Positions 1 through 64,000 of a DNA stretch of 64,000 nucleotides are shown here, piece after piece. Where the stretch lies: assembly GCA_024275955.1 (NCBI GenBank), contig JAJRYD010000036.1, forward strand, positions 1 through 64,000, read 5' to 3'. The notes beneath the pieces are model-generated. The model searched no databases, was not told the DNA's origin, and saw nothing but the letters and a program-made list of their open reading frames with translations. Made by a program: the position numbers and the translations under genes. The first letter of the stretch is position 1; each line of letters starts with the position of its first letter. This stretch comes from Nitrospirota bacterium (GTDB lineage: Bacteria > Nitrospinota_A > UBA7883 > JACRGQ01).

Positions 1-65
1 CCGTCAATAACCAGACGAACGGCCTCCTGCTTGAATTCCGAGTCGAACTTCCTGCGACTTCTCAT
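1..65 (-). CDS. IS3-family transposase OrfA, N-terminal fragment (runs off window)
   Basis: The first 21 codons read on the minus strand give a basic N-terminus beginning MRSRRKFDSEFKQEAVRLV, typical of the helix-turn-helix OrfA subunit of IS3-family transposases. A good ribosome site (GGAGG) lies about 8 bases upstream of the ATG at 65. The gene continues beyond base 1, so its integrity and the OrfB partner cannot be judged. Family assignment rests on this short stretch only. Confidence 0.7.
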   Translation of the reverse strand, partial: MRSRRKFDSEFKQEAVRLVID

Positions 66-140
66 ATCTACACCTCCAAGTCATAAATGATTTCAACAAT
101 TCTAACCTTTCGGTGTGTCCATAAAAATGGGGGAAGATCA
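1..140 (-). mobile_element. IS3-family insertion sequence, left end
   Basis: Upstream of the OrfA start there is a short leader that ends, on the minus strand, in TGATCTTCCCCCATTTTTAT at about position 140. An IS3-type terminus beginning with TG followed by a pyrimidine-rich tract fits the expected end of the element. The other inverted repeat is outside the window, so the exact boundary and the target duplication cannot be checked. Confidence 0.5.
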
Positions 141-481
141 CTTCTGATTCTAGTACATCAAGTATTAATTTCATCTTTCTTTACCCCCCCCCCATTAGTT
201 GTATTGTTCAAAATTTGAACGGTTTTCCTATATTCTAATTCCTTTATCAGTGCATTTATAGGTGTATTGGATTTTAAATACTCTAAGCTGACATCGATGG
301 GTAGAAAGTTAAGAGCAGTAGCGTCCATCAAGAGCTAACGGTATGGTGGCTCACTCAATCTCAGCTCAGTAGAATCGTTCTGAAAAGTAGGGGGATAAAT
401 AGCTGGCACAAACTGGCACAGCGAATATTTGGCGAATATTCATTTTAAAGTGTATAAAAACAGATAGTTAAAAACTAAAAA
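141..481. other. Non-coding stretch with short direct repeats
   Basis: No gene is recognised here. Two short tandem direct repeats lie at the right side: TGGCACA at 404-410 and 414-420, and GCGAATATT at 421-429 and 432-440. They sit next to the tRNA-Pro fragment and, with TTGCCACAC at 612-620 and 622-630 on its other side, resemble arm-type binding sites of a tyrosine recombinase. That function is inferred from spacing and location alone. Confidence 0.35.
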
Positions 482-527
482 TGGTCGGGGCGGTAGGATT
501 CGAACCTACGGTCTTCTAGTTCCAAAA
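482..527 (-). tRNA. tRNA-Pro(UGG) 3' fragment, probable attachment-site relic
   Basis: The minus strand reads an anticodon loop TTTGGAA, a 3' anticodon-stem strand CTAGA, a five-base variable loop, a perfect T arm (GTAGG-TTCGAAT-CCTAC), an acceptor strand CGCCCCG, discriminator A and an encoded CCA, followed by a T-rich tract. The bases upstream of the loop (from 528 on) cannot form the 5' half of a tRNA. Exactly the part of a tRNA gene usually used as an integrase core site is therefore present alone. An acceptor strand CGCCCCG plus anticodon UGG suggests proline. No intact copy lies in the window. Confidence 0.75.
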
Positions 528-701
528 CTTTGCATAAGCTACTTTCAGTTCGTTTAGCGGGATCTATGAAGTGGAGCTGAACAGGTATTGGAATTTTCTT
601 AAATTTGGGATTTGCCACACGTTGCCACACGCTTTTCATAGGTCAACTAATTGAAAGGAAAAGTCTTTTGCTCTCAGAAAACGTTATGGTAGGATAATCG
701 T

Positions 702-1367
702 ATGAAAAAAAGCAAAAGATTCGCGGTTCTAGGGCTCGGCAAGTTCGGCTTCTATCTTGCCACGCACCTCTTTCAGAGGGGGCATGAAGTGATGGCGGTT
801 GATGTCGATAAGGAGATAGTTCAGGAGATTAAGAACTTTTCTACGCAGGCGATAGTCGCCGACGCGACAAATAAGGAAACCCTTTTGTCTATCGGAATAG
901 AGAACATGGACAGCGTTATAGTAAGCCTCGGTACGCGGATGGATCACTCCATACTGACAACTCTGAGCCTTAAGGAGATAGGGATAAAAGAGATTGTCGT
1001 AAAGGCGATTACCGAAGATCATAGAAAAATTTTGGGAATAATAGGCGCTACCGAGGTTATATTTCCAGAACGGGATATGGCCGAAAAAGTGGCCCATAAC
1101 CTTTCTTCCCCAAATCTTTTGGACTACCTTCCTCTTTCCGAAGGGTATTCCATTATGGAGCTTGTGCCACAGAAATCGTTTATAGGTAAAACCATTAAAG
1201 ATATACAGTTGCGCAATGTATATGGAGTGCAGATTATCGCTATAAAAGAGCTGGTTCCAGAACGGATGAACCTTCTTCCTTCTTCTGACACAATGGTAAA
1301 GGAATCCGACGTTCTTGTCGTGATAGGTAGCGATGAAGATCTTCGAAACTTGGAAGAAGAGACCTAA
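702..1367 (+). CDS. ktrA: KtrA/TrkA-type regulatory subunit of a K+ uptake system
   Basis: This 221-residue protein has the length and layout of KtrA. A Rossmann RCK_N domain (residues about 6-125) carries the nucleotide-binding GLGKFG loop at 11-16 and an acidic residue ending the second strand (VDVD). An RCK_C domain follows (about 140-215). Such subunits form cytoplasmic octameric rings that gate a membrane K+ transporter in response to ATP/ADP or NAD(H). The expected membrane partner (KtrB/TrkH) is not next to it: upstream lie only a tRNA scar and an IS end. The ATG follows a modest AGGA at suitable distance. Assignment to the family is firm; the exact partner is unknown. Confidence 0.88.
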   Translation: MKKSKRFAVLGLGKFGFYLATHLFQRGHEVMAVDVDKEIVQEIKNFSTQAIVADATNKETLLSIGIENMDSVIVSLGTRMDHSILTTLSLKEIGIKEIVVKAITEDHRKILGIIGATEVIFPERDMAEKVAHNLSSPNLLDYLPLSEGYSIMELVPQKSFIGKTIKDIQLRNVYGVQIIAIKELVPERMNLLPSSDTMVKESDVLVVIGSDEDLRNLEEET

Positions 1368-1471
1368 CCGTCAACTTTATCCAGCCAAGAAGAGTGCTTA
1401 GCCAAAACTGCTCACGGCATCGCCGCCATTCTCAAAAGCTGAAAGTTCGGTAGTGGTTAGTTGAATTCCGG

Positions 1472-1760
1472 TTGCTTCCCATCCTTATTACAAAGGAGTG
1501 GACTGAGGCACCCCCTTAACGGGCCTGTTGCCAAAAGAGTTTTTTTGGGCATTTTAAAGAAAAACCCATTTTCTAACTTCGTAAAAACAGAGGCTTTAGA
1601 GATTGCCGATTTGTAGCAAAATCGAATTTGTGCCATTCGGCAACAGCCCCTCAATGGCACCCCCTCCGTCCCATACTCGCGCGGGGGAGGAGAGAGACCT
1701 CCCCTTCCGCTTCGCAAAGGGAAGACAAAGGCAACTGTAATTTTAAAACTGATACACTAA
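1472..1760. repeat. Degenerate GC-rich dispersed repeat (family 3), split by MITE copy A
   Basis: The sequence on both sides of the 130-bp element at 1521-1650 can be aligned by eye with 22345-22520. Shared tracts are a 'gcttccc...aaag.gg' segment, a 'cgcggggga' segment and 'cgcatttcgcaaagg..agac' followed by 'actgtaatttt'. It contains no gene. The similarity is partial, so relationship to the other copy is a suggestion. Confidence 0.4.
1521..1650 (+). mobile_element. 130-bp MITE-like element, copy A
   Basis: One of six related ~130-bp sequences. It starts GGGCCTGTTGCCAAAAGAG and ends CGGCAACAGCCCC, so its termini are imperfect inverted repeats of about 14 bp. The interior is AT-rich and non-coding. 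The flanks (TTAAC / TCAAT) show at best a decayed target duplication. Confidence 0.7.
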
Positions 1761-1777
1761 CCAGAAATTTTGTCAGC

Positions 1778-2137
1778 TTACTTTAAATCAGCTTTTCCTT
1801 TGTTCATCGCGCGGGCAAAATCGGCTTTAAATTTGTCTAGCCCGCTTTTTGGTTCCTGCTTCATCCACTTTTTCGCTATGTTGACGATGATGTCGATTCT
1901 TTCCGTGCCGATAATCTTAATGGTCTTCAAGTTTTTTGGCACTCCCTGTGGAAGCACCCATCTGTTTGCGCGGGCCGGTACGATATGGGGAGAGTTTTCT
2001 TTTTTTACACTCTTTGCGGGCTTGTCGGCCTTTGGAGCTGTTTTTGTTTTTTTACTTTCCTCTCCTCTGAAGTAGGCGAATAGAGCGGCGGTAAGGCAAG
2101 CGGTGCCGACAAGCATAGCGGCTAATGCTAGTTTCAT
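1778..2137 (-). CDS. Small membrane-anchored protein, unknown function
   Basis: The 119-residue product begins with an uncleaved or cleavable signal sequence (residues 1-22, MKLALAAMLVGTACLTAALF). A Lys/Ala/Pro-rich linker (about 27-50) and a C-terminal soluble stretch follow. No known domain is recognised. It starts 7 bases after the xerD stop codon on the same strand, making it the third gene of an apparent operon with the metallo-hydrolase gene and xerD. The hydrophobic start followed by a charged linker suggests an envelope location. The reverse strand is also open for about 100 codons but gives an implausible cysteine- and phenylalanine-rich product. Confidence 0.6.
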   Translation of the reverse strand: MKLALAAMLVGTACLTAALFAYFRGEESKKTKTAPKADKPAKSVKKENSPHIVPARANRWVLPQGVPKNLKTIKIIGTERIDIIVNIAKKWMKQEPKSGLDKFKADFARAMNKGKADLK

Positions 2138-2144
2138 TTTTTAT

Positions 2145-3041
2145 CTATCCTCTTGGATGGTTTTTTTCTATTATTTTTGAGAGTCGTCCTCTGTCAAGGT
2201 GCGTGTATATTTCTGTAGTTGTCAGGGTTGCGTGTCCCAGCATCATCTGTATCGCCCTTAGGTCGGCACCGCCCTCCAGCATATGCGTGGCAAAGGAGTG
2301 TCTTAATAGGTGGGGAGATACCGTTTGTGCTATTCCTGCTTTTTGCGCGTACTTTTTTATTATCTGCCAGAACATCTGCCTGCTCATAGGCTTTCCAAGC
2401 CTTGTGAGGAAAAGTTCTTCAGGATTTTCTTTTTTTATAAACTTATGCCTTGCCTCTTTTATGTAAGAGGAGATCATGTCGTTGGCTCTTTGTCCTATCG
2501 GTATAACTCTTTCTTTAGAACCTTTTCCAAAAGTTATCATATATCCAGAAGTAAGGTTGAGGTCTTCGATTTTTACCCTCACAAGTTCGGAGGCGCGCAT
2601 CCCTGTGGAGTAAAGCAGTTCCATCATCACCGCGTCACGCGCCCCGTTGTGTGTCGCTTCATCCGGCTGTGAGAGAAGTTTTTCCAGTTCTTTCACGGTG
2701 AGGTATTTTGGCAGACGTTTTGTCCGTACAGGCAGTTCTATGTTTTGTGTCGGGTCGGCTGTTATTTTTCCTTGCAAAACAGAGAAGCGGTAGAACATTC
2801 TTAACGCCGAAAGTTTTCTCGCCGATGAGCGTGGAGATATCCCTTTCTTGCGCAGATAGGCCAGCCAGCCTGTTATATCTGTCGGCTTAAGGAAGTTTAG
2901 TGTTTTGTCGCTGTTAATTTTATGAAAGTCTAGATAGCCGGCAAGGTCTCTGCTGTAGGCTGTAATAGTATTTTCGGAAAGGTTTTTTTCCACCGCAAGG
3001 TGGGCGAGCCATTCGTCAGGCAGGCTTAACGTCTTAGGCAT
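2145..3041 (-). CDS. xerD: Tyrosine recombinase XerD
   Basis: The 298-residue protein matches the usual Xer length. It has an N-terminal SAM-like core-binding domain (about 5-95) and a catalytic domain (about 110-290). All catalytic residues are visible: Arg149 in STGMRASEL, Lys173 in GKGSKER, His244 and Arg247 in SPHLLRHSFATH, His270 in LGHA, and nucleophile Tyr279 in IYTH. Xer recombinases resolve chromosome dimers at dif during FtsK-driven segregation. The gene overlaps the upstream metallo-hydrolase by 8 bases (ATGCCTAA), implying translational coupling. XerC versus XerD cannot be separated with certainty by eye; the housekeeping context and length favour XerD over a phage integrase. Confidence 0.9.
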   Translation of the reverse strand: MPKTLSLPDEWLAHLAVEKNLSENTITAYSRDLAGYLDFHKINSDKTLNFLKPTDITGWLAYLRKKGISPRSSARKLSALRMFYRFSVLQGKITADPTQNIELPVRTKRLPKYLTVKELEKLLSQPDEATHNGARDAVMMELLYSTGMRASELVRVKIEDLNLTSGYMITFGKGSKERVIPIGQRANDMISSYIKEARHKFIKKENPEELFLTRLGKPMSRQMFWQIIKKYAQKAGIAQTVSPHLLRHSFATHMLEGGADLRAIQMMLGHATLTTTEIYTHLDRGRLSKIIEKNHPRG

Positions 3042-3675
3042 ATCCTTCTGTTTGTCTTAAAAACGGGTTACGCGCCTTTTCCAGCCCTATTGTCGTGGTA
3101 CCCCCGTGGCCGGGGTATATAACGGTTTCATCAGGTAGTATGAATAGTCTGGTTTTTATTGATTTTATAAGAGTGTCGTGGTTGCTGTACTCCCAGTCGG
3201 AGCGTCCTATAGACTGCTGGAAGATGGTGTCGCCCGATATCAGCTTTCCATCGCCGTAAAGGCATATCCCGCCCTTCGTGTGACCCGGAGTATGTATTAC
3301 TTCCAGAGCAAGACAGTCGCAAAGATCTACAATCTCTCCGTCGCTTACCGTAGCGTCATTTAGCGGTGGTGCTTTGAGTCCCATATATTCGGCTGTGTCG
3401 AGCTGTTCCTGCGAGGAGAGCATCCATACATCTTCCTCGTGGCAGAGGAAGGGGATATCAAAATGCTCTACAATGGTTTTTATTGCGCCTGTGTGGTCGG
3501 AGTGGCAGTGGGTATTTAGGACAAGTTTAGGTATAAGCTCATTCGCCTCGATAAACGAGATTATTTTCTTTCCACTATCGCCCGGGTCTACAACGATTGC
3601 CGACTTGTGCCTATCGCAATAGGCAACGATGCAGTTTTCTTCTATAGGGCCAACAGTAATCACTTCAAACTTCAT
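3034..3675 (-). CDS. MBL-fold hydrolase, YcbL/glyoxalase II-like
   Basis: This 213-residue protein is a single metallo-beta-lactamase domain. The metal-binding motif THCHSDH lies at about 55-61, further ligands are in HTPGHTKGG (about 128-136) and SGDTIF (about 148-153), and a final PGHGG is at about 189-193. That set is characteristic of short glyoxalase II-like hydrolases acting on thioesters such as S-lactoylglutathione. The long C-terminal substrate domain of classical GloB is absent, so the natural substrate is open. It is the first gene of a three-gene minus-strand operon with xerD and a small membrane protein, overlapping xerD by 8 bases. Confidence 0.88.
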   Translation of the reverse strand: MKFEVITVGPIEENCIVAYCDRHKSAIVVDPGDSGKKIISFIEANELIPKLVLNTHCHSDHTGAIKTIVEHFDIPFLCHEEDVWMLSSQEQLDTAEYMGLKAPPLNDATVSDGEIVDLCDCLALEVIHTPGHTKGGICLYGDGKLISGDTIFQQSIGRSDWEYSNHDTLIKSIKTRLFILPDETVIYPGHGGTTTIGLEKARNPFLRQTEGYA

Positions 3676-3758
3676 AGCCCTTAGATATTACAATGACTTT
3701 TCGTTATTGCAAACTAACCGGCATTGCCGGCTGAAAGCAGGTGCTAGAGTGTAAAGTG

Positions 3759-4667
3759 ATGATAATAAGTGTAAGCAGACGTACAGATATACCAGCTTTG
3801 TATACGGAGTGGTTTATGAACCGGATAAGAGCTGGCTACTGCGTTACGAGGAACCCATATAACCCGAATCAGGTTAGGAGAGTTTCGCTTTTACCGGACG
3901 ATATCTTTGCGTTAGTTTTCTGGAGCAAAAACCCGGAACCGCTAATCCGGCATCTGCCGGAACTCGATAAGCTCGGCTACCGATACTACTTTCAATTTAC
4001 GCTAAACGATTACCCTGCCGAACTTGAGCCGGCTGTTCCGCCGGTTGAGACGCGGGTAGATACATTTAAAAAGCTTTCGGGATTGATTGGAAAAGAAAGA
4101 GTGGTTTGGCGGTATGACCCGATAATTATCTCCAACCTTACCGATGCCGGCTATCACCTTACTAGGTTCAAAGCTCTTGCCAGAGATCTGGAAGGCTATA
4201 CCGAGCGGGTTATGGTGAGCGTTGTTTCGTGGTACCGGAAAACCGCGAAAAACCTCGCTGTGTTACTGCGCCGGGGGTATCGGTTTGATGAGGGGGCGGT
4301 AGAGAGCGAGGCGACCGACAGTCTGCTTGAATCTATCGCAAAAGCTGGTCAAAAGCGCTCGATTGATATGTTTGCCTGCTCAATGGAAAAAGATTACAGC
4401 TCTATCGGGATTAAGCCGGGGAGATGTTTAGACGAGTCGCTCCTCTCACAGCTTTGGCCGGAGCTTAGCGATCTCTCTGGCAAAAAAGACCGAGGGCAGA
4501 GGAAAGAGTGTGGATGTGCCGTAAGCAGAGATATCGGGATAAATAACAGCTGTATTTATGCCTGCCGTTATTGCTACGCGACTGCCAGCGATGAAAAGGC
4601 AAAGCTAAGGCACAAAAAGCATGACCCTACGGGAGATGAGCTGTTTTCGGTCAGTCTGCCGGTATAG
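3759..4667 (+). CDS. DUF1848 protein with C-terminal CxxxCxxC motif
   Basis: The 302-residue product starts MIISVSRRTDIPA, the usual beginning of DUF1848 proteins, which is why the ATG at 3759 was chosen over in-frame GTGs at 3741 and 3756. The body contains the family pattern FALVFWSKNPEP and WRYDPIII. Near the C-terminus, CIYACRYCYAT supplies a CxxxCxxC cluster (residues about 265-272), with CGC shortly before it. This is the radical-SAM type of Fe-S motif, but at the wrong end of the protein, as if the fold were permuted. Function is unknown. It is monocistronic and divergent from the metallo-hydrolase operon. Confidence 0.85.
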   Translation: MIISVSRRTDIPALYTEWFMNRIRAGYCVTRNPYNPNQVRRVSLLPDDIFALVFWSKNPEPLIRHLPELDKLGYRYYFQFTLNDYPAELEPAVPPVETRVDTFKKLSGLIGKERVVWRYDPIIISNLTDAGYHLTRFKALARDLEGYTERVMVSVVSWYRKTAKNLAVLLRRGYRFDEGAVESEATDSLLESIAKAGQKRSIDMFACSMEKDYSSIGIKPGRCLDESLLSQLWPELSDLSGKKDRGQRKECGCAVSRDIGINNSCIYACRYCYATASDEKAKLRHKKHDPTGDELFSVSLPV

Positions 4668-4805
4668 TTTGAGCGGAAGATTTTTGCGATGACAGGCTTT
4701 CATGGTATAGAATCGACAGGTATTACAAAGCTGTAGAAATAAATGGCGTTGCTGTGGCTCGCTGGCATATAATGTGCCGGTATTAACAAGGGGGTACTAG
4801 ATTTA

Positions 4806-5597
4806 ATGTTTTCGGGATTTCAGACAGCTTTAATAGTTGATGACGATTTTGACGCGAGAAAGTTTGTTGACGGTCTCTTGACGACTCAAATGGGGTTTGC
4901 ACGGGTTAAACAGGCGCAAAGCCCAGAAGTGGCGCTGGAGATGCTTGGCGAAGGCGAAAAGTTTGATATCATTTTCAGCGGGGACGAGTTTTCCCGTATG
5001 AAGGGGGACGAGTTTCTTGGTGAAATCCGCAAGAACCCTGAAACAGTAAAGACTCCGTTCATAATGATGAGCATAAAGAAAGATAAAGAATCTCTTGTTG
5101 CCGCTATCAGAGCCGGCGTTACCAACTACCTTGTAAAGCCGCTTACCGCTGGTCCTTTCATGCAGAAGATGAAAAAAACCTTTACAGATATTATCAGAAA
5201 GGAAGTCGAAAGATTTAACTCAGGCATAACAAACCATGCGGAAATATACCTTACGGGTGACAAGACTTTGATTGGCGAGCTGGTAGATGTTAGTGACAGC
5301 GATTGCGTAATCAGAACACCTATAATCGGCAGAGGGGTAGTTTATATATATGACTTGGTCGACGTGGGAATAAAATTTGAGGGTAGTCTGTTTAAGGTAC
5401 ACGGTGAAATAAAGAAAATAGAAGAAGATACGGTAGATACATCAATACGCTACTTCAATATGCTCTCTATACAGTTTAGCGACCTCGACCACAAGGCAAA
5501 GGGCAAGCTAGAGAGGCTTGTGACAAGCGTCCATGTGCAGAAGGTGGAAGCGGCGAAGGCTCAGCAAGGTTCTAAAGCTTCTTCCGAGCCAGCCTAA
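4806..5597 (+). CDS. Degenerate receiver domain fused to PilZ-like domain
   Basis: Residues about 7-125 form a CheY-like receiver: the acidic pocket VDDD is at 11-14 and the conserved lysine at 111 (YLVKPLT). The phosphoacceptor position, however, reads FDIIFSGDEF, so alignment puts Gly59 where Asp is expected, with Asp60 next to it. Residues about 145-245 resemble a PilZ domain, with DVSDSDC in place of D/NxSxxG and a VQF-like end (LSIQFSDLDHKAKGKLERL). The upstream RxxxR c-di-GMP motif is not visible. The protein may therefore act as a phosphorylation-independent, possibly c-di-GMP-independent adaptor. The C-terminal 20 residues are Ala/Gln/Ser-rich tail. It stands alone. Confidence 0.75.
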   Translation: MFSGFQTALIVDDDFDARKFVDGLLTTQMGFARVKQAQSPEVALEMLGEGEKFDIIFSGDEFSRMKGDEFLGEIRKNPETVKTPFIMMSIKKDKESLVAAIRAGVTNYLVKPLTAGPFMQKMKKTFTDIIRKEVERFNSGITNHAEIYLTGDKTLIGELVDVSDSDCVIRTPIIGRGVVYIYDLVDVGIKFEGSLFKVHGEIKKIEEDTVDTSIRYFNMLSIQFSDLDHKAKGKLERLVTSVHVQKVEAAKAQQGSKASSEPA

Positions 5598-5694
5598 GAA
5601 TAGGCCTATACCTACTTATAGTTTTTCCGCGTTCCGGCGGTATAACGACTGCGGGCCATCACTGTTCACGCGTGGTTGAGGTAAAAGCCGAGCT

Positions 5695-5825
5695 GGGACT
5701 GTTTCTGAAAAGAGTTTTTTTGAGCATCTCAAAGAAAAGTTTATTTTCTAGCTTCCGTAAAATAGAGATGTCAGAGATTGGCGATTTGTAGCGAAATCAA
5801 ATTTACGCGATTTGGCAACAGCCCC
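5695..5825 (+). mobile_element. 131-bp MITE-like element, copy B with 5-bp target duplication
   Basis: It begins GGGACTGTTTCTGAAAAGAG and ends TTTGGCAACAGCCCC. The flanking GAGCT at 5690-5694 is repeated exactly at 5826-5830, so this copy shows a 5-bp target-site duplication. It has no coding capacity. Confidence 0.85.
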
Positions 5826-5953
5826 GAGCTGAACCTTCCCGAACCACCAAACAGTTTACAGCCACCAGCCGGATTCACATTTATGGCAACCGGCCCTCAT
5901 ACGCTTATCGAAACAGTTTGTGAAACAATAAGTCCAAAGAGCGTTAATCGTTA

Positions 5954-6241
5954 GCCGTCTCTCAAAAAGTTGTTTCATACTGCGAATAAAGGTTAATATC
6001 GGTTTTTAACTCTTTGGAAATCGCAAGAAGAATGAAGAAGTAACCAAAAACATAGTCATTAAACTCAAGGTTATTTGCAAGAACCTCCTCCTTAGCAAAG
6101 CGGAAAGAGGGGTCGCCCAAAGGGCGGGGGTGGTTCTTAGCCGGTAAGCCTTCCGGCATTCGACAGGCTCACGCCGCCTTCCCTTCTTAAAAAGGGAAAG
6201 GTTTTTATAATCGTTTAAACAGTAAATTTTTCAGGGACGAC
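5954..6241 (+). mobile_element. ~290-bp TA-flanked MITE-like element, copy 1
   Basis: Ends are inverted: GCCGTCTCTCAAAAAGTTG at the left and TTTTTCAGGGACGAC at the right, each bordered by TA (5952-5953 and 6242-6243). The interior aligns over its full length with 17829-18255 and 19054-19343, including AACTCAAGGTTATTT and a hairpin-like CTTAGCCGGTAAGCC segment. There is no believable gene inside. A TA duplication is typical of mariner/IS630-like or some IS5-like transposases; none is encoded in the window. Confidence 0.75.
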
Positions 6242-6278
6242 TAGTTAGGGTTTTGGGTAGGTGAGTTAGGTATGGCAG

Positions 6279-7454
6279 TTAATCATCTCTATTTTTCAGG
6301 TATTGTTGGACAGCCGAGAATTGTCCAGTCCGCTTTAGCATTTTTTTCGCGCGGTATGATTTTTCGGCCTGTTCAATCAGTTTTGTTATCATCTCTTTGA
6401 AGCTTATGCCGCTCTCTTCCCATAGATAAAAAGAAAGAGAGCCTGGGATGGAGTTTAGTTCGGTTATTGTAATCTCTCCGCTTTGGCTTAAAAGAAAATC
6501 TACCCGCGCGGAGCCGGAGCAGTCGAGCAGGTTGAACACTTTTACAGCAAGCTCTTTGATTTTTTTTGTCGTTGTTTCATCAATTTTCGCTGGTAAAGCC
6601 CGAGAGACGTTTGCCATTCCGCCGCCTGTTCCTTTTTTGCCGCCTTTCATATATTTTTGCTCGTAGTCAAGGAAGCCTTCGCTGAAAACCTCTTCACAAA
6701 CCGAAGCGACAGCATCTCCATCGCCTCCCATCACGGCGCAGTTTATCTCCCTCGGGTTTATCACTCCTTCTTCCACTATAAGCTTGCGGTCAAAACGGGA
6801 TGCCTCATCGAGAGCGGCAGAGAGGAGGTCGGCAGAATCTACTTTTGTAATCCCGACCGATGAGCCGGCAGAGGAAGGCTTTACAAATATAGGGAACCGG
6901 AAGCTGTCGGTTATCTCTTTTCGCACTTCAGCATTTTTATTTTCGATTCTACTTTTCAAAAAACCTTTAAACCTTACGATAGGCAAACCTTCTGCCTTTA
7001 GTATTAGCTTTTGAAATAGCTTGTCCATCCCGACTGCGCTTGATGCTACTGGTGAGCCTGTGTACGGTATATCGGCAAGCTCGAAAAGCCCCTGCAGGGA
7101 GCCATCCTCACCGCCGGAGCCATGAATAAGCGGGAAGGCGATATCTATTTTTAGATTGGTGTCTATCAGTTTTTGAAAGAACCGACCTGTATCGTGCCGT
7201 AAAGGGTAGGGCGGCAGTACCTTGCGGTTGAACTTTGCAAGGCCGCTTTTGTTGCCGGTAAAAATCTCTTTGTAGCGCGTCACATCTTTCAGCCGGTCGT
7301 CTACTATCCAGTCGCCATCCTCGGTTATGTAAACCGGCAGTGGGTCGTATTTTTCCTTATCAATGTTTTTGTAAACCTGATCGAAAGTTATTATAGAAAC
7401 TTCATGCTCGGCGCTTACCCCTCCGAATATAAGACCGACCCTCTTTTTTTGCAT
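6279..7454 (-). CDS. ddl: D-alanine--D-alanine ligase
   Basis: The 391-residue ATP-grasp enzyme joins two D-Ala molecules for the peptidoglycan precursor. Visible motifs are the N-terminal VGLIFGGVSAEHEVS, PLIHGSGGEDGSLQGLFEL (substrate loop), PVASSAVGMDK, FPIFVKPSSAGSSVG (ATP site) and the C-terminal metal site ITELNSIPGS. The ATG at 7454 gives MQKKRVGLIF, the usual family start; a longer form from TTG at 7493 lacks support. It is somewhat longer than E. coli DdlB (306) through central insertions, like DdlA/VanA-type enzymes. It is isolated from a mur cluster and flanked on both sides by MITE-like elements. Confidence 0.92.
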   Translation of the reverse strand: MQKKRVGLIFGGVSAEHEVSIITFDQVYKNIDKEKYDPLPVYITEDGDWIVDDRLKDVTRYKEIFTGNKSGLAKFNRKVLPPYPLRHDTGRFFQKLIDTNLKIDIAFPLIHGSGGEDGSLQGLFELADIPYTGSPVASSAVGMDKLFQKLILKAEGLPIVRFKGFLKSRIENKNAEVRKEITDSFRFPIFVKPSSAGSSVGITKVDSADLLSAALDEASRFDRKLIVEEGVINPREINCAVMGGDGDAVASVCEEVFSEGFLDYEQKYMKGGKKGTGGGMANVSRALPAKIDETTTKKIKELAVKVFNLLDCSGSARVDFLLSQSGEITITELNSIPGSLSFYLWEESGISFKEMITKLIEQAEKSYRAKKMLKRTGQFSAVQQYLKNRDD

Positions 7455-7514
7455 CGGGTAAATATACCATACGGTTTTGGGCCAAGTCTCCAATGGAGGG
7501 GCTTAGCCCAAAGT

Positions 7515-7643
7515 GGGATTGTTTTCCAAAGAGATTTTTGAGCATTTTAAGGGAAAGCTCACTTTCTCACTTCTTTAAAGTGGAGCTGTCCGAGATCGGC
7601 AATTTTCAGCAAGATCAAACTTATCGCATTTGCCAACAGCGCC
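7515..7643 (+). mobile_element. 129-bp MITE-like element, copy C with 5-bp target duplication
   Basis: It begins GGGATTGTTTTCCAAAGAG and ends TTTGCCAACAGCGCC. The pentamer AAAGT at 7510-7514 recurs at 7644-7648, an exact target duplication, even though the terminal repeats have diverged. Confidence 0.82.
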
Positions 7644-7876
7644 AAAGTGCCAAGATATGGTGCTGATAACTGACAGCGGGAGTGCCGGAGCTAAGCTTGG
7701 CTATATTCTAACGCCTCTCTTCTCCCAGCCTCCTTGACAGAAAATAGCTGTAGCGAAAGGGGAAATTATGCAGTCATAAGGCACACTTTGGCTCAGCTTG
7801 AAGGCTACTTTACCTATCTTCTTTTAAATCAATATGATATAAATAACCTAACTGTCTAACCCCTAAAAAAAATATC

Positions 7877-7913
7877 TTGACTATATGGGTAGGGTTTAGT
7901 TAGTATAACCCTA
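7877..7913 (+). promoter_or_regulatory. Promoter with overlapping palindrome upstream of the DUF2061 gene
   Basis: TTGACT (7877-7882) and TAGTAT (7901-7906) are spaced by 18 bases. A perfect 7-bp inverted repeat, TAGGGTT (7890-7896) and AACCCTA (7907-7913), with a 10-base spacer straddles the -10 region, the position expected for a repressor site. The regulator is unknown. Confidence 0.5.
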
Positions 7914-7949
7914 TATTCAACGATTGGTTTTATTAGAGGAGCGGTTGCT

Positions 7950-8180
7950 ATGCAGATTGAAACAAGCCCACAGAGGCTTTTCCTAAAGGCATTTTCATGG
8001 CGCATTCTTGCTACTCTAACCACTATGGTTATCGCTTACCTTGTTACCGGCAAGATAGATTTGGCGATAGAGATAGGCTTTATCGAGTTTTTCCTTAAAA
8101 TGGCTATCTATTCTTTCCATGAGCGTGTTTGGGACAAAGTACGGTTCGGCATTGAGATTAAAAGGCTGACGGCCGACTAG
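7950..8180 (+). CDS. DUF2061 small membrane protein
   Basis: The 76-residue product fits DUF2061 in length and sequence: FLKAFSWRILATLTTMVIAYLV forms a first membrane span, and IGFIEFFLKMAIYSFHERVWDKVRFG is the conserved second half with the HERVWDK signature. Function of the family is unknown; in other genomes it often lies near sulfur-assimilation genes, which is not the case here. A strong GAGGAG ribosome site precedes the ATG, and a promoter with an operator-like palindrome lies about 40 bases upstream, so the gene is probably regulated on its own. Confidence 0.85.
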   Translation: MQIETSPQRLFLKAFSWRILATLTTMVIAYLVTGKIDLAIEIGFIEFFLKMAIYSFHERVWDKVRFGIEIKRLTAD

Positions 8181-8324
8181 CCTTACCCGGTTCCTAAAGA
8201 CCCTATATACAGCAAACGCTTTTCATTCTGGTTGCTTTTACCTCGACTGTTTTTTCATTTGTGAATTATCTGGAAGAATCTCTGCTTATCGGAATATCTG
8301 TTTTAATTTAGGTATACTGCCGTG

Positions 8325-8705
8325 ATGAAAAAAATTTTCGTTAACACCGATAAAGCTCCAAAGCCGATAGGGCCTTATTCGCAGGCTGTGAGGGTGGGGG
8401 ATACGCTTTACCTCTCTGGGCAGATAGCACTCGACCCGCAAACGATGCAGATGATAGACGGCGGAATTAAAGAGCAGACAAGAAAGGTTCTTGAAAACCT
8501 TACGGCAGTCTTAAAGGAAGCAGGGGCAGATATAGGCAGTGTGGTGAAAACTACTGTTTACCTCGCCGATATGGCGCAGTTCCCTGAGATGAATGCGGTT
8601 TACGAGGAGTTTTTCGGCACCAGTAAGCCGGCTAGAGCCGCTATAGAGGCTAGCGCGCTTCCTAAAAACGCTTTGGTAGAGATAGACGCTATCGCACTCT
8701 TTTAG
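8325..8705 (+). CDS. ridA: RidA family enamine/imine deaminase
   Basis: The 126-residue protein has the full RidA (YjgF/YER057c) signature: KAPKPIGPYSQAV near the N-terminus, YLSGQIALDP, and the C-terminal RAAIEASALPKNALVEIDAIA with the substrate-binding Arg. RidA hydrolyses reactive 2-aminoacrylate and related enamines released by PLP enzymes, and acts as a cytosolic trimer. The ATG at 8325 is preferred to the GTG immediately before it. It stands between the DUF2061 gene and the convergent NYN gene with no operon partner. Confidence 0.93.
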   Translation: MKKIFVNTDKAPKPIGPYSQAVRVGDTLYLSGQIALDPQTMQMIDGGIKEQTRKVLENLTAVLKEAGADIGSVVKTTVYLADMAQFPEMNAVYEEFFGTSKPARAAIEASALPKNALVEIDAIALF

Positions 8706-8726
8706 AGCTTAACTTTAGGACGCAGG

Positions 8727-9371
8727 CTACGGTTCCTTCGGCGTTGGTTTTGCGGCGGAGCTTGGGGCAGGCTGTTTATCTTTGTTGGGCGTGTATTGCC
8801 GCTTCTTGATAGGCTTTTTTTCTACTCCTCTGCTTGGATGGCTTGGAGCTGTTTTTCTTCTGCTCCTCGAATTTTTGGTAGCATTATCTTTGATGAGGTA
8901 TTTCTCGTCTATGGCGTAAAAATAGTCGGCCGCGTCTACTATCATCTGCGAGCAGGTTTCCCTATATGTCCAGACCTCCACTTTACAGCCGCGTGACTTT
9001 ACATACCAGATAAGGGGAAGGTAATCTTTGTCGCCCCCGACAATTACTATAACGTCCAGTTTGTCGGCCATTGTCACAGCGTCGATTATTAACCATGGAT
9101 CGGCATTTTTCATAGGTTGCTTGATTTCGCCACCCAGCTCAGCCCAGAACCGTCTAAAATCGTCGCTTATCTCTTTGTGTACCGGCTTGTAATAGAGGTT
9201 TCTGATTACCTGTCGAACACCGCCTACGCCCTCTATAAGCTTCTTATAGTCGGTTCTGCCTCCGTAGTAGTTGTAGCCGGACATCTCTACGTTCTCGGCA
9301 TCGATAAAAATGCCTATTTTTTGGTTGGATAGCAGTTTGGAACCGTTGTTTTTCACTTTCTTTTCGCTCAT
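8727..9371 (-). CDS. NYN-domain (LabA/DUF88) putative nuclease
   Basis: The chosen start gives 214 residues (MSEKKVKNNG...); two earlier in-frame ATGs, at 9389 and 9419, are possible. The NYN (PIN-like) domain spans about 18-150: GIFIDAENV carries the first acidic residue, DPWLIIDAV the second, and VGGDKDYLPLIWYVKSRGCKV the third with the family GD.D pattern. Such proteins are predicted metal-dependent RNases. The C-terminal 55 residues are Lys/Arg/Pro-rich and probably disordered, a likely nucleic-acid-binding tail. No operon partner is present. Confidence 0.8.
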   Translation of the reverse strand: MSEKKVKNNGSKLLSNQKIGIFIDAENVEMSGYNYYGGRTDYKKLIEGVGGVRQVIRNLYYKPVHKEISDDFRRFWAELGGEIKQPMKNADPWLIIDAVTMADKLDVIVIVGGDKDYLPLIWYVKSRGCKVEVWTYRETCSQMIVDAADYFYAIDEKYLIKDNATKNSRSRRKTAPSHPSRGVEKKPIKKRQYTPNKDKQPAPSSAAKPTPKEP

Positions 9372-9585
9372 TGGAGTGCATACTAACATGGCATATTTTA
9401 AAAATGAGAAATAAAACAACGAGAATTTGTAATTATTCGGTTTTTACTACAAAAATTGTAGCTCAGGTATATCGCAGATTAATGACCAGATGCAACTCAT
9501 TGTAAAAGCACAGCTTTCTAAAGTATCTATTTTGGTATCCAATTTGCAACAACTGTAGTTACCGGCGGGTAATGTTGCCGGGGTT

Positions 9586-9702
9586 TGGGGGCGATGGTTC
9601 GCCCACCATAAAAGCCTGTATGCCTCCACCGCTAGGCTGATAAAGCGAACCATGGTGTCATGACTGTTTACCCCCATAAATTTTTTGACACCGTCGCCCC
9701 CA
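9586..9702 (+). ncRNA. Three-way-junction folded element ending in a T-run (candidate structured RNA)
   Basis: Three nested perfect helices can be drawn with almost no unpaired junction bases. The closing stem is TGGGGGCG (9586-9593) with CGCCCCCA (9695-9702). Stem 2 is ATGGTTCGC (9594-9602) with GCGAACCAT (9645-9653), with an inner AGCCT/AGGCT helix (9613-9617, 9634-9638). Stem 3 is GGTGTCA (9654-9660) with TGACACC (9686-9692). The plus strand then reads TCTTTTTT, so it would end like an intrinsic terminator. Fragments GGGCGATGG, TTCGCCC, ATAAAAGCC and GGCTGAT recall the fluoride (crcB) riboswitch, but the downstream pairing differs and no fluoride transporter follows. It may be an RNA or a DNA-level inverted-repeat element. 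Confidence 0.5.
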
Positions 9703-9826
9703 TCTTTTTTAATACTCCACCCTTCGTCACCTGCTTTAAATAAATTACAAAAAACTTTATGTTAGGGCTAAAGATTTTGTGGCTACAGTCCGATAAGGCA
9801 ACTAGGAAGGTATTTTTAGGTAAATT

Positions 9827-10036
9827 ATGATTATAGTTGATTTGAGCGGAATGGGAAACGGTATAAGACCTATGTCCAGCTCCAGCCCTATGGGATCTGC
9901 CCAAGTGGCAGGGCGGCTGGAGAAAACTGGTGCCAACGTAGCACGTTCCGGCAGGGCTGTAGAGCGTTCTGTTTCCCAGATGAAGTCGCAGTATGCGCGT
10001 CCTTCCGGCAATTCGCGGATAGATATCAAAGCCTGA
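9827..10036 (+). CDS. Small hypothetical protein
   Basis: A 69-codon frame starts at ATG 9827 behind a weak AGG. The product is Ser/Gly/Arg-rich, without membrane span or recognisable domain (MIIVDLSGMGNGIRP, then a polar segment that may be helical). It lies in the gap between the NYN gene and glgP, downstream of the folded element. Reasonable codon use and the ribosome-site position make it a possible gene, but nothing in its sequence identifies a role. Confidence 0.35.
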   Translation: MIIVDLSGMGNGIRPMSSSSPMGSAQVAGRLEKTGANVARSGRAVERSVSQMKSQYARPSGNSRIDIKA

Positions 10037-10145
10037 GTGAATCTGGCTTACTGTTTGCTCCGCGCTTGTTCCGGCTTTTTTCCGGTTCAGACCTACGAGG
10101 GATAGTCTTTTTAAGTTTTTTAAAGTAGCCGCGCGTGTCGGCTCT

Positions 10146-12707
10146 CTATCCCCAAAGAATGAGGCCCGGAATATATTTGGAGACCATATCTTTGTGGCTC
10201 GGCATTACTCTTATGGCAAAACCATGCGGGCCGGCGTTGTCGCACGGTATCTCTCCGCCAAAGCGGTATTCTCCTTCTTCGTTTTTATCTTCGCATTTTA
10301 GCGTTACTGTCTCGCCTTCAAGCAGTTCATCATGGCTCAGCGCTCCAAAATAGCATTCTACTACCAGCTCATCCGGTGATAGCCCGGCAAGCTGAATAAC
10401 AGTAGAGATACGTTTTCTTTGCCCCACTTTCAGGCTTTTAGGGGCTACACCCTCGTCAACGCTTATTACTTTAAGCTTGCTCCAGTCGTTTTTCAGCTTC
10501 AGCTTCCATTTTGCGAGCGATTTTATTATTTCCGGCTGTTCCACTACATACTTTTCCCAACGCCGGCCCAAAGGCAGGTAGAAACTTTTGGCATACTCCC
10601 TTACCATTCTGTTTGTATTAAACACAGGGTTAAGGGTTGTCATGCTCGACTTCATTTTGCTCACCCATTCTCTCGGCAGGCCGTCGGAACCTCTATTGTA
10701 AAAAAGCGGAATGATATCTTTTTCTATTACGTCGTAGAGGTTTTTGCTTTCCACAGCGTCCTGCACGGAGTGGTCTTCATAATCCTCACCATGCCCTATG
10801 GCCCAGCCTGTTTCTGGCGTGTATCCTTCATCCCACCATCCATCCAGTACCGAAAGGTTAAGCACGCCGTTGGCGGCCGCTTTCATTCCGCTTGTTCCGC
10901 TTGCTTCCAAAGGCCTTCTGGGGTTGTTAAGCCATACATCGCACCCTTGGACAAGGTATCTGGCAACATCTATATTGTAGTTTTCTATAAACACAAGGCG
11001 GTGGCCAAGGCCGTTTATTCTTGCGGCATGAATGATATCCTTGATAAGGTTTTTACCTTCCATATCTTTTGGATGGGCTTTTCCAGCAAAAATTATCTGA
11101 ACCGGCATATCTTTGCTACCAAGAATTTTAGTGAGCCGTTCGATATCTCTTAAAATAAGCGTTCCCCGCTTGTAGGTGGCGAAACGTCTCGCAAAGCCTA
11201 TCGTAAGAGTTTCAGGGTCCAGCACTTCGCTCGCGGTCTTTAGTTCGGATTCGGAAGCCCCTCTTCTTTTGAGTTGTTCCACAAGCCGCTTGCGGGTAAA
11301 CGCCACCAGCCTTTCCCTCCTCACCTCGTGCGCGCGCCATAGCTCCGAGTCTGGTATCTTTGAAATTTTTTTCCATATTGTGTCGTCGCCAGGTTTGTTT
11401 ATCCAGCTTACGCCGAGGTATCTTTCAAAAAGGTTTCTCAAGCCTTTGGATATCCATGTTCTTATATGTATTCCATTGGTTATGGAAAGTATAGGAACAA
11501 GGTCGATAGGAACATCTTTCCAGATATCTTTCCACATATGGCGGGAAACGTTTCCATGCAGTTTGGAAACTCCGTTGCTTCCGGCGGAAAGCCTCAGCGC
11601 GAATACCGTCATACAGAAAAGCTCTTCGTTGTCGCTGGGGTTTATACGGCCCAGAGCGATAAGCCTGTTTAAATCTATATCGGTATCCTTTATTACCGGC
11701 GTAACATAGGCCTGTACTATAGCTTTTTCAAATCTGTCGTTTCCTGCCGGCACGGGGGTATGGGTGGTAAAGACTGTCGAGGCTATGCAGGCTTCCTTCG
11801 CCTCGAAAAAAGTAAAACCTTTGTCACGCATAAGGTGTACTATCCGTTCGATATTCAGAAATGCCGAATGACCCTCGTTCATATGGAACGCGCTGACATC
11901 CACCCCTAGTTTGTGAAGAGCTTTTACCCCGCCGATGCCTATCAGTATCTCTTGTCTTATACGCATGTCAAGATCTCCTCCGTATAGCTGGGAGGTAATC
12001 TGCTGATCGTCCGGCCTGTTTTCTGGAATGTTGGTGTCGAGAAGATAAAGTGGAACCCTCCCAACCTCGGCCTTCCATATCTGGGCCTGTACGGTACGGT
12101 TCGGGTATGGAACTTTAACCTTGATAGGATTGCTATCGGCATCCATCTGTAGTTTTAGCGGAAGCAGATCAAAATTGTTGTCGTGCTGAACTTCCTGTTG
12201 CCAGCCGTCTGGGTTAAGGTATTGCTCAAAGTAGCCATGAGAGTAAGCAAGCCCAATGCCAACAAGCGGCAGGCCCAAATCGCTGGCTGACTTTAGATGG
12301 TCTCCAGCAAGAACGCCAAGCCCTCCAGAGTATATAGGGAGGCATTCATCTATGCCGAACTCAAGCGAGAAATAGGCGATATTGCTTTTTGGGTTCCATT
12401 CGTTTTGAGATGTCTCTTTAAACCATGTTTCTCCATTCAAGTAGTCTTTCAGCTGGAGAAGCACTCTTTTAGTGTGCGTAAGAAAACCATCGTCTTCCTC
12501 CAGCTCTTTTAACCGTCTCTGCGACGCCACGCCGAGGATATGCACAGGGTTGTGGTTAAGTTCGTCCCAAAGATCTGGTTCAATTCGACGTAGAAGATTT
12601 ACCGCGTCAGGGTTCCATGTCCACCAGAGGTTGTACGCGATATCTTCAAGAGGCGCTAGCTTTTTTGGAAGTGATGGCTCTACTATAAATTTGCGATATG
12701 TCGGCAT
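10146..12707 (-). CDS. glgP: Alpha-glucan (glycogen) phosphorylase
   Basis: The 853-residue protein releases glucose-1-phosphate from alpha-1,4-glucans. The N-terminal ~110 residues (PLEDIAYNLWWTWNPDA) are the DUF3417 module typical of the GlgP/MalP subgroup common in deltaproteobacteria and archaea. The catalytic part shows NIAYFSLEFGIDECLPIYSGGLGVLAGDHLKSASDLG, AFHMNEGHSAFL and FARRFATYKR. The PLP-lysine region is EASGTSGMKAAANGVLNLS, and GWWDEGY follows. The last ~110 residues form an extra beta-rich domain. Other glycogen genes (glgA, glgB, glgC) are absent from the window. It is transcribed alone, 186 bases downstream of the lytic transglycosylase gene. Confidence 0.95.
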   Translation of the reverse strand: MPTYRKFIVEPSLPKKLAPLEDIAYNLWWTWNPDAVNLLRRIEPDLWDELNHNPVHILGVASQRRLKELEEDDGFLTHTKRVLLQLKDYLNGETWFKETSQNEWNPKSNIAYFSLEFGIDECLPIYSGGLGVLAGDHLKSASDLGLPLVGIGLAYSHGYFEQYLNPDGWQQEVQHDNNFDLLPLKLQMDADSNPIKVKVPYPNRTVQAQIWKAEVGRVPLYLLDTNIPENRPDDQQITSQLYGGDLDMRIRQEILIGIGGVKALHKLGVDVSAFHMNEGHSAFLNIERIVHLMRDKGFTFFEAKEACIASTVFTTHTPVPAGNDRFEKAIVQAYVTPVIKDTDIDLNRLIALGRINPSDNEELFCMTVFALRLSAGSNGVSKLHGNVSRHMWKDIWKDVPIDLVPILSITNGIHIRTWISKGLRNLFERYLGVSWINKPGDDTIWKKISKIPDSELWRAHEVRRERLVAFTRKRLVEQLKRRGASESELKTASEVLDPETLTIGFARRFATYKRGTLILRDIERLTKILGSKDMPVQIIFAGKAHPKDMEGKNLIKDIIHAARINGLGHRLVFIENYNIDVARYLVQGCDVWLNNPRRPLEASGTSGMKAAANGVLNLSVLDGWWDEGYTPETGWAIGHGEDYEDHSVQDAVESKNLYDVIEKDIIPLFYNRGSDGLPREWVSKMKSSMTTLNPVFNTNRMVREYAKSFYLPLGRRWEKYVVEQPEIIKSLAKWKLKLKNDWSKLKVISVDEGVAPKSLKVGQRKRISTVIQLAGLSPDELVVECYFGALSHDELLEGETVTLKCEDKNEEGEYRFGGEIPCDNAGPHGFAIRVMPSHKDMVSKYIPGLILWG

Positions 12708-12893
12708 GTAATATTAACCCCAAAATAAACTATTCGAAACAGGTCCGGCGCTAAAAAGCACCCAGCCATGCAATTTTACAGTGTTCGCGCCGGTTTCTAT
12801 AGTTATTTTATCTCTACAATACCGTTAGCGGCACCCAATAGTAACGGCAAAACGTAAGCGTTAAGCATAACGTGGAAATGGAGTGCCGGTTTG

Positions 12894-13556
12894 CTACATT
12901 GAAAGGTACTCGTTGGTGAACTTCTGGTAATTAAGGAGGACAGACTTGGAATATTTAGGATTTAACTTTTTGCCTTTCCTTATCGCTTTGCGTACGGCGT
13001 TTGGGCCTCGGTTATAAGCTTCCAGCGCAAACTCGATATTTTCAAATTTTCCTATCAGCTTGGATAGGTAGTGGATACCAAGCGTTATGTTTACCCTGCC
13101 GTCATTAAGGCTTCCTGTCTCATAGCCGGCCAGCTTTATTTCCCGCGCAACTTCCTCGCCGGTAGGGGCCATCAACTGCATAAGGCCCCTTGCCCCTTTG
13201 TTGGAAACGGCATAGCGGGAAAAAGAGCTCTCGGTTTTTATAACTCCCATCACCAAAAGGGGGTCAAGGTTGTACGCTCTGCTTTTTTTAAGTATCAGCT
13301 TGGCAATTTCTCTGGGGCTGTGTCCGAGCCTTTTCTCAAACTTGGAAAGTAACCCTTCAATTTTCGTCAAAATTTCGGCCTCACGTTTCATTTCCCTTGT
13401 TTTGGACTTAAGGTAGATAAGCTCCGAGTCGAGCCAGAGCTTCTCTTGCTCAAAATCGAGTGCTTTCGCACGGTAGTACTCAGTCGCTTGCAGGCAGACA
13501 AAGCCTACAAGCAGGCTCAGAGACAAAAATCTATAGAAAGAGCTTTTTTTACTCAT
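12894..13556 (-). CDS. Membrane-anchored lytic transglycosylase (SLT domain)
   Basis: The 220-residue protein has an N-terminal membrane anchor (about 9-25), a helical linker that is probably coiled coil (about 35-80) and an SLT/lysozyme-like domain (about 90-205). Catalytic Glu109 lies in GVIKTESSFSRYAVS, followed by GARGLMQLM, NITLGIHYLSKL and ALEAYNRGP, the classical family 1 motifs. Such enzymes cut peptidoglycan between MurNAc and GlcNAc, forming anhydro-MurNAc. The ATG at 13556 has a GGAG six bases upstream; a second ATG at 13568 is possible. It is divergent from the giant gene at 13855. Confidence 0.88.
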   Translation of the reverse strand: MSKKSSFYRFLSLSLLVGFVCLQATEYYRAKALDFEQEKLWLDSELIYLKSKTREMKREAEILTKIEGLLSKFEKRLGHSPREIAKLILKKSRAYNLDPLLVMGVIKTESSFSRYAVSNKGARGLMQLMAPTGEEVAREIKLAGYETGSLNDGRVNITLGIHYLSKLIGKFENIEFALEAYNRGPNAVRKAIRKGKKLNPKYSKSVLLNYQKFTNEYLSM

Positions 13557-13755
13557 CTGTTTCTCCATATATTCCGTAAAGACGGTTATGGTTGTTTGGG
13601 AGACTAATCGAATAACGAAAACGCAACATCGCCTATTAGGCTGTCTACAATTTACGTTTGGAACAAATCTTGTCTAATGTATAGGCTATGTTGATAATCC
13701 CACCGGCTTTTCGGTGTAGATTAGAGTGTATTTGACGGAAAAGGTCAATAGATTT

Positions 13756-13783
13756 TTGGATTTTAAAAGTAATGTGCTATAAT
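13756..13783 (+). promoter_or_regulatory. Sigma-70-like promoter for the 1312-residue protein gene
   Basis: TTGGAT (13756-13761) and a perfect TATAAT (13778-13783) are separated by 16 bases, giving a leader of about 65 bases before the ATG at 13855. Confidence 0.55.
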
Positions 13784-13854
13784 ATCAACAGGTTATACTG
13801 TGGCTGGAATGAGGAAGAATTTTTTATGACCGTCAAAATATTGGCTGATATATC

Positions 13855-16800
13855 ATGCTGTTAAGCTGTCCCAAGTGTCGTAGCGGCTACGAAGTTGATA
13901 GTGAGTCAATTCCTAAGGAGGGTACTTACGCCCATTGCACTTCGTGCGAGAATATATTTTTTGTAAAGCACAAAACAACCTCTGGCACTAGCGAAGATAA
14001 GCCTCCCTCCGACAAGCCCGAGCCTTCCCAAACGCTCGGCGAAGAGGGCTCTTTTCCTGATTCTCACGATACCAGCGAAGGCGAAACAATAGCAAAATCC
14101 TTAGAGTCAGATTCGGACGATGGTGACGATTCGGATATTAATGATATCTCTACTAAAGCTTTCTTTTCTGAAGATATTGAAGATGACAAAGAAGATTTTA
14201 GCAGAACTCAGTCACTCTCTGCCCAAGCGGCCGAAGAGGCTTTGGGTGAAACCGAAAAATATATACTTGGAGAGAGAGGCGGTATAGAACCTGATGAGAG
14301 CCTTCAAGACGATACGGGGCAGGAGGAAGCAGAAGTTGAGTATCTTGAGAATGATGTTCTGCTGGAAGCCGATGACGACGATATCCTCATTAGCGATGGC
14401 GGAGATGACGGGCTAGAGGTTGACAGCAGTTTAGATTTTGGCGAAGGGGTAGATGTAGTAGATGAAAATGCGGGAGACGACGATTCTATCAAACTTCTCG
14501 ATTCCCAAATTGGTGAAATAGTACCCGAGGAGGTTTGGACAAAAGATTCTGCTAAAGCCGAACCTGACGACGATGTAATCTTAGAAAACTCCGACGATAA
14601 AATAGTCGAGACCATTCTGCAGGCCGATTCGGACCAGCCGGAGCCTGCCCAAACCGGCTCAGAAGTGTCAAGCTCCTCTGAATCCTCCTCAATGAAACCT
14701 GAGGCAATAAGGGACCCAAGCGATATTGATACTCTTTTCCTTGACGTGCAGGATGCTTTTGATGACGCGGATGAGGAGAACCCGGCCGCCTTAATAGAAA
14801 ACATGGACGATGTAGATGAAACTCCTCAAGAAAGTGTTGTGGAGGAAGAAACTGTTTTGGCTATCGCCCAAACTGTAGATGAAAGCGGGACGAAACAGGC
14901 CGAAGATGAAGCAGTTTCCACAGGTGATGGTTCACCGGCAGTTGAGACTGCCGGCAATAATACCGATAGCGAAGTAGATATCGAAGATATCGGCGCTGTA
15001 GCCGCGGATATTTCGGGTGAAATCGAAGTTGAGGACGGGTCGGAGGAGCTTGACACTAACGAACTGGAGTCAATTTTTGAGAGTGTAAATAACGCCGAAC
15101 CAGAGCCTGTTCCAGACGAATTGATAGATGAAATGCTTAGCGAAGATAAACAAGGTGGAGGTCTGCTCGACGAAATACTCGACGAAGGTTCTGCCGCCGA
15201 GGAGGGTAAAACTTTTGAGGTTCCAGAGCCAATAGATGACGAGGTCGACTCCAAGCTTTTCGGCATTAAGGGTAATGAGGGTACAAGTGTTCTTCCAGAA
15301 GATGCGATCGACTCTGTTCTTCAACATGCCGGTGACGGAAAAAGTGAAGATATCGAATCTGTCTTTGAACCGGGTTCCGATGAAGATGAAGATATTACAA
15401 GCTTTCTAGATGAAACTATGTCCGGCGAAGACGACGATGCGAACTTGCTGGATAGCGACATGGAAGCTATTTTTAGTGAAGGAGAGTTAGAGGCGGCTGT
15501 GCAAAAAGATGGCGTGGAAAAACCTCAAGCACCTGAAAAGCCCAAACCGAATCTTCAAGACGGCATAGATGCTCTTTTTGAGTCAAGCGTCAGTGGGCAG
15601 GAAACCGATGCCGAAAAAGAGGAAACGGTAGGCGACTTGGAGGCTATTGTAGATGCCGGAAGCGAAAAAGCTGTCGACGCGCAAAGCGAGATAGACGCTC
15701 TTTTCGAATCTTCGGCAAAGGAAGCTGAAAAATTACCTCAAGACGATCTCGAGGCATTTATTGACTCCGAGAGCAGTCTAAGCGAATCTTCCGTAGCGGA
15801 TGAAATACTAGGCGGCAATTCAGCTAAAGAGGAGCCTGCAAAAGAAGCGTCTGGTCAGGACGATATAGACGCGATATTTTCTGCCAACGCGCCAGAGGCA
15901 GAAGCGAAAGCAGATGATGGCGGTTCAGCCTCTGGTCAGGACGATATAGACGCGATATTTTCTGCCAACGCACCGGCGACAGAAGCGAAAGCAGATGATG
16001 GCGGTTCAGCCTCTGGTCAGGACGATATAGATGCGATACTTTCTGCCAACGCACCGGCGACAGAAGCGAAAGCAGATGATGGCGGTTCAGCCTCTGGTCA
16101 GGACGATATAGATGCGATATTTTCTGCCAACGCGCCAGAGGCAGAAGCGAAAGCAGATAATAGTGGTTCAGCGTCTGGTCAGGACGATATAGATGCGATA
16201 CTTTCTGCCAACGCGCCAGAGGCAGAAGCGAAAGCAGATGATAGTGGTTCAGCGTCTGGTCAGGACGATATAGACGCGATACTTTCTGCCAACGCACCAG
16301 AGGCAGAAGCGAAAGCAGATGGTAGTGGTTCAGCGTCTGGTCAGGACGATATAGACGCGATACTTTCTGCCAACGCGCCAGAGGCAAAAGCGAAAGCAGA
16401 TGATAGTGGTTCAGCCTCTGGTCAGGACGATATAGACGCGATACTTTCTGCCAACGCGCCAGAGGCAAAAGCGAAAGCAGACGAACCGCAGGAAGAGGCT
16501 CCTGCTGGAGATGGGTTAGTCTCTCAGGGCGATCTTGATGCTCTTTTTGCATCGGATGACCCTGCAGAGGAGAGTAGCTTGGCCGAAGATACCGCTGGAG
16601 CCGATGGTGCCGATTTAACAGAATCTGTAGGAATCGACACTGGTGATGAGCTGGAGGATCTTCTTTCTGAAACAGTCGATGTAGGTGCTGATGCTGGGTT
16701 GCCTGATGATGAAGCTGGTGTGTCAGTCTCTCAGGATGATCTTGATGCCCTGTTTGAATCCGAAGGTGGCGGGGATGCCGGTTCTAGTCAATCGGAAGAT

Positions 16801-17793
16801 GATGACCTTTTTAGCGAGGATGCCCAAGGGGACGGCGATATAGAATCTCTTATAGGTTCGGAAGCCGATACGGCGGATGAAGGTTCTGGCGAGGATGAGA
16901 GCATAGGCATAGATACTTCCATGCTGGAGTCGCTCGATGATGAACTGGGGGATGAAAAAGAGGCAGAATCTTCAGATGATGTTATGTCAGAAGAAGAGGC
17001 CGCCGCTTTGGTTGATCAAGGTGAAGATGGTGATGGAGAAGCTAAAAAGATAAGCTTCGGCACTCTTTTTTCTGGAAGCAGAAAAAAGAAAGCGGTGATG
17101 GCTGGTGTCGCTCTGTTGCTGGTAGCGCTTGGCGTAACTTTTTTCTACTACAAAGATACCTTTTTGCCTTCCGATAGCGAAGATATAGTTGCTCAAACAG
17201 GTGAGATAGTCGGCACCATAATTGAGCAGCCTGCTGTAATGGACGAACCTCTAGATGAGGCGGGGGAGGCTGTTGCCGAGAAACCAGCGGAATTTGCAGA
17301 AAGCGTTGAAGACGATTTTGCGGTTGTCGATGATGATTTTGTGGCTGTCGATGACGATGTAAAAGCGGAAGCGAAAGTAGCCCCCCAAAAGGAGGCAGGA
17401 AGAACAGCTCAAAAAAATGAGCAGGCAAAAGAGACCGCTTTTGCCCAGACTGGCAAAGCAGATGATGAGACTGTAGATTTTGCGGAAGGTAAAGATGTGA
17501 AGTTTGGGATAATAGTACCTGTCGATTACAATGCTCAGGCAGTTAGAGTAATGACAGCCGATGTAATGATAACCTTTAAAAGCTCGCAGGAGCGTGTTTC
17601 TGCCGAGAAGAAAAGGTTTTTATATGAAATGGCTATTGAAGACGAAATAGAAAAGTTTTTTCTGGAAAAATTTTATGAAGATACCCATTACGTTCAGGAC
17701 AAAATAATCGCCGACCTTAACAGCAAGTTTAAAAAGCGCCGCGATATGGGGAAAATTGCTGAAATAGATATTCAGAACTTCAAGCTTCGTTAA
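13855..17793 (+). CDS. Giant acidic membrane protein: MJ0042 zinc ribbon, FliM-like motif array, TM span, FliL-like end
   Basis: The 1312-residue protein opens with an MJ0042-type zinc ribbon (Cys5, Cys8, Cys28, Cys31). About 1000 very acidic, probably disordered residues follow. They contain a motif resembling the FliM N-terminus (LSQxEIDALL): SDIDTLF near 289, LQDGIDALF at 567, QSEIDALF at 610, eight tandem SGQDDIDAI[FL]S units from 666 to 881, SQGDLDALF at 890, SQDDLDALF at 959, plus weaker variants. A basic SRKKK precedes one membrane span (about 1081-1101), predicting a cytoplasmic N-tail. The last ~100 residues (VRVMTADVMITFKSS to IAEIDIQNFKLR) resemble the extracytoplasmic domain of FliL. 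A role as a multivalent docking protein for receiver or motor proteins is inference. The ATG at 13855 lacks a clear ribosome site. Confidence 0.8.
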   Translation: MLLSCPKCRSGYEVDSESIPKEGTYAHCTSCENIFFVKHKTTSGTSEDKPPSDKPEPSQTLGEEGSFPDSHDTSEGETIAKSLESDSDDGDDSDINDISTKAFFSEDIEDDKEDFSRTQSLSAQAAEEALGETEKYILGERGGIEPDESLQDDTGQEEAEVEYLENDVLLEADDDDILISDGGDDGLEVDSSLDFGEGVDVVDENAGDDDSIKLLDSQIGEIVPEEVWTKDSAKAEPDDDVILENSDDKIVETILQADSDQPEPAQTGSEVSSSSESSSMKPEAIRDPSDIDTLFLDVQDAFDDADEENPAALIENMDDVDETPQESVVEEETVLAIAQTVDESGTKQAEDEAVSTGDGSPAVETAGNNTDSEVDIEDIGAVAADISGEIEVEDGSEELDTNELESIFESVNNAEPEPVPDELIDEMLSEDKQGGGLLDEILDEGSAAEEGKTFEVPEPIDDEVDSKLFGIKGNEGTSVLPEDAIDSVLQHAGDGKSEDIESVFEPGSDEDEDITSFLDETMSGEDDDANLLDSDMEAIFSEGELEAAVQKDGVEKPQAPEKPKPNLQDGIDALFESSVSGQETDAEKEETVGDLEAIVDAGSEKAVDAQSEIDALFESSAKEAEKLPQDDLEAFIDSESSLSESSVADEILGGNSAKEEPAKEASGQDDIDAIFSANAPEAEAKADDGGSASGQDDIDAIFSANAPATEAKADDGGSASGQDDIDAILSANAPATEAKADDGGSASGQDDIDAIFSANAPEAEAKADNSGSASGQDDIDAILSANAPEAEAKADDSGSASGQDDIDAILSANAPEAEAKADGSGSASGQDDIDAILSANAPEAKAKADDSGSASGQDDIDAILSANAPEAKAKADEPQEEAPAGDGLVSQGDLDALFASDDPAEESSLAEDTAGADGADLTESVGIDTGDELEDLLSETVDVGADAGLPDDEAGVSVSQDDLDALFESEGGGDAGSSQSEDDDLFSEDAQGDGDIESLIGSEADTADEGSGEDESIGIDTSMLESLDDELGDEKEAESSDDVMSEEEAAALVDQGEDGDGEAKKISFGTLFSGSRKKKAVMAGVALLLVALGVTFFYYKDTFLPSDSEDIVAQTGEIVGTIIEQPAVMDEPLDEAGEAVAEKPAEFAESVEDDFAVVDDDFVAVDDDVKAEAKVAPQKEAGRTAQKNEQAKETAFAQTGKADDETVDFAEGKDVKFGIIVPVDYNAQAVRVMTADVMITFKSSQERVSAEKKRFLYEMAIEDEIEKFFLEKFYEDTHYVQDKIIADLNSKFKKRRDMGKIAEIDIQNFKLR
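15850..16497 (+). repeat. Eight tandem 81-bp repeats inside the giant acidic protein gene
   Basis: Eight consecutive in-frame units of 27 codons begin with tctggtcaggacgatata, each encoding SGQDDIDAI-F/L-SANAP followed by a variable acidic spacer. Units differ at few bases (for example GAG GCA versus GCG ACA, ttt versus ctt), indicating recent homogenisation and likely copy-number variability. The reverse strand is open through the array, but this is a by-product of the repeat. Confidence 0.95.
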
Positions 17794-17828
17794 TTCTTTA
17801 GAAATTTTCATACACTTTTTTGTATCTA

Positions 17829-18255
17829 GCCGTCCCTGAAAAAATTGTTTCATGCCTCAGACAAAGTTTAATATCGGTCTTAAACTCTTTGGAAATCGCA
17901 AGAAAAATGAAAAAGTAATCAAAAACATAGTTATTAAACTCAAGGTTATTTATAAAAATCTCCTCCTTAGCGAAGCGGAAGGAGGGGGAACTCGAAGGGC
18001 GGGGGGTGCTTCTTAGTCAGGTAAGCCTTCCGGCGTTCGACAGGCTCACGCCGTCTTCCCTTCTTAAAAAGGGAAAGATTTTTATAATCGCTTAAACAAT
18101 AAAGGGGCTGTTGCCGAATGGCATAAATTCGATTTTTCCACAAATCGCCAATCGCTAAAACCTCTCTTTTAAAGAAGTCAGAAAATAAACTTTTCTTTAA
18201 AACACTTAAAAACTCTTTTGGAAACAGTCCCATAAACAGCTTTTTCAGGGACGAC
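17829..18255 (+). mobile_element. ~290-bp TA-flanked MITE-like element, copy 2, interrupted by MITE copy D
   Basis: It begins GCCGTCCCTGAAAAAATTG and ends TTTTTCAGGGACGAC, with TA on each side (17827-17828, 18256-18257). Without the 133-bp insertion at 18104-18236 it is about 294 bp and aligns throughout with copies 1 and 3. Its end lies 100 bases before the receiver-DHp gene. Confidence 0.8.
18104..18231 (-). mobile_element. 128-bp MITE-like element, copy D, nested, with ATAAA target duplication
   Basis: On the plus strand it starts GGGGCTGTTGCCGAA and ends GGAAACAGTCCC. ATAAA precedes it (18099-18103) and follows it (18232-18236). The related copy at 19054-19343 reads the uninterrupted caATAAAcagctttttcag, so the empty site is directly visible, proving insertion with a 5-bp duplication. 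Confidence 0.92.
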
Positions 18256-18354
18256 TATTTAAGATTAAGTTCTTGGATTTCAGTTTCCATACACTTTTTT
18301 CTACCTAAGATTAAGTTCTTGAACTTTTGCGGCTTTGATGGGAGTATCTTATGA

Positions 18355-19020
18355 ATGCCGAAAATAATGATCGTTGATGATGACCCAAACATAGCATTAC
18401 TGCTGGAGCTTACCCTTAAAAAGGATTCTGGGTTTGAAGTGGTCAAGTTCATAAACGGTCAGGACGCTTTGGACAACATAGAAAAAGAGAAGCCAGATCT
18501 CATTTTACTTGACGTGATGATGCCGGGCTTAGACGGCTACGAAGTTTGTCGGCGTATTAAATCTTCAGAGAAGACTAGATATGTATCTGTCATAATTCTT
18601 TCCGCCAAAAGGGAGCTGGAAGACAAAATTAAAGGAATGAGCATCGGAGCCGATGATTACATAGTAAAACCGTTTAACCCTGAGGAATTGCTTGTAAGGG
18701 TGTATGTTCAGCTTCGGATGAGAAAGCTGGAAGTGGAGCTGGTCGACAAGAAAAAACTGGAAACCGTTCTTGCTATGTCTGTAACGATGCAACACGAAAT
18801 AAACAATCCGCTGGCTGGAATACAAGGCAATGCTGACCTGCTGAGAGATTGGCGCGACATGGAGGAAAGTGAAGTGGATGATCTGGTGAATATAATCCGT
18901 GAACAGACAAAAAGGATCAATGTGATAATGAAGGAGATGTCATCTGCTACAAAAGTGGCGGAAACGTCGTACCTCGGCTCTACCAAAATGATAAATTTAA
19001 AAAAATTAAAAGATGATTAG
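18355..19020 (+). CDS. Receiver domain fused to phosphoacceptor (HisKA) domain, no ATPase domain
   Basis: Residues 1-120 form a complete receiver: acidic pocket VDDD at 7-10, phosphoacceptor Asp53 in LILLDVMMPGLDG and Lys105 in YIVKPF. After a short helix, residues about 135-205 form a HisKA dimerisation domain with His147 in MQHEINNPLAGIQGNADLL. The protein ends at 221 with no HATPase domain, so it cannot phosphorylate itself; the His could pass phosphate to or from another protein. The stop is only 34 bases before a MITE-like element, so loss of a 3' part is possible, although no kinase remnant is seen after it. It sits downstream of the giant FliM-motif protein, a possible receiver-binding partner. 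Confidence 0.82.
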   Translation: MPKIMIVDDDPNIALLLELTLKKDSGFEVVKFINGQDALDNIEKEKPDLILLDVMMPGLDGYEVCRRIKSSEKTRYVSVIILSAKRELEDKIKGMSIGADDYIVKPFNPEELLVRVYVQLRMRKLEVELVDKKKLETVLAMSVTMQHEINNPLAGIQGNADLLRDWRDMEESEVDDLVNIIREQTKRINVIMKEMSSATKVAETSYLGSTKMINLKKLKDD

Positions 19021-19053
19021 GAAGAATAACCGGAGGTGGCGAGCCTGTAAATA

Positions 19054-19343
19054 GTCGAAGCTGAGAAAGTTGTTTCATACTGCAAATAAAGCTTAATAGT
19101 CGGTTTTTAACTCTTTGGAAATCGCAAGAAGAATGAAAAAGTAAGCAAAAACATGGTTATTAAACTCAAGGTTATTTACAAAAATCCCCTTGCATAGCAT
19201 AAGGAGGGGCCACCCGAAGGGTGGGGGGGCTTCTTAGTCAGGTAAGCCTTCCGGCGTTCGACAGGCCCACGCCGTCTTCCCTTTTTAAAAAGGGAAAGGT
19301 TTTTATAATTGTTTAAACAATAAACAGCTTTTTCAGGGACAAC
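19054..19343 (+). mobile_element. ~290-bp TA-flanked MITE-like element, copy 3 (empty site for MITE D)
   Basis: Left end GTCGAAGCTGAGAAAGTTG is diverged, right end TTTTTCAGGGACAAC is good, and TA borders both sides (19052-19053, 19344-19345). It lies in the same orientation as copy 2 on the other side of the receiver-DHp gene. Confidence 0.75.
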
Positions 19344-19570
19344 TAAATAATTCCGTGTAACTGTCCGTTCCATTTTTTTCGATACCATATCGGCACACTC
19401 AATCATAAACCTGTTGAGCGCAGGTTTTTAGTTAGCCCTGCAATCAAATTGTGTAACTGTTTTTTTGCGGTAGCCGCTATCCGCGCTTGTAGCTAGCACC
19501 CTGCCGTAACGGTTAAGCTGTTTTTACACTATCCACCTTCCCAAAAAAATGAGCCGAAATCTGCAAACGC

Positions 19571-20014
19571 TTATTGTGCCTTAGCCGGCTTACCCAAGTA
19601 GCTCTTCCTGTTTTTTCTGCCGTTGTCGACAGCGGCGTAAAAATAAGGGCCGGCCAGCTTAGCTTTTGTTGCCTCAAGTTTTCCCTCGTCCGGTTGCGAA
19701 ACAAGCGCGATTGCCAAAAAACCTTTTTTACCAAAAATTTCCCTCAAGCTGTAAGACCACTCAAGAAGTTTTCGCGCTATCTCGACATCATCTTTGTAGA
19801 AAAATATAAGAACCACCTTTCCGTTAGTCTTTTCCATATCAAGGGGCAGGGTAACCCATTGCTCGGTTTTTATAGCTGGCCACTGTTGGCCCAGCATTAG
19901 TGATGCCTGACGAATGTTGAATTTAACCGCGGTGATAAAAAAGAGAATCAGTACGGTAGAGATAAAGAAGAGCCGCAGGTTTGCGACTTGTACTTTTTTT
20001 TGAACAGTGTCCAT
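19571..20014 (-). CDS. Membrane-anchored thioredoxin-like protein without CxxC
   Basis: The 147-residue product has an N-terminal membrane anchor (about 14-32, LRLFFISTVLILFFITAVKF) and then a short thioredoxin-fold segment: GKVVLIFFYKDD, a helix ARKLLEWSYSLREIFGKKGF and the strand FLAIALVSQPDEG. The usual active-site cysteines are absent; FFYKDDVE occupies the place of the redox motif. It may be a structural or chaperone-like relative of the AhpC/TlpA group. The C-terminus is short, so the domain may be incomplete. It lies 90 bases after gatA on the same strand; function is unknown. Confidence 0.55.
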   Translation of the reverse strand: MDTVQKKVQVANLRLFFISTVLILFFITAVKFNIRQASLMLGQQWPAIKTEQWVTLPLDMEKTNGKVVLIFFYKDDVEIARKLLEWSYSLREIFGKKGFLAIALVSQPDEGKLEATKAKLAGPYFYAAVDNGRKNRKSYLGKPAKAQ

Positions 20015-20103
20015 CATTCGTAAAGATAGCGTGGTTCGGTATACAGCTTCAACCAGAAAGAATTCGGCGTAGCCATTCTTTTTTAGGCAGGCTCAAAAAG
20101 ATA

Positions 20104-21570
20104 TTAGACTGCCGGTTTTTTTGCGGAGAGTTCTGCTCCGTGCAGTTTTTCGTAGGCCGATGCGGCGGAGAAAAGGGCCGGCTCTCCAAAGTGCGGCGCA
20201 AGCAGTTGAACGCCGACAGGCAGACCGCTTGGAGTAAAGCCCCCCTGCACAGAGATTGCCGGAATGCCGCTAAGGTTCGCGCTTATTGTAAATATATCGT
20301 TAAGGTACATCTGCAATGGGTCGTCTATTTTTTCTCCGATATTGAAAGCCGCTGTAGGAGTAGTCGGCGTGAGGAGCAGATCGCACTTTTTGAAAGCTTC
20401 TTTAAAATCGTTTGTTATAAGTGTTCTCACTTTTTGGGCTTTCAGGTAATAGGCATCGTAGTAGCCGCTTGAAAGAGCATAGGTGCCGAGCATGATGCGT
20501 CTTTTTACTTCGGCGCCAAAACCCTCGGTACGGGTATTTAGGTACATCTCGCTGAGGCTGGAGGCGTTATCGCTTCTAAAGCCGTACTTTACGCCGTCGT
20601 AACGCGACAGGTTAGAGCTCGCCTCGGCAGGAGCTATCACATAATAGACGGCGACAGCGTACTTGGTGTGGGGCAGGGAGACCTCCTCAATTTTGGCCCC
20701 CTCGTTTTCCAGCTTTTTTGCCGCGTCGGTGACGATTGCCGCTATTGCAGTGTCCACTCCGCCTACGAAGTATTCTTTTGGAAGGCCGATGACCGTTCCT
20801 TTCACTCCTTCATCTAGGCTTTTGGAATAATCGGGAACAGGTATATCTGCCGAAGTGGAATCCATAGAATCGTATCCGGCGATAGCCTGTAGTATCAACG
20901 CACAGTCTTCGACGTTGCGGGCAAAAGGCCCTATCTGGTCAAGCGAGGACGCGAAGGCGATAAGGCCGAAGCGTGAGACTCTGCCGTATGTAGGCTTAAG
21001 GCCTGCCACACCGCAAAAGGCGGCTGGCTGGCGGATAGAGCCGCCGGTATCGGAGCCAAGTGTTCCCGGGCAAAGTCGTGCCGCCACTGCCGCCGCAGAG
21101 CCGCCGCTAGAACCTCCCGGAACGGTATCAAGGTTCCACGGGTTTTTGCATCGGCCGAAATAAGATGTCTCGTTAGATGAACCCATAGCAAATTCGTCCA
21201 TATTGGTTTTACCCAGCAAAACCGCGCCGGCTTCCCTAAGCTTTTCTATAACTGTCGCAGAGTATGGAGATTTGAAGTTTTCAAGTATTTTTGATCCGCA
21301 GGTTGTTAGTCCGTCTTTGATAACTATAAGATCTTTTATTCCAAGAGGGATGCCGAGAAGCTTTTCCGTGCCGCCGTCGGCTATTCTTTTGTCAGCCTCG
21401 TCTGCTTCCTTTAGGGCCGTTTCTTTTTCTACTCTTATAAAAGCGTTTATCTTGGGGTTGAGCTTTTCAATACTTTTAAGGAAAGATTCTGTAATTTCTC
21501 TAGAGGAAACTTCGCCAGCCTGAAGCTTTTTCGATAATGATGCTATTGATTCGTCTGAGAAATCCGCCAT
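20104..21570 (-). CDS. gatA: Asp/Glu-tRNA amidotransferase subunit A
   Basis: The 488-residue amidase-signature enzyme supplies ammonia from glutamine to convert misacylated Glu-tRNA(Gln) or Asp-tRNA(Asn). The Ser-cisSer-Lys triad is visible: Lys in [13 protein letters not shown], cis-Ser and nucleophile Ser in [37 protein letters not shown]. The [14 protein letters not shown] and [20 protein letters not shown] motifs are GatA-specific. Length is normal. It follows gatC with an 11-base gap; gatB is not in the window. Presence of GatCA suggests an indirect route for Gln or Asn charging. Confidence 0.96.
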
Positions 21571-21581
21571 ATTTTTTTAGC

Positions 21582-21875
21582 CTATTCTATGACGCGTGGA
21601 ACAGAGAAGTAATTTTGGTCTCTCGCGGGGGCATTATCAAGAAGCTTTCCCCCTTTTTCAAATATCGCTTTTACTTCATCTTCCCTGAAAACATTTTTGC
21701 TTTCTATCGCATGGCTCGTAGGCATAACATTTCTTGTATCGAGCTTTTGAAGCTGGGCGATATGGTCCAGCACGTTGGAAAGTGTCTTTGCCATCTCTTT
21801 AATTTCGTTTTCCGGGATTTTAATATTCGCAAGTCCCGCGACATTTCGGACTTCGTCCTCTGTTATTTCCGCCAT
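21582..21875 (-). CDS. gatC: Asp/Glu-tRNA amidotransferase subunit C
   Basis: From the ATG at 21875 the product has 97 residues and starts MAEITEDEVRNVAGLANIKI, the normal GatC beginning; a GTG at 21908 would add 11 residues without support. The body shows SNVLDHIAQLQKLDTRNV and the C-terminal NAPARDQNYFSVPRVIE, which wraps around GatA in known structures. It stabilises the GatA-GatB complex. It directly precedes gatA in a two-gene operon. Confidence 0.93.
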   Translation of the reverse strand: MAEITEDEVRNVAGLANIKIPENEIKEMAKTLSNVLDHIAQLQKLDTRNVMPTSHAIESKNVFREDEVKAIFEKGGKLLDNAPARDQNYFSVPRVIE

Positions 21876-21908
21876 TAACGCCTGTGGGATGCCTTTTTTG
21901 AGCGCCAC

Positions 21909-22344
21909 CTTTTTTTCTGTTTTTTCTTTTTAGTATTGCTTGCCATAATTCCTCCGGTTAATCTCTTTCATAAATCAGTACGTTGCCAACGACTGTCAAG
22001 TTTAAAGTCTTTCGAGATTTTGTGCAAGGCTTCCGCGTATCCCATTTACAGAACAACCGAACGAAACCACGTTTGCGAAAATCTCTTTAGCAACTTGTCT
22101 CTTGGTATCGAGAGGGAAGTATATCATCAGATTCAGGCGGTAAACTAGGTCAAAATCGCAAATCTTCCTATGTTTTTTAAATCTCTGTGAGGTTTATCTT
22201 TTTAAATATTAGTAGGAAAGCATTGAGCTGTTAACTTTAAAGTCGAAGCTGAAGGTTTTAACAAGCTTAATAGTCAACATTGTGGACGAATAAGCTGAAA
22301 TTATAGCTGGCGGTAGATTTTTTAAGCCTAAACCTGCGGTGTGT
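21909..22344. other. Intergenic stretch without recognisable genes
   Basis: Between the gatC start and the family 3 repeat no coding frame with ribosome site or known motif was found. It should contain the gatC promoter on the minus strand, but no convincing box pair was picked. Confidence 0.4.
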
Positions 22345-22520
22345 CAGTTTGAGTTCCAGCGGCTTCCCCTCTTTTCTCAAAAGAGGGGACTTAAAGGGGT
22401 GTCGCCCCTTTTTAAGGGTAACCGTTCCGTCCAGCACTAGCGGGGGACAGCTCCCATCGCATTTCGCAAAGGTAAGAGAAAGATTACTGTAATTTTCAAG
22501 CGGAGACACTACCCCTAGGT
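22345..22520. repeat. Degenerate GC-rich dispersed repeat (family 3), second copy
   Basis: The stretch contains short internal palindromes such as CCCCTCTTTTCTCAAAAGAGGGG (22366-22388) and can be aligned in part with the sequence flanking MITE copy A (1472-1760). No coding content is seen. It may be a decayed insertion element. Confidence 0.4.
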
Positions 22521-22718
22521 TACAGGTCTTTAGCCGTGAAGAATTTTCTTTTACAACCTTCCGGCATCTTCGTGGATGCTGTACCGATGATAGAGCCTTC
22601 GGTCGCCATTTTTAACTTGCAAGACCGATATTATATACAGCTTCTTATCCGTTTTTGAGCATAGGCGACGCAGGCTGTTTCTAAAAATATCACCCGGCTT
22701 CGTTTTTTTCTCATGCTG

Positions 22719-22746
22719 TTGACACCACTTGCCAAATCGGTAGAAT
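22719..22746 (+). promoter_or_regulatory. Promoter for greA, implying a near-leaderless transcript
   Basis: A perfect TTGACA (22719-22724) and TAGAAT (22741-22746) are spaced by 16 bases. The greA ATG lies at 22753, six bases after the -10 box, so transcription from this promoter would start at or beside the initiation codon. No ribosome site is seen upstream of the ATG. Confidence 0.5.
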
Positions 22747-22752
22747 GTAGAA

Positions 22753-23235
22753 ATGTTTGAAAAGACGATAATAAAACTTGAGGCCGAGCTGAAAGAGCTT
22801 GATCGACAGCTAAGGGTAGAGATTCCCAAAGAGATAGGTACGGCGGCCGCTTTGGGCGATTTGAGCGAGAACGCGGAGTATCACGCCGCCAAAGAGAGGA
22901 AACGGAACACCGAGGGAAGGATATCCAAGCTTCAGGGCAGGATTCGCGACCTTAAGAGCATAGACCTAAGCAAGGTTTCAAAAACAGGCGTAGGGCTTGG
23001 GAGCATAGTTACACTGGAGGATGTCAACAGCGGGGCCGAGGTTACATACGAGCTTGTGATGGCCGATCAGGTCGATATCGACTCTGGCAGGATATCTCTT
23101 CAAGCGCCGATCGGCAGGGCGTTGATGGGCAAAGTAGAGGATGACGATGTGCTGGTCAACCTTCCTGCCGGAAAAAAGGAATACACCATAAATAAAGTTG
23201 TCACGCTACATGAGCGCGGCGATATTGACGAGTAG
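22753..23235 (+). CDS. greA: Transcription elongation factor GreA
   Basis: The 160-residue protein has the two GreA parts: an N-terminal antiparallel coiled coil (about 1-75) with the tip motif GDLSENAEYHAAKERKR, whose acidic residues stimulate transcript cleavage in stalled RNA polymerase, and a C-terminal FKBP-like domain (about 82-155) with VGLGSIVTLEDV and ISLQAPIGRALMGK. It rescues backtracked elongation complexes. The usual N-terminal PMTxxG segment is replaced by a shorter MFEKTIIKLEAELKEL. It stands alone and converges with recN. Confidence 0.93.
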   Translation: MFEKTIIKLEAELKELDRQLRVEIPKEIGTAAALGDLSENAEYHAAKERKRNTEGRISKLQGRIRDLKSIDLSKVSKTGVGLGSIVTLEDVNSGAEVTYELVMADQVDIDSGRISLQAPIGRALMGKVEDDDVLVNLPAGKKEYTINKVVTLHERGDIDE

Positions 23236-24933
23236 TTAGTCACCTATCATCTCTCTCGCGTGCTGGCGCGCGGCATGGGTTATCTCTTTACCTGCCTGCA
23301 TCCGCGCAAGCTCTTCTACCCGTTCTTCGCTGTCTAAGAGGCTGATTGAAACGATCGTATTGTTCCGCGAGCTTTCCTTTTTCACGACATAGTGGTGGTC
23401 CGCCTGTCTGGCAATCTGCGGCAGGTGGGTTATGCACAAAATTTGGCAGTTTTTCGATAGTTTTTTAAGCTTTTCACCGACAAGGTCGGCGGTTTTTCCG
23501 CCTATACCGCTATCTATTTCGTCGAAGACCAGCACAGGTACCGGCTGAACCTTGCCTGTCGCGCATTTAAGCCCCAGCATTACCCGAGAAATCTCCCCGC
23601 CAGAGGCAACCTTCGTAAGCGGCATCGGCTTTTGCCCTTCGTTTGTGGAGATAAGGAACCTAAAATCCCCAAACCCTCTTTGAAAAATTTTTGTCTGTTT
23701 TTTGTTAAGCATAAGGCCGTCTGTCGCATCGGCCAAAGTTACCTCTATCTCGAACTTTGCGTTTTCCATATTCAGGCCTTTTAGTTCGGTCTCAACAGCC
23801 TGCTTAAACTCTTTTACTCCGTCTATTCTTTTTTCGTGAAGCTTCCCCGCCATTTCTGTCAGATTTTTTTTAATACTTTCAAATTCGTTTTCAAGAATCT
23901 CTTTTTTTGCATCTGCGGATTCGATTAGGGAGAGTTCTGTTTTTGCCTCTTCGGCCATCTTAATCAAACCTGCTAGGCTAGCGCCGTACTTTCTTTTTAG
24001 CTTTTCTATAAGCGACTGCCGTTCCTCCACTGTTTCCAGCCGTTGGCTGTCGTTTTCGAGAGACGAGCAGTAGGACTGGATCTCCATCGCCGCGTCCGAA
24101 ACAGCCGATGCCGCGCCCGAAAAGATGCCGGCATATTTTTCAAAAAACGGGTCGGTTTCTTTTAGCCGTTCCATTTTGCCTGCCGCCTCTTCTATGCGGG
24201 AAATGGCAGAATTGTCCGATTCGTAAAGTTTTGTAAAAACCTCTCCGCCCGCCTCTTTTATCTTTTCCGCGTTGGCAAGAATTTTTTGCTCTGCCTCAAG
24301 CTCGCCTTCCTCTTTTTCTTTTAACTCCGCTTTTTCAAGTTCCGATAGTTTAAATTCGAGAAATTCTTTTTTGACAGCCGCTTCTTTCTGTTTCTCATTG
24401 AGTAAGTTTATTTCCTCTTTTTTCTTTTTAAGCTCCGTAAAGATAGCGGAAACCTTGCTTGCCTCATCTTCAAGACTAAGGTACCCGTCAAGCCATCTGA
24501 GATGAGTCTCTTTTTTTAAAAGCGCCTGATGCTCATGCTGTCCATGTATGTCGACCATTTTTTCTCCGCCGTTTTTAAGCGTCGATAGAATTATTGAGGA
24601 GCCGTTTACAAACGCTCGGCTTTTGCCCTCTTTTTGTAAAAGCCTGCGTATTATAAACGCCCCGTCTTCCGGCTCGATACCTTCTTTCTCAAAGTCTAGT
24701 ATCGGCAGGGCGGTATCTTCTGCGTTTTCAAAGACAGCTTCGGCGGAACCGTTTTTCTCGTGGTTTTTGAGTATGGAATAGTCGGCCCTCTCTCCAAGTA
24801 TAAGCTGAAGGGCAGAGAGTATCATAGATTTGCCTGCCCCTGTTTCGCCGGTAAGGATGTTAAGACCGCTGTTAAACTCTATCGAAAGGTCATCTATAAG
24901 GCCTATATTTTTGAGCTTGAGCCTTTTTAACAT
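23236..24933 (-). CDS. recN: DNA repair protein RecN
   Basis: The 565-residue SMC-like ATPase acts in double-strand-break repair. The N-terminal head starts MLKRLKLKNIGLIDDLSIEF with Walker A GETGAGKSM (about 32-40). Central coiled-coil arms (about 150-370) follow, and the C-terminal head has ASGGEISRVMLGLK (signature) and VLVFDEIDSGIGGKTADLV (Walker B). Length is normal for RecN. It is the last gene of a long minus-strand series; the GGDEF gene upstream ends 13 bases before its ATG. Confidence 0.95.
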   Translation of the reverse strand: MLKRLKLKNIGLIDDLSIEFNSGLNILTGETGAGKSMILSALQLILGERADYSILKNHEKNGSAEAVFENAEDTALPILDFEKEGIEPEDGAFIIRRLLQKEGKSRAFVNGSSIILSTLKNGGEKMVDIHGQHEHQALLKKETHLRWLDGYLSLEDEASKVSAIFTELKKKKEEINLLNEKQKEAAVKKEFLEFKLSELEKAELKEKEEGELEAEQKILANAEKIKEAGGEVFTKLYESDNSAISRIEEAAGKMERLKETDPFFEKYAGIFSGAASAVSDAAMEIQSYCSSLENDSQRLETVEERQSLIEKLKRKYGASLAGLIKMAEEAKTELSLIESADAKKEILENEFESIKKNLTEMAGKLHEKRIDGVKEFKQAVETELKGLNMENAKFEIEVTLADATDGLMLNKKQTKIFQRGFGDFRFLISTNEGQKPMPLTKVASGGEISRVMLGLKCATGKVQPVPVLVFDEIDSGIGGKTADLVGEKLKKLSKNCQILCITHLPQIARQADHHYVVKKESSRNNTIVSISLLDSEERVEELARMQAGKEITHAARQHAREMIGD

Positions 24934-24945
24934 ATACTTTTCAGC

Positions 24946-25998
24946 TTACTCGGTATGAACTTGGTTCCGCCCGTTTTCCTTCGCGTGGTAAAGAGCCTTA
25001 TCGGCTCTGCCTATCGCGGTTTCTGCCGTATCTCCAGAGATTAGCTCTGTAACTCCGGTGCTTAATGTAACCGAAACAGCTTTGCCCCGCACTGTTATTG
25101 CCGTTTTGTCAATAGCTTTGCGGATTTTTTCAGCCTCTGTTTCGCACGCGGCAAGGTTGGAGCCATGCAGTATGACGGCAAACTCTTCTCCGCCGTAACG
25201 GCATGGTATAGCTTCTTTTGGCAATACCTGTTTTAGTTCCATCCCGAATGTGGTGAGTAGCCTGTCACCCATAAGGTGGCCGTAGGTATCGTTGAATTTT
25301 TTAAAATAATCTATATCAAGCATCATAAGCGAGCAGGCTTTTCCCGTGGAATTTCTTTCGAAATGCTCAATAAGCTTTTCATCAAAATGCCTTCGGTTGC
25401 CCAGCTGAGTAAGGTTATCTGTATGAGCCTCTTTTTTCGCTTCGGCAAGTTCATCACCGAGCTGGCTCAACTGCTGGGAAGATTTCAGTAACTTCTCTCT
25501 TATGGAATCATTGGTTTTAGTTGCCTCAGCGGTGTCCTTTACAAGCAGGCTTAGGACATCTCCGATGTCCTCGATCTTTTCGGCGCTTTCTATCTCGGTC
25601 AGGTAGTTCTGGAGTTTATCTCCGTAACCGGAAGTCGATTGACTGCTATTGATAATTTCTTTCAGCGCGTTGGCCAGAAGGTTCGCCGCTCTTTTGCTTG
25701 CCGCTTGAGTCGCCTTTATTTCAGTAGCCAGTTTTTTCCTTGCCTCCGTGGTCAAATCGCGCGTGTAATGCCGTTTATACAGCCCTTCCATTACGGCCGG
25801 CGTGAAGGCAGATTTTTTGTTAAGCAGGTCGTCCAGCTCTTTTCTTATCTCCTCATGGTCGTTTTTAAAATAGTCGTACCAGATTCGATAGTTGTCGGGA
25901 GTCATCGGAATCCTTTTTTCCGAAAGAAACGAAATCGCCTGCTTTACTGTTTTACGACTGCTTAAAGCTGTTTTTTTAGAATTTTCATTGTTAGTCAT
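24946..25998 (-). CDS. Diguanylate cyclase (GGDEF protein)
   Basis: The 350-residue protein has an N-terminal helical sensor-like region of unknown family (about 10-170, starting with a VKQAISFLSEKRIPMTPDNYRIWYDYF segment seen in other GGDEF proteins), a coiled linker, and a C-terminal GGDEF domain. The catalytic signature is intact as RYGGEEFAVIL, with LDIDYFKKFNDTYGHLMGD before it. No RxxD inhibitory site is evident before the signature. It makes c-di-GMP, which the PilZ protein at 51792 could bind. The ATG at 25998 overlaps the nadK stop by 8 bases (ATGACTAA), so translation is probably coupled; an upstream start at 26025 is less likely. Confidence 0.9.
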   Translation of the reverse strand: MTNNENSKKTALSSRKTVKQAISFLSEKRIPMTPDNYRIWYDYFKNDHEEIRKELDDLLNKKSAFTPAVMEGLYKRHYTRDLTTEARKKLATEIKATQAASKRAANLLANALKEIINSSQSTSGYGDKLQNYLTEIESAEKIEDIGDVLSLLVKDTAEATKTNDSIREKLLKSSQQLSQLGDELAEAKKEAHTDNLTQLGNRRHFDEKLIEHFERNSTGKACSLMMLDIDYFKKFNDTYGHLMGDRLLTTFGMELKQVLPKEAIPCRYGGEEFAVILHGSNLAACETEAEKIRKAIDKTAITVRGKAVSVTLSTGVTELISGDTAETAIGRADKALYHAKENGRNQVHTE

Positions 25999-26860
25999 GG
26001 TGGCTTGAAGAGCCTCCCCACCCAAGCTTGCCTCTTAGCGTGTCAAAATGTGTTCTACCGGGAACTTTTAACAGCTGGGTTGTATGCCGGGACTTATAAA
26101 TGGTCAAATGGTCATGTTCGTTTATGTCGATACTCTCCTGCCCATCCAGTGTTGCTATAACCTCGTCTTGCTCTTCGCAGATATCGATCTCTATTATCGA
26201 ATCGCCCGGTATTACCAACGGTCTGTTAGAGAGCGTGTGCGGGCAGATGGGGCATATTGCCATAGCGTCAATAGTAGGGTAGAGAATTGGGCCACCGGCG
26301 CTTAAAGCGTATGCCGTAGACCCTGTAGGGCTAGAAATTATCAGCCCGTCCGCTTTATACCTTGTAACATATTTTTTATTTACAGATATCGTAAGCTCTA
26401 TCATTTTGGCGATGTTCTTGCGGCTAAGCACAACGTCGTTTAGCGCTAGGTTTGTGCTGGTGGTGTGGTCGTTTTCTATTTTTATATCGATCATCGCCCT
26501 TTCCTGTATTTCGAAGTCGCCGTCCTTTATTTTTACAAGAGCTTCTTCCAGCTCATCAAGTGAAACTTCCGTAATAAATCCAAGACTTCCAAGATTTACT
26601 CCCAATAGCGGTATCGAATGAGAGGTAGCCTTGCGGGCAGTGGCCAGAAACGTGCCGTCTCCGCCAAGTACGATAAGGGCGTCTATAGATTCAAGAAGCT
26701 TGGAATGCTCCAGCCCTTCTCCCTTTATAAGCTTTGCGGAGGTTCGGTCGATGAGAATTTTTATGCCGTTTTTCTCTCCCCATCTCATTACCTGACGGAT
26801 AGCGTCGGGCGCAAGAGGGTTTTGCGGTTTTACCACAAGTCCAAGCGTCGATATTTTCAT
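25991..26860 (-). CDS. nadK: NAD kinase
   Basis: The 289-residue enzyme phosphorylates NAD to NADP. The diagnostic GGDGTFLATAR (about 65-75) carries the catalytic Asp, followed by GVNLGSLGFITE, NDVVLSR and SSPTGSTAYALSAGGPI, all in order. Length matches bacterial NadK. It lies in a minus-strand operon behind the AmgK-like kinase gene (27-base gap) and overlaps the GGDEF gene. NadK followed by RecN is a common pairing in many bacteria; here a GGDEF gene sits between them. Confidence 0.96.
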   Translation of the reverse strand: MKISTLGLVVKPQNPLAPDAIRQVMRWGEKNGIKILIDRTSAKLIKGEGLEHSKLLESIDALIVLGGDGTFLATARKATSHSIPLLGVNLGSLGFITEVSLDELEEALVKIKDGDFEIQERAMIDIKIENDHTTSTNLALNDVVLSRKNIAKMIELTISVNKKYVTRYKADGLIISSPTGSTAYALSAGGPILYPTIDAMAICPICPHTLSNRPLVIPGDSIIEIDICEEQDEVIATLDGQESIDINEHDHLTIYKSRHTTQLLKVPGRTHFDTLRGKLGWGGSSSHHD

Positions 26861-26887
26861 TAATGCGCAACTCCGATATTTTTTCAG

Positions 26888-27856
26888 TTAGGCTAGTAGT
26901 GATAGTATCAGGTCGGTATCTTTCTCCAAACCGTTTATTTTGCTGATGTTTGACCTTATGTAGCTTACCGTGGCAGGAATATATTTGAGGTAGGTCTCAT
27001 TTTTTTGGGAAACCGCCTGAAAACCAAAGGTTCCCAATGCCTTAAGGTTGCGTTGTAAGGCGACCCTGTAAAGCATATCTAAAAAATCTTTACTCTGGGC
27101 GGTTTCCCTGCTCTTAAACTTGAGCCGGCCCAGATAGTAGTCCAGCAGGTCATCCCTGTCGGCATCGTCCAGCTTTACATACGAGTCGAACATAAGTGAG
27201 GCGAGGTCGTACTGTAAAGGCCCCATACGGGCATCCTGAAAATCGAGTACGAAATATCTGCCGTTTTTAATCATTATGTTGCGCGCGTGGTAGTCTCTGT
27301 GGGTAAATACCGTCGGCTCTTTCGCAATCGGCCTCACCAGATTTTGAAAAGCTGTTTCAAGTTTTTCCTTTTCATTTTGCGTTAGTTTCTTTTTGTTAAG
27401 GCCCTCAATAAACCAGTAGGTAGTAAAGTTCATTTCGTACATCAGTTTTTCCATGTCGAAACTGCGGTTTGCCGCTGGGGCGGAGCTGTCTATCCTCTTT
27501 GTTCCTTCCACCTGCATCGTTACCAGCGTGTCGAGCGCCCTTGGATAGTGTTCCATTATTTTCTCTCTGTTTCCGTCGGCCACGGTATCTTCCAGCAAGG
27601 TATCACCGCAGTCTTCAAGGTATATAAGGCCTTCGTCGGGGTTTGTGAAGTAAACGGCAGGCACAGTAACACCGCATTCCTCAAGAAAATCCCTTAGCAA
27701 AAGAAAATCGTCGGTATCCTCACTGTAAGGCTCTTTTTTCATCATAATTAGATTTTTGGGAACGGAATTTTCGTCTTCAAACGTTAGACGATAGTACGAC
27801 CGGCCGGAGGCATCTCCGGTTAATTTTTTAAGCGTAAAATCGTTGCTATCGTGCAT
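26888..27856 (-). CDS. APH-fold sugar kinase, AmgK-like
   Basis: The 322-residue protein has the aminoglycoside-phosphotransferase fold. The N-lobe begins LKKLTGDASGRSYYRL and includes NLIMMKKEP; the catalytic loop THRDYHARNIM (about 198-208) and the metal motif FVLDFQDARMGPLQYDLASL follow. This combination is typical of AmgK, the anomeric MurNAc/GlcNAc kinase of peptidoglycan recycling, and of related phosphotransferases. The usual neighbour murU (a nucleotidyltransferase) is absent from the window. It overlaps waaA by 11 bases. An aminoglycoside-resistance role is unlikely given the housekeeping operon. Confidence 0.75.
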   Translation of the reverse strand: MHDSNDFTLKKLTGDASGRSYYRLTFEDENSVPKNLIMMKKEPYSEDTDDFLLLRDFLEECGVTVPAVYFTNPDEGLIYLEDCGDTLLEDTVADGNREKIMEHYPRALDTLVTMQVEGTKRIDSSAPAANRSFDMEKLMYEMNFTTYWFIEGLNKKKLTQNEKEKLETAFQNLVRPIAKEPTVFTHRDYHARNIMIKNGRYFVLDFQDARMGPLQYDLASLMFDSYVKLDDADRDDLLDYYLGRLKFKSRETAQSKDFLDMLYRVALQRNLKALGTFGFQAVSQKNETYLKYIPATVSYIRSNISKINGLEKDTDLILSLLA

Positions 27857-29108
27857 TGAGTTTTGCTATCTCGTCTACCGTTTTGCCTAGCGACCCTTGG
27901 TTTTGGAGGATAGCTTTTCGGCCAGATTCGCCCATTTTTTTTCTAACGTTTTCATCAGAAAGAATGGTTGCAATAGCTGTTTCCAGCTCGCTACTATCGG
28001 CAAGCTGTAGCGCGCCGTCTGCCGTAATAAGGGTTGAGGAAATATCACGAAAATTGTGCATATACGGCCCAAAAAGCACCGGCAGTTCCCAGCTTGCCGG
28101 CTCTAGCGGGTTCTGTCCGCCGTGAGGGATGAAGCTTCCTCCCATTACCGCCAAATCGGCCCCCCCGTAAAGAGTGCCAAGCTCGCCTACGGTGTCGAGT
28201 ACCAGCACTTTATCTGGGCTTTCGCTTTTTGAGCGTTGCGCTGGAAGCAGGTCGAACTTGGTGCAGAGCATCGCTATCTCTCTTCCGCGCTCCGGGTGGC
28301 GGGGGGCTATGATGGTAAACAATCCGGGAAATTTCTTTTTTAAGCTGATAAATGTTTTTATAAAAAGCTCATCTTCCCCGAAATGAGTGCTGGCAAAAAT
28401 AATTACGCACGCACTCTCGGGCAGTTCGAACTTTTTTCTAATTTCATTTCTATTAGCTGTCGATACCTCCGGCAAAGGTATGTCGAACTTTATGCTTCCC
28501 GCTATTTCTATCGCTTCCTTTTTCGCGCCGAGAGAGGCTATTCTTTTCGCGTCGATTTCCGACTGCATCAAAAGCTTATCAATGCCGGATATCGCTGGCG
28601 AGAGGATGCTTTTTGCCTTAAGATATTTGTTGTAAGAGTTGTCCGATATCCTTCCGTTTATCAGCATGGTAGGGATATAGGCCTGTTTACAGTTTTTTAG
28701 GAAGTTCGGCCATATTTCCGTTTCCATAAAGATGAATTTTGACGGTTTAAAAAAGGCAAGCGCCGACTTGACGGCGAAAGGAAAATCATACGGATAAAAA
28801 AATAGGATTACTTTTTCGGTAAGTTTTTTCCGCGCCACTTCCATTCCTGTCATAGTGCTTACGGAAAAGATAATTTTTGTTTCTGTGTTTTCTGCCAAAA
28901 GCCTATCTACTAACGGAACCGCCGTATTGGTCTCGCCGACAGATACGGCATGAACCCATATCGCCCCGGGGGGAGGCTTTGGGATTGTGTATATGCCGAA
29001 CTTTTGCTTCAGGCTTTTGCAGGTTTCTTTGCCCCGTATTATCCGATAGACAAAATACGGCCATCCTACTAGGAGGATTAGGTACGAAGCTAGATTTAAA
29101 AAGAGCAT
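27846..29108 (-). CDS. waaA: 3-deoxy-D-manno-octulosonic acid (Kdo) transferase
   Basis: The 420-residue GT30 enzyme adds Kdo to lipid A at the inner membrane. An N-terminal membrane anchor (about 1-18) is followed by PPPGAIWVHAVSVGET, with the glycine-rich acceptor region, KFIFMETEIWPNFL with the catalytic Glu region, and the CMP-Kdo-binding VMGGSFIPHGGQNPLEPASW. Its presence shows the cell makes lipopolysaccharide. A GTG at 29117 that overlaps the previous stop is an alternative start; the ATG at 29108 has GAGG close upstream. The gene sits between the DUF374 acyltransferase and the AmgK-like kinase. Confidence 0.93.
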   Translation of the reverse strand: MLFLNLASYLILLVGWPYFVYRIIRGKETCKSLKQKFGIYTIPKPPPGAIWVHAVSVGETNTAVPLVDRLLAENTETKIIFSVSTMTGMEVARKKLTEKVILFFYPYDFPFAVKSALAFFKPSKFIFMETEIWPNFLKNCKQAYIPTMLINGRISDNSYNKYLKAKSILSPAISGIDKLLMQSEIDAKRIASLGAKKEAIEIAGSIKFDIPLPEVSTANRNEIRKKFELPESACVIIFASTHFGEDELFIKTFISLKKKFPGLFTIIAPRHPERGREIAMLCTKFDLLPAQRSKSESPDKVLVLDTVGELGTLYGGADLAVMGGSFIPHGGQNPLEPASWELPVLFGPYMHNFRDISSTLITADGALQLADSSELETAIATILSDENVRKKMGESGRKAILQNQGSLGKTVDEIAKLNAR

Positions 29109-29116
29109 CGCCCTCA

Positions 29117-29815
29117 CTAGAAAGATTTCCCAGCCAGTTTTGTTATCCGGTTAAGCTCTGCTTCTAGTTCCATATTTTTTGCTTCCAGCTCATCTTTATC
29201 GGCTTTGCGCCCCACTGTTATTGTTTTTCCTACAGCCATGTTTATTTTCGAAAACGGAAGAGGGAAAATTGTCTTGTCCCAGCTGTTGGCCTCTTTTTTC
29301 CATTGTGCGTCGTATGCTACAGGTATTATAGGCGCCCCGGTCAGCCTTGCGACGTAAACGGAACCCATTTGCGCTTTTCGTGCGGGGCCTCTAGAGCCGT
29401 CGGCTACTAGTGCCGCGCTAAACCCAAGCTTTACTTTTTTCGCGATGGCGATAAGCGAGCCGCGCGGGTTCTCAAATGTTGAGCCTCTGGCGGTAGATAT
29501 ATTAAATATCTTTTGCACGCCGTTTAGAATATTGCCGTCGGCGCTTGGAGAGACAAGCACTACCCACTCTTTTCCCTGAGCGAAACCGCGCAGTATAAGT
29601 TTTAGCCATCTCCCGCGTGTCGCATACCGAGAGGTGATATAGACCATATCGCCATGCCACATCGGCATTACGCATGTCTGGTCCAAAAGTGCCGAATCGT
29701 CCCGTTCGCCGACGATTTTTACCCTAACGGTAAGCGCTATTATCATGAGATAGAGCGAGATTATAGGCGGGACTATGATTCCGGTAATAAACTGTCCAAA
29801 CTGTTTTTTATTCAC
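29117..29815 (-). CDS. DUF374 lysophospholipid acyltransferase-like protein
   Basis: The 232-residue protein has an N-terminal membrane segment (about 8-32) and the DUF374 version of the acyltransferase motifs: MPMWHGDMVYI (HxxxxD-type, about 50-60) and AALVADGSRGPARKAQMGSVYVARLTGAPIIPVAYDA. DUF374 proteins lie next to waaA in many didermic genomes and are thought to acylate lipid A or phospholipids. Here the stop codon touches the start of the waaA frame, so the two genes are almost certainly co-expressed. The exact acceptor is unknown. Confidence 0.87.
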   Translation of the reverse strand: MNKKQFGQFITGIIVPPIISLYLMIIALTVRVKIVGERDDSALLDQTCVMPMWHGDMVYITSRYATRGRWLKLILRGFAQGKEWVVLVSPSADGNILNGVQKIFNISTARGSTFENPRGSLIAIAKKVKLGFSAALVADGSRGPARKAQMGSVYVARLTGAPIIPVAYDAQWKKEANSWDKTIFPLPFSKINMAVGKTITVGRKADKDELEAKNMELEAELNRITKLAGKSF

Positions 29816-29824
29816 TGCCGAGCG

Positions 29825-30595
29825 TTATGTTTCCTTTTTTGTCGGGGGTAGAGCGTCGGCAATCTTTTTGAAAGGTTCAAAAAGATCCATCGGTATCGGG
29901 AAGATGGTGGTGCTGTTATTTTCTGCCGCTATCTCTTTAAGGGTTTGAAGGTACCTGAGCTGAAGCGATACCGGATGTTTGCCCATCATCTGCGCCGCTT
30001 CGAGAAGCTTTACCGAAGCTTGCAGTTCGCCCTCTGCGTTTATTATCTTTGCGCGTCTTTCACGCTCCGCTTCGGCCTGCTTTGCCATCGCCCGTTTCAT
30101 TTCGTCCGGCAGGTCGACATGCTTGATAGCTACCGATGTTACTTTTATTCCCCATGGATCTGTGTGTCTATCTAGAACTGCCTGAATAAGAGGGTTTATT
30201 TTTTCCTGCTCGGCCAGCAGTTCGTCCAGCTCCGATTTGCCGAGTATCTCCCGCAAGGTAGTTTGTGCCATCAGCGAAGTGTTGTAGTGATAACCCTCGA
30301 CTTTTATTATAGCTTTCTCGGCCTCCATCACCCGGTACATAACTACGGCGTTAACCGTAATGGAGACATTGTCTTTGGTTATTATATCTTGCGGTGGAAC
30401 ATCAAGAGCTACGATTCTTATGTCTACCCTGTCCATCGTTTGCAGAAACGGTATTACCAGCTTAATCCCTTCGGAATAGGTGGTGGTGTACTTGCCGAGA
30501 GTAAAAATAACTCCCCTCTCATACTGCTTTATAATTTTGACGGAACTGGCAATGAACATCAGAATTAATACTGACACACCGAATAATGAGAACAT
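29825..30595 (-). CDS. Slipin-family SPFH/band 7 protein
   Basis: The 256-residue protein starts with a membrane segment (about 1-18), then the SPFH domain (about 22-180) with [41 protein letters not shown] and [17 protein letters not shown] helical, coiled-coil C-terminal part ([26 protein letters not shown]) mediates oligomerisation in this family. Slipins form membrane-associated rings or microdomains and are often paired with an NfeD protease-like partner, which is absent here. It lies 10 bases upstream of the DUF374 gene in the same operon. Confidence 0.92.
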
Positions 30596-30640
30596 AGCGA
30601 ACCTCCAAATTCTTTAATTCGGCTACATCATATCCTATTT

Positions 30641-31300
30641 TCAGCTACGGCTCTCCATTAAAACGTGCAGAATACCTTTGCCGTCCTCGTTTATCTCGGT
30701 TATTTTAAATTTTTTACCGAAAATTGCCCTTATCTCTTTTTTTGAGGAAAAGCGGTCGTAATGATTTTTGTGCAGTACGAATCCTCTTCCATACTTTTTT
30801 CCGTCGCTATGCGTAAAGTTTTCGCCGAAGCATGAAAGCATATAGTACCCGCCGCGCGCCATCATGCGGGAGATAAAACCTAGGTAGGCGCCTGTATCGT
30901 TCCTTCTGATATGGTGAAAAACACCGTAATCTATTATCAGACCGAACCGACCCTCTTTAAAAGGGAACCTAAAGATATCTCCGTTTATGTAGAGCGGTTT
31001 TTTGCCCTTCCCCCGCTTCGCCGTTCTTAAAGCCCTCTTTTGGTATTCGATTCCTATTACCATAAAGCCTATGTTATGTATAAAAACCGAGTGTCGCCCA
31101 TCTCCGCACCCAAGATCCAGCGCGGTCTTGGTTTTGACGCGCCGCGCTACTTTTTTGGATTGCCTTATAACAAACGGGTCAGGCTTTCCGTCTATCGACC
31201 ATGGAGTATTTTGGGTATCGTATGCTTTCTCATAAAAACTGTTCTGCCTGTTGTAAAGCTTTTCCCCTGAAAGAGCGAATATCGGCTTTTGTTTCTTCAT
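30641..31300 (-). CDS. Class I SAM-dependent methyltransferase
   Basis: The 219-residue protein shows motif I ALDLGCGDGRHSVFI (about 60-74), the acidic end of strand 2 (VIGIEYQKRAL), NGDIFRFPF and LIIDYGVFHHIRR as motif IV. The N-terminal YEKAYDTQNTPWSIDGKPDPFV is the kind of segment found in TehB/thiopurine-type small-molecule methyltransferases. Substrate is unknown. The ATG at 31300 is preferred over a TTG two codons earlier. It is the most upstream gene of the minus-strand series that ends with recN. Confidence 0.85.
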   Translation of the reverse strand: MKKQKPIFALSGEKLYNRQNSFYEKAYDTQNTPWSIDGKPDPFVIRQSKKVARRVKTKTALDLGCGDGRHSVFIHNIGFMVIGIEYQKRALRTAKRGKGKKPLYINGDIFRFPFKEGRFGLIIDYGVFHHIRRNDTGAYLGFISRMMARGGYYMLSCFGENFTHSDGKKYGRGFVLHKNHYDRFSSKKEIRAIFGKKFKITEINEDGKGILHVLMESRS

Positions 31301-31326
31301 GCGCAAATTAGCAGTTTAAATATTTT

Positions 31327-31354
31327 TTGATAAATTATCTCTGGCTGTTATTAT
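31327..31354 (+). promoter_or_regulatory. Possible promoter for the CBS sensor kinase gene
   Basis: TTGATA (31327-31332) and TATTAT (31349-31354) are spaced by 16 bases. It would give a leader of about 120 bases before the ATG at 31480. The match is only fair. Confidence 0.3.
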
Positions 31355-31479
31355 AGCTTGTGTGAATCGTAAATGCTTTTTTAACTGGCTGGACGCGACA
31401 TCTGTTTTTCCAGCCGACACAGTTTGATTAGGCCTTTTTTGCCGGAAAGACCTGATTGATTTTTCTACTCTGAGTTGCT

Positions 31480-33084
31480 ATGAAAAACCTGAAGATTGAC
31501 GCTGTGATGACCGATAATGTGATTACGGCAAAACCTGCCGAGTCTCTTTGCGATGTTATTTCAAAAATGGCGCGAAATAGAGTCAGCTGTGTCGTCATAG
31601 CGGAAAATTCCACTCCTCTCGGCATACTCTCCGAGGCAGATGTAATCTTTCTTCTAAAAAGCGGAATAGACCAGAGTACGCCGGTCAAAGAGATTAAAAT
31701 AAGCCCTGTCGAGAAAATAGGTGCCGATCAGTCGATAGTAGACGCTGTGATTATGATGGAGAAAAAAGCTCTTGGGTCGGTGGTGGTTCTTGGTTCCAAA
31801 GCGGAGCTAAAGGGGATACTGACAATTACCGATATAGTGAAAAAAGTCGATGACATGGATTTTGTTTCGAGGCAGAAGGTTAAATATTCAATGTCGAAAA
31901 GCATTATTCTTGTGGGCGAGATGGACAGTGTCGGCGACTGCATAATGAAGATGGGCGAGATGAACATTGACAATGTAATTGTTACCGCCCAGAAAAAAGG
32001 TGTCGGCATATTTACAAGGCGTGACGCTATAAAAGCGGTAGGCAACTGCGCAGATTTCGAAAAAGGCACCTGCGGTTTAGATACCTCCGACCATCGCTGT
32101 ACCGCTTCTGATCCTGTTTATAAGTATATGACTACATCACTCATCACGATAAGCCCGGAGAGTTTTATCTTCGAGGCGTGCCAGCTTATGGTAGACAACA
32201 ATGTCAGGCGTGTAATTATCGTAAATTCCAAAGGTCATCCAAACGGTATTATCTCCCAAAAGGAGTTACTAAGGCGGCTCGACTCTAATTATTCGGAGCT
32301 TATGTCTTTGGCGGTAAGCGAGTCTGAAAACAAAACAAACAGCAGAGATGAGGGGGAGCTAAAGAATTTACGGGAAAAGGCAGGGGAGGCAGAGCGGATA
32401 AAGACGGCGTTTTTGAGCAGTGTTTCGCATGAGCTTCGCACGCCGCTTACCGCCATAATCGGGTTTGGAAAACTTATTCATGCTAAGAACGGTCTGCCTG
32501 AAGATGTTAAAAAGCAGAGCGGCGTTATAGTTAAGCAGGGGAAGAACCTGCTTTCGATGGTAAATAAAATGCTGGGAATAGCCGGTGCCGATAAAGAGTA
32601 TGGCGAAACCGTAGCGCAGGAACTGCTTGTTATCGATATTTTAGACGATGCCGTTTTTACCTGTTGCGAAGCGGTGAAATGCAAAAACCTGAAGGTAGAA
32701 ACCGGCATCGACCCAGCTTTGCCGAGAACTGTTATGGTAGACAGAGAGTCTCTCTTGCTCTCTCTTGAACAGCTTGTAGACAACGCGGTGAAGTTTTCTA
32801 ACGAAGGCGCAAAGCTTGCGGTATCGGCAAAGCTGGACGGCGATAAAATTCTTTTTGAAGTGAAAGATTTTGGGATAGGGATGGAGCGTGGCAACCTAGA
32901 GTCGGTATTCGAAAATTTCACTCAACTCGATGATTCTATATGCAGGGAGTATGGCGGAGCAGGTCTTGGTCTGCCGTTTGCCAAGGCTATGGTTATAGGG
33001 ATGGGCGGCACTATTTGGGGGGAGAGTAGTTTGGGGGAGGGAAGCTCTTTCTTTATTTCTATCCCTTTTTATAAAGCTGGCTAG
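31480..33084 (+). CDS. Soluble histidine kinase with four CBS motifs
   Basis: The 534-residue protein lacks membrane spans. Two tandem CBS pairs lie at about 5-122 (VMTDNVITAKPAESLCDVI; IKISPVEKIGADQSIVDAV) and 137-268 (the second pair ends YMTTSLITISPESFIFEACQLM). A coiled linker leads to a HisKA domain with His317 in SSVSHELRTPLTAIIGFGKL, then an HATPase domain with DNAVKF (N box), VKDFGIGM (G1) and GGAGLGLPFAKAM (G2). CBS pairs usually bind adenine nucleotides, so the kinase may read energy or nucleotide state. A Cys-containing insert (NCADFEKGTCGLDTSDHRC, 189-207) in the second pair could bind metal. No receiver gene is adjacent. Confidence 0.9.
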   Translation: MKNLKIDAVMTDNVITAKPAESLCDVISKMARNRVSCVVIAENSTPLGILSEADVIFLLKSGIDQSTPVKEIKISPVEKIGADQSIVDAVIMMEKKALGSVVVLGSKAELKGILTITDIVKKVDDMDFVSRQKVKYSMSKSIILVGEMDSVGDCIMKMGEMNIDNVIVTAQKKGVGIFTRRDAIKAVGNCADFEKGTCGLDTSDHRCTASDPVYKYMTTSLITISPESFIFEACQLMVDNNVRRVIIVNSKGHPNGIISQKELLRRLDSNYSELMSLAVSESENKTNSRDEGELKNLREKAGEAERIKTAFLSSVSHELRTPLTAIIGFGKLIHAKNGLPEDVKKQSGVIVKQGKNLLSMVNKMLGIAGADKEYGETVAQELLVIDILDDAVFTCCEAVKCKNLKVETGIDPALPRTVMVDRESLLLSLEQLVDNAVKFSNEGAKLAVSAKLDGDKILFEVKDFGIGMERGNLESVFENFTQLDDSICREYGGAGLGLPFAKAMVIGMGGTIWGESSLGEGSSFFISIPFYKAG

Positions 33085-33257
33085 GCTTTGGATAGTCTGT
33101 TAGTTCAAAAAAATCGCTTTTGCTAGCAAAGTTATCATTGCAAAGAATGCGCCAGTATTCCGCGGCAATCTATCATCGCTACCACGCTACGCTCACGGCA
33201 GGCTGTAGCGGCTCCTCGTGACGACATTAAAGCAGACTCATAATTCAAACTGAGGCA

Positions 33258-33875
33258 CTACATACTTTGCGTAGTTTTCTTTTCTGCCTCGAAGAGCTTT
33301 ACCATATCGAGGTATATATTGTATTCCCTCGTTATTCTAAACCCTGCTTCGCGGATGTTATCTGCCGTGCGTCTGTTTATGTTCGGCCCGAAAAGGTTTA
33401 CAAAAGGGTTCATCGCGTCCATCATAGCCCCCAATAGAAAATTAGAGACTCTTACATGCTCAAACATTAAAAGCCTGCCATCGTGCTTTAATACTCTATT
33501 AATCTCCTCTAAACCTTTCAGAGGGTCTGGAACCGAGCAGAAGGTGCAGGAAGTGACCACTGTGTCGAAAGTTTCGTCGGGGAACTCCATATTGGTTACA
33601 TCGGCTTCCTTTAAAATAATATCTCCTTTGTATTCTTTCGCCCTTTTCTTTGCCTTTTCCAGCATCATAGGCGAAAAATCTATGGCGGTTATCTCAAGCC
33701 CGCTGGGGAACTGTTTAAAGTCTTGGCCGGTACCTGCGGCAACCATCATAATTTTGCCTTTCGCTTTCGCGAAAAGGTGCCGTTTATAACTGCCGTACCT
33801 TGCCTCCTCGCCCCTCTCGCCAAAGTCAAAACATTTTGACGCGCTGTTCCATTTCTTTATGGCATCGGAGCTCAT
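33258..33875 (-). CDS. Class I SAM-dependent methyltransferase (UbiE/Methyltransf_11 type)
   Basis: The 205-residue protein shows IMMVAAGTGQDFKQFP (motif I with AGTGQD), ITAIDFSPMMLEKAKKRA, ILKEADVTNMEFPDETFDTVVTSCTFCSVPDPLKGLEEINRVLKHDGRLLMFEHVR, which is the ordinary UbiE/Methyltransf_11 sequence of motifs, and a C-terminal ADNIREAGFRI. Substrate cannot be told. It is followed after 81 bases (upstream on the minus strand) by the small membrane protein gene and may be co-transcribed with it. Confidence 0.85.
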   Translation of the reverse strand: MSSDAIKKWNSASKCFDFGERGEEARYGSYKRHLFAKAKGKIMMVAAGTGQDFKQFPSGLEITAIDFSPMMLEKAKKRAKEYKGDIILKEADVTNMEFPDETFDTVVTSCTFCSVPDPLKGLEEINRVLKHDGRLLMFEHVRVSNFLLGAMMDAMNPFVNLFGPNINRRTADNIREAGFRITREYNIYLDMVKLFEAEKKTTQSM

Positions 33876-33955
33876 ACGCTTTTATCTTCCAGCAGGTCAA
33901 CTTCGCCGTGTAGCTGTCTGTCGTAAATATGCAGTGCGAGCTGGATGCCAAGCCC

Positions 33956-34261
33956 CTACAGAGCGCCGTAAACTGCCAGCGATGACAATGTTTTTCCATC
34001 GGCCATCCCAGCGCCCATGCCGATGGTCATTCCTGTTATCATGCCGAGCATTACAAGCTGAAGCCCGCCAAACATAGTGGAGAAAAGGAGTAGCATAGGG
34101 AATACTATAGCCATTCCAAGAATCATCCCTAGAAGCATCGCTGGGATCATAGGCCACCCGTCGGGAACGGTAAAGCCGGCAAAAACAGCGGCGACGGTAC
34201 CGTAGAGCAGGGCGACTATATAATCAAACATTCTTAGAAGAGCAGTGTTGTCTGGTTCCAT
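33956..34261 (-). CDS. Small polytopic membrane protein, unknown function
   Basis: Starting at ATG 34261 gives 101 residues (MEPDNTALLRMFDYIVALL...). Three hydrophobic segments are evident: about 12-28, 37-60 (MIPAMLLGMILGMAIVFPMLLLF) and 65-85 (VMLGMITGMTIGMGAGM), rich in Met and Gly. The same frame stays open for 58 codons further upstream, but that part is rnpB and its translation is meaningless, so the internal start was chosen. The glycine-zipper-like pattern suggests a helix-packing integral protein; no family was recognised. Confidence 0.6.
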   Translation of the reverse strand: MEPDNTALLRMFDYIVALLYGTVAAVFAGFTVPDGWPMIPAMLLGMILGMAIVFPMLLLFSTMFGGLQLVMLGMITGMTIGMGAGMADGKTLSSLAVYGAL

Positions 34262-34299
34262 CTTCAAGATGATAAACCATTTAAGCGAATAAAAAAACG

Positions 34300-34668
34300 A
34301 AGGCGGACTATAAGCCGGATTCTGTACCCTCAATGGGGCGACGGTCATCCATCTAGCCGATCCGTTGCCGGAACGGTCAAGCAACCAACCCGAAGGTAAA
34401 AGGCGAGCAACCTTCATCCCGTTTAAGGGAAACACCTTCCTATTTGGTCTTGCACCGGGCAGGGTTTACCATGCGACCCGCGTCGCCGCAGGCCCGGTGA
34501 GCTCTTACCTCACCATTTCACCCTTACCTGACAAAAAGTCAGGCGGTATATTTTCTGTGGCACTTTCCCTAGGATTACTCCCGCTCCCCGTTAAGGAGTG
34601 CCGTACTCTGCGGTGTCCGGACTTTCCTCCAGACCTTTAAAAGGCCTGGCAACCGTCCGTCCGCCCTC
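34300..34668 (-). ncRNA. rnpB: RNase P RNA, bacterial class A
   Basis: The minus strand contains the universal core GAGGAAAGTCCGGACACC near the 5' end (about 34612-34629). The closing helix P1 pairs GGCGGAC near 34657-34663 with GTCCGCC at 34302-34308. Near the 3' end ACAGAATCCGGCTTATAG is the standard class A 3' core, and a T-run (CGTTTTTTTATTCG) after it can end transcription. The RNA, about 370 bases, is the catalytic part of the enzyme that trims 5' leaders of tRNA precursors. It begins only 8 bases after the stop of the zinc-ribbon protein gene on the same strand. Confidence 0.96.
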
Positions 34669-34675
34669 AGTTTTT

Positions 34676-35392
34676 TTAAACTTTTTCTGTGGCAGGCGAA
34701 TAGAGGAACCTGGTGCATTGAGGACAGTGATGCACCTTTTCGCCCACTCGTATTTCCACCGCCATCTGCTTTCGCACAGTGGTATGACATTCTTCGCAGT
34801 AGCCTTCTTTAAGTTTCGAAATGGCGATGCCATCCCTTGCCGTGGCCAGTTTCTCATACTTGTCGAGGTAGCTTTTTTCCAGAAGTGAAACAGTCTCATT
34901 CCTGAATACTACTAGAGATTCCTTTTCAGCTTTTATCGTATCTATTTCCGCTTCTTTTTCCGCTTTTATGAGGGCGAACTCTTTTTCTTCTTTGGCTACC
35001 TTTTCCTTGTACTCGCCTTCGTCCTTCATGCTTTTCTCTAGGTTTTCCATAATTTCAAGCTGTTCGTCTTCCAGCTTTGAAATCGCCGTTTTCATGTTGT
35101 CGGTCTCTTTTATCGCGGCGGTATATTCTTGGTTGGTTTTTATCTCGTGGAGCTTCGCGTTCGCTTTGCGTATAGCTTCCTCTGTTGCCTCCACATCTTT
35201 TTCCTTTTGCTGTCTTAGCTTTCTGGCATCCTCCAGTTTCTTTTTGTACTCTTCGTACTCGGCCTTCGCCGTGTTTAAGCTTGCGGCAAAGTTTTCGATT
35301 TCAGATGGGAGCCTTTCCAACAGCTCGTCTATTTTGGCTATCTCCCTGTCAGTTCCCTGCAGGCTGACCATTAACTCAAGATTTTTATTCAC
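34676..35392 (-). CDS. Coiled-coil protein with C4 zinc ribbon (DUF164 type)
   Basis: The 238-residue protein is a long, highly charged coiled coil (about 15-185, e.g. YEEYKKKLEDARKLRQQKEKDVEATEE) ending in a zinc ribbon with CEECHTTVRKQMAVEI and HHCPQCTRFLY (four Cys, about 197-226). This matches the zf-RING_7/DUF164 family, which is often encoded next to Nif3/YbgI genes, as here (9-base gap). The role is unknown, perhaps nucleic-acid or protein scaffolding. The rnpB gene follows immediately on the same strand. Confidence 0.88.
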   Translation of the reverse strand: MNKNLELMVSLQGTDREIAKIDELLERLPSEIENFAASLNTAKAEYEEYKKKLEDARKLRQQKEKDVEATEEAIRKANAKLHEIKTNQEYTAAIKETDNMKTAISKLEDEQLEIMENLEKSMKDEGEYKEKVAKEEKEFALIKAEKEAEIDTIKAEKESLVVFRNETVSLLEKSYLDKYEKLATARDGIAISKLKEGYCEECHTTVRKQMAVEIRVGEKVHHCPQCTRFLYSPATEKV

Positions 35393-35401
35393 TTCAAATT
35401 C

Positions 35402-36172
35402 CTATAAAGTGTGGAAGCTCTCCTCCACATCGAAACCGATGATACTAACCTGTTTTGGCCGTTTTGTCAGACTCTTTTTTAGGTGGGCAACAACCAGCGG
35501 TACCATAGGCCTCTCTGTGCCGCAATGGCCAGCGTCTATTATCGGCACGTCAAGTGCTATCGCTTCAATCCCATTATGGTGCCTAACATCGCCTGTTACA
35601 AGTAGTTGCGCTCCTTTTTTAACCGCTTCGGAAAGCAGGTCGGCGCCTGACCCTGTACAAAGCGCAATTTTCTTTACTTTTTTTGGTTTGCCGTAATGCC
35701 GTACAGAGCAAAGAGAAAGTTTTTTCCTAACGCTCAGGGCAAATGCTTTAGAACCGATAGCTTTCGGCAGTTCGCCGATTCTATATTTAATACCTGACGA
35801 GGTTACGCTCTTTAGTTTTTTAAGTCCTATCATTCCTCCGACGTAATGGTTCAAACCTTTTGGAGCCGAATCGAGGTTGGTATGCATCACAAAAACCGAA
35901 ATTCCGCTTTTCATCAGCCGTTTTATCAGCTTTCCTTTGGCCGATGCTGTATCTATTTTTTTTGTCGGCTCGAATATCGGCGGATGGTGGACGATTATGA
36001 GGTTTGCTTTAGACTTTTCGGCGAGGTCGATAACTTTTTGGGTAACGTCGAGAGCTACCACTATTCCTTTAATCTTTTCCGACGCGTCGCCGATTATCAG
36101 GCCGATGTTGTCCCATTCTGCCGCCAGACGTTTTGGGGCCAACTTTTCGCAAAGGCCGATTATCGACTTCAT
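35402..36172 (-). CDS. Nif3/YbgI-like dinuclear metal-centre protein
   Basis: From the ATG at 36172 the product is 256 residues and starts MKSIIGLCEKLAPKRLAAEWDNIGL, the normal Nif3 opening; a longer frame from 36262 adds 30 unsupported residues. Metal ligands appear in LIIVHHPPIF, VMHTNLDSAPKGLN and the C-terminal DAGHCGTERPMV, with GTGSGADLLSEAVKKGAQLLVTGDVRHHNGIEA between (written CTGSGAD here). Nif3 proteins form hexameric rings with two metal ions and may act as GTP cyclohydrolase-like or phosphatase enzymes; the role is not settled. It is paired with the zinc-ribbon coiled-coil gene. Confidence 0.92.
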   Translation of the reverse strand: MKSIIGLCEKLAPKRLAAEWDNIGLIIGDASEKIKGIVVALDVTQKVIDLAEKSKANLIIVHHPPIFEPTKKIDTASAKGKLIKRLMKSGISVFVMHTNLDSAPKGLNHYVGGMIGLKKLKSVTSSGIKYRIGELPKAIGSKAFALSVRKKLSLCSVRHYGKPKKVKKIALCTGSGADLLSEAVKKGAQLLVTGDVRHHNGIEAIALDVPIIDAGHCGTERPMVPLVVAHLKKSLTKRPKQVSIIGFDVEESFHTL

Positions 36173-36341
36173 GCTAAAGAGTTTAACCGCTTTGGGGGGG
36201 TGTTGGAAGAGCATTAGATAGCTAAACCTGTCTTGGCAAGGGGGGTAGGGTGCTTTGGCCAAGCTTGTATCCGCTCTTGAGTAGACAGCATCGCTTTACT
36301 ATCTCTGCTCCGGCTCTCTACCGTGCTTGCCATGCGCTCTT

Positions 36342-38669
36342 TTAAGAAAGCGGTTCCGGTGGTTCGTAGCTTTCTGGAAGTTCGCTTAAAGGGAGTTCGT
36401 TTTCTCTATAAAGCTCAAAGAAGCTGTTTGGATTATCAGGTGTGGCAAGCGCGCCGGTTACTTTGTCTGTCCGCACAAACACTATATCATTTGGCGGTGT
36501 GAACGGGGTGATAGGTGTATCTTTCACAACCCGCTTCATATACTCGCGCCATATAGGCGCCGCAGTACGGGAGCCGGTTTCGTACTTGCCTAGTCTTTCT
36601 TCTTTATCTTTTCCTATCCATACTCCGCAAACTATTCCGGGAGTAAAGCCCACAAACCACGCGTCCATATAGTTGTTGGTGGTTCCTGTCTTGCCGCCTG
36701 TCGGCACGCCGACAGAGCGAACCGCCGCTCCCGTTCCTTCCTTTACCACCGACTGGAGGATGCTGGTGATAATATAGGCGGTACTTTCAGGAATTGCATC
36801 AAAAGGGCTTGGTTGATGTTCTTCGAGTATCTTGCCGTCGGCATCTTCTATTCTTTCTATAAAGTACGGTTCGTTGCTTACCCCCTTGTTCGGGAATATG
36901 CCGTACGAAGAGACTATCTCTTTTAGCGTTACGCTTGAGGCGCCAAGTGCTAGTGAAAGGTTTTCGTCCAGTGGAGATTCTATACCGAGCCTTTTTGCGT
37001 ATTCCACGACATACTTTATTCCTATTTTCTCAAGCAGTTTTATCGTAACGATATTGCGTGAGTGGGTTACTGCGGAGCGGACGGTCGTCGGCCCAAAAAA
37101 CTTTTGGTTAAAGTTTACCGGCTTCCAGTTTTTATATTCGCCTATATCGTCTTCGTATATGATAGGCGAATCTATGACAATCGTGGCTGGAGTAATTCCT
37201 TTGTCGATTGCGGCGGAGTATATTATCGGCTTGAACGACGAGCCGGGCTGTCTTCTCGCCTGCACAGACCTATTGAAAGAACTTTTAGTGAAATCGTAAC
37301 CTCCTACCATCGAGCGCGTGGCTCCGTTTTTGTAGTCTAAGCTTAGAATAGCCCCCTGGACAGCTGGAAACTGATCAAGATGGTACTCTACGGTTTTGGT
37401 TTTTCGGTTTTCCACAGCTCTTACTTCAATTATGTCTCCTCTCTTTAGACCGATGTCGTTCGCGTCCTTGATTTTCTTGAAAGCTTTGCCGTCTTTTTTC
37501 GGGTCTACTTCATGCGCCCAGGCGAAACCGTTAGGCTCGATACTTTGTTTGCTTCCATTTATTTCGAAGGTGATTGATTCTTTCGCAACTTCGAGAACAA
37601 TGCCCTTTAGCCGTCGGTTTTCGGTGAACCATTCAAACTCGGAGGTCGTTTCTATTGTTGGATTAAGCTTTTTCCAGTCTGCTTCCTTTTCTGGGTCTTG
37701 CCATCCTATCGGCCCCCTGTACCCAAGCCTGCGGTCGGCAATTTCTATCCCATCTTTCAATGATTTTTGGGCCTGTTTTTGCCACTCAAGATTCAGCGTG
37801 GTGTAGATCTTCAACCCACTGTGGTACAGAGTCTCAGAGCCGTACTTTTTTTCAATATAACGTCTGACATGTTCGGAGAAAAACGGCGCATAGTTAAGAG
37901 CCGATTTTTTGGGAGCGAGGCTTAGCGATTCGCTTAACGCCACGTTTCCATCTTTCGCGCTTATGAAACCGAGGTCCATCATCCGTCTTATTACAAGGTT
38001 TCGTCTTTTTAGAGCCGCTCTTGGGTTCTTATACGGCGAAAAATGGTTTGGCGATTTTGGTATGCCGGCAAGGAGCGCCATTTCGGATGTCGAAAGCTCT
38101 GCTATGGTTTTCTCAAAAAAGTGCTGGGCGGCCGCCTCTACGCCGTACGCCCCATGACCGTAGTAAATCTGGTTCAGGTATATCTCCAGTATCTCCGCTT
38201 TGGAAAAGTTCTTTTCTATCTCCAGTGATAGGAACAGCTCGTTAAATTTTCTTGTAAAAGTTCTCTCGCGCGAGAGAAAAAGGAGCTTGGCTACCTGTTG
38301 GGTTATAGTACTGCCTCCTTGCACTATCCCGCCGGCTTTAAGGTTTACAACCGCCGCTCTGGCGATGCCGAGTAGGTCTACTCCGTTGTGGCGGTAGAAG
38401 TTGTCGTCTTCTATCGCCATAGTCGCCATTTTCATCAGTTCCGGTATTTCTGTTATTTTGCGCAGTATCCGCTTTTCGATGTAGAACTCCGCTATAAGTT
38501 CGCCGTTCATATCGTAGAGGTTTGTTATTAGAGAAGGGGAGTAGTTCTTCATTTTCTTGAGGTCGTGTATGCGGGAACTTCCCTTATAGAAAATATATCC
38601 TGCCGCTATCGAGCCGACAAAGAGGAAAAGGAGGAAGATGTATCCGCTTATCTTGAAAAACTTTTTCAC
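36342..38669 (-). CDS. mrcA: Penicillin-binding protein 1A (bifunctional)
   Basis: The 775-residue protein starts at GTG 38669, which has GGAG nine bases upstream and overlaps the previous stop as GTGA. An N-terminal membrane anchor (about 5-27) precedes the GT51 transglycosylase domain with EDDNFYRHNGVDLLGIARAA, GGSTITQQVAKLLFLS and KAEILEIYLNQIYYGHGAYGVEAAA. An OB-like insert follows, then the transpeptidase domain with SSFKP (active Ser), SRN and KTGTTN. It polymerises and cross-links peptidoglycan in the periplasm. Length and order are typical of PBP1A. Class and orthology to mrcA are inferred from domain order. Confidence 0.94.
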   Translation of the reverse strand: MKKFFKISGYIFLLFLFVGSIAAGYIFYKGSSRIHDLKKMKNYSPSLITNLYDMNGELIAEFYIEKRILRKITEIPELMKMATMAIEDDNFYRHNGVDLLGIARAAVVNLKAGGIVQGGSTITQQVAKLLFLSRERTFTRKFNELFLSLEIEKNFSKAEILEIYLNQIYYGHGAYGVEAAAQHFFEKTIAELSTSEMALLAGIPKSPNHFSPYKNPRAALKRRNLVIRRMMDLGFISAKDGNVALSESLSLAPKKSALNYAPFFSEHVRRYIEKKYGSETLYHSGLKIYTTLNLEWQKQAQKSLKDGIEIADRRLGYRGPIGWQDPEKEADWKKLNPTIETTSEFEWFTENRRLKGIVLEVAKESITFEINGSKQSIEPNGFAWAHEVDPKKDGKAFKKIKDANDIGLKRGDIIEVRAVENRKTKTVEYHLDQFPAVQGAILSLDYKNGATRSMVGGYDFTKSSFNRSVQARRQPGSSFKPIIYSAAIDKGITPATIVIDSPIIYEDDIGEYKNWKPVNFNQKFFGPTTVRSAVTHSRNIVTIKLLEKIGIKYVVEYAKRLGIESPLDENLSLALGASSVTLKEIVSSYGIFPNKGVSNEPYFIERIEDADGKILEEHQPSPFDAIPESTAYIITSILQSVVKEGTGAAVRSVGVPTGGKTGTTNNYMDAWFVGFTPGIVCGVWIGKDKEERLGKYETGSRTAAPIWREYMKRVVKDTPITPFTPPNDIVFVRTDKVTGALATPDNPNSFFELYRENELPLSELPESYEPPEPLS

Positions 38670-39367
38670 CCTTTTATCTCCTTGTATCGGTCTCTTAGCG
38701 TCTGGAGGTCTTCCCACGCAAGTTTTTTAAACTGGGGAGACCTGTTGAGGAAAGATGGGTGGTAGGTGGGAAGCAGTGGTACGCCGTTGTAGTCGTAAAA
38801 ATTGCCCCTCAGTCTTCCTATCGGCTCTTTTGTCTTAAGAAGTGTCTGCGCCGCGTGCGTGCCGAGAGCGCAGATGAGCGCCGGTTTTATAATTCTTATC
38901 TGGTCTATAAGGAAATGTTCGCAGGCATCTTTTTCCTGCGTGGTGGGCGGGCGGTTATCCGGTGGTCTGCATTTAAGCACATTTGCTATAAACACCTCTT
39001 CACGTCTGAACTGTATAGCCTCTATCATTTTGGTAAGCAGTTTGCCGGCGCGTCCGACGAACGGTTTGCCCTGCGCGTCCTCTTGCGCTCCGGGCGCTTC
39101 GCCGACGAACATAAGGCCGGCGTTTGGGCTACCTGTTCCAAAAACAGTTTGGGAGCGTGTTTTGTGAAGGGCGCATGCCTTGCAGGCCGCTACATCTTCG
39201 TTGAGTTCTTTTAATGTTCGTCTTGCTGTCAAATCTTCTTCCTTTTCGCTTGCAATCACGGCTGTTGCCTCTGCCGGTTCGACAAAATCAATTCCTATAG
39301 ATTTTAAATATTCGAAATAGGCTAGAGCTGTGCCTCCCGTTATCTCTTGCGGTATATCTTCAGGCAT
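38666..39367 (-). CDS. Uracil-DNA glycosylase, family 4 (Fe-S type)
   Basis: The 233-residue enzyme removes uracil from DNA. After a variable N-terminal 55 residues, the family 4 core starts with [18 protein letters not shown] (first Fe-S cysteines), then [54 protein letters not shown] (further cysteines), [13 protein letters not shown] and [13 protein letters not shown] with the catalytic HP motif. It overlaps coaBC by 8 bases upstream and the PBP1A gene by 4 bases downstream, so the three genes form one operon. Confidence 0.93.
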
Positions 39368-40589
39368 TCCTATTCACTGCGGTTTTATCTTTCGTTGTCT
39401 TAAATTTAAGAACCTTGTTGAGTAGTTCAAAGGCAAGCCTCTTTTTTGTAAGCCTTGACGATTTTTCTGGCTCGCCTGTTCGGTTTATGAAAACTATTTC
39501 ATTGTACTCGTTATCAAAGCCTATGTCGTTCCTGCTGACATCGTTGACGCAGATAAGATCTATATTTTTTCGCAACATTTTTTCTCTGCCGTTTTTTATC
39601 CAGTTTTCAGTTTCTGCCGCGAAGCCTACCAGTATTTGTCCCTGTTTTTTCCGTCCGAGAGTTTCCAATATGTCGCGGTTTTCAACCAGCGCGATAGACC
39701 TCTCGGTTCCCTTGGCATGTTTTTTTATTTTCCCGTTTATTACCGTTGCAGGCTTGAAGTCGGCTACGGCGGCGGTCATTATAAGTACGTCGCAGTTGTT
39801 AAAATGTTTTTCTACTTCCTTAAACATTTCATCCGCCTGCCGTACAGATATGTTGCGCGTTGTCTCCGGCAAAGTTTCGCTTACAGGGCCATGTATGAGA
39901 GTAACCTTCGCACCAAGCTCCGCGGCGGCGCAAGCGATAGCTATTCCCATTTTGCCGGATGAGCGGTTCGATATGTAGCGGACAGAGTCTATCGGCTCTT
40001 CCGTTCTGCCGGCGGTGACGAGTACCTGCATGCCGTCCATATCGTTTCTAAGGCCGAGAACCTGTTCGACTACCGCCATCAGTCTGTCGAGTTCCGGCAG
40101 CCGTCCTTCGCCCTTTTCACCGCAGGCTGTATCGCCCTCGTCCGGGTTTATCACAAGGAGGTTTCTCCTTTTTAGTCTCTCTAGGTTTTCCGTGACTGCC
40201 GGATTTGCAAACATCCGGGGGTTCATAGCCGGCACTATAAAAATGGGGCAGGTGAGGCTTAATATTAAAGTGGAAAGCAGGTCGTCAGCCAGCCCGCCGG
40301 CCATTTTGCCGATGAAATTTGCCGTTGCCGGCGCTATCAATGCCATGTCGTAGCTCTCTCCCTCGGTTAAATGCTCTAACGGGTTTTTTTGGTTTTGCCA
40401 GTCGGCTCTCCATACCTTTTGGCCTGATACCGTTTCAAGGGTCATCGGGGTTACGAACATCTCGGCGCCTTTAGTCATAGCTATCCGTACCTTTATCTTT
40501 CGTTTGTGCATCATCCGCACAAGCTCTGGGATTTTGTATGCCGCTATCCCCCCGGTAACACCTATCAGTACGCTTTTTGCTTTTCCCAT
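39360..40589 (-). CDS. coaBC: Phosphopantothenoylcysteine decarboxylase/synthetase CoaBC
   Basis: The 409-residue bifunctional enzyme performs two steps of coenzyme A synthesis. The N-terminal flavin-dependent decarboxylase (about 1-185) starts VLIGVTGGIAAYKIPELVR and includes PATANFIGKMAGGLADDLLS and PAMNPRMFANPAV. The C-terminal synthetase (about 188-400) has VTAGRTEEPIDSVRYISNRSSGKMGIAIA and TAAVADFKP. Length is normal. It is the first gene of the coaBC-udg-mrcA operon on the minus strand. Confidence 0.96.
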   Translation of the reverse strand: MGKAKSVLIGVTGGIAAYKIPELVRMMHKRKIKVRIAMTKGAEMFVTPMTLETVSGQKVWRADWQNQKNPLEHLTEGESYDMALIAPATANFIGKMAGGLADDLLSTLILSLTCPIFIVPAMNPRMFANPAVTENLERLKRRNLLVINPDEGDTACGEKGEGRLPELDRLMAVVEQVLGLRNDMDGMQVLVTAGRTEEPIDSVRYISNRSSGKMGIAIACAAAELGAKVTLIHGPVSETLPETTRNISVRQADEMFKEVEKHFNNCDVLIMTAAVADFKPATVINGKIKKHAKGTERSIALVENRDILETLGRKKQGQILVGFAAETENWIKNGREKMLRKNIDLICVNDVSRNDIGFDNEYNEIVFINRTGEPEKSSRLTKKRLAFELLNKVLKFKTTKDKTAVNRNA

Positions 40590-40693
40590 ATGCCCTTTTG
40601 TTCCTGTAAGCTATTGTTTTTTTTCAACAATTTAACTAAGCATTATACATCAAATATATGAATATTGAGCAGATTAGCAGTTTTTGCCGGAAT

Positions 40694-40723
40694 AAAAAAA
40701 GGGCGGCCAATAGGGGCCGCCCT
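40694..40723 (-). terminator. Intrinsic terminator after the small secreted protein gene
   Basis: On the minus strand a GC-rich hairpin (GGGCGGCCCC-tatt-GGCCGCCC-type) is followed by TTTTTTTATT. It lies about 60 bases after the stop codon at 40782. Confidence 0.85.
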
Positions 40724-40781
40724 TTGGGGGAGAGTATTCAACCCTTAGTCTGGTATTGCGGCACAGACTAAAACTTTGTCA

Positions 40782-41129
40782 TTAACTTATAGCTTTATCA
40801 AAACCTGCAATCGCGAGTTCATCGCGGCTTCGTGTAGATTTAGGCAAAGTCTTATAGCTACCGCCTAAAAGCCTGTTGAACGAAAGGCTTACTAGCACGT
40901 CGTAGTTTCCCGGGACTATTACGACAGCGGTATTCTCTTCGATGAACCTCTCCCAGGGAGCTGTTATCGAATCGTAGCCGGTAGCCGTTTTGGCAAGAAA
41001 GTTTTCCCACCCAGCGTCAATCGCCTCTACCTGCACCTTTACAGGTGCTAGCACCGCCACAGCATTTTGGGCAGTGAAGATTGTTCCTACTATTGCCGCT
41101 ATTGCAAATATTTTTGTTAAATTTTTCAT
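40782..41129 (-). CDS. Small secreted protein, unknown function
   Basis: The 115-residue product has a clear Sec signal peptide (MKNLTKIFAIAAIVGTIFTAQNAVA region, cleavage near residue 25 after AVA). The mature part has TGYDSITAPWERFIEEN and VIVPGNYDVLVSLSFNRLLGG. No cysteine or known domain is seen. A strong AGGAG precedes the ATG, an intrinsic terminator follows, and the sigma-54 activator gene lies upstream on the same strand, so it looks like a separately controlled, well-expressed gene. Its function is not recognised. Confidence 0.7.
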   Translation of the reverse strand: MKNLTKIFAIAAIVGTIFTAQNAVAVLAPVKVQVEAIDAGWENFLAKTATGYDSITAPWERFIEENTAVVIVPGNYDVLVSLSFNRLLGGSYKTLPKSTRSRDELAIAGFDKAIS

Positions 41130-41191
41130 TATCGTTCTCCTTTCAATCTAATAATAGTTGCTAGAATCTTTCTATTTGTTGACTATACAGG

Positions 41192-41206
41192 TCAAGTTTT
41201 ATGCCA
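41192..41206 (-). promoter_or_regulatory. Candidate sigma-54 promoter for the small secreted protein gene
   Basis: The minus strand reads TTGGCATAAAACTTGAC, close to the -24/-12 consensus TTGGCACGNNNNTTGC but with A in place of the conserved C of the -12 GC. The predicted start is about 50 bases before the ATG. An imperfect palindrome around TATGCATCGTTAG...CGCTAAATGCAT (about 41307-41348) lies about 110 bases further upstream, where an activator would bind. The neighbouring gene encodes such an activator. The -12 mismatch keeps confidence low. Confidence 0.35.
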
Positions 41207-41418
41207 AAACTGCTATTATTGTAATATGCTGAAAAGATGAGAGATACTTAGCTAGAGGTAGCTGTGCAAATAAAACTGAGTAAATTTTGCAACTTAATGT
41301 TGTGCTGTATGCATCGTTAGGTGCAACAAATGCAACGCTAAATGCATCATGCCCGACTAATTTGCTATGGAGTGTGGCCAGCTTTGTGAGCTACTTTTTT
41401 AGGCTGTCGGCAGGTTGG

Positions 41419-42771
41419 CTATATCTGCATCTCTTTCATTTTGCGCCAGAGAGTTGTGCGGTCTATTCCGAGTATTTTGGCCGCTTTAGTTTTTTGGCCA
41501 CCTGTTTGTCTTAATGCCTCGGCTATTTTCTCCCGCTCATCGGAGGTTTCCAAATATATGGCAGGGCTGTCGTGATGGTTTTTGTATGCCATAAGCGGTT
41601 TTTCCGTAATCTCTTCCGGCAGATGCTCCGGCAGTATCGGCCCTTCATCACATAGCACGAATGCTTGGGCGATAGCATTTTCAAGTTCTCTCACGTTTCC
41701 AGGCCAGCGGTGCTTTACAAGGAGCTTCATCGCCATGTCGGTTATTCCGCTTATCGGCTTTTCTGTTATTGCCAGTTGCCGTTCTATGAAATGGTTGGCA
41801 AGCGGCGGTATATCGTCCACCCGTTCCCTGAGCGGGAGTATCCGCATTCTTACAACCTTTACACGGTAATAAAGATCCTCACGGAACGACCCTTCTTTAA
41901 CCATCTCGGCTAACGACCTGTTTGTGGCGGTGATTACCCGTATGTCAACTTTTCGCTGTTTGGTGTCGCCTACAGCCTCTATTGTTTTATCCTGCAGAAC
42001 CGTAAGAAGTTTTACCTGTGTAGCATGCGATATTTCTCCAATCTCATCGAGAAATATGGTGCCGCCTCTTGCAAGCTCGAAACGGCCTATACGGTCTTTC
42101 ATCGCTCCTGTAAAAGCGCCTTTAACATGGCCGAACAGTTCCGATTCAAGCAGGTTTTCCGAAAGCGCCGCACAGTTTACTTTTACGAAAGGGGCATCTT
42201 TGCGTTTTGATTTTTTATGTATCGCTTCCGCCACAAGCCCTTTACCTACGCCCGATTCCCCTTCAAGAAGTACAGCCGCGTTAGAGTCGGCCACTTTGTC
42301 TATCATGGTGTACATCTCGATCATCTGTTTGCTCTTGCCTATAAGACGGTGATAGGCATATTGCGATTTCAATATCTGCTGAAGCCTTTGCCTTGCGGAG
42401 ATGTCGTGAAGTATTGCCACCACTCCGCCTTGCTTCTCATTTTCGTCGTAGAGTATCGACGTGGAGAGTATTATTGTTTTTTCGTCGCCAGCGTAATCGG
42501 TGAACTTCATGGAGTAATCTTTTATCGGTTCCTGTTTTTTTACCGTCTCTAGCAGTAGGTCTTTTATGTCGGCAAGCATCTCGTTGCAGAAACAGTATTT
42601 GCCTATTACATGTCCCTTTTTTCGGCCAAAAAACCTTTCGGCCGCTTCGTTCATGCTTACAATCTTAAGATCGTTATTGAGCGATATTATTCCGTCATGG
42701 ACAGAGTTGAATACAGCTTCGAGATTTTTTTTAAGCCTTAGGCAGGAATCTATTTTTTTGGCTCTTTCCAT
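41419..42771 (-). CDS. PAS-containing sigma-54-dependent transcriptional activator
   Basis: The 450-residue regulator has an N-terminal PAS domain (about 15-125, [30 protein letters not shown]), an AAA+ domain (about 140-375) with Walker [16 protein letters not shown], the sigma-54 contact loop GAFTGA and Walker [13 protein letters not shown], and a C-terminal Fis-type helix-turn-helix ([29 protein letters not shown]). It should drive sigma-54 promoters in response to a small-molecule or redox signal sensed by PAS (a cysteine is in YCFCNEML). No partner kinase is adjacent. A plausible target is the small secreted protein gene just downstream. Confidence 0.93.
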
Positions 42772-42836
42772 ACGACGATTCTATCATGCTAGCCGGCAGG
42801 GGAGGGTATGACAAAGAGCAATGTTTGTCAGATGTA

Positions 42837-42966
42837 GGGACTGTTTCCAAAAGAGTTTTTTGAGCATTTGAAGGAAAAGTTTATTTTCTAACTTCTTCTA
42901 AAATAGAGCGGCTAGAGGTTGGCAATTTGCGGCAAAACCAAGATTGTGTTATTCCGCGACAGCCCC
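42837..42966 (+). mobile_element. 130-bp MITE-like element, copy E with 5-bp target duplication
   Basis: It begins GGGACTGTTTCCAAAAGAG and ends CGCGACAGCCCC. The pentamer ATGTA at 42832-42836 recurs at 42967-42971. It lies between the sigma-54 activator start and the groEL terminator. Confidence 0.88.
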
Positions 42967-42971
42967 ATGTA

Positions 42972-43005
42972 AGAAAGCCCCGGCAGTTTTTACGCTACCG
43001 GGGCC
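42972..43005 (-). terminator. Intrinsic terminator after groEL
   Basis: The minus strand folds GGCCCCGGTAG with CTGCCGGGGCT around a seven-base loop and is followed by TTTCTT. It starts about 25 bases after the groEL stop. Confidence 0.75.
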
Positions 43006-43030
43006 TTTAAGAACTATTAGTGGGTGATGG

Positions 43031-44692
43031 CTACATCATGCCGGGCATACCGCCCATGCCGCCCATTCCACCCATGCCGCCCATATCCGGCATACCGCCG
43101 CCTGCCGGTTTTTCTTCCGGTGCTTCGGTTATTATTACTTCGGTGGTAAGCATAAGGCCTGCCACGCTTGCCGCGTTCTGTATGGCGGAGCGTGTTACCT
43201 TCGCAGGGTCGATGATGCCGGCTTTCACCATATCGACAGACTTTTCAGCCTGCGCGTCAAAGCCGTTATCGCCTTTTTGCTTTTTCACTTCGTTGATTAT
43301 TACAGAGCCTTCAAGCCCAGCATTCTCGACTATCTGGCGCAAAGGCTCTTCTAAAGCTCTTGCTATGATGGCAACGCCGACTTCCTGATCGTGGTTGTCG
43401 CATTCTACTTTTTTAAGGGAATCAATACAGCGGACAAGAGTTACGCCGCCGCCAGCGACTATACCTTCTTCGACAGCTGCGCGGGTAGCATGAAGGGCGT
43501 CTTCTACTCTGGCTTTCTTTTCCTTCATTTCGATTTCGGTAGCGGCGCCTACATTAATAACCGCGACACCGCCTACAAGCTTGGCGAGCCTTTCCTGAAG
43601 CTTTTCGCGGTCGTAGTCGGAGCTGGTCTCTTCTACCTGCGTGCGAATCTGCTTTACTCTTGCCTGTATATCTTTGCCAGTGCCTTTGCCTTCGATAATC
43701 GTGCTGTTATCTTTGTCTATAACGACACGCTTGGCGGTACCGAGGTCGGCGATTTCGACATTCTCAAGCTTTAGGCCGATATCTTCGGATATTGTTTTTC
43801 CGCCGGTGAGGACTGCTATGTCGTTGAGCATTTCTTTTCTGCGGTCGCCAAAGCCCGGAGCTTTAACAGCTGAAACATTGATGGTGCCTCTAAGCTTGTT
43901 TACAACAAGAGTGGCAAGAGCTTCGCCTTCGATATCTTCGGCTATGATAAGAAGCGGTTTGCTCATCTTCGCGATTTTTTCGAGAAGCGGAAGCATATCT
44001 TTCATGTTGGAAATCTTTTTCTCGTAAATGAGGATTAGCGGGCTGTCCATCACGCATTCCATCCTGTCTGCATTGGTAACGAAATACGGCGAGAGGTAGC
44101 CTCTGTCGAACTGCATACCTTCCACAACGTCGAGCGATGTATCCATGCTTTTGGCCTCTTCAACGGTTATAACGCCGTCTTTGCCGACCTTTTCCATAGC
44201 TTCGGAAATAAGCACTCCGATGGTGGCATCGCTGTTGGCGGAGATTGTTCCTACCTGAGCTATCTCTTTTGGCTCTTTGGTAGGCTTGGCAACTCTTTTG
44301 ATTCTAGCAACTACCGCTTCAACAGCTCTGTCTATCCCGCGCTTTACATCCATAGGGTTCGCGCCAGCAGATATGTTTTTAACACCTTCTCTAAGTATTG
44401 CCTGTGCAAGCACTGTAGCAGTGGTTGTGCCGTCGCCTGCCACGTCGGAAGTTTTGCTCGCTACTTCGTTTATCATCTGAGCGCCCATGTTTTCGTATGG
44501 GTCGGACAGCTCTATCTCTTTGGCAACGGTTACGCCGTCTTTGGTTACGAGCGGCGAGCCGAATTTTTTGTCAATAATAACGTTTCTACCTTTAGGTCCA
44601 AGCGTAGCTTTGACGGCGTTTGCCATCTGGTTTACTCCGCTGAGAATTTTGGCCCTTGCGGCCTCGTCAAAGAGCATCTGTTTACCGGCCAT
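43031..44692 (-). CDS. groEL: Chaperonin GroEL (60 kDa)
   Basis: The 553-residue protein forms the tetradecameric folding chamber. It begins [22 protein letters not shown] and shows the ATP site [10 protein letters not shown]-type ([18 protein letters not shown]), [12 protein letters not shown] and the C-terminal GGM repeat tail ([12 protein letters not shown]...). Length is standard. It follows groES after a 41-base gap, and the pair is controlled by a CIRCE site upstream of groES. Only this groEL is visible in the window. Confidence 0.98.
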
Positions 44693-44733
44693 TTAAAGCG
44701 TCTCCTTTAATTTTTAAGAATTTTTTTATAAAT

Positions 44734-45027
44734 CTATCCAGTGATTCCAAGAATGTCGTCTTCCCTGAGAAGGAGGTACTCTTCTCCGTCGAACTTGAGC
44801 TCCGTGCCGGAATACTTACCGTAGATTATCTTGTCGCTCACTTTTACGTTCATTTTAGCTATACTGCCGTCGTCTCTGGTTTTGCCAGGTCCAACAGCTA
44901 CAACTTTGCCCTCGTGCGGCTTCTCTTTGGCCGAATCTGGAATGATTATTCCGTTGCTCGATACTTCCTCGGCCTCCAAAGGCTTGACGAGTACCCTGTC
45001 GCCTAACGGTTTTATCTTGATCGCCAT
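44734..45027 (-). CDS. groES: Co-chaperonin GroES (10 kDa)
   Basis: The 97-residue protein starts [37 protein letters not shown] and has the mobile-loop region and the [10 protein letters not shown] motif, ending [14 protein letters not shown]. It caps GroEL during the folding cycle. It is the first gene of the groESL operon; a CIRCE element and a promoter lie 130-190 bases upstream. Confidence 0.98.
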
Positions 45028-45158
45028 TAACTCTCCTCCAAAAAATTTGTCTCTAAATCTGAGAGGGATTTACCCCCTCCCTTATCCAAAATAAAGGCTT
45101 GGCTAACTTAAAGCGTGAGCCTGCCAAACCTTTTTAAAAACCAGCACCAAGCTAGTTG

Positions 45159-45185
45159 TTAGCACTCTGGTACGACGAGTGCTAG
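45159..45185 (-). promoter_or_regulatory. CIRCE operator of the groESL operon
   Basis: TTAGCACTC, nine bases, GAGTGCTAG is a one-mismatch copy of the CIRCE inverted repeat bound by the heat-shock repressor HrcA. It lies just downstream of the promoter boxes and 130 bases before groES. The hrcA gene is outside the window. Confidence 0.96.
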
Positions 45186-45189
45186 AAAG

Positions 45190-45217
45190 TAAATATAACC
45201 GATTTTTGGTAAGTCAA
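45190..45217 (-). promoter_or_regulatory. groESL promoter
   Basis: On the minus strand TTGACT (45217-45212) and TATTTA (45195-45190) are separated by 16 bases and lie directly upstream of the CIRCE operator, as expected for an HrcA-controlled vegetative promoter. Confidence 0.65.
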
Positions 45218-45371
45218 GCTATCTATAAAAAAAAACTGCTTTTTATACAGTTTAGATAATTAAGGCCGGCCTGCTCTTTTGGGTGGCGACGCTAAAGTGT
45301 GACAGTCATCGGCCTGTCTTTAGAAGGCGGTGTAGCATTTTGCCGCTATCGCCGCAGATATTGGAAGCAGG

Positions 45372-45740
45372 TTATTCCATCGCTTTTTGGCGGATGATTT
45401 CCATAGGGTCTATAACGTCTGTAACCCTTATGCCGAACCGCTCGTTGACAACGACAACCTCTCCACGCGCTATAAGAAGCCCGTTGATGAAGATTTCCAT
45501 AGGCTCGCCGACAAGCTTTTAAAGCTCTATGACGTTACCGTCTTGGAGTTTTAGAATCTCTCTTATGCTTGTTTTTGCCCGTCCAAGCTCAGCGTTTAGG
45601 TTTAACGGTATATCTAGGTATTCGTGTAGCTCATCTTGTATTTTCTGGAGAGCCTGTTTTTCTTCGTCGCTTTTCTCGACAATCTGGGTAACTTCGGATT
45701 CTTCATCCTCATCAGGGTTATTATCGAATTCGTCTGCCAT
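45372..45740 (-). pseudogene. fliN: Flagellar switch protein FliN, interrupted by in-frame TAA
   Basis: Reading from ATG 45740, 73 codons give an acidic N-terminus and the first half of the SpoA domain (LDIPLNLNAELGRAKTSIREILKLQDGNVIEL). TAA at 45521-45519 then stops it. In the same frame the second half continues without any gap: KLVGEPMEIFINGLLIARG, then EVVVVNERFGIRVTDVIDP, to a natural stop at 45372. Intact FliN proteins have Asp or similar at the stop position (ELDKLxGEP). All else looks functional, so the break is a single-codon change, a sequencing error or a recoded stop. FliN forms the cytoplasmic C-ring of the flagellar motor. It starts directly after the DUF1844 stop codon. Confidence 0.85.
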
Positions 45741-46202
45741 TTACCCTTTCTTCACCTCTTCTACATATTTCATTCTCAGCTCGTATAGTGCCGATTCTAA
45801 GAGAGATTTCTCTTCCCCTGTAAGGTTCCCTTCTGTCTTTTCGTGCAGTATAGCCAAAATGTCAATAGACTGCTTGGCCAGCTTAAGGTTTCTCGGCAGA
45901 TGCCCTGATACAGGGTCTTGATATCCTCCAAAGTTTATCGCCGCGGAAGAGCTGAGAGAAAGTATGAATGTCGAGAAATTTAGTGGAGGGGCAGGTTTTT
46001 TTTCGCTGTCTGAGGGTTGGGGAGATTTGTTTTCCAGCGACTTTTTTTCGGTTTCCGCAGACGCAGGATTGTCTGAATCGGGAGAGAGGGCGTTATCAAT
46101 ATTAGCCATCATTTCCTCTACAGATTTAGGTTCTTCTGAACCTCCCTGACTGCTTGAGCTTCTTTTGTCGCGGACAGTAAAAGATTTGTCTTTTTCAGCC
46201 AT
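45741..46202 (-). CDS. DUF1844 protein
   Basis: The 153-residue protein has a polar, Ser/Glu-rich, probably disordered N-terminal 75 residues. The compact DUF1844 domain follows: LNFSTFILSLSSSAAINFGGYQDPVSGHLPRNLKLAKQSIDILAILHEKTEGNL and a final helix LESALYELRMKYVEE. The family is a helical module of unknown function common in deltaproteobacteria and relatives. Its stop codon abuts the fliN start, and rpoZ lies 10 bases upstream, so all three should be co-transcribed. Confidence 0.88.
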   Translation of the reverse strand: MAEKDKSFTVRDKRSSSSQGGSEEPKSVEEMMANIDNALSPDSDNPASAETEKKSLENKSPQPSDSEKKPAPPLNFSTFILSLSSSAAINFGGYQDPVSGHLPRNLKLAKQSIDILAILHEKTEGNLTGEEKSLLESALYELRMKYVEEVKKG

Positions 46203-46212
46203 GCCCCGTATC

Positions 46213-46446
46213 TTACAGGTTTTCGTTGGATAAAGTAAGGGTTTGAGCGTTTCCTTGCTGTTTAACTTCTATTTTCTGCTCCACGATCTCTTTTAGTGCT
46301 ATATCGAAAAGGGAGAGGTTTTCAGGGTTTACAAGCGGCTCAACCCCGCCCTGTAGCTGGCGTATTCTCATCGCCATAGCGTTTACCAGCATATAATGCT
46401 CGGGGATAACCTCTAAAGCTTCGCTGTACAATTCCATATCGAACAT
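46213..46446 (-). CDS. rpoZ: RNA polymerase omega subunit
   Basis: The 77-residue product matches omega in length and sequence: YMLVNAMAMRIRQLQGGVEPLVNPENLSLFDIALKEIVEQKIEV aligns with the family RFxLVxxAAKRARQL, EPLV and ALREIxEGKI pattern. Omega assists assembly of the beta-prime subunit and contributes to ppGpp sensitivity. An AGGAG ribosome site precedes the ATG. It usually sits beside gmk or spoT; here it lies between a DksA-type gene and DUF1844-fliN. Confidence 0.85.
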   Translation of the reverse strand: MFDMELYSEALEVIPEHYMLVNAMAMRIRQLQGGVEPLVNPENLSLFDIALKEIVEQKIEVKQQGNAQTLTLSNENL

Positions 46447-46468
46447 ATCTTTCTCCTAACCTTAGTTG

Positions 46469-46861
46469 TTACTCAATATTATCAAATTTCATCGAAACAG
46501 AAGATGTCGAGTCACCTTCGGATTTTTCCATCTCCTCTTGGCACTCTAAGCAGTATTTCACAAAAGGCCTAGCTTTAAGCCTTTTTGTTTCAATTATCTC
46601 TTCGCAACTTTCGCAAGCGCCATACATGCCGGAGTGCATCTTGCCCAAAGCTTCATCTATCAGCTTGATTTCGTTGGTATGACGAAGCCTCATAGCGATG
46701 CTTCTTTCCTGTTCGGTATTCCTCTCGGCAATATCGAGCGCATCTCCATGGGCCAGTTCGGCGTGGGTCATATCTTCTAGGCTGGTGGTAGATTGGTTGG
46801 AAATCAGCTCGCCTTTCCTTTCCAGCATCGTCTTCATCAGCGTTTCATACTTTTTTTTCAA
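46469..46861 (-). CDS. DksA/TraR-type zinc-finger regulator
   Basis: The 130-residue protein has the DksA layout: a helical coiled coil with the tip motif GDALDIAERN, matching DxxDxA, and a C-terminal zinc finger CESCEEIIETKRLKARPFVKYCLEC. Such proteins insert into the RNA polymerase secondary channel and, with ppGpp, adjust stress and ribosomal promoters. The start appears to be TTG at 46861 (KKKYETLMKTM follows); an ATG eight codons later is an alternative. It precedes rpoZ by 22 bases on the same strand. Confidence 0.9.
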   Translation of the reverse strand: MKKKYETLMKTMLERKGELISNQSTTSLEDMTHAELAHGDALDIAERNTEQERSIAMRLRHTNEIKLIDEALGKMHSGMYGACESCEEIIETKRLKARPFVKYCLECQEEMEKSEGDSTSSVSMKFDNIE

Positions 46862-47115
46862 TGGTCTGTAAGCTCTCCAAAGTAAGAAAATATCGGTTAT
46901 AAACCTAGTTTTTACTACGCCTGCAATATGCGCAAGCCCGCTATCCTAGCATACGGTTTTTGAAAAAATCAACATGATAGAGACAGTTTTTTTTAAAAAA
47001 TATGACCACAAGCTACGGCATACAGCAACTATATGTTTTTAAATGAATTATGCTTCATGGAAAAGGCAAAGTTTTTGTCAAATTGCTTCAATCTGCCTTA
47101 CAGTCGAAACTTTTT

Positions 47116-47148
47116 CTTCATGTCGGTATCTAACCTAATAACATGAAG
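47116..47148 (+). promoter_or_regulatory. Operator-like inverted repeat upstream of the RND operon
   Basis: CTTCATGT (47116-47123) and ACATGAAG (47141-47148) form a perfect 8-bp inverted repeat with a 17-base spacer, 47 bases before the adaptor gene start. This is the size and place of a dimeric repressor site, but no regulator gene is adjacent. The rest of the 46862-47195 gap shows nothing else convincing. Confidence 0.4.
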
Positions 47149-47195
47149 ATAGTAAAATTAACATTTCACCAGTCGTTTGTATGTGAGGGCTACCG

Positions 47196-47978
47196 ATGAA
47201 AAATAGAGCTTTTTTTCTTGTCTTGGTTTTGCTCGGTTCTTATCTGCAGGCTTTTGCCGCTCCTCCTGTGATGGAGGTAAAACGGCTTTCGACAGGTGTT
47301 GTAGTGCCGAACCGTTTGGTTATTTTGTCTGTAAAATTGATGGGACGTGTGGAAAGCATTACACGCGTGGAAGGGGAAAAAATCAAAAAAGGTGAACTTC
47401 TGCTTGCCATTGCCGACAGAGAGTATGTAGCAGATCTCAAATCGGCAGAGGCTTCGCTCGGGCTGGCGGAGGCCGACTATGCCTACAAGGCAAAAAAAGA
47501 GAGGCGGATCGAAAAACTCTTTAGAGAAAAATCGGTTTCCGAAGATGCTATAGATAGGGCGAGGCTCGGCGAGGCTGTGGCAGGTGAAAATGTAAAAAAG
47601 GCGAAGGCCGCTGTCGAAAGGGCGCGGGCTGTACTTCGTGAGTCGAGAATAATCGCCCCGTTTGACGCGGTGGTGGTGAACAAGAGCGTGGAGATAGGGC
47701 AGATGACCACGCCCGGCGTTCCGCTTTTTGTGCTTGAAGACCACTCAAGCCTAAAGTTTAAAACATCCGTAAAGGAAAAAGATATAACCCACATCAATGT
47801 GGGCGACAAGGTTAGGGTGAAGATAGATGCTATAGGCGACATTGAGCTTGCGGGAAAGGTTGCTAAAATTATTCCTTCGGGCGATACGAAGACCCACTCG
47901 TTCGCGGTGGAAGTTCTTTTGCCTCGTCACGAAAAACTTTATGTCGGCATGTTTGGGAAAGCTGAGTTTGAAAAATGA
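47196..47978 (+). CDS. RND efflux periplasmic adaptor (membrane-fusion protein)
   Basis: The 260-residue protein has a signal peptide (about 1-21, ending AFA), a lipoyl-like half (GRVESITRVEGEKIKKGELLLAIADREY), a short alpha-hairpin (about 80-150, rich in Lys/Glu/Ala), the second lipoyl half (ESRIIAPFDAVVVNKSVEIGQMTTPGVPLFVL) and a beta-barrel domain. It is shorter than AcrA (about 400) because the hairpin and C-terminal domain are reduced. It bridges the inner-membrane pump to an outer-membrane channel, which is not encoded here. The stop overlaps the pump start as ATGA. Confidence 0.92.
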   Translation: MKNRAFFLVLVLLGSYLQAFAAPPVMEVKRLSTGVVVPNRLVILSVKLMGRVESITRVEGEKIKKGELLLAIADREYVADLKSAEASLGLAEADYAYKAKKERRIEKLFREKSVSEDAIDRARLGEAVAGENVKKAKAAVERARAVLRESRIIAPFDAVVVNKSVEIGQMTTPGVPLFVLEDHSSLKFKTSVKEKDITHINVGDKVRVKIDAIGDIELAGKVAKIIPSGDTKTHSFAVEVLLPRHEKLYVGMFGKAEFEK

Positions 47979-50900
47979 AGCATCCAGTGCCAAAGCTCAA
48001 CCTTGCAGGGAGCGTGGCAAAATATTTTATCGACTCCAAGCTTACCATTTTGATAATAGTCGCCATTATGCTCTTTGGTTTTTTTGCGCTTCTCGCAACG
48101 CCCCGCGAGGAAAACCCGCAGATAACGGTTCCTGCCGCTAATGTTTTCGTGCAGTATCCCGGCGCTTCGGCAAAAGAAGTGGAAGAGCATATATCAAAAC
48201 CGCTTGAGGCGAAGCTGTGGGAAATTCCAAGAGTCGAAGAGGTTTACTCTGTTTCGCGAGATTCGTTTTCAATAGTCACCGTAAAATTTTACGTTGGAGA
48301 GAATAAGGAAGAGTCGCTGATAAAACTTTACGACAAGCTGATGTCTAATATGGATATAAAGCCTGCGGGAGCATCGGACCCGATAGTCAAGCCTATAGAT
48401 GTGGACGACGTGCCGCTTGTTGCCGTTACGCTTTATTCCGACAGCGCTGACTCTGTAGATATAAGAAAGACGGCAGACGACGTTTTGGACTTTTTGCGCA
48501 GAATTCCCGGTACCGCTAATCCCCATATCATAGGCGGACAGTCGAGGCAGGTAAACGTGGTGATGGACCCCGAAAAGCTCGCGGCATACTCGCTAAGCAC
48601 GGCAGAGATAGCGAGCCGGATACAGATGTCCAATGCTAACCTCCCTGTAGGCGATTTTGAACATGAAACGATAAAATATTTTGTCGAAACCGGCGACTTT
48701 TTGCGGACAGCGGAAGATGTGGGGAATGTTGTCGTATCTTCTGTTGATGGGCGCACGATACTCCTTAGCGATGTGGCGGAAGTAGAGGACGGTGCCGAGG
48801 AGGTTGTCCATACCACCCGTATCGGTTTTGGCAAGAGCCAGAAAAACAGCGGCAGGGAGTTCAGCGCGGTAACTGTTGCGATAGCCAAAAAACGCGGGCT
48901 AAACGCCGTCGATATAGCGGGCAAGATTCTTGAAAAGGTAGAAGAGCTTAAAAAGAATGTTATACCAGCAAACATTAAAGTGGCTATCACAAGGAACGAC
49001 GGCGCGAAGGCGGACCACGCGGTAAACGAACTTGTGTTTCATCTTGTAATATCAATCGTGATAGTGGTGGCGCTTCTTGCCTTTTCGCTTGGGAAGCGCG
49101 AGGCGGCGATTGTCGCTATAGCTATTCCGCTCACGCTGTTCCTTACGCTCGGCATCGGTATGCTGGTAGGGCAGACTATAAACAGGATTACGCTCTTCGC
49201 GCTGATACTCTCGCTAGGGCTTCTGGTTGACGACGCTATAGTAGTAGTCGAAAATATACATAGGCATTACGCGCGTAAGATGAAAGACAGATTTACATCT
49301 GCCGTCGCGGCGGTGCATGAAATAGGCTCGCCGACCATACTGGCCACACTCACGGTTGTGGTAGCTTTTGTGCCTCTTTCGTTTGTGAGCGGGATGATGG
49401 GGCCGTATATGGCTCCGATTCCGTTTAATGTTCCGGTAGCTATGCTTGTATCGCTGATGGTCGCGTTTATCGTTACGCCGTGGGCTTCCGCCAAGTTCCT
49501 CAAGACGGACGGGCATGCCGACATTGTTCCTATAGCCGAGACACCGCTTTTTAAAAACTATAAGAAGGTAGTAATGCCGTTTTTGCTTAGCTCCAAAAAA
49601 CGAAAGGTTCTTTACGCCTCTGCCGTTGCCGCCTTTTTATTTGCTCTGTCATTCGTGGCGTTTGGCTGGGTAGAGTTTAGGATGCTACCAAAGGCGAACA
49701 AAAACACTTTTCTGATAACCGTAGATATGCCGAGCGGCACAACGCTTGAGCGCACGGACCAGCTTGTAAAAGAGGTTGGGCTGTTTCTTCAAAATATTCC
49801 AGAGGTAAACGATTACGAAACGTTTACAGGTGTTTCATCGGTTATAGATTTTAACGGGCTGTTAAGAGGAAGCTTTTTTAGAAACAGGGAAGACCTTGCC
49901 GATATAAGGGTAAACCTTCTAGATAAGAAAGATAGAAAGAAAACCAGCACCGACCTTGTGGAAGAGCTGAGGCCTATCTTGCATAAAATGGCAGAGAAAT
50001 ACGGAGCTAACCTAAAACTAGTGGAAGACCCGCCCGGCCCGCCGGTGAGGTCTACTGTGCTTGCCGAGATTTACGGGCCGGACTACTCGGTTCAGCGGAA
50101 ACTGGCAGAAAAAGTGAGGAAAGTTTTCTCTGCCGCAAAAGGGGTCAGCGATATTGACGACTCCGTTTCCGGTTCGGTCAATAAGTACTATTTCCGTGTT
50201 GATAAGGAAAAGGCAACCTTGTCGAAAATATCTACTATGGATATCGTCAAAAACCTCCGTATAGGCATTGACGGCGCGGTAGTGAGTACTTTGCATGTTA
50301 CAGACGCCAAAACCCCCGTTGGTATTTCCCTTCGCTTTACCGAGGATTCTAGGTCTAAGCCGGAAGATATTAACAAGCTTTATATCAACAGCCCTACGGG
50401 CGAGGTTATACCTATATCGGAACTTGTCGAAATGGTTCCGGGACATCTTGAAAAGCCTATCTACCACAAAAATCTAGAGCCTGTCGTTTATGTCTACGGC
50501 GAGATGCACAAACGGCCGGTTACATACGCGGTTATCGACATGATGATAGATTTGCAAAAAGAACCTCTGCCGGAGGGGTACAAAATAGTTTGGGACGGTG
50601 AATGGGACCTCCAGTGGGATGTTATGTATGACCTCGGTCTTGCTATGGTTGTCGCCGTGGTTTTTATTTACCTTATACTTGTAGGGCGGTTCCAGTCGTT
50701 TGCTATACCGCTTGTGATAATGGGTTCCATACCGCTTTCGGTAATCGGCATTATGCCGGGCTTTGCCGCTGTCGGTGCCTACCTCTCGGCAACATCTATG
50801 ATAGGCATCATCGCGCTTGCCGGAATAGTTATCAGAAACTCAATAGTTCTGCTTGAATTTCTTATGGACAAAGAAAAGGAGCAGATGCCTATTAAAGAAG

Positions 50901-51121
50901 CGATCATAGAAGCAGGAGCCGTTCGGTTTAGGCCTATACTGCTCACGGCGTTAGCGGCGATACTAGGCTCGCTTGTTATAGTGGCAGACCCTGTATGGAG
51001 CGGTCTCTCTCTTGCCCTCATCTTTGGAATGACCGCGTCGACAGCGTTGACTCTGCTGATAATCCCTGTGCTTTTTTATTCTGTCTATGCCAAGCAATGG
51101 GGGGCCAATGTCGGCTCTTGA
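47975..51121 (+). CDS. RND-family efflux permease (AcrB/HAE1-like)
   Basis: The 1048-residue inner-membrane pump has the RND architecture. TM1 begins near residue 22, and a large periplasmic loop contains the porter motifs (FVQYPGASAKEVEEHI, VDDVPLVAVTLYS, NVVMDPEKLAAYSLS). TM2-6 carry the proton-relay Asp pair in LGLLVDDAIVVVENIHRHYA (TM4), and a second equivalent half has GIIALAGIVIRNSIVLLEF and RPILLTALAAILGSLVI. Asp-Asp in TM4 and lack of metal-binding Met clusters favour a drug/lipophile exporter over a heavy-metal pump, though the substrate is inferred. The adaptor lies upstream and a small membrane protein overlaps its end. Confidence 0.94.
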   Translation: MKHPVPKLNLAGSVAKYFIDSKLTILIIVAIMLFGFFALLATPREENPQITVPAANVFVQYPGASAKEVEEHISKPLEAKLWEIPRVEEVYSVSRDSFSIVTVKFYVGENKEESLIKLYDKLMSNMDIKPAGASDPIVKPIDVDDVPLVAVTLYSDSADSVDIRKTADDVLDFLRRIPGTANPHIIGGQSRQVNVVMDPEKLAAYSLSTAEIASRIQMSNANLPVGDFEHETIKYFVETGDFLRTAEDVGNVVVSSVDGRTILLSDVAEVEDGAEEVVHTTRIGFGKSQKNSGREFSAVTVAIAKKRGLNAVDIAGKILEKVEELKKNVIPANIKVAITRNDGAKADHAVNELVFHLVISIVIVVALLAFSLGKREAAIVAIAIPLTLFLTLGIGMLVGQTINRITLFALILSLGLLVDDAIVVVENIHRHYARKMKDRFTSAVAAVHEIGSPTILATLTVVVAFVPLSFVSGMMGPYMAPIPFNVPVAMLVSLMVAFIVTPWASAKFLKTDGHADIVPIAETPLFKNYKKVVMPFLLSSKKRKVLYASAVAAFLFALSFVAFGWVEFRMLPKANKNTFLITVDMPSGTTLERTDQLVKEVGLFLQNIPEVNDYETFTGVSSVIDFNGLLRGSFFRNREDLADIRVNLLDKKDRKKTSTDLVEELRPILHKMAEKYGANLKLVEDPPGPPVRSTVLAEIYGPDYSVQRKLAEKVRKVFSAAKGVSDIDDSVSGSVNKYYFRVDKEKATLSKISTMDIVKNLRIGIDGAVVSTLHVTDAKTPVGISLRFTEDSRSKPEDINKLYINSPTGEVIPISELVEMVPGHLEKPIYHKNLEPVVYVYGEMHKRPVTYAVIDMMIDLQKEPLPEGYKIVWDGEWDLQWDVMYDLGLAMVVAVVFIYLILVGRFQSFAIPLVIMGSIPLSVIGIMPGFAAVGAYLSATSMIGIIALAGIVIRNSIVLLEFLMDKEKEQMPIKEAIIEAGAVRFRPILLTALAAILGSLVIVADPVWSGLSLALIFGMTASTALTLLIIPVLFYSVYAKQWGANVGS

Positions 51122-51323
51122 GTCTATGCCGTGGCTTTTATTAATCGCACTAGCACTGCTTATGGCGCTCGCACCGTTTGGGCAGACCCCGCACCTTGTG
51201 GAAAAGCTTGGAATGCTTTTCAATGGCACCCTTACAAAACCGCTTGATATTTTCGACCTTTTTCTGCATATCGCCCCAATTTTTGCGGTAGTGATAAAAG
51301 GGTGGGGAGAGTTCGGCAGTTAA
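51108..51323 (+). CDS. Small RND-associated membrane protein
   Basis: Starting from ATG 51108 (GGGG upstream) the product is 71 residues: MSALESMPWLLLIALALLMALAPF forms one membrane span, and HLVEKLGMLFNGTLTKPLDIFDLFLHIAPIFAVVIKGW supplies a conserved helix and a second span. Proteins of this size and pattern (PHLVEKL...PLDIFDL) occur directly behind RND permease genes in several proteobacteria and are often labelled only as RND transporter. It overlaps the pump gene by 14 bases, so it is probably an accessory subunit, but no function has been shown to me. Confidence 0.75.
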   Translation: MSALESMPWLLLIALALLMALAPFGQTPHLVEKLGMLFNGTLTKPLDIFDLFLHIAPIFAVVIKGWGEFGS

Positions 51324-51329
51324 AGCTGT

Positions 51330-51713
51330 TTAGCCTGAAGAAAAGTTTAGGCTTACCGAGTTTATGCAGTATCGTTTTCCGGTTGGCCGAGGGCCGTCGT
51401 CGAAAAGATGCCCAAGATGGGCGCCGCAATTACTGCACCGCACTTCGGTTCTTTTTGTGAAAAGCTTATTGTCTTCATGGCAGTCAATTTTGCCGGTAGC
51501 TTCGTAAAAACTTGGCCATCCGGTGCCGGAGTCGAACTTTGTATTGGATAAAAAAAGCTTTTGTCCACAGCATGAACAGCTGTAAATCCCTTTTTTCTTT
51601 TGGTCGTGGTATTTGCCGGAAAAAGGTTTTTCTGTTCCGCTTTTTATGCATACCTCAAACTGCAATCCGCCAAGACGTTCTTTCCAGAAAGAGTCTGGTT
51701 TATCTTTTATCAT
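51330..51713 (-). CDS. msrB: Peptide-methionine (R)-S-oxide reductase
   Basis: The 127-residue enzyme reduces methionine-R-sulfoxide in proteins. It shows two zinc-binding CxxC pairs (CSCCGQ and CSNCGAH), the substrate patch FDSGTGWPSFY, and GHLFDDGPRPTGKRYCINSVSLNF with the catalytic Cys in RYCINS. There is no signal peptide, so it is cytosolic. It converges with the RND operon and stands alone. Confidence 0.95.
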   Translation of the reverse strand: MIKDKPDSFWKERLGGLQFEVCIKSGTEKPFSGKYHDQKKKGIYSCSCCGQKLFLSNTKFDSGTGWPSFYEATGKIDCHEDNKLFTKRTEVRCSNCGAHLGHLFDDGPRPTGKRYCINSVSLNFSSG

Positions 51714-51791
51714 CGCTCATGCTTCAATTCTACCGCAACCGGAGCTGTTTAGCCAAAGCTATAGCGGGAGTAAATGGAGAGATGGGCGGAG

Positions 51792-52517
51792 TTATGACGC
51801 GAGGCCAAGCGCCATATCTTTGCGGTGTTTTATGTACGACGCGAGCGACTCTTCTGCCGTCTCATCGAGGTGATAATGTTTTACGCCAACGATAAAAGCG
51901 CCGTCAGCTTTTCGATGAACGCTTCGCACTATGCCGGTCATTTTAAGAAGCTTGTTTTCTCCCTCCTCAACCGCCTGTATGAAGTACTCGATCTTGTCGT
52001 CCTCCCTCAGTAAATCCAAGCTGATAGCTATCGAGCAACCGTTTATGCTCAGGTTTTTTACTTTGCCTCTGCCGTAATGCTTTCCGTGCAGGATGGTATT
52101 TTCTCTCTTGTAAAGTGTGACGATGGTGTCGAGGCTGGTTTCAAACCGTTCTTCTGAGCGTTTGAGTTTTTTCTTTTCGCCTTCAGGGAAGGTTAGCAAA
52201 ATACGCGGCATTTTGGCTGTTATGATTTTTACCGGAAATTCTTTAGCCATGCCGCCGCTGGTGATAAGGCGTAGCGAAATAAAGCTGTGTCCGTGATAGA
52301 TACCAAGCAGGTTCTGGTCGATATTATTTACTTTAAAAACCACCAGCTTGCCTGCTTTTAAGCTCTCTACCTTGCCTTTATATTCCCTGTTGTTTGCCGC
52401 CAGCCGTACCTCTTTGGCAAGGCTGATGCGGTTAGCCAGTTCGACGTAGCTGGAGGTTTCTTTCGCCGGCCTTTCCTGCTTTTTTGCCAGATAATTTTCA
52501 CTCAGTTCAATCGCCAT
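51792..52517 (-). CDS. PilZ-domain c-di-GMP receptor (YcgR-like)
   Basis: The 241-residue protein has an N-terminal beta-rich domain (about 25-115) and a C-terminal PilZ domain (about 118-235). The c-di-GMP ligands are intact: RSEER (RxxxR) in LKRSEERFETSLDT and NLSINGCSI (D/NxSxxG). This two-domain plan resembles YcgR, the flagellar brake, consistent with the flagellar genes nearby. The source of its ligand could be the diguanylate cyclase encoded at 24946. A GAGGAAATT ribosome site precedes the ATG. It is monocistronic and divergent from tmk. Confidence 0.88.
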   Translation of the reverse strand: MAIELSENYLAKKQERPAKETSSYVELANRISLAKEVRLAANNREYKGKVESLKAGKLVVFKVNNIDQNLLGIYHGHSFISLRLITSGGMAKEFPVKIITAKMPRILLTFPEGEKKKLKRSEERFETSLDTIVTLYKRENTILHGKHYGRGKVKNLSINGCSIAISLDLLREDDKIEYFIQAVEEGENKLLKMTGIVRSVHRKADGAFIVGVKHYHLDETAEESLASYIKHRKDMALGLAS

Positions 52518-52638
52518 AATTTCCTCTTGTTTACTGCTTATCGGGAAAAATAGAAAAGAGCATTACGGTTTTTTTAAAGCCGGAAAGTTCGTCATTCTCA
52601 TCTAGTCTGCCGTTCTCTTAGGTAGTACAATCGTCCTC

Positions 52639-53268
52639 ATGTTTATGGAAAGAAAAGAAACCGATAATGGCGGTTACGGCCTTTTTATCGTACTCGAGGG
52701 TGTAGACGGCGGAGGCAAAAGCACGCAGGCCAAACTGCTGGTAGAGAGGCTTAATAATTCAGGTCATAAGGCTATATACCTACGCGAGCCGACCAGCGGA
52801 GAGTGGGGACAAAAGATACGGCGTATAGCTGTAGACGGGCGGGAGGGAATAACCTTAGAGGATGAGCTTGAATATTTCATCAACGACCGTGCCGAGGATC
52901 TTGAGAAAAACATTTTGCCGGCGCTTGAGCGCGGCGAAGTGGTGGTGATGGACAGGTACTATTTTTCCAACATGGCGTATCAAGGGGCGCTGGGGCTTGA
53001 TGTGCAGGATATTTTCGATAGAAACAAAAAATTCAAAACGCCCGATATCGTCATCTTTCTTGACATTAAGCCAAGCGATGGTTTAAACCGGATAGGCGAG
53101 AGGGAAGGCGGCGCGAACATCGGCTACGAAAAACTAGATTACCTAGAAAAGGTTTATGAAGTTTTTGGCGGCCCGCTTTTTAACTCGATGAAGCGTCTTG
53201 ATGCTACTGGTTCCGTGGAAGAGGTCAGCGCGCTCATTTGGGCCGAAGTCTCGCCGCTTTTTGGATAA
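52639..53268 (+). CDS. tmk: Thymidylate kinase
   Basis: The 209-residue enzyme phosphorylates dTMP to dTDP. It shows the P-loop FIVLEGVDGGGKSTQAKLL (about 15-33), YLREPTSGEWGQKIR, VVMDRYYFSNMAYQGA (DRY/H motif) and IVIFLDIKPSDGLNRIGERE. The LID-type arrangement with GGGKST is close to bacterial Tmk. The stop is followed within 1-19 bases by the GNAT gene, so the two are probably co-transcribed. holB, a frequent neighbour, is absent. Confidence 0.94.
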   Translation: MFMERKETDNGGYGLFIVLEGVDGGGKSTQAKLLVERLNNSGHKAIYLREPTSGEWGQKIRRIAVDGREGITLEDELEYFINDRAEDLEKNILPALERGEVVVMDRYYFSNMAYQGALGLDVQDIFDRNKKFKTPDIVIFLDIKPSDGLNRIGEREGGANIGYEKLDYLEKVYEVFGGPLFNSMKRLDATGSVEEVSALIWAEVSPLFG

Positions 53269-53269
53269 G

Positions 53270-53701
53270 TTGGATTTGTCTTACCGTATGCAGGAAAATA
53301 TACCCGATGAACAGGTCGGCGAACTGCGTTTTTTGCTTCAGCAGTTGTGGTGGTGCAAAGAAAGGCGAGACGACGGTATACGCAAGATGCTTGATGAAAG
53401 CGATGTTACCTTTTTCGTCATCGAGCAAAAGACAGGAAAGCTTGTAGGTTTTGCGAGAGTTCTTACAGATTTTGTCTACAGGGCTTTACTGCTGGATGTG
53501 GTGGTCGAAAAAGGGCATCGAGGCAAACTGCTCGGCAGGTTGTTGATAGATTCAGTAATGCGCCATCCGAGGCTTGAGCAGGTGGAAGGGTTTATTCTTT
53601 TCTGTCTTCCAGAGATGTTCCCTTTTTACCGCAGGTGGGGGTTCGATGAAAATCTTAAAGTCAGCCTTATGGTTAAAGGGAAAGAAAAGGATAACCTGTA
53701 A
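53270..53701 (+). CDS. GNAT-family N-acetyltransferase
   Basis: The 143-residue form from TTG 53270 contains the first strand (LSYRMQENIPD); an ATG at 53288 would remove it, so the start is uncertain. The acetyl-CoA-binding core is LLDVVVEKGHRGKLLGRLLIDSVM (motif A, with the RxxxLGxxL-type loop GHRGKLLG), followed by GFILFCLPEMFPFYRRWGF. The compact size suits an amino-group acetyltransferase of unknown substrate. It directly follows tmk on the same strand. Confidence 0.8.
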   Translation: MDLSYRMQENIPDEQVGELRFLLQQLWWCKERRDDGIRKMLDESDVTFFVIEQKTGKLVGFARVLTDFVYRALLLDVVVEKGHRGKLLGRLLIDSVMRHPRLEQVEGFILFCLPEMFPFYRRWGFDENLKVSLMVKGKEKDNL

Positions 53702-53704
53702 GCA

Positions 53705-54184
53705 TTATATCTCTTCAAACGGAAGGCGAGTTTTTTTGCCTGTTATTTGGCTACTTGTTTCTTTCAGGTGTTCGGCAAGGTTTATAGCGAGTTGTTTGTA
53801 CAGCTTTTCTCTTGTCTCCACGCTTAGCTCGGCAATCTTGTTGCCATGTATCCTGAAAACCGTTACCTCACCGCCAGCTATCACACTTGCGCTTCTCGGC
53901 TCGTTTAGCAATACTGCTATCTCTCCAAAGCATTCGCCGGCAGGCAGAGAGGTGATGGTTTTTTTTCCCTTTACGCCGGTTTCTTTAACTATATTTACGT
54001 TTCCCTTAAGAACAACGTAAAAAGAGAAGTTCTTCTCTCCTTCCTTTATGATGTAGCTGTGTAGCTGAAACTTTCTGACTTCCGAGAAGTTAAGCAGTTC
54101 GTCGAGATGTTCGTCAGCGAAGCCAGAAAAGAATTTAATAGATTTTAAAAGAAGCTTCCACTTAGGCCTGTCATCACTTTCCAC
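53705..54184 (-). CDS. Cyclic-nucleotide-binding domain protein
   Basis: The 159-residue protein (GTG start) is a single cNMP-binding domain (about 15-130) with no DNA-binding part. The phosphate-binding cassette LPAGECFGEIAVLLNEPRSASVIAG is intact, including the Glu and Arg used for ribose-phosphate contact. The C-terminal helix (about 130-159, EHLKETSSQITGKKTRLPF) is short. A stand-alone cNMP domain may regulate a partner by direct contact. It converges with the GNAT gene. Confidence 0.88.
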   Translation of the reverse strand: MESDDRPKWKLLLKSIKFFSGFADEHLDELLNFSEVRKFQLHSYIIKEGEKNFSFYVVLKGNVNIVKETGVKGKKTITSLPAGECFGEIAVLLNEPRSASVIAGGEVTVFRIHGNKIAELSVETREKLYKQLAINLAEHLKETSSQITGKKTRLPFEEI

Positions 54185-54412
54185 CCGTACAGCTTAGCAC
54201 ATTGTGAGGGTGGGCTGTAAATCGGCCACACAGTGCGTGGAGCGGGTAGTCGAGCTACCTTCTTTAACTTATCTTCGCTTGCGAGAAACTTGGGCTAATT
54301 AAAAGAGTGGCGGCACCTCGTTTTCGTATACGGCAGATACAGCCTTTTTGAATTTTTTTTTAAAAGTTTGTTTAACGCTTTGCGAAAGGCAAACCTGCGG
54401 TGCGGGTGCGGG

Positions 54413-56749
54413 CTACTCTTCGCTACCGCTTTTTATAGAGTTGTCTTCTCTTGTTATTATTTTGGTGTTGGGGCATTCTTTGTCTTTGCATTTGAGTTGC
54501 AGAGTTTTTAGGTCTATCGCTTTGGCAAAAACCATGTATGGGCTTCCGCATTCATCGCATTTCATGTCGAACGGTTTTTCCCAGCTGGTAAAGTCGCAAT
54601 CTGGGTAGCCTGTGCATCCGTAAAAGGTGCGCCCCTTTTTTGTTCTGCGCTCCAAAAGCTCGCCGCCGCATCCTTTGGGACATTTTATACCCATAGTAAA
54701 TGGTTTCGTGTTTTTGCACTCGGGGTAGGATGAGCAGGCGATGAACCTGCCGAAGCGTCCGCTTCGTATTATCATATCGCCTGTTTTGCACTTGTCGCAT
54801 TTCTCTCCGGTTTTCTCCGGCTCAGAGGAGGATACAGCCCCGTTTTTCCCTATCTGTTTTGTGGTTTTACATTCCGGGTATCCAGCGCAGGCAAGAAACT
54901 TTCCAAAACGGCCGAACTTGACCACCATATGTTTGCCACATTTATCGCAAATCTCGTCGGAAGATACTTCCGATTTGTAGTTTTTCATATTCTTTTGAGC
55001 CGCTTCAAGAGCTTTGCTGAAAGGCCCGTAGTAGTCGCGCATAAGTTCTATCCAGTCCTTTTTACCTTCCTCTATCTCGTCGAGGTGCTCTTCAAGGCTG
55101 GCGGTAAAGCCGATATCCATAACTTTTGGAAAATGCTCGATAAGAGCATCGGTTATTATTTTGCCAAGTTCAGTAGGGTGGAGTTTGCGGTCAAGAGCTT
55201 CGGCATATTCCCTGTTCTGTATAGTTCCTACTATAGAGGCGTAGGTGCTTGGTCTGCCGATTCCTTTGTCTTCCAGCTCCTTTATAAGTGCCGCCTCGGT
55301 ATAGCGCGGCGGCGGCTGGGTGAAATGCTGTTTGGGAGTTATCTTCTCAAGCTCTATCGCCTCTCCCTCTTTAACATCGGGTATTATGTTTTCCTTCTCT
55401 TTACTGTCTACAGGCTCTTCGTCTTTGTAGACTTTTAGGAAGCCTTCAAACTTTATGTTGGACCCAGTGGCGCGTATGGTGTATTTCCCAGCATTGGTAT
55501 CTACAGTCAGAGTCGAGATAACAGCCGAAACCATCTGGCTCGCCACGAACCGTTTCCAGATTATTTCGTACACCTTATGTTCTTCCGCCGTAAGCCGGTT
55601 TTTTAGAGATTCCGGTGTTCGGTGTACCGATGTCGGGCGGATAGCTTCATGCCCCTCTTGCGCCGATTTCTTTACCTTGTATACATTCGGCTTTTCCGGC
55701 AGAAAATCTTTCCCGATATTGGTTTCTACATATCCTCTTAGCTCGGCGATAGCCTCATCGGCAATTCTGGTGGAATCGGTTCTCATATAGGTAATCAAAC
55801 CTACCGTTTCGCCATCTCCAACATCGACACCCTCGTAAAGCTTTTGGGCAAACCGCATAGTTCTCGATGCCGAATAGCGGAACCTTTGCGAGCAGACCTG
55901 CTGGAGAGTGCTTGTTATGAACGGCGCCGCGGAGTTTCGCTTTTTGTCTTTTCTTGTAACTGCCGCTATAGACAGTTTTTCATTTTTTATTTCGTCAACG
56001 GCAATGCTGGCTTCGGTTTCGTTGTTAAGCTCAAGTTTCTTCCGGTCTATCTGGTGGAGTCTTGCCTCGAAAGGCTCTTCGTTGTCGGGCTTTAAAATAC
56101 ATTTTACCGACCAATATTCTTTTTTGACGAAAGCTTCTATCTCTTTTTCACGCTCTAAGATTATCCGCATAGCGACCGACTGCACACGGCCGGCAGAGAG
56201 GCCGCTTCTTACCTTCTCCCAGAGAAGCGGGCTTAACTTGTACCCAACGATTCTGTCGAGTACCCGTCTTGCCTGTTGTGCGTGAACTCTGTTCAGGTCT
56301 ATTTCGTGCGGATTTTCTATAGCTTCCTGTACAGCTTTTTTTGTTATTTCGTTGAACATTATCCTGTAAATCTTCCCCGGGGCATCAAGTACATCGTAAA
56401 TATGCTGGGCTATCGCTTCGCCCTCTCTATCCGGGTCAGGGGCGAGGAATATTTTCTCGGCTTTTTTTGCCGCCGCTTTCAGGCTCTTTATTATGGGAGC
56501 CTTTCCTTTAATCGTTACAAGCTGTATAGAGAAATCGTTATCGACATCGACACCAAGTTTGCTTTTGGGAAGGTCGCGCACATGACCGACGCTCGATAGC
56601 ACTTCAAAATTCCGGCCAAGATATTTTCTTATCGTCTTCGCCTTCGCCGGCGACTCGACTATTACAAGGCTTTTGCCGCTTTTCTTCGCGCTCGTTTTGG
56701 CCTTTTTTTTCACGCTTTTCTTTTTTGCCGTTTTTTTAGTAACTGCCAT
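54413..56749 (-). CDS. topA: DNA topoisomerase I
   Basis: The 778-residue type IA enzyme relaxes negative supercoils. From ATG 56749 it starts with a very basic 25-residue tail (MAVTKKTAKKKSVKKKAKT). The Toprim domain follows (SLVIVESPAKAKTIRKYLG; FLAPDPDREGEAIA), then the catalytic region with the active Tyr in VGLITYMRTDSTRIADEA and YKVKKSAQEGHEAIRPT. Four C-terminal zinc ribbons are visible (CDKCGKHM, CDKCKTGD, CPKGCGGE, CDECGSPY). A longer frame from 56791 adds 14 unsupported residues. It stands alone between the convergent small region and lysS. Confidence 0.96.
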   Translation of the reverse strand: MAVTKKTAKKKSVKKKAKTSAKKSGKSLVIVESPAKAKTIRKYLGRNFEVLSSVGHVRDLPKSKLGVDVDNDFSIQLVTIKGKAPIIKSLKAAAKKAEKIFLAPDPDREGEAIAQHIYDVLDAPGKIYRIMFNEITKKAVQEAIENPHEIDLNRVHAQQARRVLDRIVGYKLSPLLWEKVRSGLSAGRVQSVAMRIILEREKEIEAFVKKEYWSVKCILKPDNEEPFEARLHQIDRKKLELNNETEASIAVDEIKNEKLSIAAVTRKDKKRNSAAPFITSTLQQVCSQRFRYSASRTMRFAQKLYEGVDVGDGETVGLITYMRTDSTRIADEAIAELRGYVETNIGKDFLPEKPNVYKVKKSAQEGHEAIRPTSVHRTPESLKNRLTAEEHKVYEIIWKRFVASQMVSAVISTLTVDTNAGKYTIRATGSNIKFEGFLKVYKDEEPVDSKEKENIIPDVKEGEAIELEKITPKQHFTQPPPRYTEAALIKELEDKGIGRPSTYASIVGTIQNREYAEALDRKLHPTELGKIITDALIEHFPKVMDIGFTASLEEHLDEIEEGKKDWIELMRDYYGPFSKALEAAQKNMKNYKSEVSSDEICDKCGKHMVVKFGRFGKFLACAGYPECKTTKQIGKNGAVSSSEPEKTGEKCDKCKTGDMIIRSGRFGRFIACSSYPECKNTKPFTMGIKCPKGCGGELLERRTKKGRTFYGCTGYPDCDFTSWEKPFDMKCDECGSPYMVFAKAIDLKTLQLKCKDKECPNTKIITREDNSIKSGSEE

Positions 56750-56856
56750 AGGGGGAATTGTATAGTGAACTTGTGCTTGTTTTGCAAGCATAAACTTATT
56801 TCTATGACACTTTAGGGCAATAAAAACAAAGCACTATCTAGTTTATTTTTTTCTCA

Positions 56857-58365
56857 TTAAGGGGTGCTGTCAGGCTTGCTTTCCTGTTTTTTCTGTTTCT
56901 TAAGCTGTGGGAACAGTATAACTTCTCTTATCGACTCGTTGTTCGTAAGTAGCATCGTAAGCCTGTCAATTCCTATCCCTTCGCCGCCGGTAGGAGGCAT
57001 GCCGTATTCCAGTGCTCTTACATAGTCTTCATCCATCCATTGCGCTTCGGAGTCGCCGGCATCTTTTAACGCCACCTGTTCTTCGAACCGCCTGTGCTGG
57101 TCTTCCGGGTCGTTAAGCTCGGTATAGGCGTTTGCTATCTCCCTTGCGCCTATCATCAGCTCGAACCGTTCTACCAGCTCAGGGTTGTCATCTTTTTTCT
57201 TGGCGAGTGGAGATAGGGCGAGAGGATAGTCGTATATAAAAGTAGGCTGAATGAGCTTTGGCTCCACGGCAAAGTCGAAAAGTTTTTCCAAAACTTTTGC
57301 GCCATGTTCTGTTTTCTCTGTCTTAACGCCATGCTCCTGCAACCATGCTTTTGCTTTTTCAAAATCGCTTATCACATCTTCGGGGATGCCGCCTATCTTG
57401 AAAAGCGATTCGTGGAAAGTGTACCGCTGGTATTTGCCGCCGAGTTCTATCTCGTTTTCGCCCCATTTTACTTTTGTGGTTCCGCACACATCGATCGCAA
57501 GCTCCGAAAACATCTTCTCCGTAAGCTCCATAAGCGAGTTGTAATCGGCGTACGCCATGTAAAACTCCACCATAGTGAACTCGGGGTTGTGCGATGTAGA
57601 TATCCCTTCGTTGCGGAACGATTTGTTGATTTCGTACACTCTGTCGAAACCGCCTACTATAAGCCGCTTTAGGTACAGTTCCGGCGCTATCCGCAGGTAG
57701 AGATCCATATTAAGAGTGTTGTGGTGCGTTATGAACGGCTTTGCTGTAGCGCCTCCAGGCACTTCCTGCATCATAGGCGTTTCTACTTCGAGGAAATCCA
57801 TCTTTTCCAAAAAACGCCTGATGCCGTTTATTATTTTTGCCCGCTTTTTAAAGGTTTCCCTTACACCTTCGTTTACTATCAGGTCTACATACCTCTGGCG
57901 GAACCTTGTCTCGACATCTTTAAGGCCGTGCCATTTCTCAGGCAATGGCCTTAGCGATTTTGTGAGCAGGGTAACCTTTTTTGCATGTACGGTAAGCTCG
58001 CCGGTTCTGGTTATGAACATAAATCCTTCAACCCCGATGATATCTCCGATATCGAGTTTCTTAATTTCGGCGTAATCTTCGCCGATCTCATCTCTTTTTA
58101 TATAAACCTGCATTTTGCCTTTACCGTCCTGCAGGTGTGCGAACATCGTTTTGCCGTGCCCTCTTTTTGTCATTAACCGACCGGCAATAGTTACTAACGG
58201 TTTTTCTAATTCGAGCTGTTCGGCTGTTTTTTCGCCATGTTTACCCCGTATTTCTGTGCTGTTATCGGTCGGTTTAAAGCGGTTTATATATGGGTTTGGG
58301 CCGTTTTCCCTCAGCTCCCTCAGCCGCTCTCGTCTGCTTTCAATCTGCTCATTTTCCTGAGACAT
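56857..58365 (-). CDS. lysS: Lysyl-tRNA synthetase (class II)
   Basis: The 502-residue enzyme starts at ATG 58365, which has GAGGA nine bases upstream; an earlier in-frame start at 58398 is less likely. The OB-fold anticodon-binding domain (about 55-160: [24 protein letters not shown]) is followed by the class II core: motif 1 region [21 protein letters not shown], motif 2 [25 protein letters not shown] and motif 3 [13 protein letters not shown]. It charges tRNA-Lys. It is monocistronic and divergent from the flagellar group. Confidence 0.97.
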
Positions 58366-58468
58366 TAAAGTAATTCCTCTTAAAGTCCGATTAAACAAAG
58401 GCGACAGTATAGCCTAATTAGCTCTGCAGTCTGCCTGATATCTCCAGATATGGCGATATTAGTCGCAC

Positions 58469-58497
58469 TTGTATATTTGTGCCTGTATAAATATACT
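58469..58497 (+). promoter_or_regulatory. Promoter of the flagella-associated gene group
   Basis: TTGTAT (58469-58474) and TATACT (58492-58497) are spaced by 17 bases. Transcription would begin near 58504, which supports the ATG at 58528 (with AAAGGT ahead of it) over the longer frame from 58450. Confidence 0.5.
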
Positions 58498-58527
58498 ATA
58501 ACCAGAGATGATGAAAGGTATCGTAAC

Positions 58528-58860
58528 ATGCTGAATGTAAGTGTCCAAACAGTTTTGAGTATGAGTAACGCCGCGGAGCGTGTTCAGGCTGTTGCTCAGT
58601 CTGGCTCTACCCTTGCTTCCGAGCAGGCGAAAGAACTTTTGGAAAAACAGCACGAGTTGCGCAAGGAAAAGGTTTTGGAAACTCAAGATATCGAGGAGGC
58701 CAAAATCCGTGAGGAAGACCAGCGTAAAAAGGACCAACAGAAACGCGAAGACACTTCTGAGCAAAAGGAACGGGAAGATGGTGACCCATCTGTTGTTGCC
58801 GAGGCCTCTGCTTCGGTGGGACAGCTTGAGAGTGGTCAGCTTCTCAATATAAAGGTCTAG
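58528..58860 (+). CDS. Coiled-coil hypothetical protein ahead of flagellar genes
   Basis: The 110-residue product (MLNVSVQTVLSMSNAAERVQAVAQ...) has a short helical start and a highly charged Glu/Lys/Gln segment (about 40-85, coiled coil or long single helix). A Ser/Ala/Gly-rich end LLNIKV completes it. No family is recognised. It is the first gene of a plus-strand group followed 24 bases later by the SwrB-like gene, then the FliK-like and FlhX genes, so a flagellar export role is plausible but unproven. The final LLNIKV recalls the end of the FliK-like protein (LLNIKA). Confidence 0.55.
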   Translation: MLNVSVQTVLSMSNAAERVQAVAQSGSTLASEQAKELLEKQHELRKEKVLETQDIEEAKIREEDQRKKDQQKREDTSEQKEREDGDPSVVAEASASVGQLESGQLLNIKV

Positions 58861-58884
58861 AGCCTTTTTAGATTTCACAAAAAT

Positions 58885-59346
58885 ATGGGTGGGTGGCTGG
58901 TATTTCAGTTAGCGGTTGACCTGCTCATTTTCTTTGTCCTTGTTTTTCTTATTGTCAAAGGTGTAGCTAAAGATAAGCCGGAAGCGAAAGATATCGGTTT
59001 GATGCTGGACGAAATTAAAAAGGCAACCGAAGAAAACCGGAAACTGGCATCCAAAATAGAAATCGACTTGAAAGAGGCCGGCAACCTTATCGCCGTACAA
59101 GAAGCTGTCCGCAGAAAAAAAGCTACAGCTTCTATTAAAAGACCGGAACAGCTAGACCTCAGCGAGAAGCCGGTTTCGGCAGAGGCTGAACCGCTTCCTC
59201 CTATAAGCGTCTTGAGCGACAGAAAACGGAACGTTAAAACGCTCTATAGGCAAGGGGTTTCAAAAGACGGCATAAGCGAACGGCTTTCTATCCCTCTGCC
59301 TGAAGTAGATCTTATCGTCGCGATGATTGGCGACGAAGATAAATGA
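58885..59346 (+). CDS. SwrB/DUF6115-like membrane protein
   Basis: The 153-residue protein has an N-terminal membrane span (about 4-25, WLVFQLAVDLLIFFVLVFLIV), a charged helical stretch (about 30-90) and a C-terminal helix-turn-helix-like unit RNVKTLYRQGVSKDGISERLSIPLPEVDLIVAMI. This layout resembles SwrB and DUF2802/DUF6115 proteins found at the ends of flagellar operons, where SwrB promotes export-apparatus activation. It overlaps the FliK-like gene by 4 bases (ATGA). Family assignment is by layout. Confidence 0.6.
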   Translation: MGGWLVFQLAVDLLIFFVLVFLIVKGVAKDKPEAKDIGLMLDEIKKATEENRKLASKIEIDLKEAGNLIAVQEAVRRKKATASIKRPEQLDLSEKPVSAEAEPLPPISVLSDRKRNVKTLYRQGVSKDGISERLSIPLPEVDLIVAMIGDEDK

Positions 59347-60434
59347 TCAACCTTTCCGAAGTAGCTCCTTCCATTTTTAAGGCTATCCTCAAGGGAGAAA
59401 CAGGTAAAGTTGAAAGCCGGTTTTCCACTGGCGAGCTAGTACAGGGAAAAGTGATAAAAGCGCTTGGACGGGATGGAGCGGTTGTAAGGCTAAGAGGGCT
59501 TGATCTTATAGCCGCGACAGCAAAACCTTTAGTAAACGGGCAGTCTATATTGGTAAAGGTGGAGCAGGTAAAGCCGCAGTTCCAAGTATCACTTTTGCTC
59601 AACGAAACAGCGGCGCAGGAAAAGAAGGCGGCAATGCTTAGGCTTTATCTTCCGCAGGCTATGCCAGCCGGAAAAATGACAGGAGAGTTGGCAAAACTAG
59701 TAGCTTTACTTCCAAAGTCTCTCTTAAAAGGAACCGAGCTGGATGAAATACTCTCTAAACTTTTGCGTAAAAGCGGGACAGAAAGGGAGGCAGGAAAAAG
59801 CGGCGCCGGAAAAGGCTACGCGAAAGCGGAACAGAGCAACCTGTTAAAGCTTCTTGGTTTTTCGCACGAGTCGGATATAGCAAAAGGTAAGCCGACGGCG
59901 AACCTTAAAAGCGCACTGCTCCTGTTGAAGCAAAATATGGAAAAAATGGGAGAGAAAACCTTCTCTAAATATAGCGAACCGATGGAAAAGGTTACCCGCG
60001 CAATTCAGAATATAGAACTAAAGCAACTGATGAACATTGATGAAAAACTTAAGAACTGGGAGATCCCTTTCTGGAACGGAGAAAAAACAGCTACGGCGAG
60101 GCTGTACGTTAGGCGTGAAAAAAAACAAGGCAAAGAGAAAAATGAAAAAGAGGGCGGGACAGCTGTTTCGCTTATGGTCGAGATGAGCAGGCTCGGCCCT
60201 GTCCGTGTCGAAGCGCGGGTAAAAGGCAAAAAGATTACGGGAGATATCTACATTGGCGATGGAGAAAAGGCCGAGAAGGTTCAGGAGAGTTTGCCGTTGC
60301 TTATTCAAGGCTTGAAAAAGGCAGGTTTTACAGCCAAGTTTCAGGTGCAGACGGCAAAAAGCTATTTTCTTACCGAAAAACTGGAAAAAGAAAGCCCTCC
60401 AGCCGTAAAGGGGCTGTTAAACATAAAGGCTTAA
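59343..60434 (+). CDS. FliK-like flagellar hook-length control protein
   Basis: The 363-residue protein has an N-terminal beta-rich region (about 25-90: GKVESRFSTGELVQGKVIKALG), a helical middle and a C-terminal domain (about 235-345). The latter contains FWNGEKTATARLYVRREKKQ, AVSLMVEMSRLGPVRVEARVKGKKITGDIYIGD and a final helix, which fits the Flg_hook (FliK C-terminal) pattern VRLxLxPxxLGxVxVxVxxxxxxxxVxF-like. It would control hook length by interacting with FlhB during export. Classification rests on this domain and the neighbouring FlhX gene. Confidence 0.65.
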   Translation: MINLSEVAPSIFKAILKGETGKVESRFSTGELVQGKVIKALGRDGAVVRLRGLDLIAATAKPLVNGQSILVKVEQVKPQFQVSLLLNETAAQEKKAAMLRLYLPQAMPAGKMTGELAKLVALLPKSLLKGTELDEILSKLLRKSGTEREAGKSGAGKGYAKAEQSNLLKLLGFSHESDIAKGKPTANLKSALLLLKQNMEKMGEKTFSKYSEPMEKVTRAIQNIELKQLMNIDEKLKNWEIPFWNGEKTATARLYVRREKKQGKEKNEKEGGTAVSLMVEMSRLGPVRVEARVKGKKITGDIYIGDGEKAEKVQESLPLLIQGLKKAGFTAKFQVQTAKSYFLTEKLEKESPPAVKGLLNIKA

Positions 60435-60437
60435 AAT

Positions 60438-60722
60438 ATGGGCAACGATAAACGTAAAAAAGCTGTCGCTCTTGGGTACAAAGCGGGGGTCGATACCGCT
60501 CCCAAAGTGCTTGCTAGCGGTGGGGGGCTGGTTGCCGAAAAGGTTATCGCTATAGCGAAGGAACATGGCATACCGATTCATAAAGATTGCGACCTTGTGG
60601 AAGTTCTATCCGGCCTTGACCTAGATGAAGAGATACCGGCCGATCTTTACACAGCGATAGCCGAGATTCTTGCCTTTATCTACAAGTTAAACAAGGATGT
60701 CACAGATAAAATTAATAGATAG
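60438..60722 (+). CDS. FlhX (cytoplasmic FlhB C-terminal-like) protein
   Basis: The 94-residue protein matches the C-terminal cytoplasmic FlhB piece found as a separate gene (YlqH/FlhX): KAVALGYKAGVDTAPKVLASGGGLVAEKVIAIAKEHGIPIHKDCDLVEVLSGLDLDEEIPADLYTAIAEILAFIY. The self-cleaving NPTH motif is not present, as expected for this short version. FlhX can substitute for the FlhB C-terminal part in the flagellar secretion apparatus. It follows the FliK-like gene after 3 bases. Confidence 0.9.
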   Translation: MGNDKRKKAVALGYKAGVDTAPKVLASGGGLVAEKVIAIAKEHGIPIHKDCDLVEVLSGLDLDEEIPADLYTAIAEILAFIYKLNKDVTDKINR

Positions 60723-60751
60723 ATAATTAACAGGCAGACAATAGCTTGAAA

Positions 60752-60780
60752 TTGACTTATAAGTGTGATTCTGTTAATAT
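60752..60780 (+). promoter_or_regulatory. dnaN promoter
   Basis: TTGACT (60752-60757) and TAATAT (60775-60780) are spaced by 17 bases, leaving a leader of about 75 bases before the dnaN ATG. Confidence 0.6.
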
Positions 60781-60863
60781 ATTCCAATCGAAATAGTAGT
60801 ATTTAATACATTGTTTTTAAGGGGGTTGCCGGTTTCTAGTAGAGAGAAAGCCGGATTAGAAAA

Positions 60864-61970
60864 ATGGAATTTAAGATTAACCAAAAAGAAATTCTGCTCT
60901 GTTTTCAACGGGTTCAAGGCTTTATAAATCTTAAAGGGGCAAATCCTGTTTTAAGCAATGTCCGTATCGAGGCAAAAGGGAGCGGCATAGAGGTATTTGC
61001 GACCGACTACGATGTTGGCCTTAGTGGTTCCTACGAGGCGACTGTCGTCGAAGAAGGTGTTGTGGCGCTTCACGGCAAGATGCTATTTGATATCGTTCGA
61101 CAGCTTCCAGAGGATGAGATAATGTTTAGGTACTCCGGTACCGGCAGGTGCGAAGTTGCCTGCGGCAAGTCAAACTTTAAACTTGCTACCATAGACTCCG
61201 AAGAGTATCCAGAGAACCCCGGCTACCCTGACGAGAAATTAATAACTGTCGATAAATCTATATTCAAAAATATGCTCGATAAAACTATCTATGCCGCCAG
61301 CCAGAACGAATCTCGGATGGCTCTCAATGGCATATATTGCCAGTTTTACCCAAACGCCTTCAAGGTTGTAGCTACCGACGGGCATCGGCTTGCGTATGTA
61401 AGCCGAAGTGTCGATTTTCCGGTAACAGAAACTGTCTCGGTTATAATTCCGAGGAGAGCCGTAATAGAGCTTAAAAAACTTATCGACGAAGACGGCGATG
61501 GAGAGACTCTTGGTATTGTGCGGGCAGATAATAGAATATTCGTAAAAATCGGTTCGCTCCTGTTTTTCTCTAGGGAGGTGGAAGGCTCCTATCCTAATTA
61601 CGATCAGGTAATTCCCTACAAAAACAGCAAAGAAGCGGTAATCGATGTTGAAAGCGTGAAGATGGCTTTACGGAGGGTCTCCACAGTGGCGGCGGAAAAG
61701 TCGAAACTTATAAGCTTCAACTTCAAGCCGGATAAGCTTGAGATATCTTCGGAATCGTCGGAGATTGGTGAAGCGTTTGAAGAGGTTGAAATAGAGTATT
61801 CCGGTGATGTTACAAAAATCGGCCTAAACTCGCAGTACACGCTTGAGACATTAAGCCACATAAACAGCGGGAAAGCTGTTTTAAAGTTTGAAGGGCAAGA
61901 GGACGCGCTGATGGTAAAACCGTCAGACGACGATGACTGTGTCTCGGTTATAATGCCGATGCGTATCTGA
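60864..61970 (+). CDS. dnaN: DNA polymerase III beta subunit (sliding clamp)
   Basis: The 368-residue clamp subunit has the three-domain plan. It opens MEFKINQKEILLCFQRVQGFINLK, and later shows GVVALHGKMLFDIVRQLP, MALNGIYCQF, VVATDGHRLAYVSR and VSVIMPMRI at the C-terminus, the usual end of DnaN. It forms a dimeric ring holding polymerase III on DNA. dnaA and recF, its usual partners near the origin, are absent; it follows a flagellar gene group and has its own promoter. Confidence 0.97.
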   Translation: MEFKINQKEILLCFQRVQGFINLKGANPVLSNVRIEAKGSGIEVFATDYDVGLSGSYEATVVEEGVVALHGKMLFDIVRQLPEDEIMFRYSGTGRCEVACGKSNFKLATIDSEEYPENPGYPDEKLITVDKSIFKNMLDKTIYAASQNESRMALNGIYCQFYPNAFKVVATDGHRLAYVSRSVDFPVTETVSVIIPRRAVIELKKLIDEDGDGETLGIVRADNRIFVKIGSLLFFSREVEGSYPNYDQVIPYKNSKEAVIDVESVKMALRRVSTVAAEKSKLISFNFKPDKLEISSESSEIGEAFEEVEIEYSGDVTKIGLNSQYTLETLSHINSGKAVLKFEGQEDALMVKPSDDDDCVSVIMPMRI

Positions 61971-62080
61971 GCTTTTCACCTAACTTCGTTAATCGCTTCT
62001 TTTGCCAGAGGTTCGTCGCTAAAACTTTTCTAAAGTCTTTTCACCAGCTTTAGCTTTGCGAGCGTGCTGTTAGGCTTATC

Positions 62081-62213
62081 GGGTCGTTGCCAGATAGCAT
62101 AAATTTGGCTTTGCTATAAATTGCCAATCTCTAATGGCTCTGTTTTTAAGAAGCTAGAAAACAAACTCCCCCTCCTTAAATGTTCAAAAAAACTCTTTTC
62201 AAAAACAGCTCTC
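62081..62213 (-). mobile_element. ~133-bp MITE-like element, copy F (degenerate)
   Basis: The plus strand reads GGGTCGTTGCC at the left, GCATAAATTTGGC and CAAACTCCC inside, and CTCTTTTCAAAAACAGCTCTC at the right, matching the other copies in the reverse orientation. No target duplication is evident, so this is an older copy. The rest of the 61971-62282 gap holds nothing recognised. Confidence 0.6.
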
Positions 62214-62282
62214 TCACGGGAGGCGGCCGAGTGGAAAGGCCGGAAACATAACAGCATATTTCCGGCCGTAAAATTTAATGGT

Positions 62283-63239
<957 letters not shown>

Positions 63240-63265
63240 TCAAATAATATAAATAGAGAAACTGC

Positions 63266-64000
63266 CTAGCTCTGGCGCGCGTAGCCCAAAGCGCCTCCAG
63301 CTTTAACGATATCTTTAGCCCTCTCCGCAAGACCGTGTGCAACCTCTATATCTATCCCTTTGCTCTTGTTCTTAAGAATAAGGGTATCGCTCTTAAGGCC
63401 GCCGAGAGATAGGCTAAGCTTGTCTCCCTGCTCTATTTTACCGTAGTCCTTCTCGTTGACAAAAGTAAGCGGAAGAATGCCGAAGTTTATCAGGTTCGCG
63501 CGGTGGATTCTTGCGAACGATTTGACGATAACAGCTTTTACGCCAAGATACATAGGTGCCAGCGCCGCATGCTCGCGCGAGGAGCCTTGCCCGTAGTTCT
63601 GACCGCCAATGACAAACCCTCCGCCCGCTTTCTTTGCTCTCTCGGGGAAGGTAGGGTCGATACCTTCAAAAACAAATTCGGAAATGGCAGGTACGTTAGA
63701 GCGGAGCGGTAGAATTCTCGCCCCCGCCGGCATGATATGGTCGGTAGTTACATTGTCTTGCGTTTTAAGAAGCACCTCGCCACTGAGCGAAGTGGAAAGA
63801 GGCTCGCTTATCGGCAGTGGCTTGATATTTGGTCCGCGGACAACCTTCGTCTTTTTCTTGGTAGGCCTGATTATCATGTTGTCGTTGATGGTAAAGCTTT
63901 TGGGCCATGCGATTTTTGGAGCTGTTTTGGCAAGCTTTCGCGGGTCGGTCAGTACCCCTTTAAGAGCGGTCGCTACCGCTGTTTCGGGAGAGACAAGGTA
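63266..64000 (-). CDS. acn: Aconitate hydratase, C-terminal part (runs off window)
   Basis: The last 244 residues are present; the frame is open from the right edge (YLVSPETAVATALKG) to the stop at 63266, so the apparent ATG at 63877 is only internal. The swivel domain shows QDNVTTDHIMPAGARILP and GGQNYGQGSSREHAALAPMYLGVKAVIVKSFARIHRANLINFGILPL, typical of the single-chain mitochondrial-type aconitase. The Fe-S cysteines are in the missing N-terminal part. It converts citrate to isocitrate and is followed by mdh. Confidence 0.95.
   Translation of the reverse strand, partial: YLVSPETAVATALKGVLTDPRKLAKTAPKIAWPKSFTINDNMIIRPTKKKTKVVRGPNIKPLPISEPLSTSLSGEVLLKTQDNVTTDHIMPAGARILPLRSNVPAISEFVFEGIDPTFPERAKKAGGGFVIGGQNYGQGSSREHAALAPMYLGVKAVIVKSFARIHRANLINFGILPLTFVNEKDYGKIEQGDKLSLSLGGLKSDTLILKNKSKGIDIEVAHGLAERAKDIVKAGGALGYARQS

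Follow-up and report, generated by a model that had tools for sequence, protein, structure and literature searches.

The 1312-aa open reading frame at the centre of this analysis belongs to a conserved protein family of the phylum Nitrospinota that is linked to flagella. Its product combines an N-terminal zinc ribbon, a long acidic tail carrying many copies of a motif resembling the N-terminal peptide of FliM, a single membrane span, and a C-terminal domain with a predicted FliL-like fold. We propose, at slightly less than even confidence, that it is a flagellar accessory membrane protein acting as an envelope-anchored collector of a protein that binds the FliM N-terminus, with phosphorylated CheY (CheY-P) as the lead ligand. 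The reading frame, which begins with ATG, was verified as genuine, and its predicted architecture was confirmed. The features are collected in Table 1, with positions given in the window, i.e., the whole stretch of 64,000 nucleotides that was analysed.

Table 1. Features of the motif-tail gene and its divergent neighbour
Feature	Position	Strand	Remarks
Complete gene, from the zinc ribbon through the acidic motif tail and the span to the FliL-like domain	13855..17793	+	1312 aa; 15 further Nitrospinota genomes match the profile, and a contig end truncates a 17th copy
Zinc ribbon of the MJ0042 / Zn_ribbon_4 type at the N-terminus	13855..13962	+	PF13717, 34.6 bits
Motif-bearing acidic tail, residues 289-1002	14719..16860	+	FliM-N-like motifs, 11 by the strict and 17 by the loose rule, compared with shuffles
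Tandem array of eight 27-aa units, each containing SGQDDIDAI[FL]SA	15847..16494	+	95% matches at the DNA level
Membrane-side motif SQGDLDALF, of the type most widely shared in the family	16522..16548	+	
Membrane-side motif SQDDLDALF, likewise of the type most widely shared in the family	16729..16755	+	
FliM-N-like tail peptides			SGQDDIDAIFSANAPEAEAKADDGGS; VSQDDLDALFES
One membrane span near residues 1080-1098, with the basic SRKKK facing the cytoplasm	17092..17148	+	19-residue hydropathy of 2.31
Predicted periplasmic domain, FliL-like (SPFH fold)	17491..17790	+	AlphaFold2 and fold searches; gap-free alignment of 16 members
Divergent neighbour: membrane-anchored lytic transglycosylase (SLT)	12894..13568	-	PF01464, 93 bits

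The N-terminal CxxC...CxxC ribbon (residues 1-36) passes the curated cut-offs of both Pfam (PF13717, cut-off 30.3 bits) and NCBIfam (TIGR02098, 22.6 bits against a cut-off of 20.9), and it is kept across the aligned N-termini of the family, including that of the one relative outside the phylum (G315). MJ0042 ribbons are usually paired with a C-terminal DUF3426, but a Pfam scan of the protein gave no match to that domain. The following residues (37-1060) are strongly acidic, with 313 aspartates and glutamates against 43 lysines and arginines, and end shortly before the only span, which the SRKKK segment precedes. The zinc ribbon and the single span with a basic cytoplasmic side, both part of the original prediction from the letters of the DNA, thus stand.

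The same prediction counted at least 13 copies of a FliM-like motif, [SQ]xDDIDA[IL][FL]. That literal pattern has no match in the 1312-aa protein. The actual repeat motif is GQDDIDAI[FL], which occurs eight times in a perfect 27-aa register between residues 667 and 864. Three further motifs outside the array (AQSEIDALF, SQGDLDALF, and SQDDLDALF) bring the SQxEIDALL-like core to 11 strict copies, and about six degenerate ones, admitted under a looser rule, raise the total to 17 (residues 289-1002). Shuffled tails yield a mean of 0.0015 and a maximum of 1 under the strict rule, and a mean of 0.25 and a maximum of 4 under the loose one. The array is therefore far above chance, although the number of copies depends on the rule applied. 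Two repeat units searched with phmmer against PDB sequences gave no match.

Across the phylum, the motif is common almost only to this gene and to the N-terminus of FliM. A set of 24 Nitrospinota genomes was searched with a degenerate DNA pattern encoding Q[DE][DE][ILVM]DA, and with the reversed pattern as a control. The forward pattern matched the FliM N-terminus in all 18 FliM-bearing genomes as well as the motif-tail gene; the six other matches were scattered (e.g., SMC-like and ScpB-like frames and that of a dehydrogenase), and the reversed pattern matched nothing in the 24 genomes. Together with the shuffles and the conservation of the family, this control rules out an artefact or chance repeat, and the reading of the motif as FliM-N-like is supported. 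In FliM and FliY, the N-terminal EIDALL peptide binds CheY-P and FlhG. The tail shares its core of SQ, an acidic residue, [IL], D, A, [IL], and [LF], but there are several salient differences. FliM has one copy at its N-terminus, whereas the tail has many tandem copies in its interior. Every FliM copy in this phylum has Q[DE]EVDAL, whereas the tail motifs carry I or L in place of the V in 114 of 116 cases, and many of the amplified copies lack the Q (e.g., SASDIDAIF). Judged from these substitutions, the ligand of the tail, or its affinity, may differ from that of FliM. Finally, the motif-tail protein is a membrane protein and no known part of the C-ring.

The array in the window is recent, as its copies are 95% alike at the DNA level, and array length differs widely among relatives. 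Both observations would suit a low-complexity tail that has no binding role and has expanded selfishly or neutrally. Such an expansion is very improbable, however, given how the copies vary. Within the window, the copies of SGQDDIDAI[FL] are identical except for one synonymous site and one F/L exchange, in contrast to several amino-acid changes in the spacer. Arrays in different genera are built from differing spacers and from units of 20, 21, 25, 27, and 30 aa around the same core, so the core must have been amplified more than once. In addition, members with few copies retain the membrane-side SQxDLD[AS]L[LF]; no motif of the family is shared more widely than this membrane-side form, [IV]SQxD[LI]D[AS]L[LF].

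The C-terminal domain (residues 1213-1312) corresponds to the last 100 residues of the protein, which align without gaps across 16 relatives. Its AlphaFold2 model, computed from the 16-member alignment, has a pLDDT of 88 and the element order b-b-a-a-a-b. The best match among solved structures is FliL from Helicobacter pylori (7sgn; Z 11.5, rmsd 2.7, 95 residues aligned), followed by FliL from Vibrio alginolyticus (6ahq; Z 10.8), with SPFH proteins ranking next, from Z 9.5. As a yardstick, the FliL of the same genome was modelled and scores Z 17.2 and 13.7 against the same two entries; its element order is that of the C-terminal domain plus one extra four-residue helix. The predicted structure is thus of the FliL/SPFH fold with FliL nearest, but divergent. 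Sequence comparisons place the domain farther off. A PF03748 search of the whole genome matched two other genes and not this one, the NCBIfam FliL models do not recognise the protein, and the best E-value of PF03748 against the 16 family members is 0.063. Alignment of the domain profile with that of Nitrospinota FliL by hhalign gives an insignificant probability of 1.8%, the invariant residues of FliL were not found in the domain alignment, and an HMMER search of the PDB with the domain profile returned only weak matches to non-FliL proteins. In the profile check proposed with the prediction, no FliL sequence model exceeds its cut-off; the likeness lies in the fold. Because neither sequence models nor conserved residues fit, the domain is labelled FliL-like rather than FliL, and membership of the class as an ordinary FliL with a long tail was rejected.

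Like FliL, the protein has one span and a predicted periplasmic C-terminal domain, and its full-length gene is found only in flagellated genomes. In contrast, about 1075 residues of the 1312-aa protein are cytoplasmic, compared with 2-28 in characterised FliL, the N-terminal side of which is able to restrain the motor (PMC10127578). The same genome also encodes an ordinary FliL in its fli operon and a second FliL-domain protein. The canonical fliL lies directly before fliM on contig C29, whereas the 1312-aa gene stands outside any flagellar operon.

Used alone as a query of the genome collection, a single C-terminal sequence retrieved no relatives; whole-genome searches and a scan based on the alignment recovered them, and by their record titles they are mostly Nitrospinota. 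The domain profile matches in 16 of the 24 genomes, and all 16 carriers are among the 18 that encode FliM. Full-length orthologues thus occur together with FliM in every case, contrary to a restriction to non-flagellated relatives. In another FliM-bearing genome (G020) the profile finds no match, and the zinc-ribbon start of the gene lies at a contig end beside the transglycosylase. FlhF exceeds its cut-off in 18 of the 24; on this basis G010, in which FliM was not found, is counted as probably flagellated. Five genomes have neither FliM nor FlhF, and the full gene was found in none of them. With the cut copy included, 17 of the 19 flagellated genomes carry the gene and none of the 5 non-flagellated ones does (Fisher p = 0.0005, with a small effective sample, as the genomes lacking it belong to at least two lineages). 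The two flagellated genomes in which the gene was not found are both fragmented (G003, about 410 contigs; G010, about 320 contigs). Since assemblies of at least five other genomes are interrupted at the repeats, these two absences are probably assembly gaps. CheA-type kinases occur in 23 of the 24 genomes; the gene therefore follows the flagellum and not those kinases.

Two non-flagellated genomes illustrate the absence of the full gene. In one (G014, 99% complete), the transglycosylase gene and gatB flank an empty site, the position held by the gene in a flagellated relative (G011). The other (G006) retains a 535-residue remnant consisting of ribbon, tail, and span, without the FliL-like domain or the motif array.

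The gene neighbourhood brings in another possible role. A divergent SLT transglycosylase gene adjoins the motif-tail gene in 15 of the 16 Nitrospinota loci with a readable 5' side (the exception being G023), and gatB lies nearby in several relatives. The best NCBIfam match of the enzyme is NF047373, a flagellar assembly lytic transglycosylase (Borrelia BB0259), at 106.9 bits, below the cut-off of 234. The protein could be an envelope scaffold coupled to this enzyme, with the FliL-like domain and the enzyme opening or organising the cell wall for the flagellum, in which case the ligand of the tail would be unrelated and the likeness to FliM a convergence of short acidic amphipathic helices. The one match outside Nitrospinota among 385 genomes searched (G315; E 7e-17) is in keeping with such a scaffold. 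In this flagellated genome the protein follows the same plan, with a zinc ribbon, acidic repeats in tandem, a span, and a FliL-like end, and a divergent transglycosylase lies next to its gene, yet the tail repeat is QDDMDLDGLMDDIL, while its own FliM keeps SQSEVDALL. The plan thus extends beyond proteins with the FliM-like motif, and nothing else speaks as strongly against a fixed CheY reading. However, the transglycosylase persists in the two non-flagellated genomes described above and is thus independent of the flagellum, SLT matches occur in every genome examined, and the motif is common almost only to FliM. On balance, a scaffold of this kind is quite unlikely.

On the 3' side, the gene at 18355 encodes a REC-HisKA protein, and its receiver had been put forward as a partner of the tail. 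The neighbourhood survey does not sustain this pairing. Only one other genome, the sister G002, encodes a REC-HisKA protein of similar size next to the gene, and there the entire region is syntenic. The remaining loci contain, at most, receiver or kinase paralogues that are larger (e.g., 719 aa in G018) and vary in position. A dedicated partnership was therefore rejected.

A FliL-like anchor joined to many FliM-N-like peptides would most simply form a local collector for a ligand of the FliM N-terminus. The periplasmic domain would probably dock on the stator, the FliL ring, or the basal body, leaving the long, presumably disordered acidic tail hanging in the cytoplasm with about a dozen weak copies of the FliM N-terminal peptide. 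These copies could gather many molecules of a protein that binds the FliM N-terminus beside the motor, while the zinc ribbon at the far end may bind a further partner. Phosphorylated CheY is the first candidate. As an antenna or buffer for CheY-P, the tail might raise the local concentration available to the FliM switch or compete with the switch. The full version of this mechanism, in which a motor- or stator-anchored multivalent antenna, held by its FliL-like tether and bearing a dozen docking peptides, sets the CheY-P concentration at the switch, is offered tentatively and is somewhat doubtful. The location of the gene outside flagellar operons and the insignificant profile match between the domain and FliL both count against the collector reading in general.

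CheY is only one of at least two candidate ligands, as FlhG also binds the N-terminus of FliM, as known in monotrichous bacteria (PMC12826062; PMC11236974). FlhG, the MinD-like ATPase that sets flagellar number, is a serious alternative. Were FlhG the protein collected, the tail would have no part in chemotaxis and the protein would serve as a scaffold for assembly or placement, functionally comparable to HubP/FimV but with the topology reversed. The prevalence of FlhF, as well as a distribution that tracks flagella and not CheA-type kinases, is compatible with this role. In the present genome, a MinD-like ATPase adjoins flhF and starts with MDQAGTLRR, resembling the N-terminal DQAxxLR of FlhG. 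In contrast, the gene is present in G004, the only flagellated genome without a match to flhF, although this assembly is incomplete (82%). A scaffold for FlhG is considered rather unlikely, and the collector with CheY-P as its lead ligand remains the preferred reading.

Each element of the protein is already known. The single-span proteins with MJ0042 ribbons, including GltJ of Myxococcus, likewise combine an N-terminal ribbon, a long disordered cytoplasmic part, and a membrane span. They differ in that the present protein ends in a FliL-like domain and shows no match to them past the ribbon; the ribbon of the remnant in G006 matches the GltJ model weakly, with 25 bits where the cut-off is 450. 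The polar scaffolds HubP and FimV share a long acidic repeat tail in the cytoplasm, a membrane anchor, and a link to polar flagella, but their membrane topology is opposite, and a Pfam scan finds no LysM match here. As far as the open-access literature shows, the arrangement is new. No description of a ribbon combined with FliM-like repeats and a FliL-like end was found there, in agreement with the original claim, nor was anything on MJ0042/DUF3426 proteins, and the ten best literature matches do not mention a zinc ribbon alongside FliL, the stator, or CheY.

If the proposed role is correct, the family would represent a new class of flagellar control element, the copy number of which is tuned by tandem duplication, such that evolution adjusts the dose via the number of repeats. 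The bacterial motor would then concentrate a signalling protein by multivalent short linear motifs, a strategy better known from eukaryotic signalling. The protein would also give a concrete form to the poorly understood link of FliL between cytoplasm and stator, and its natural variants, with about 2 to 19 motifs, would serve models of local concentration in motor switching. Even with FlhG as the ligand, the family would add a new flagellar assembly scaffold, from a phylum that has received little study.

The gene for the zinc ribbon–FliL-like protein is truncated by contig ends in five genomes (loci L099, L100, L101, L153, and L155), as its repeats break assemblies; therefore, its absence from draft genomes should be read with caution. 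In the flagellated relative G011, a near-complete genome, the break between the two frames of the gene falls within the repeats; the array has either been misassembled or carries a frameshift. The G006 protein, which is missing the FliL-like domain and retains a single EDIDALL, is a natural truncation in a relative without flagellar markers.

Features at the loci and in the window
Feature	Location	Strand	Details
Second FliL-domain protein	L036:1480-2067 (source genome, G000:C21)	minus	195 aa; PF03748, 40 bits
The gene, in two frames	L028:7600-10083 (G011)
Zinc ribbon–acidic tail–span protein	L149:5579-7183 (G006)
Receiver domain, then HisKA/DHp-like domain	18355-19020
Short tandem repeat, 9/18 bases	43037-43085		CATGCCGCC; at end of minus-strand ORF

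The receiver gene downstream encodes a REC-DHp protein without an ATPase domain, an unusual architecture.

The second FliL-domain protein of the source genome is encoded outside the fli operon, adjoining a HEAT-repeat protein. Thus, with the ordinary FliL and the FliL-like domain described here, this genome encodes three FliL-fold proteins.
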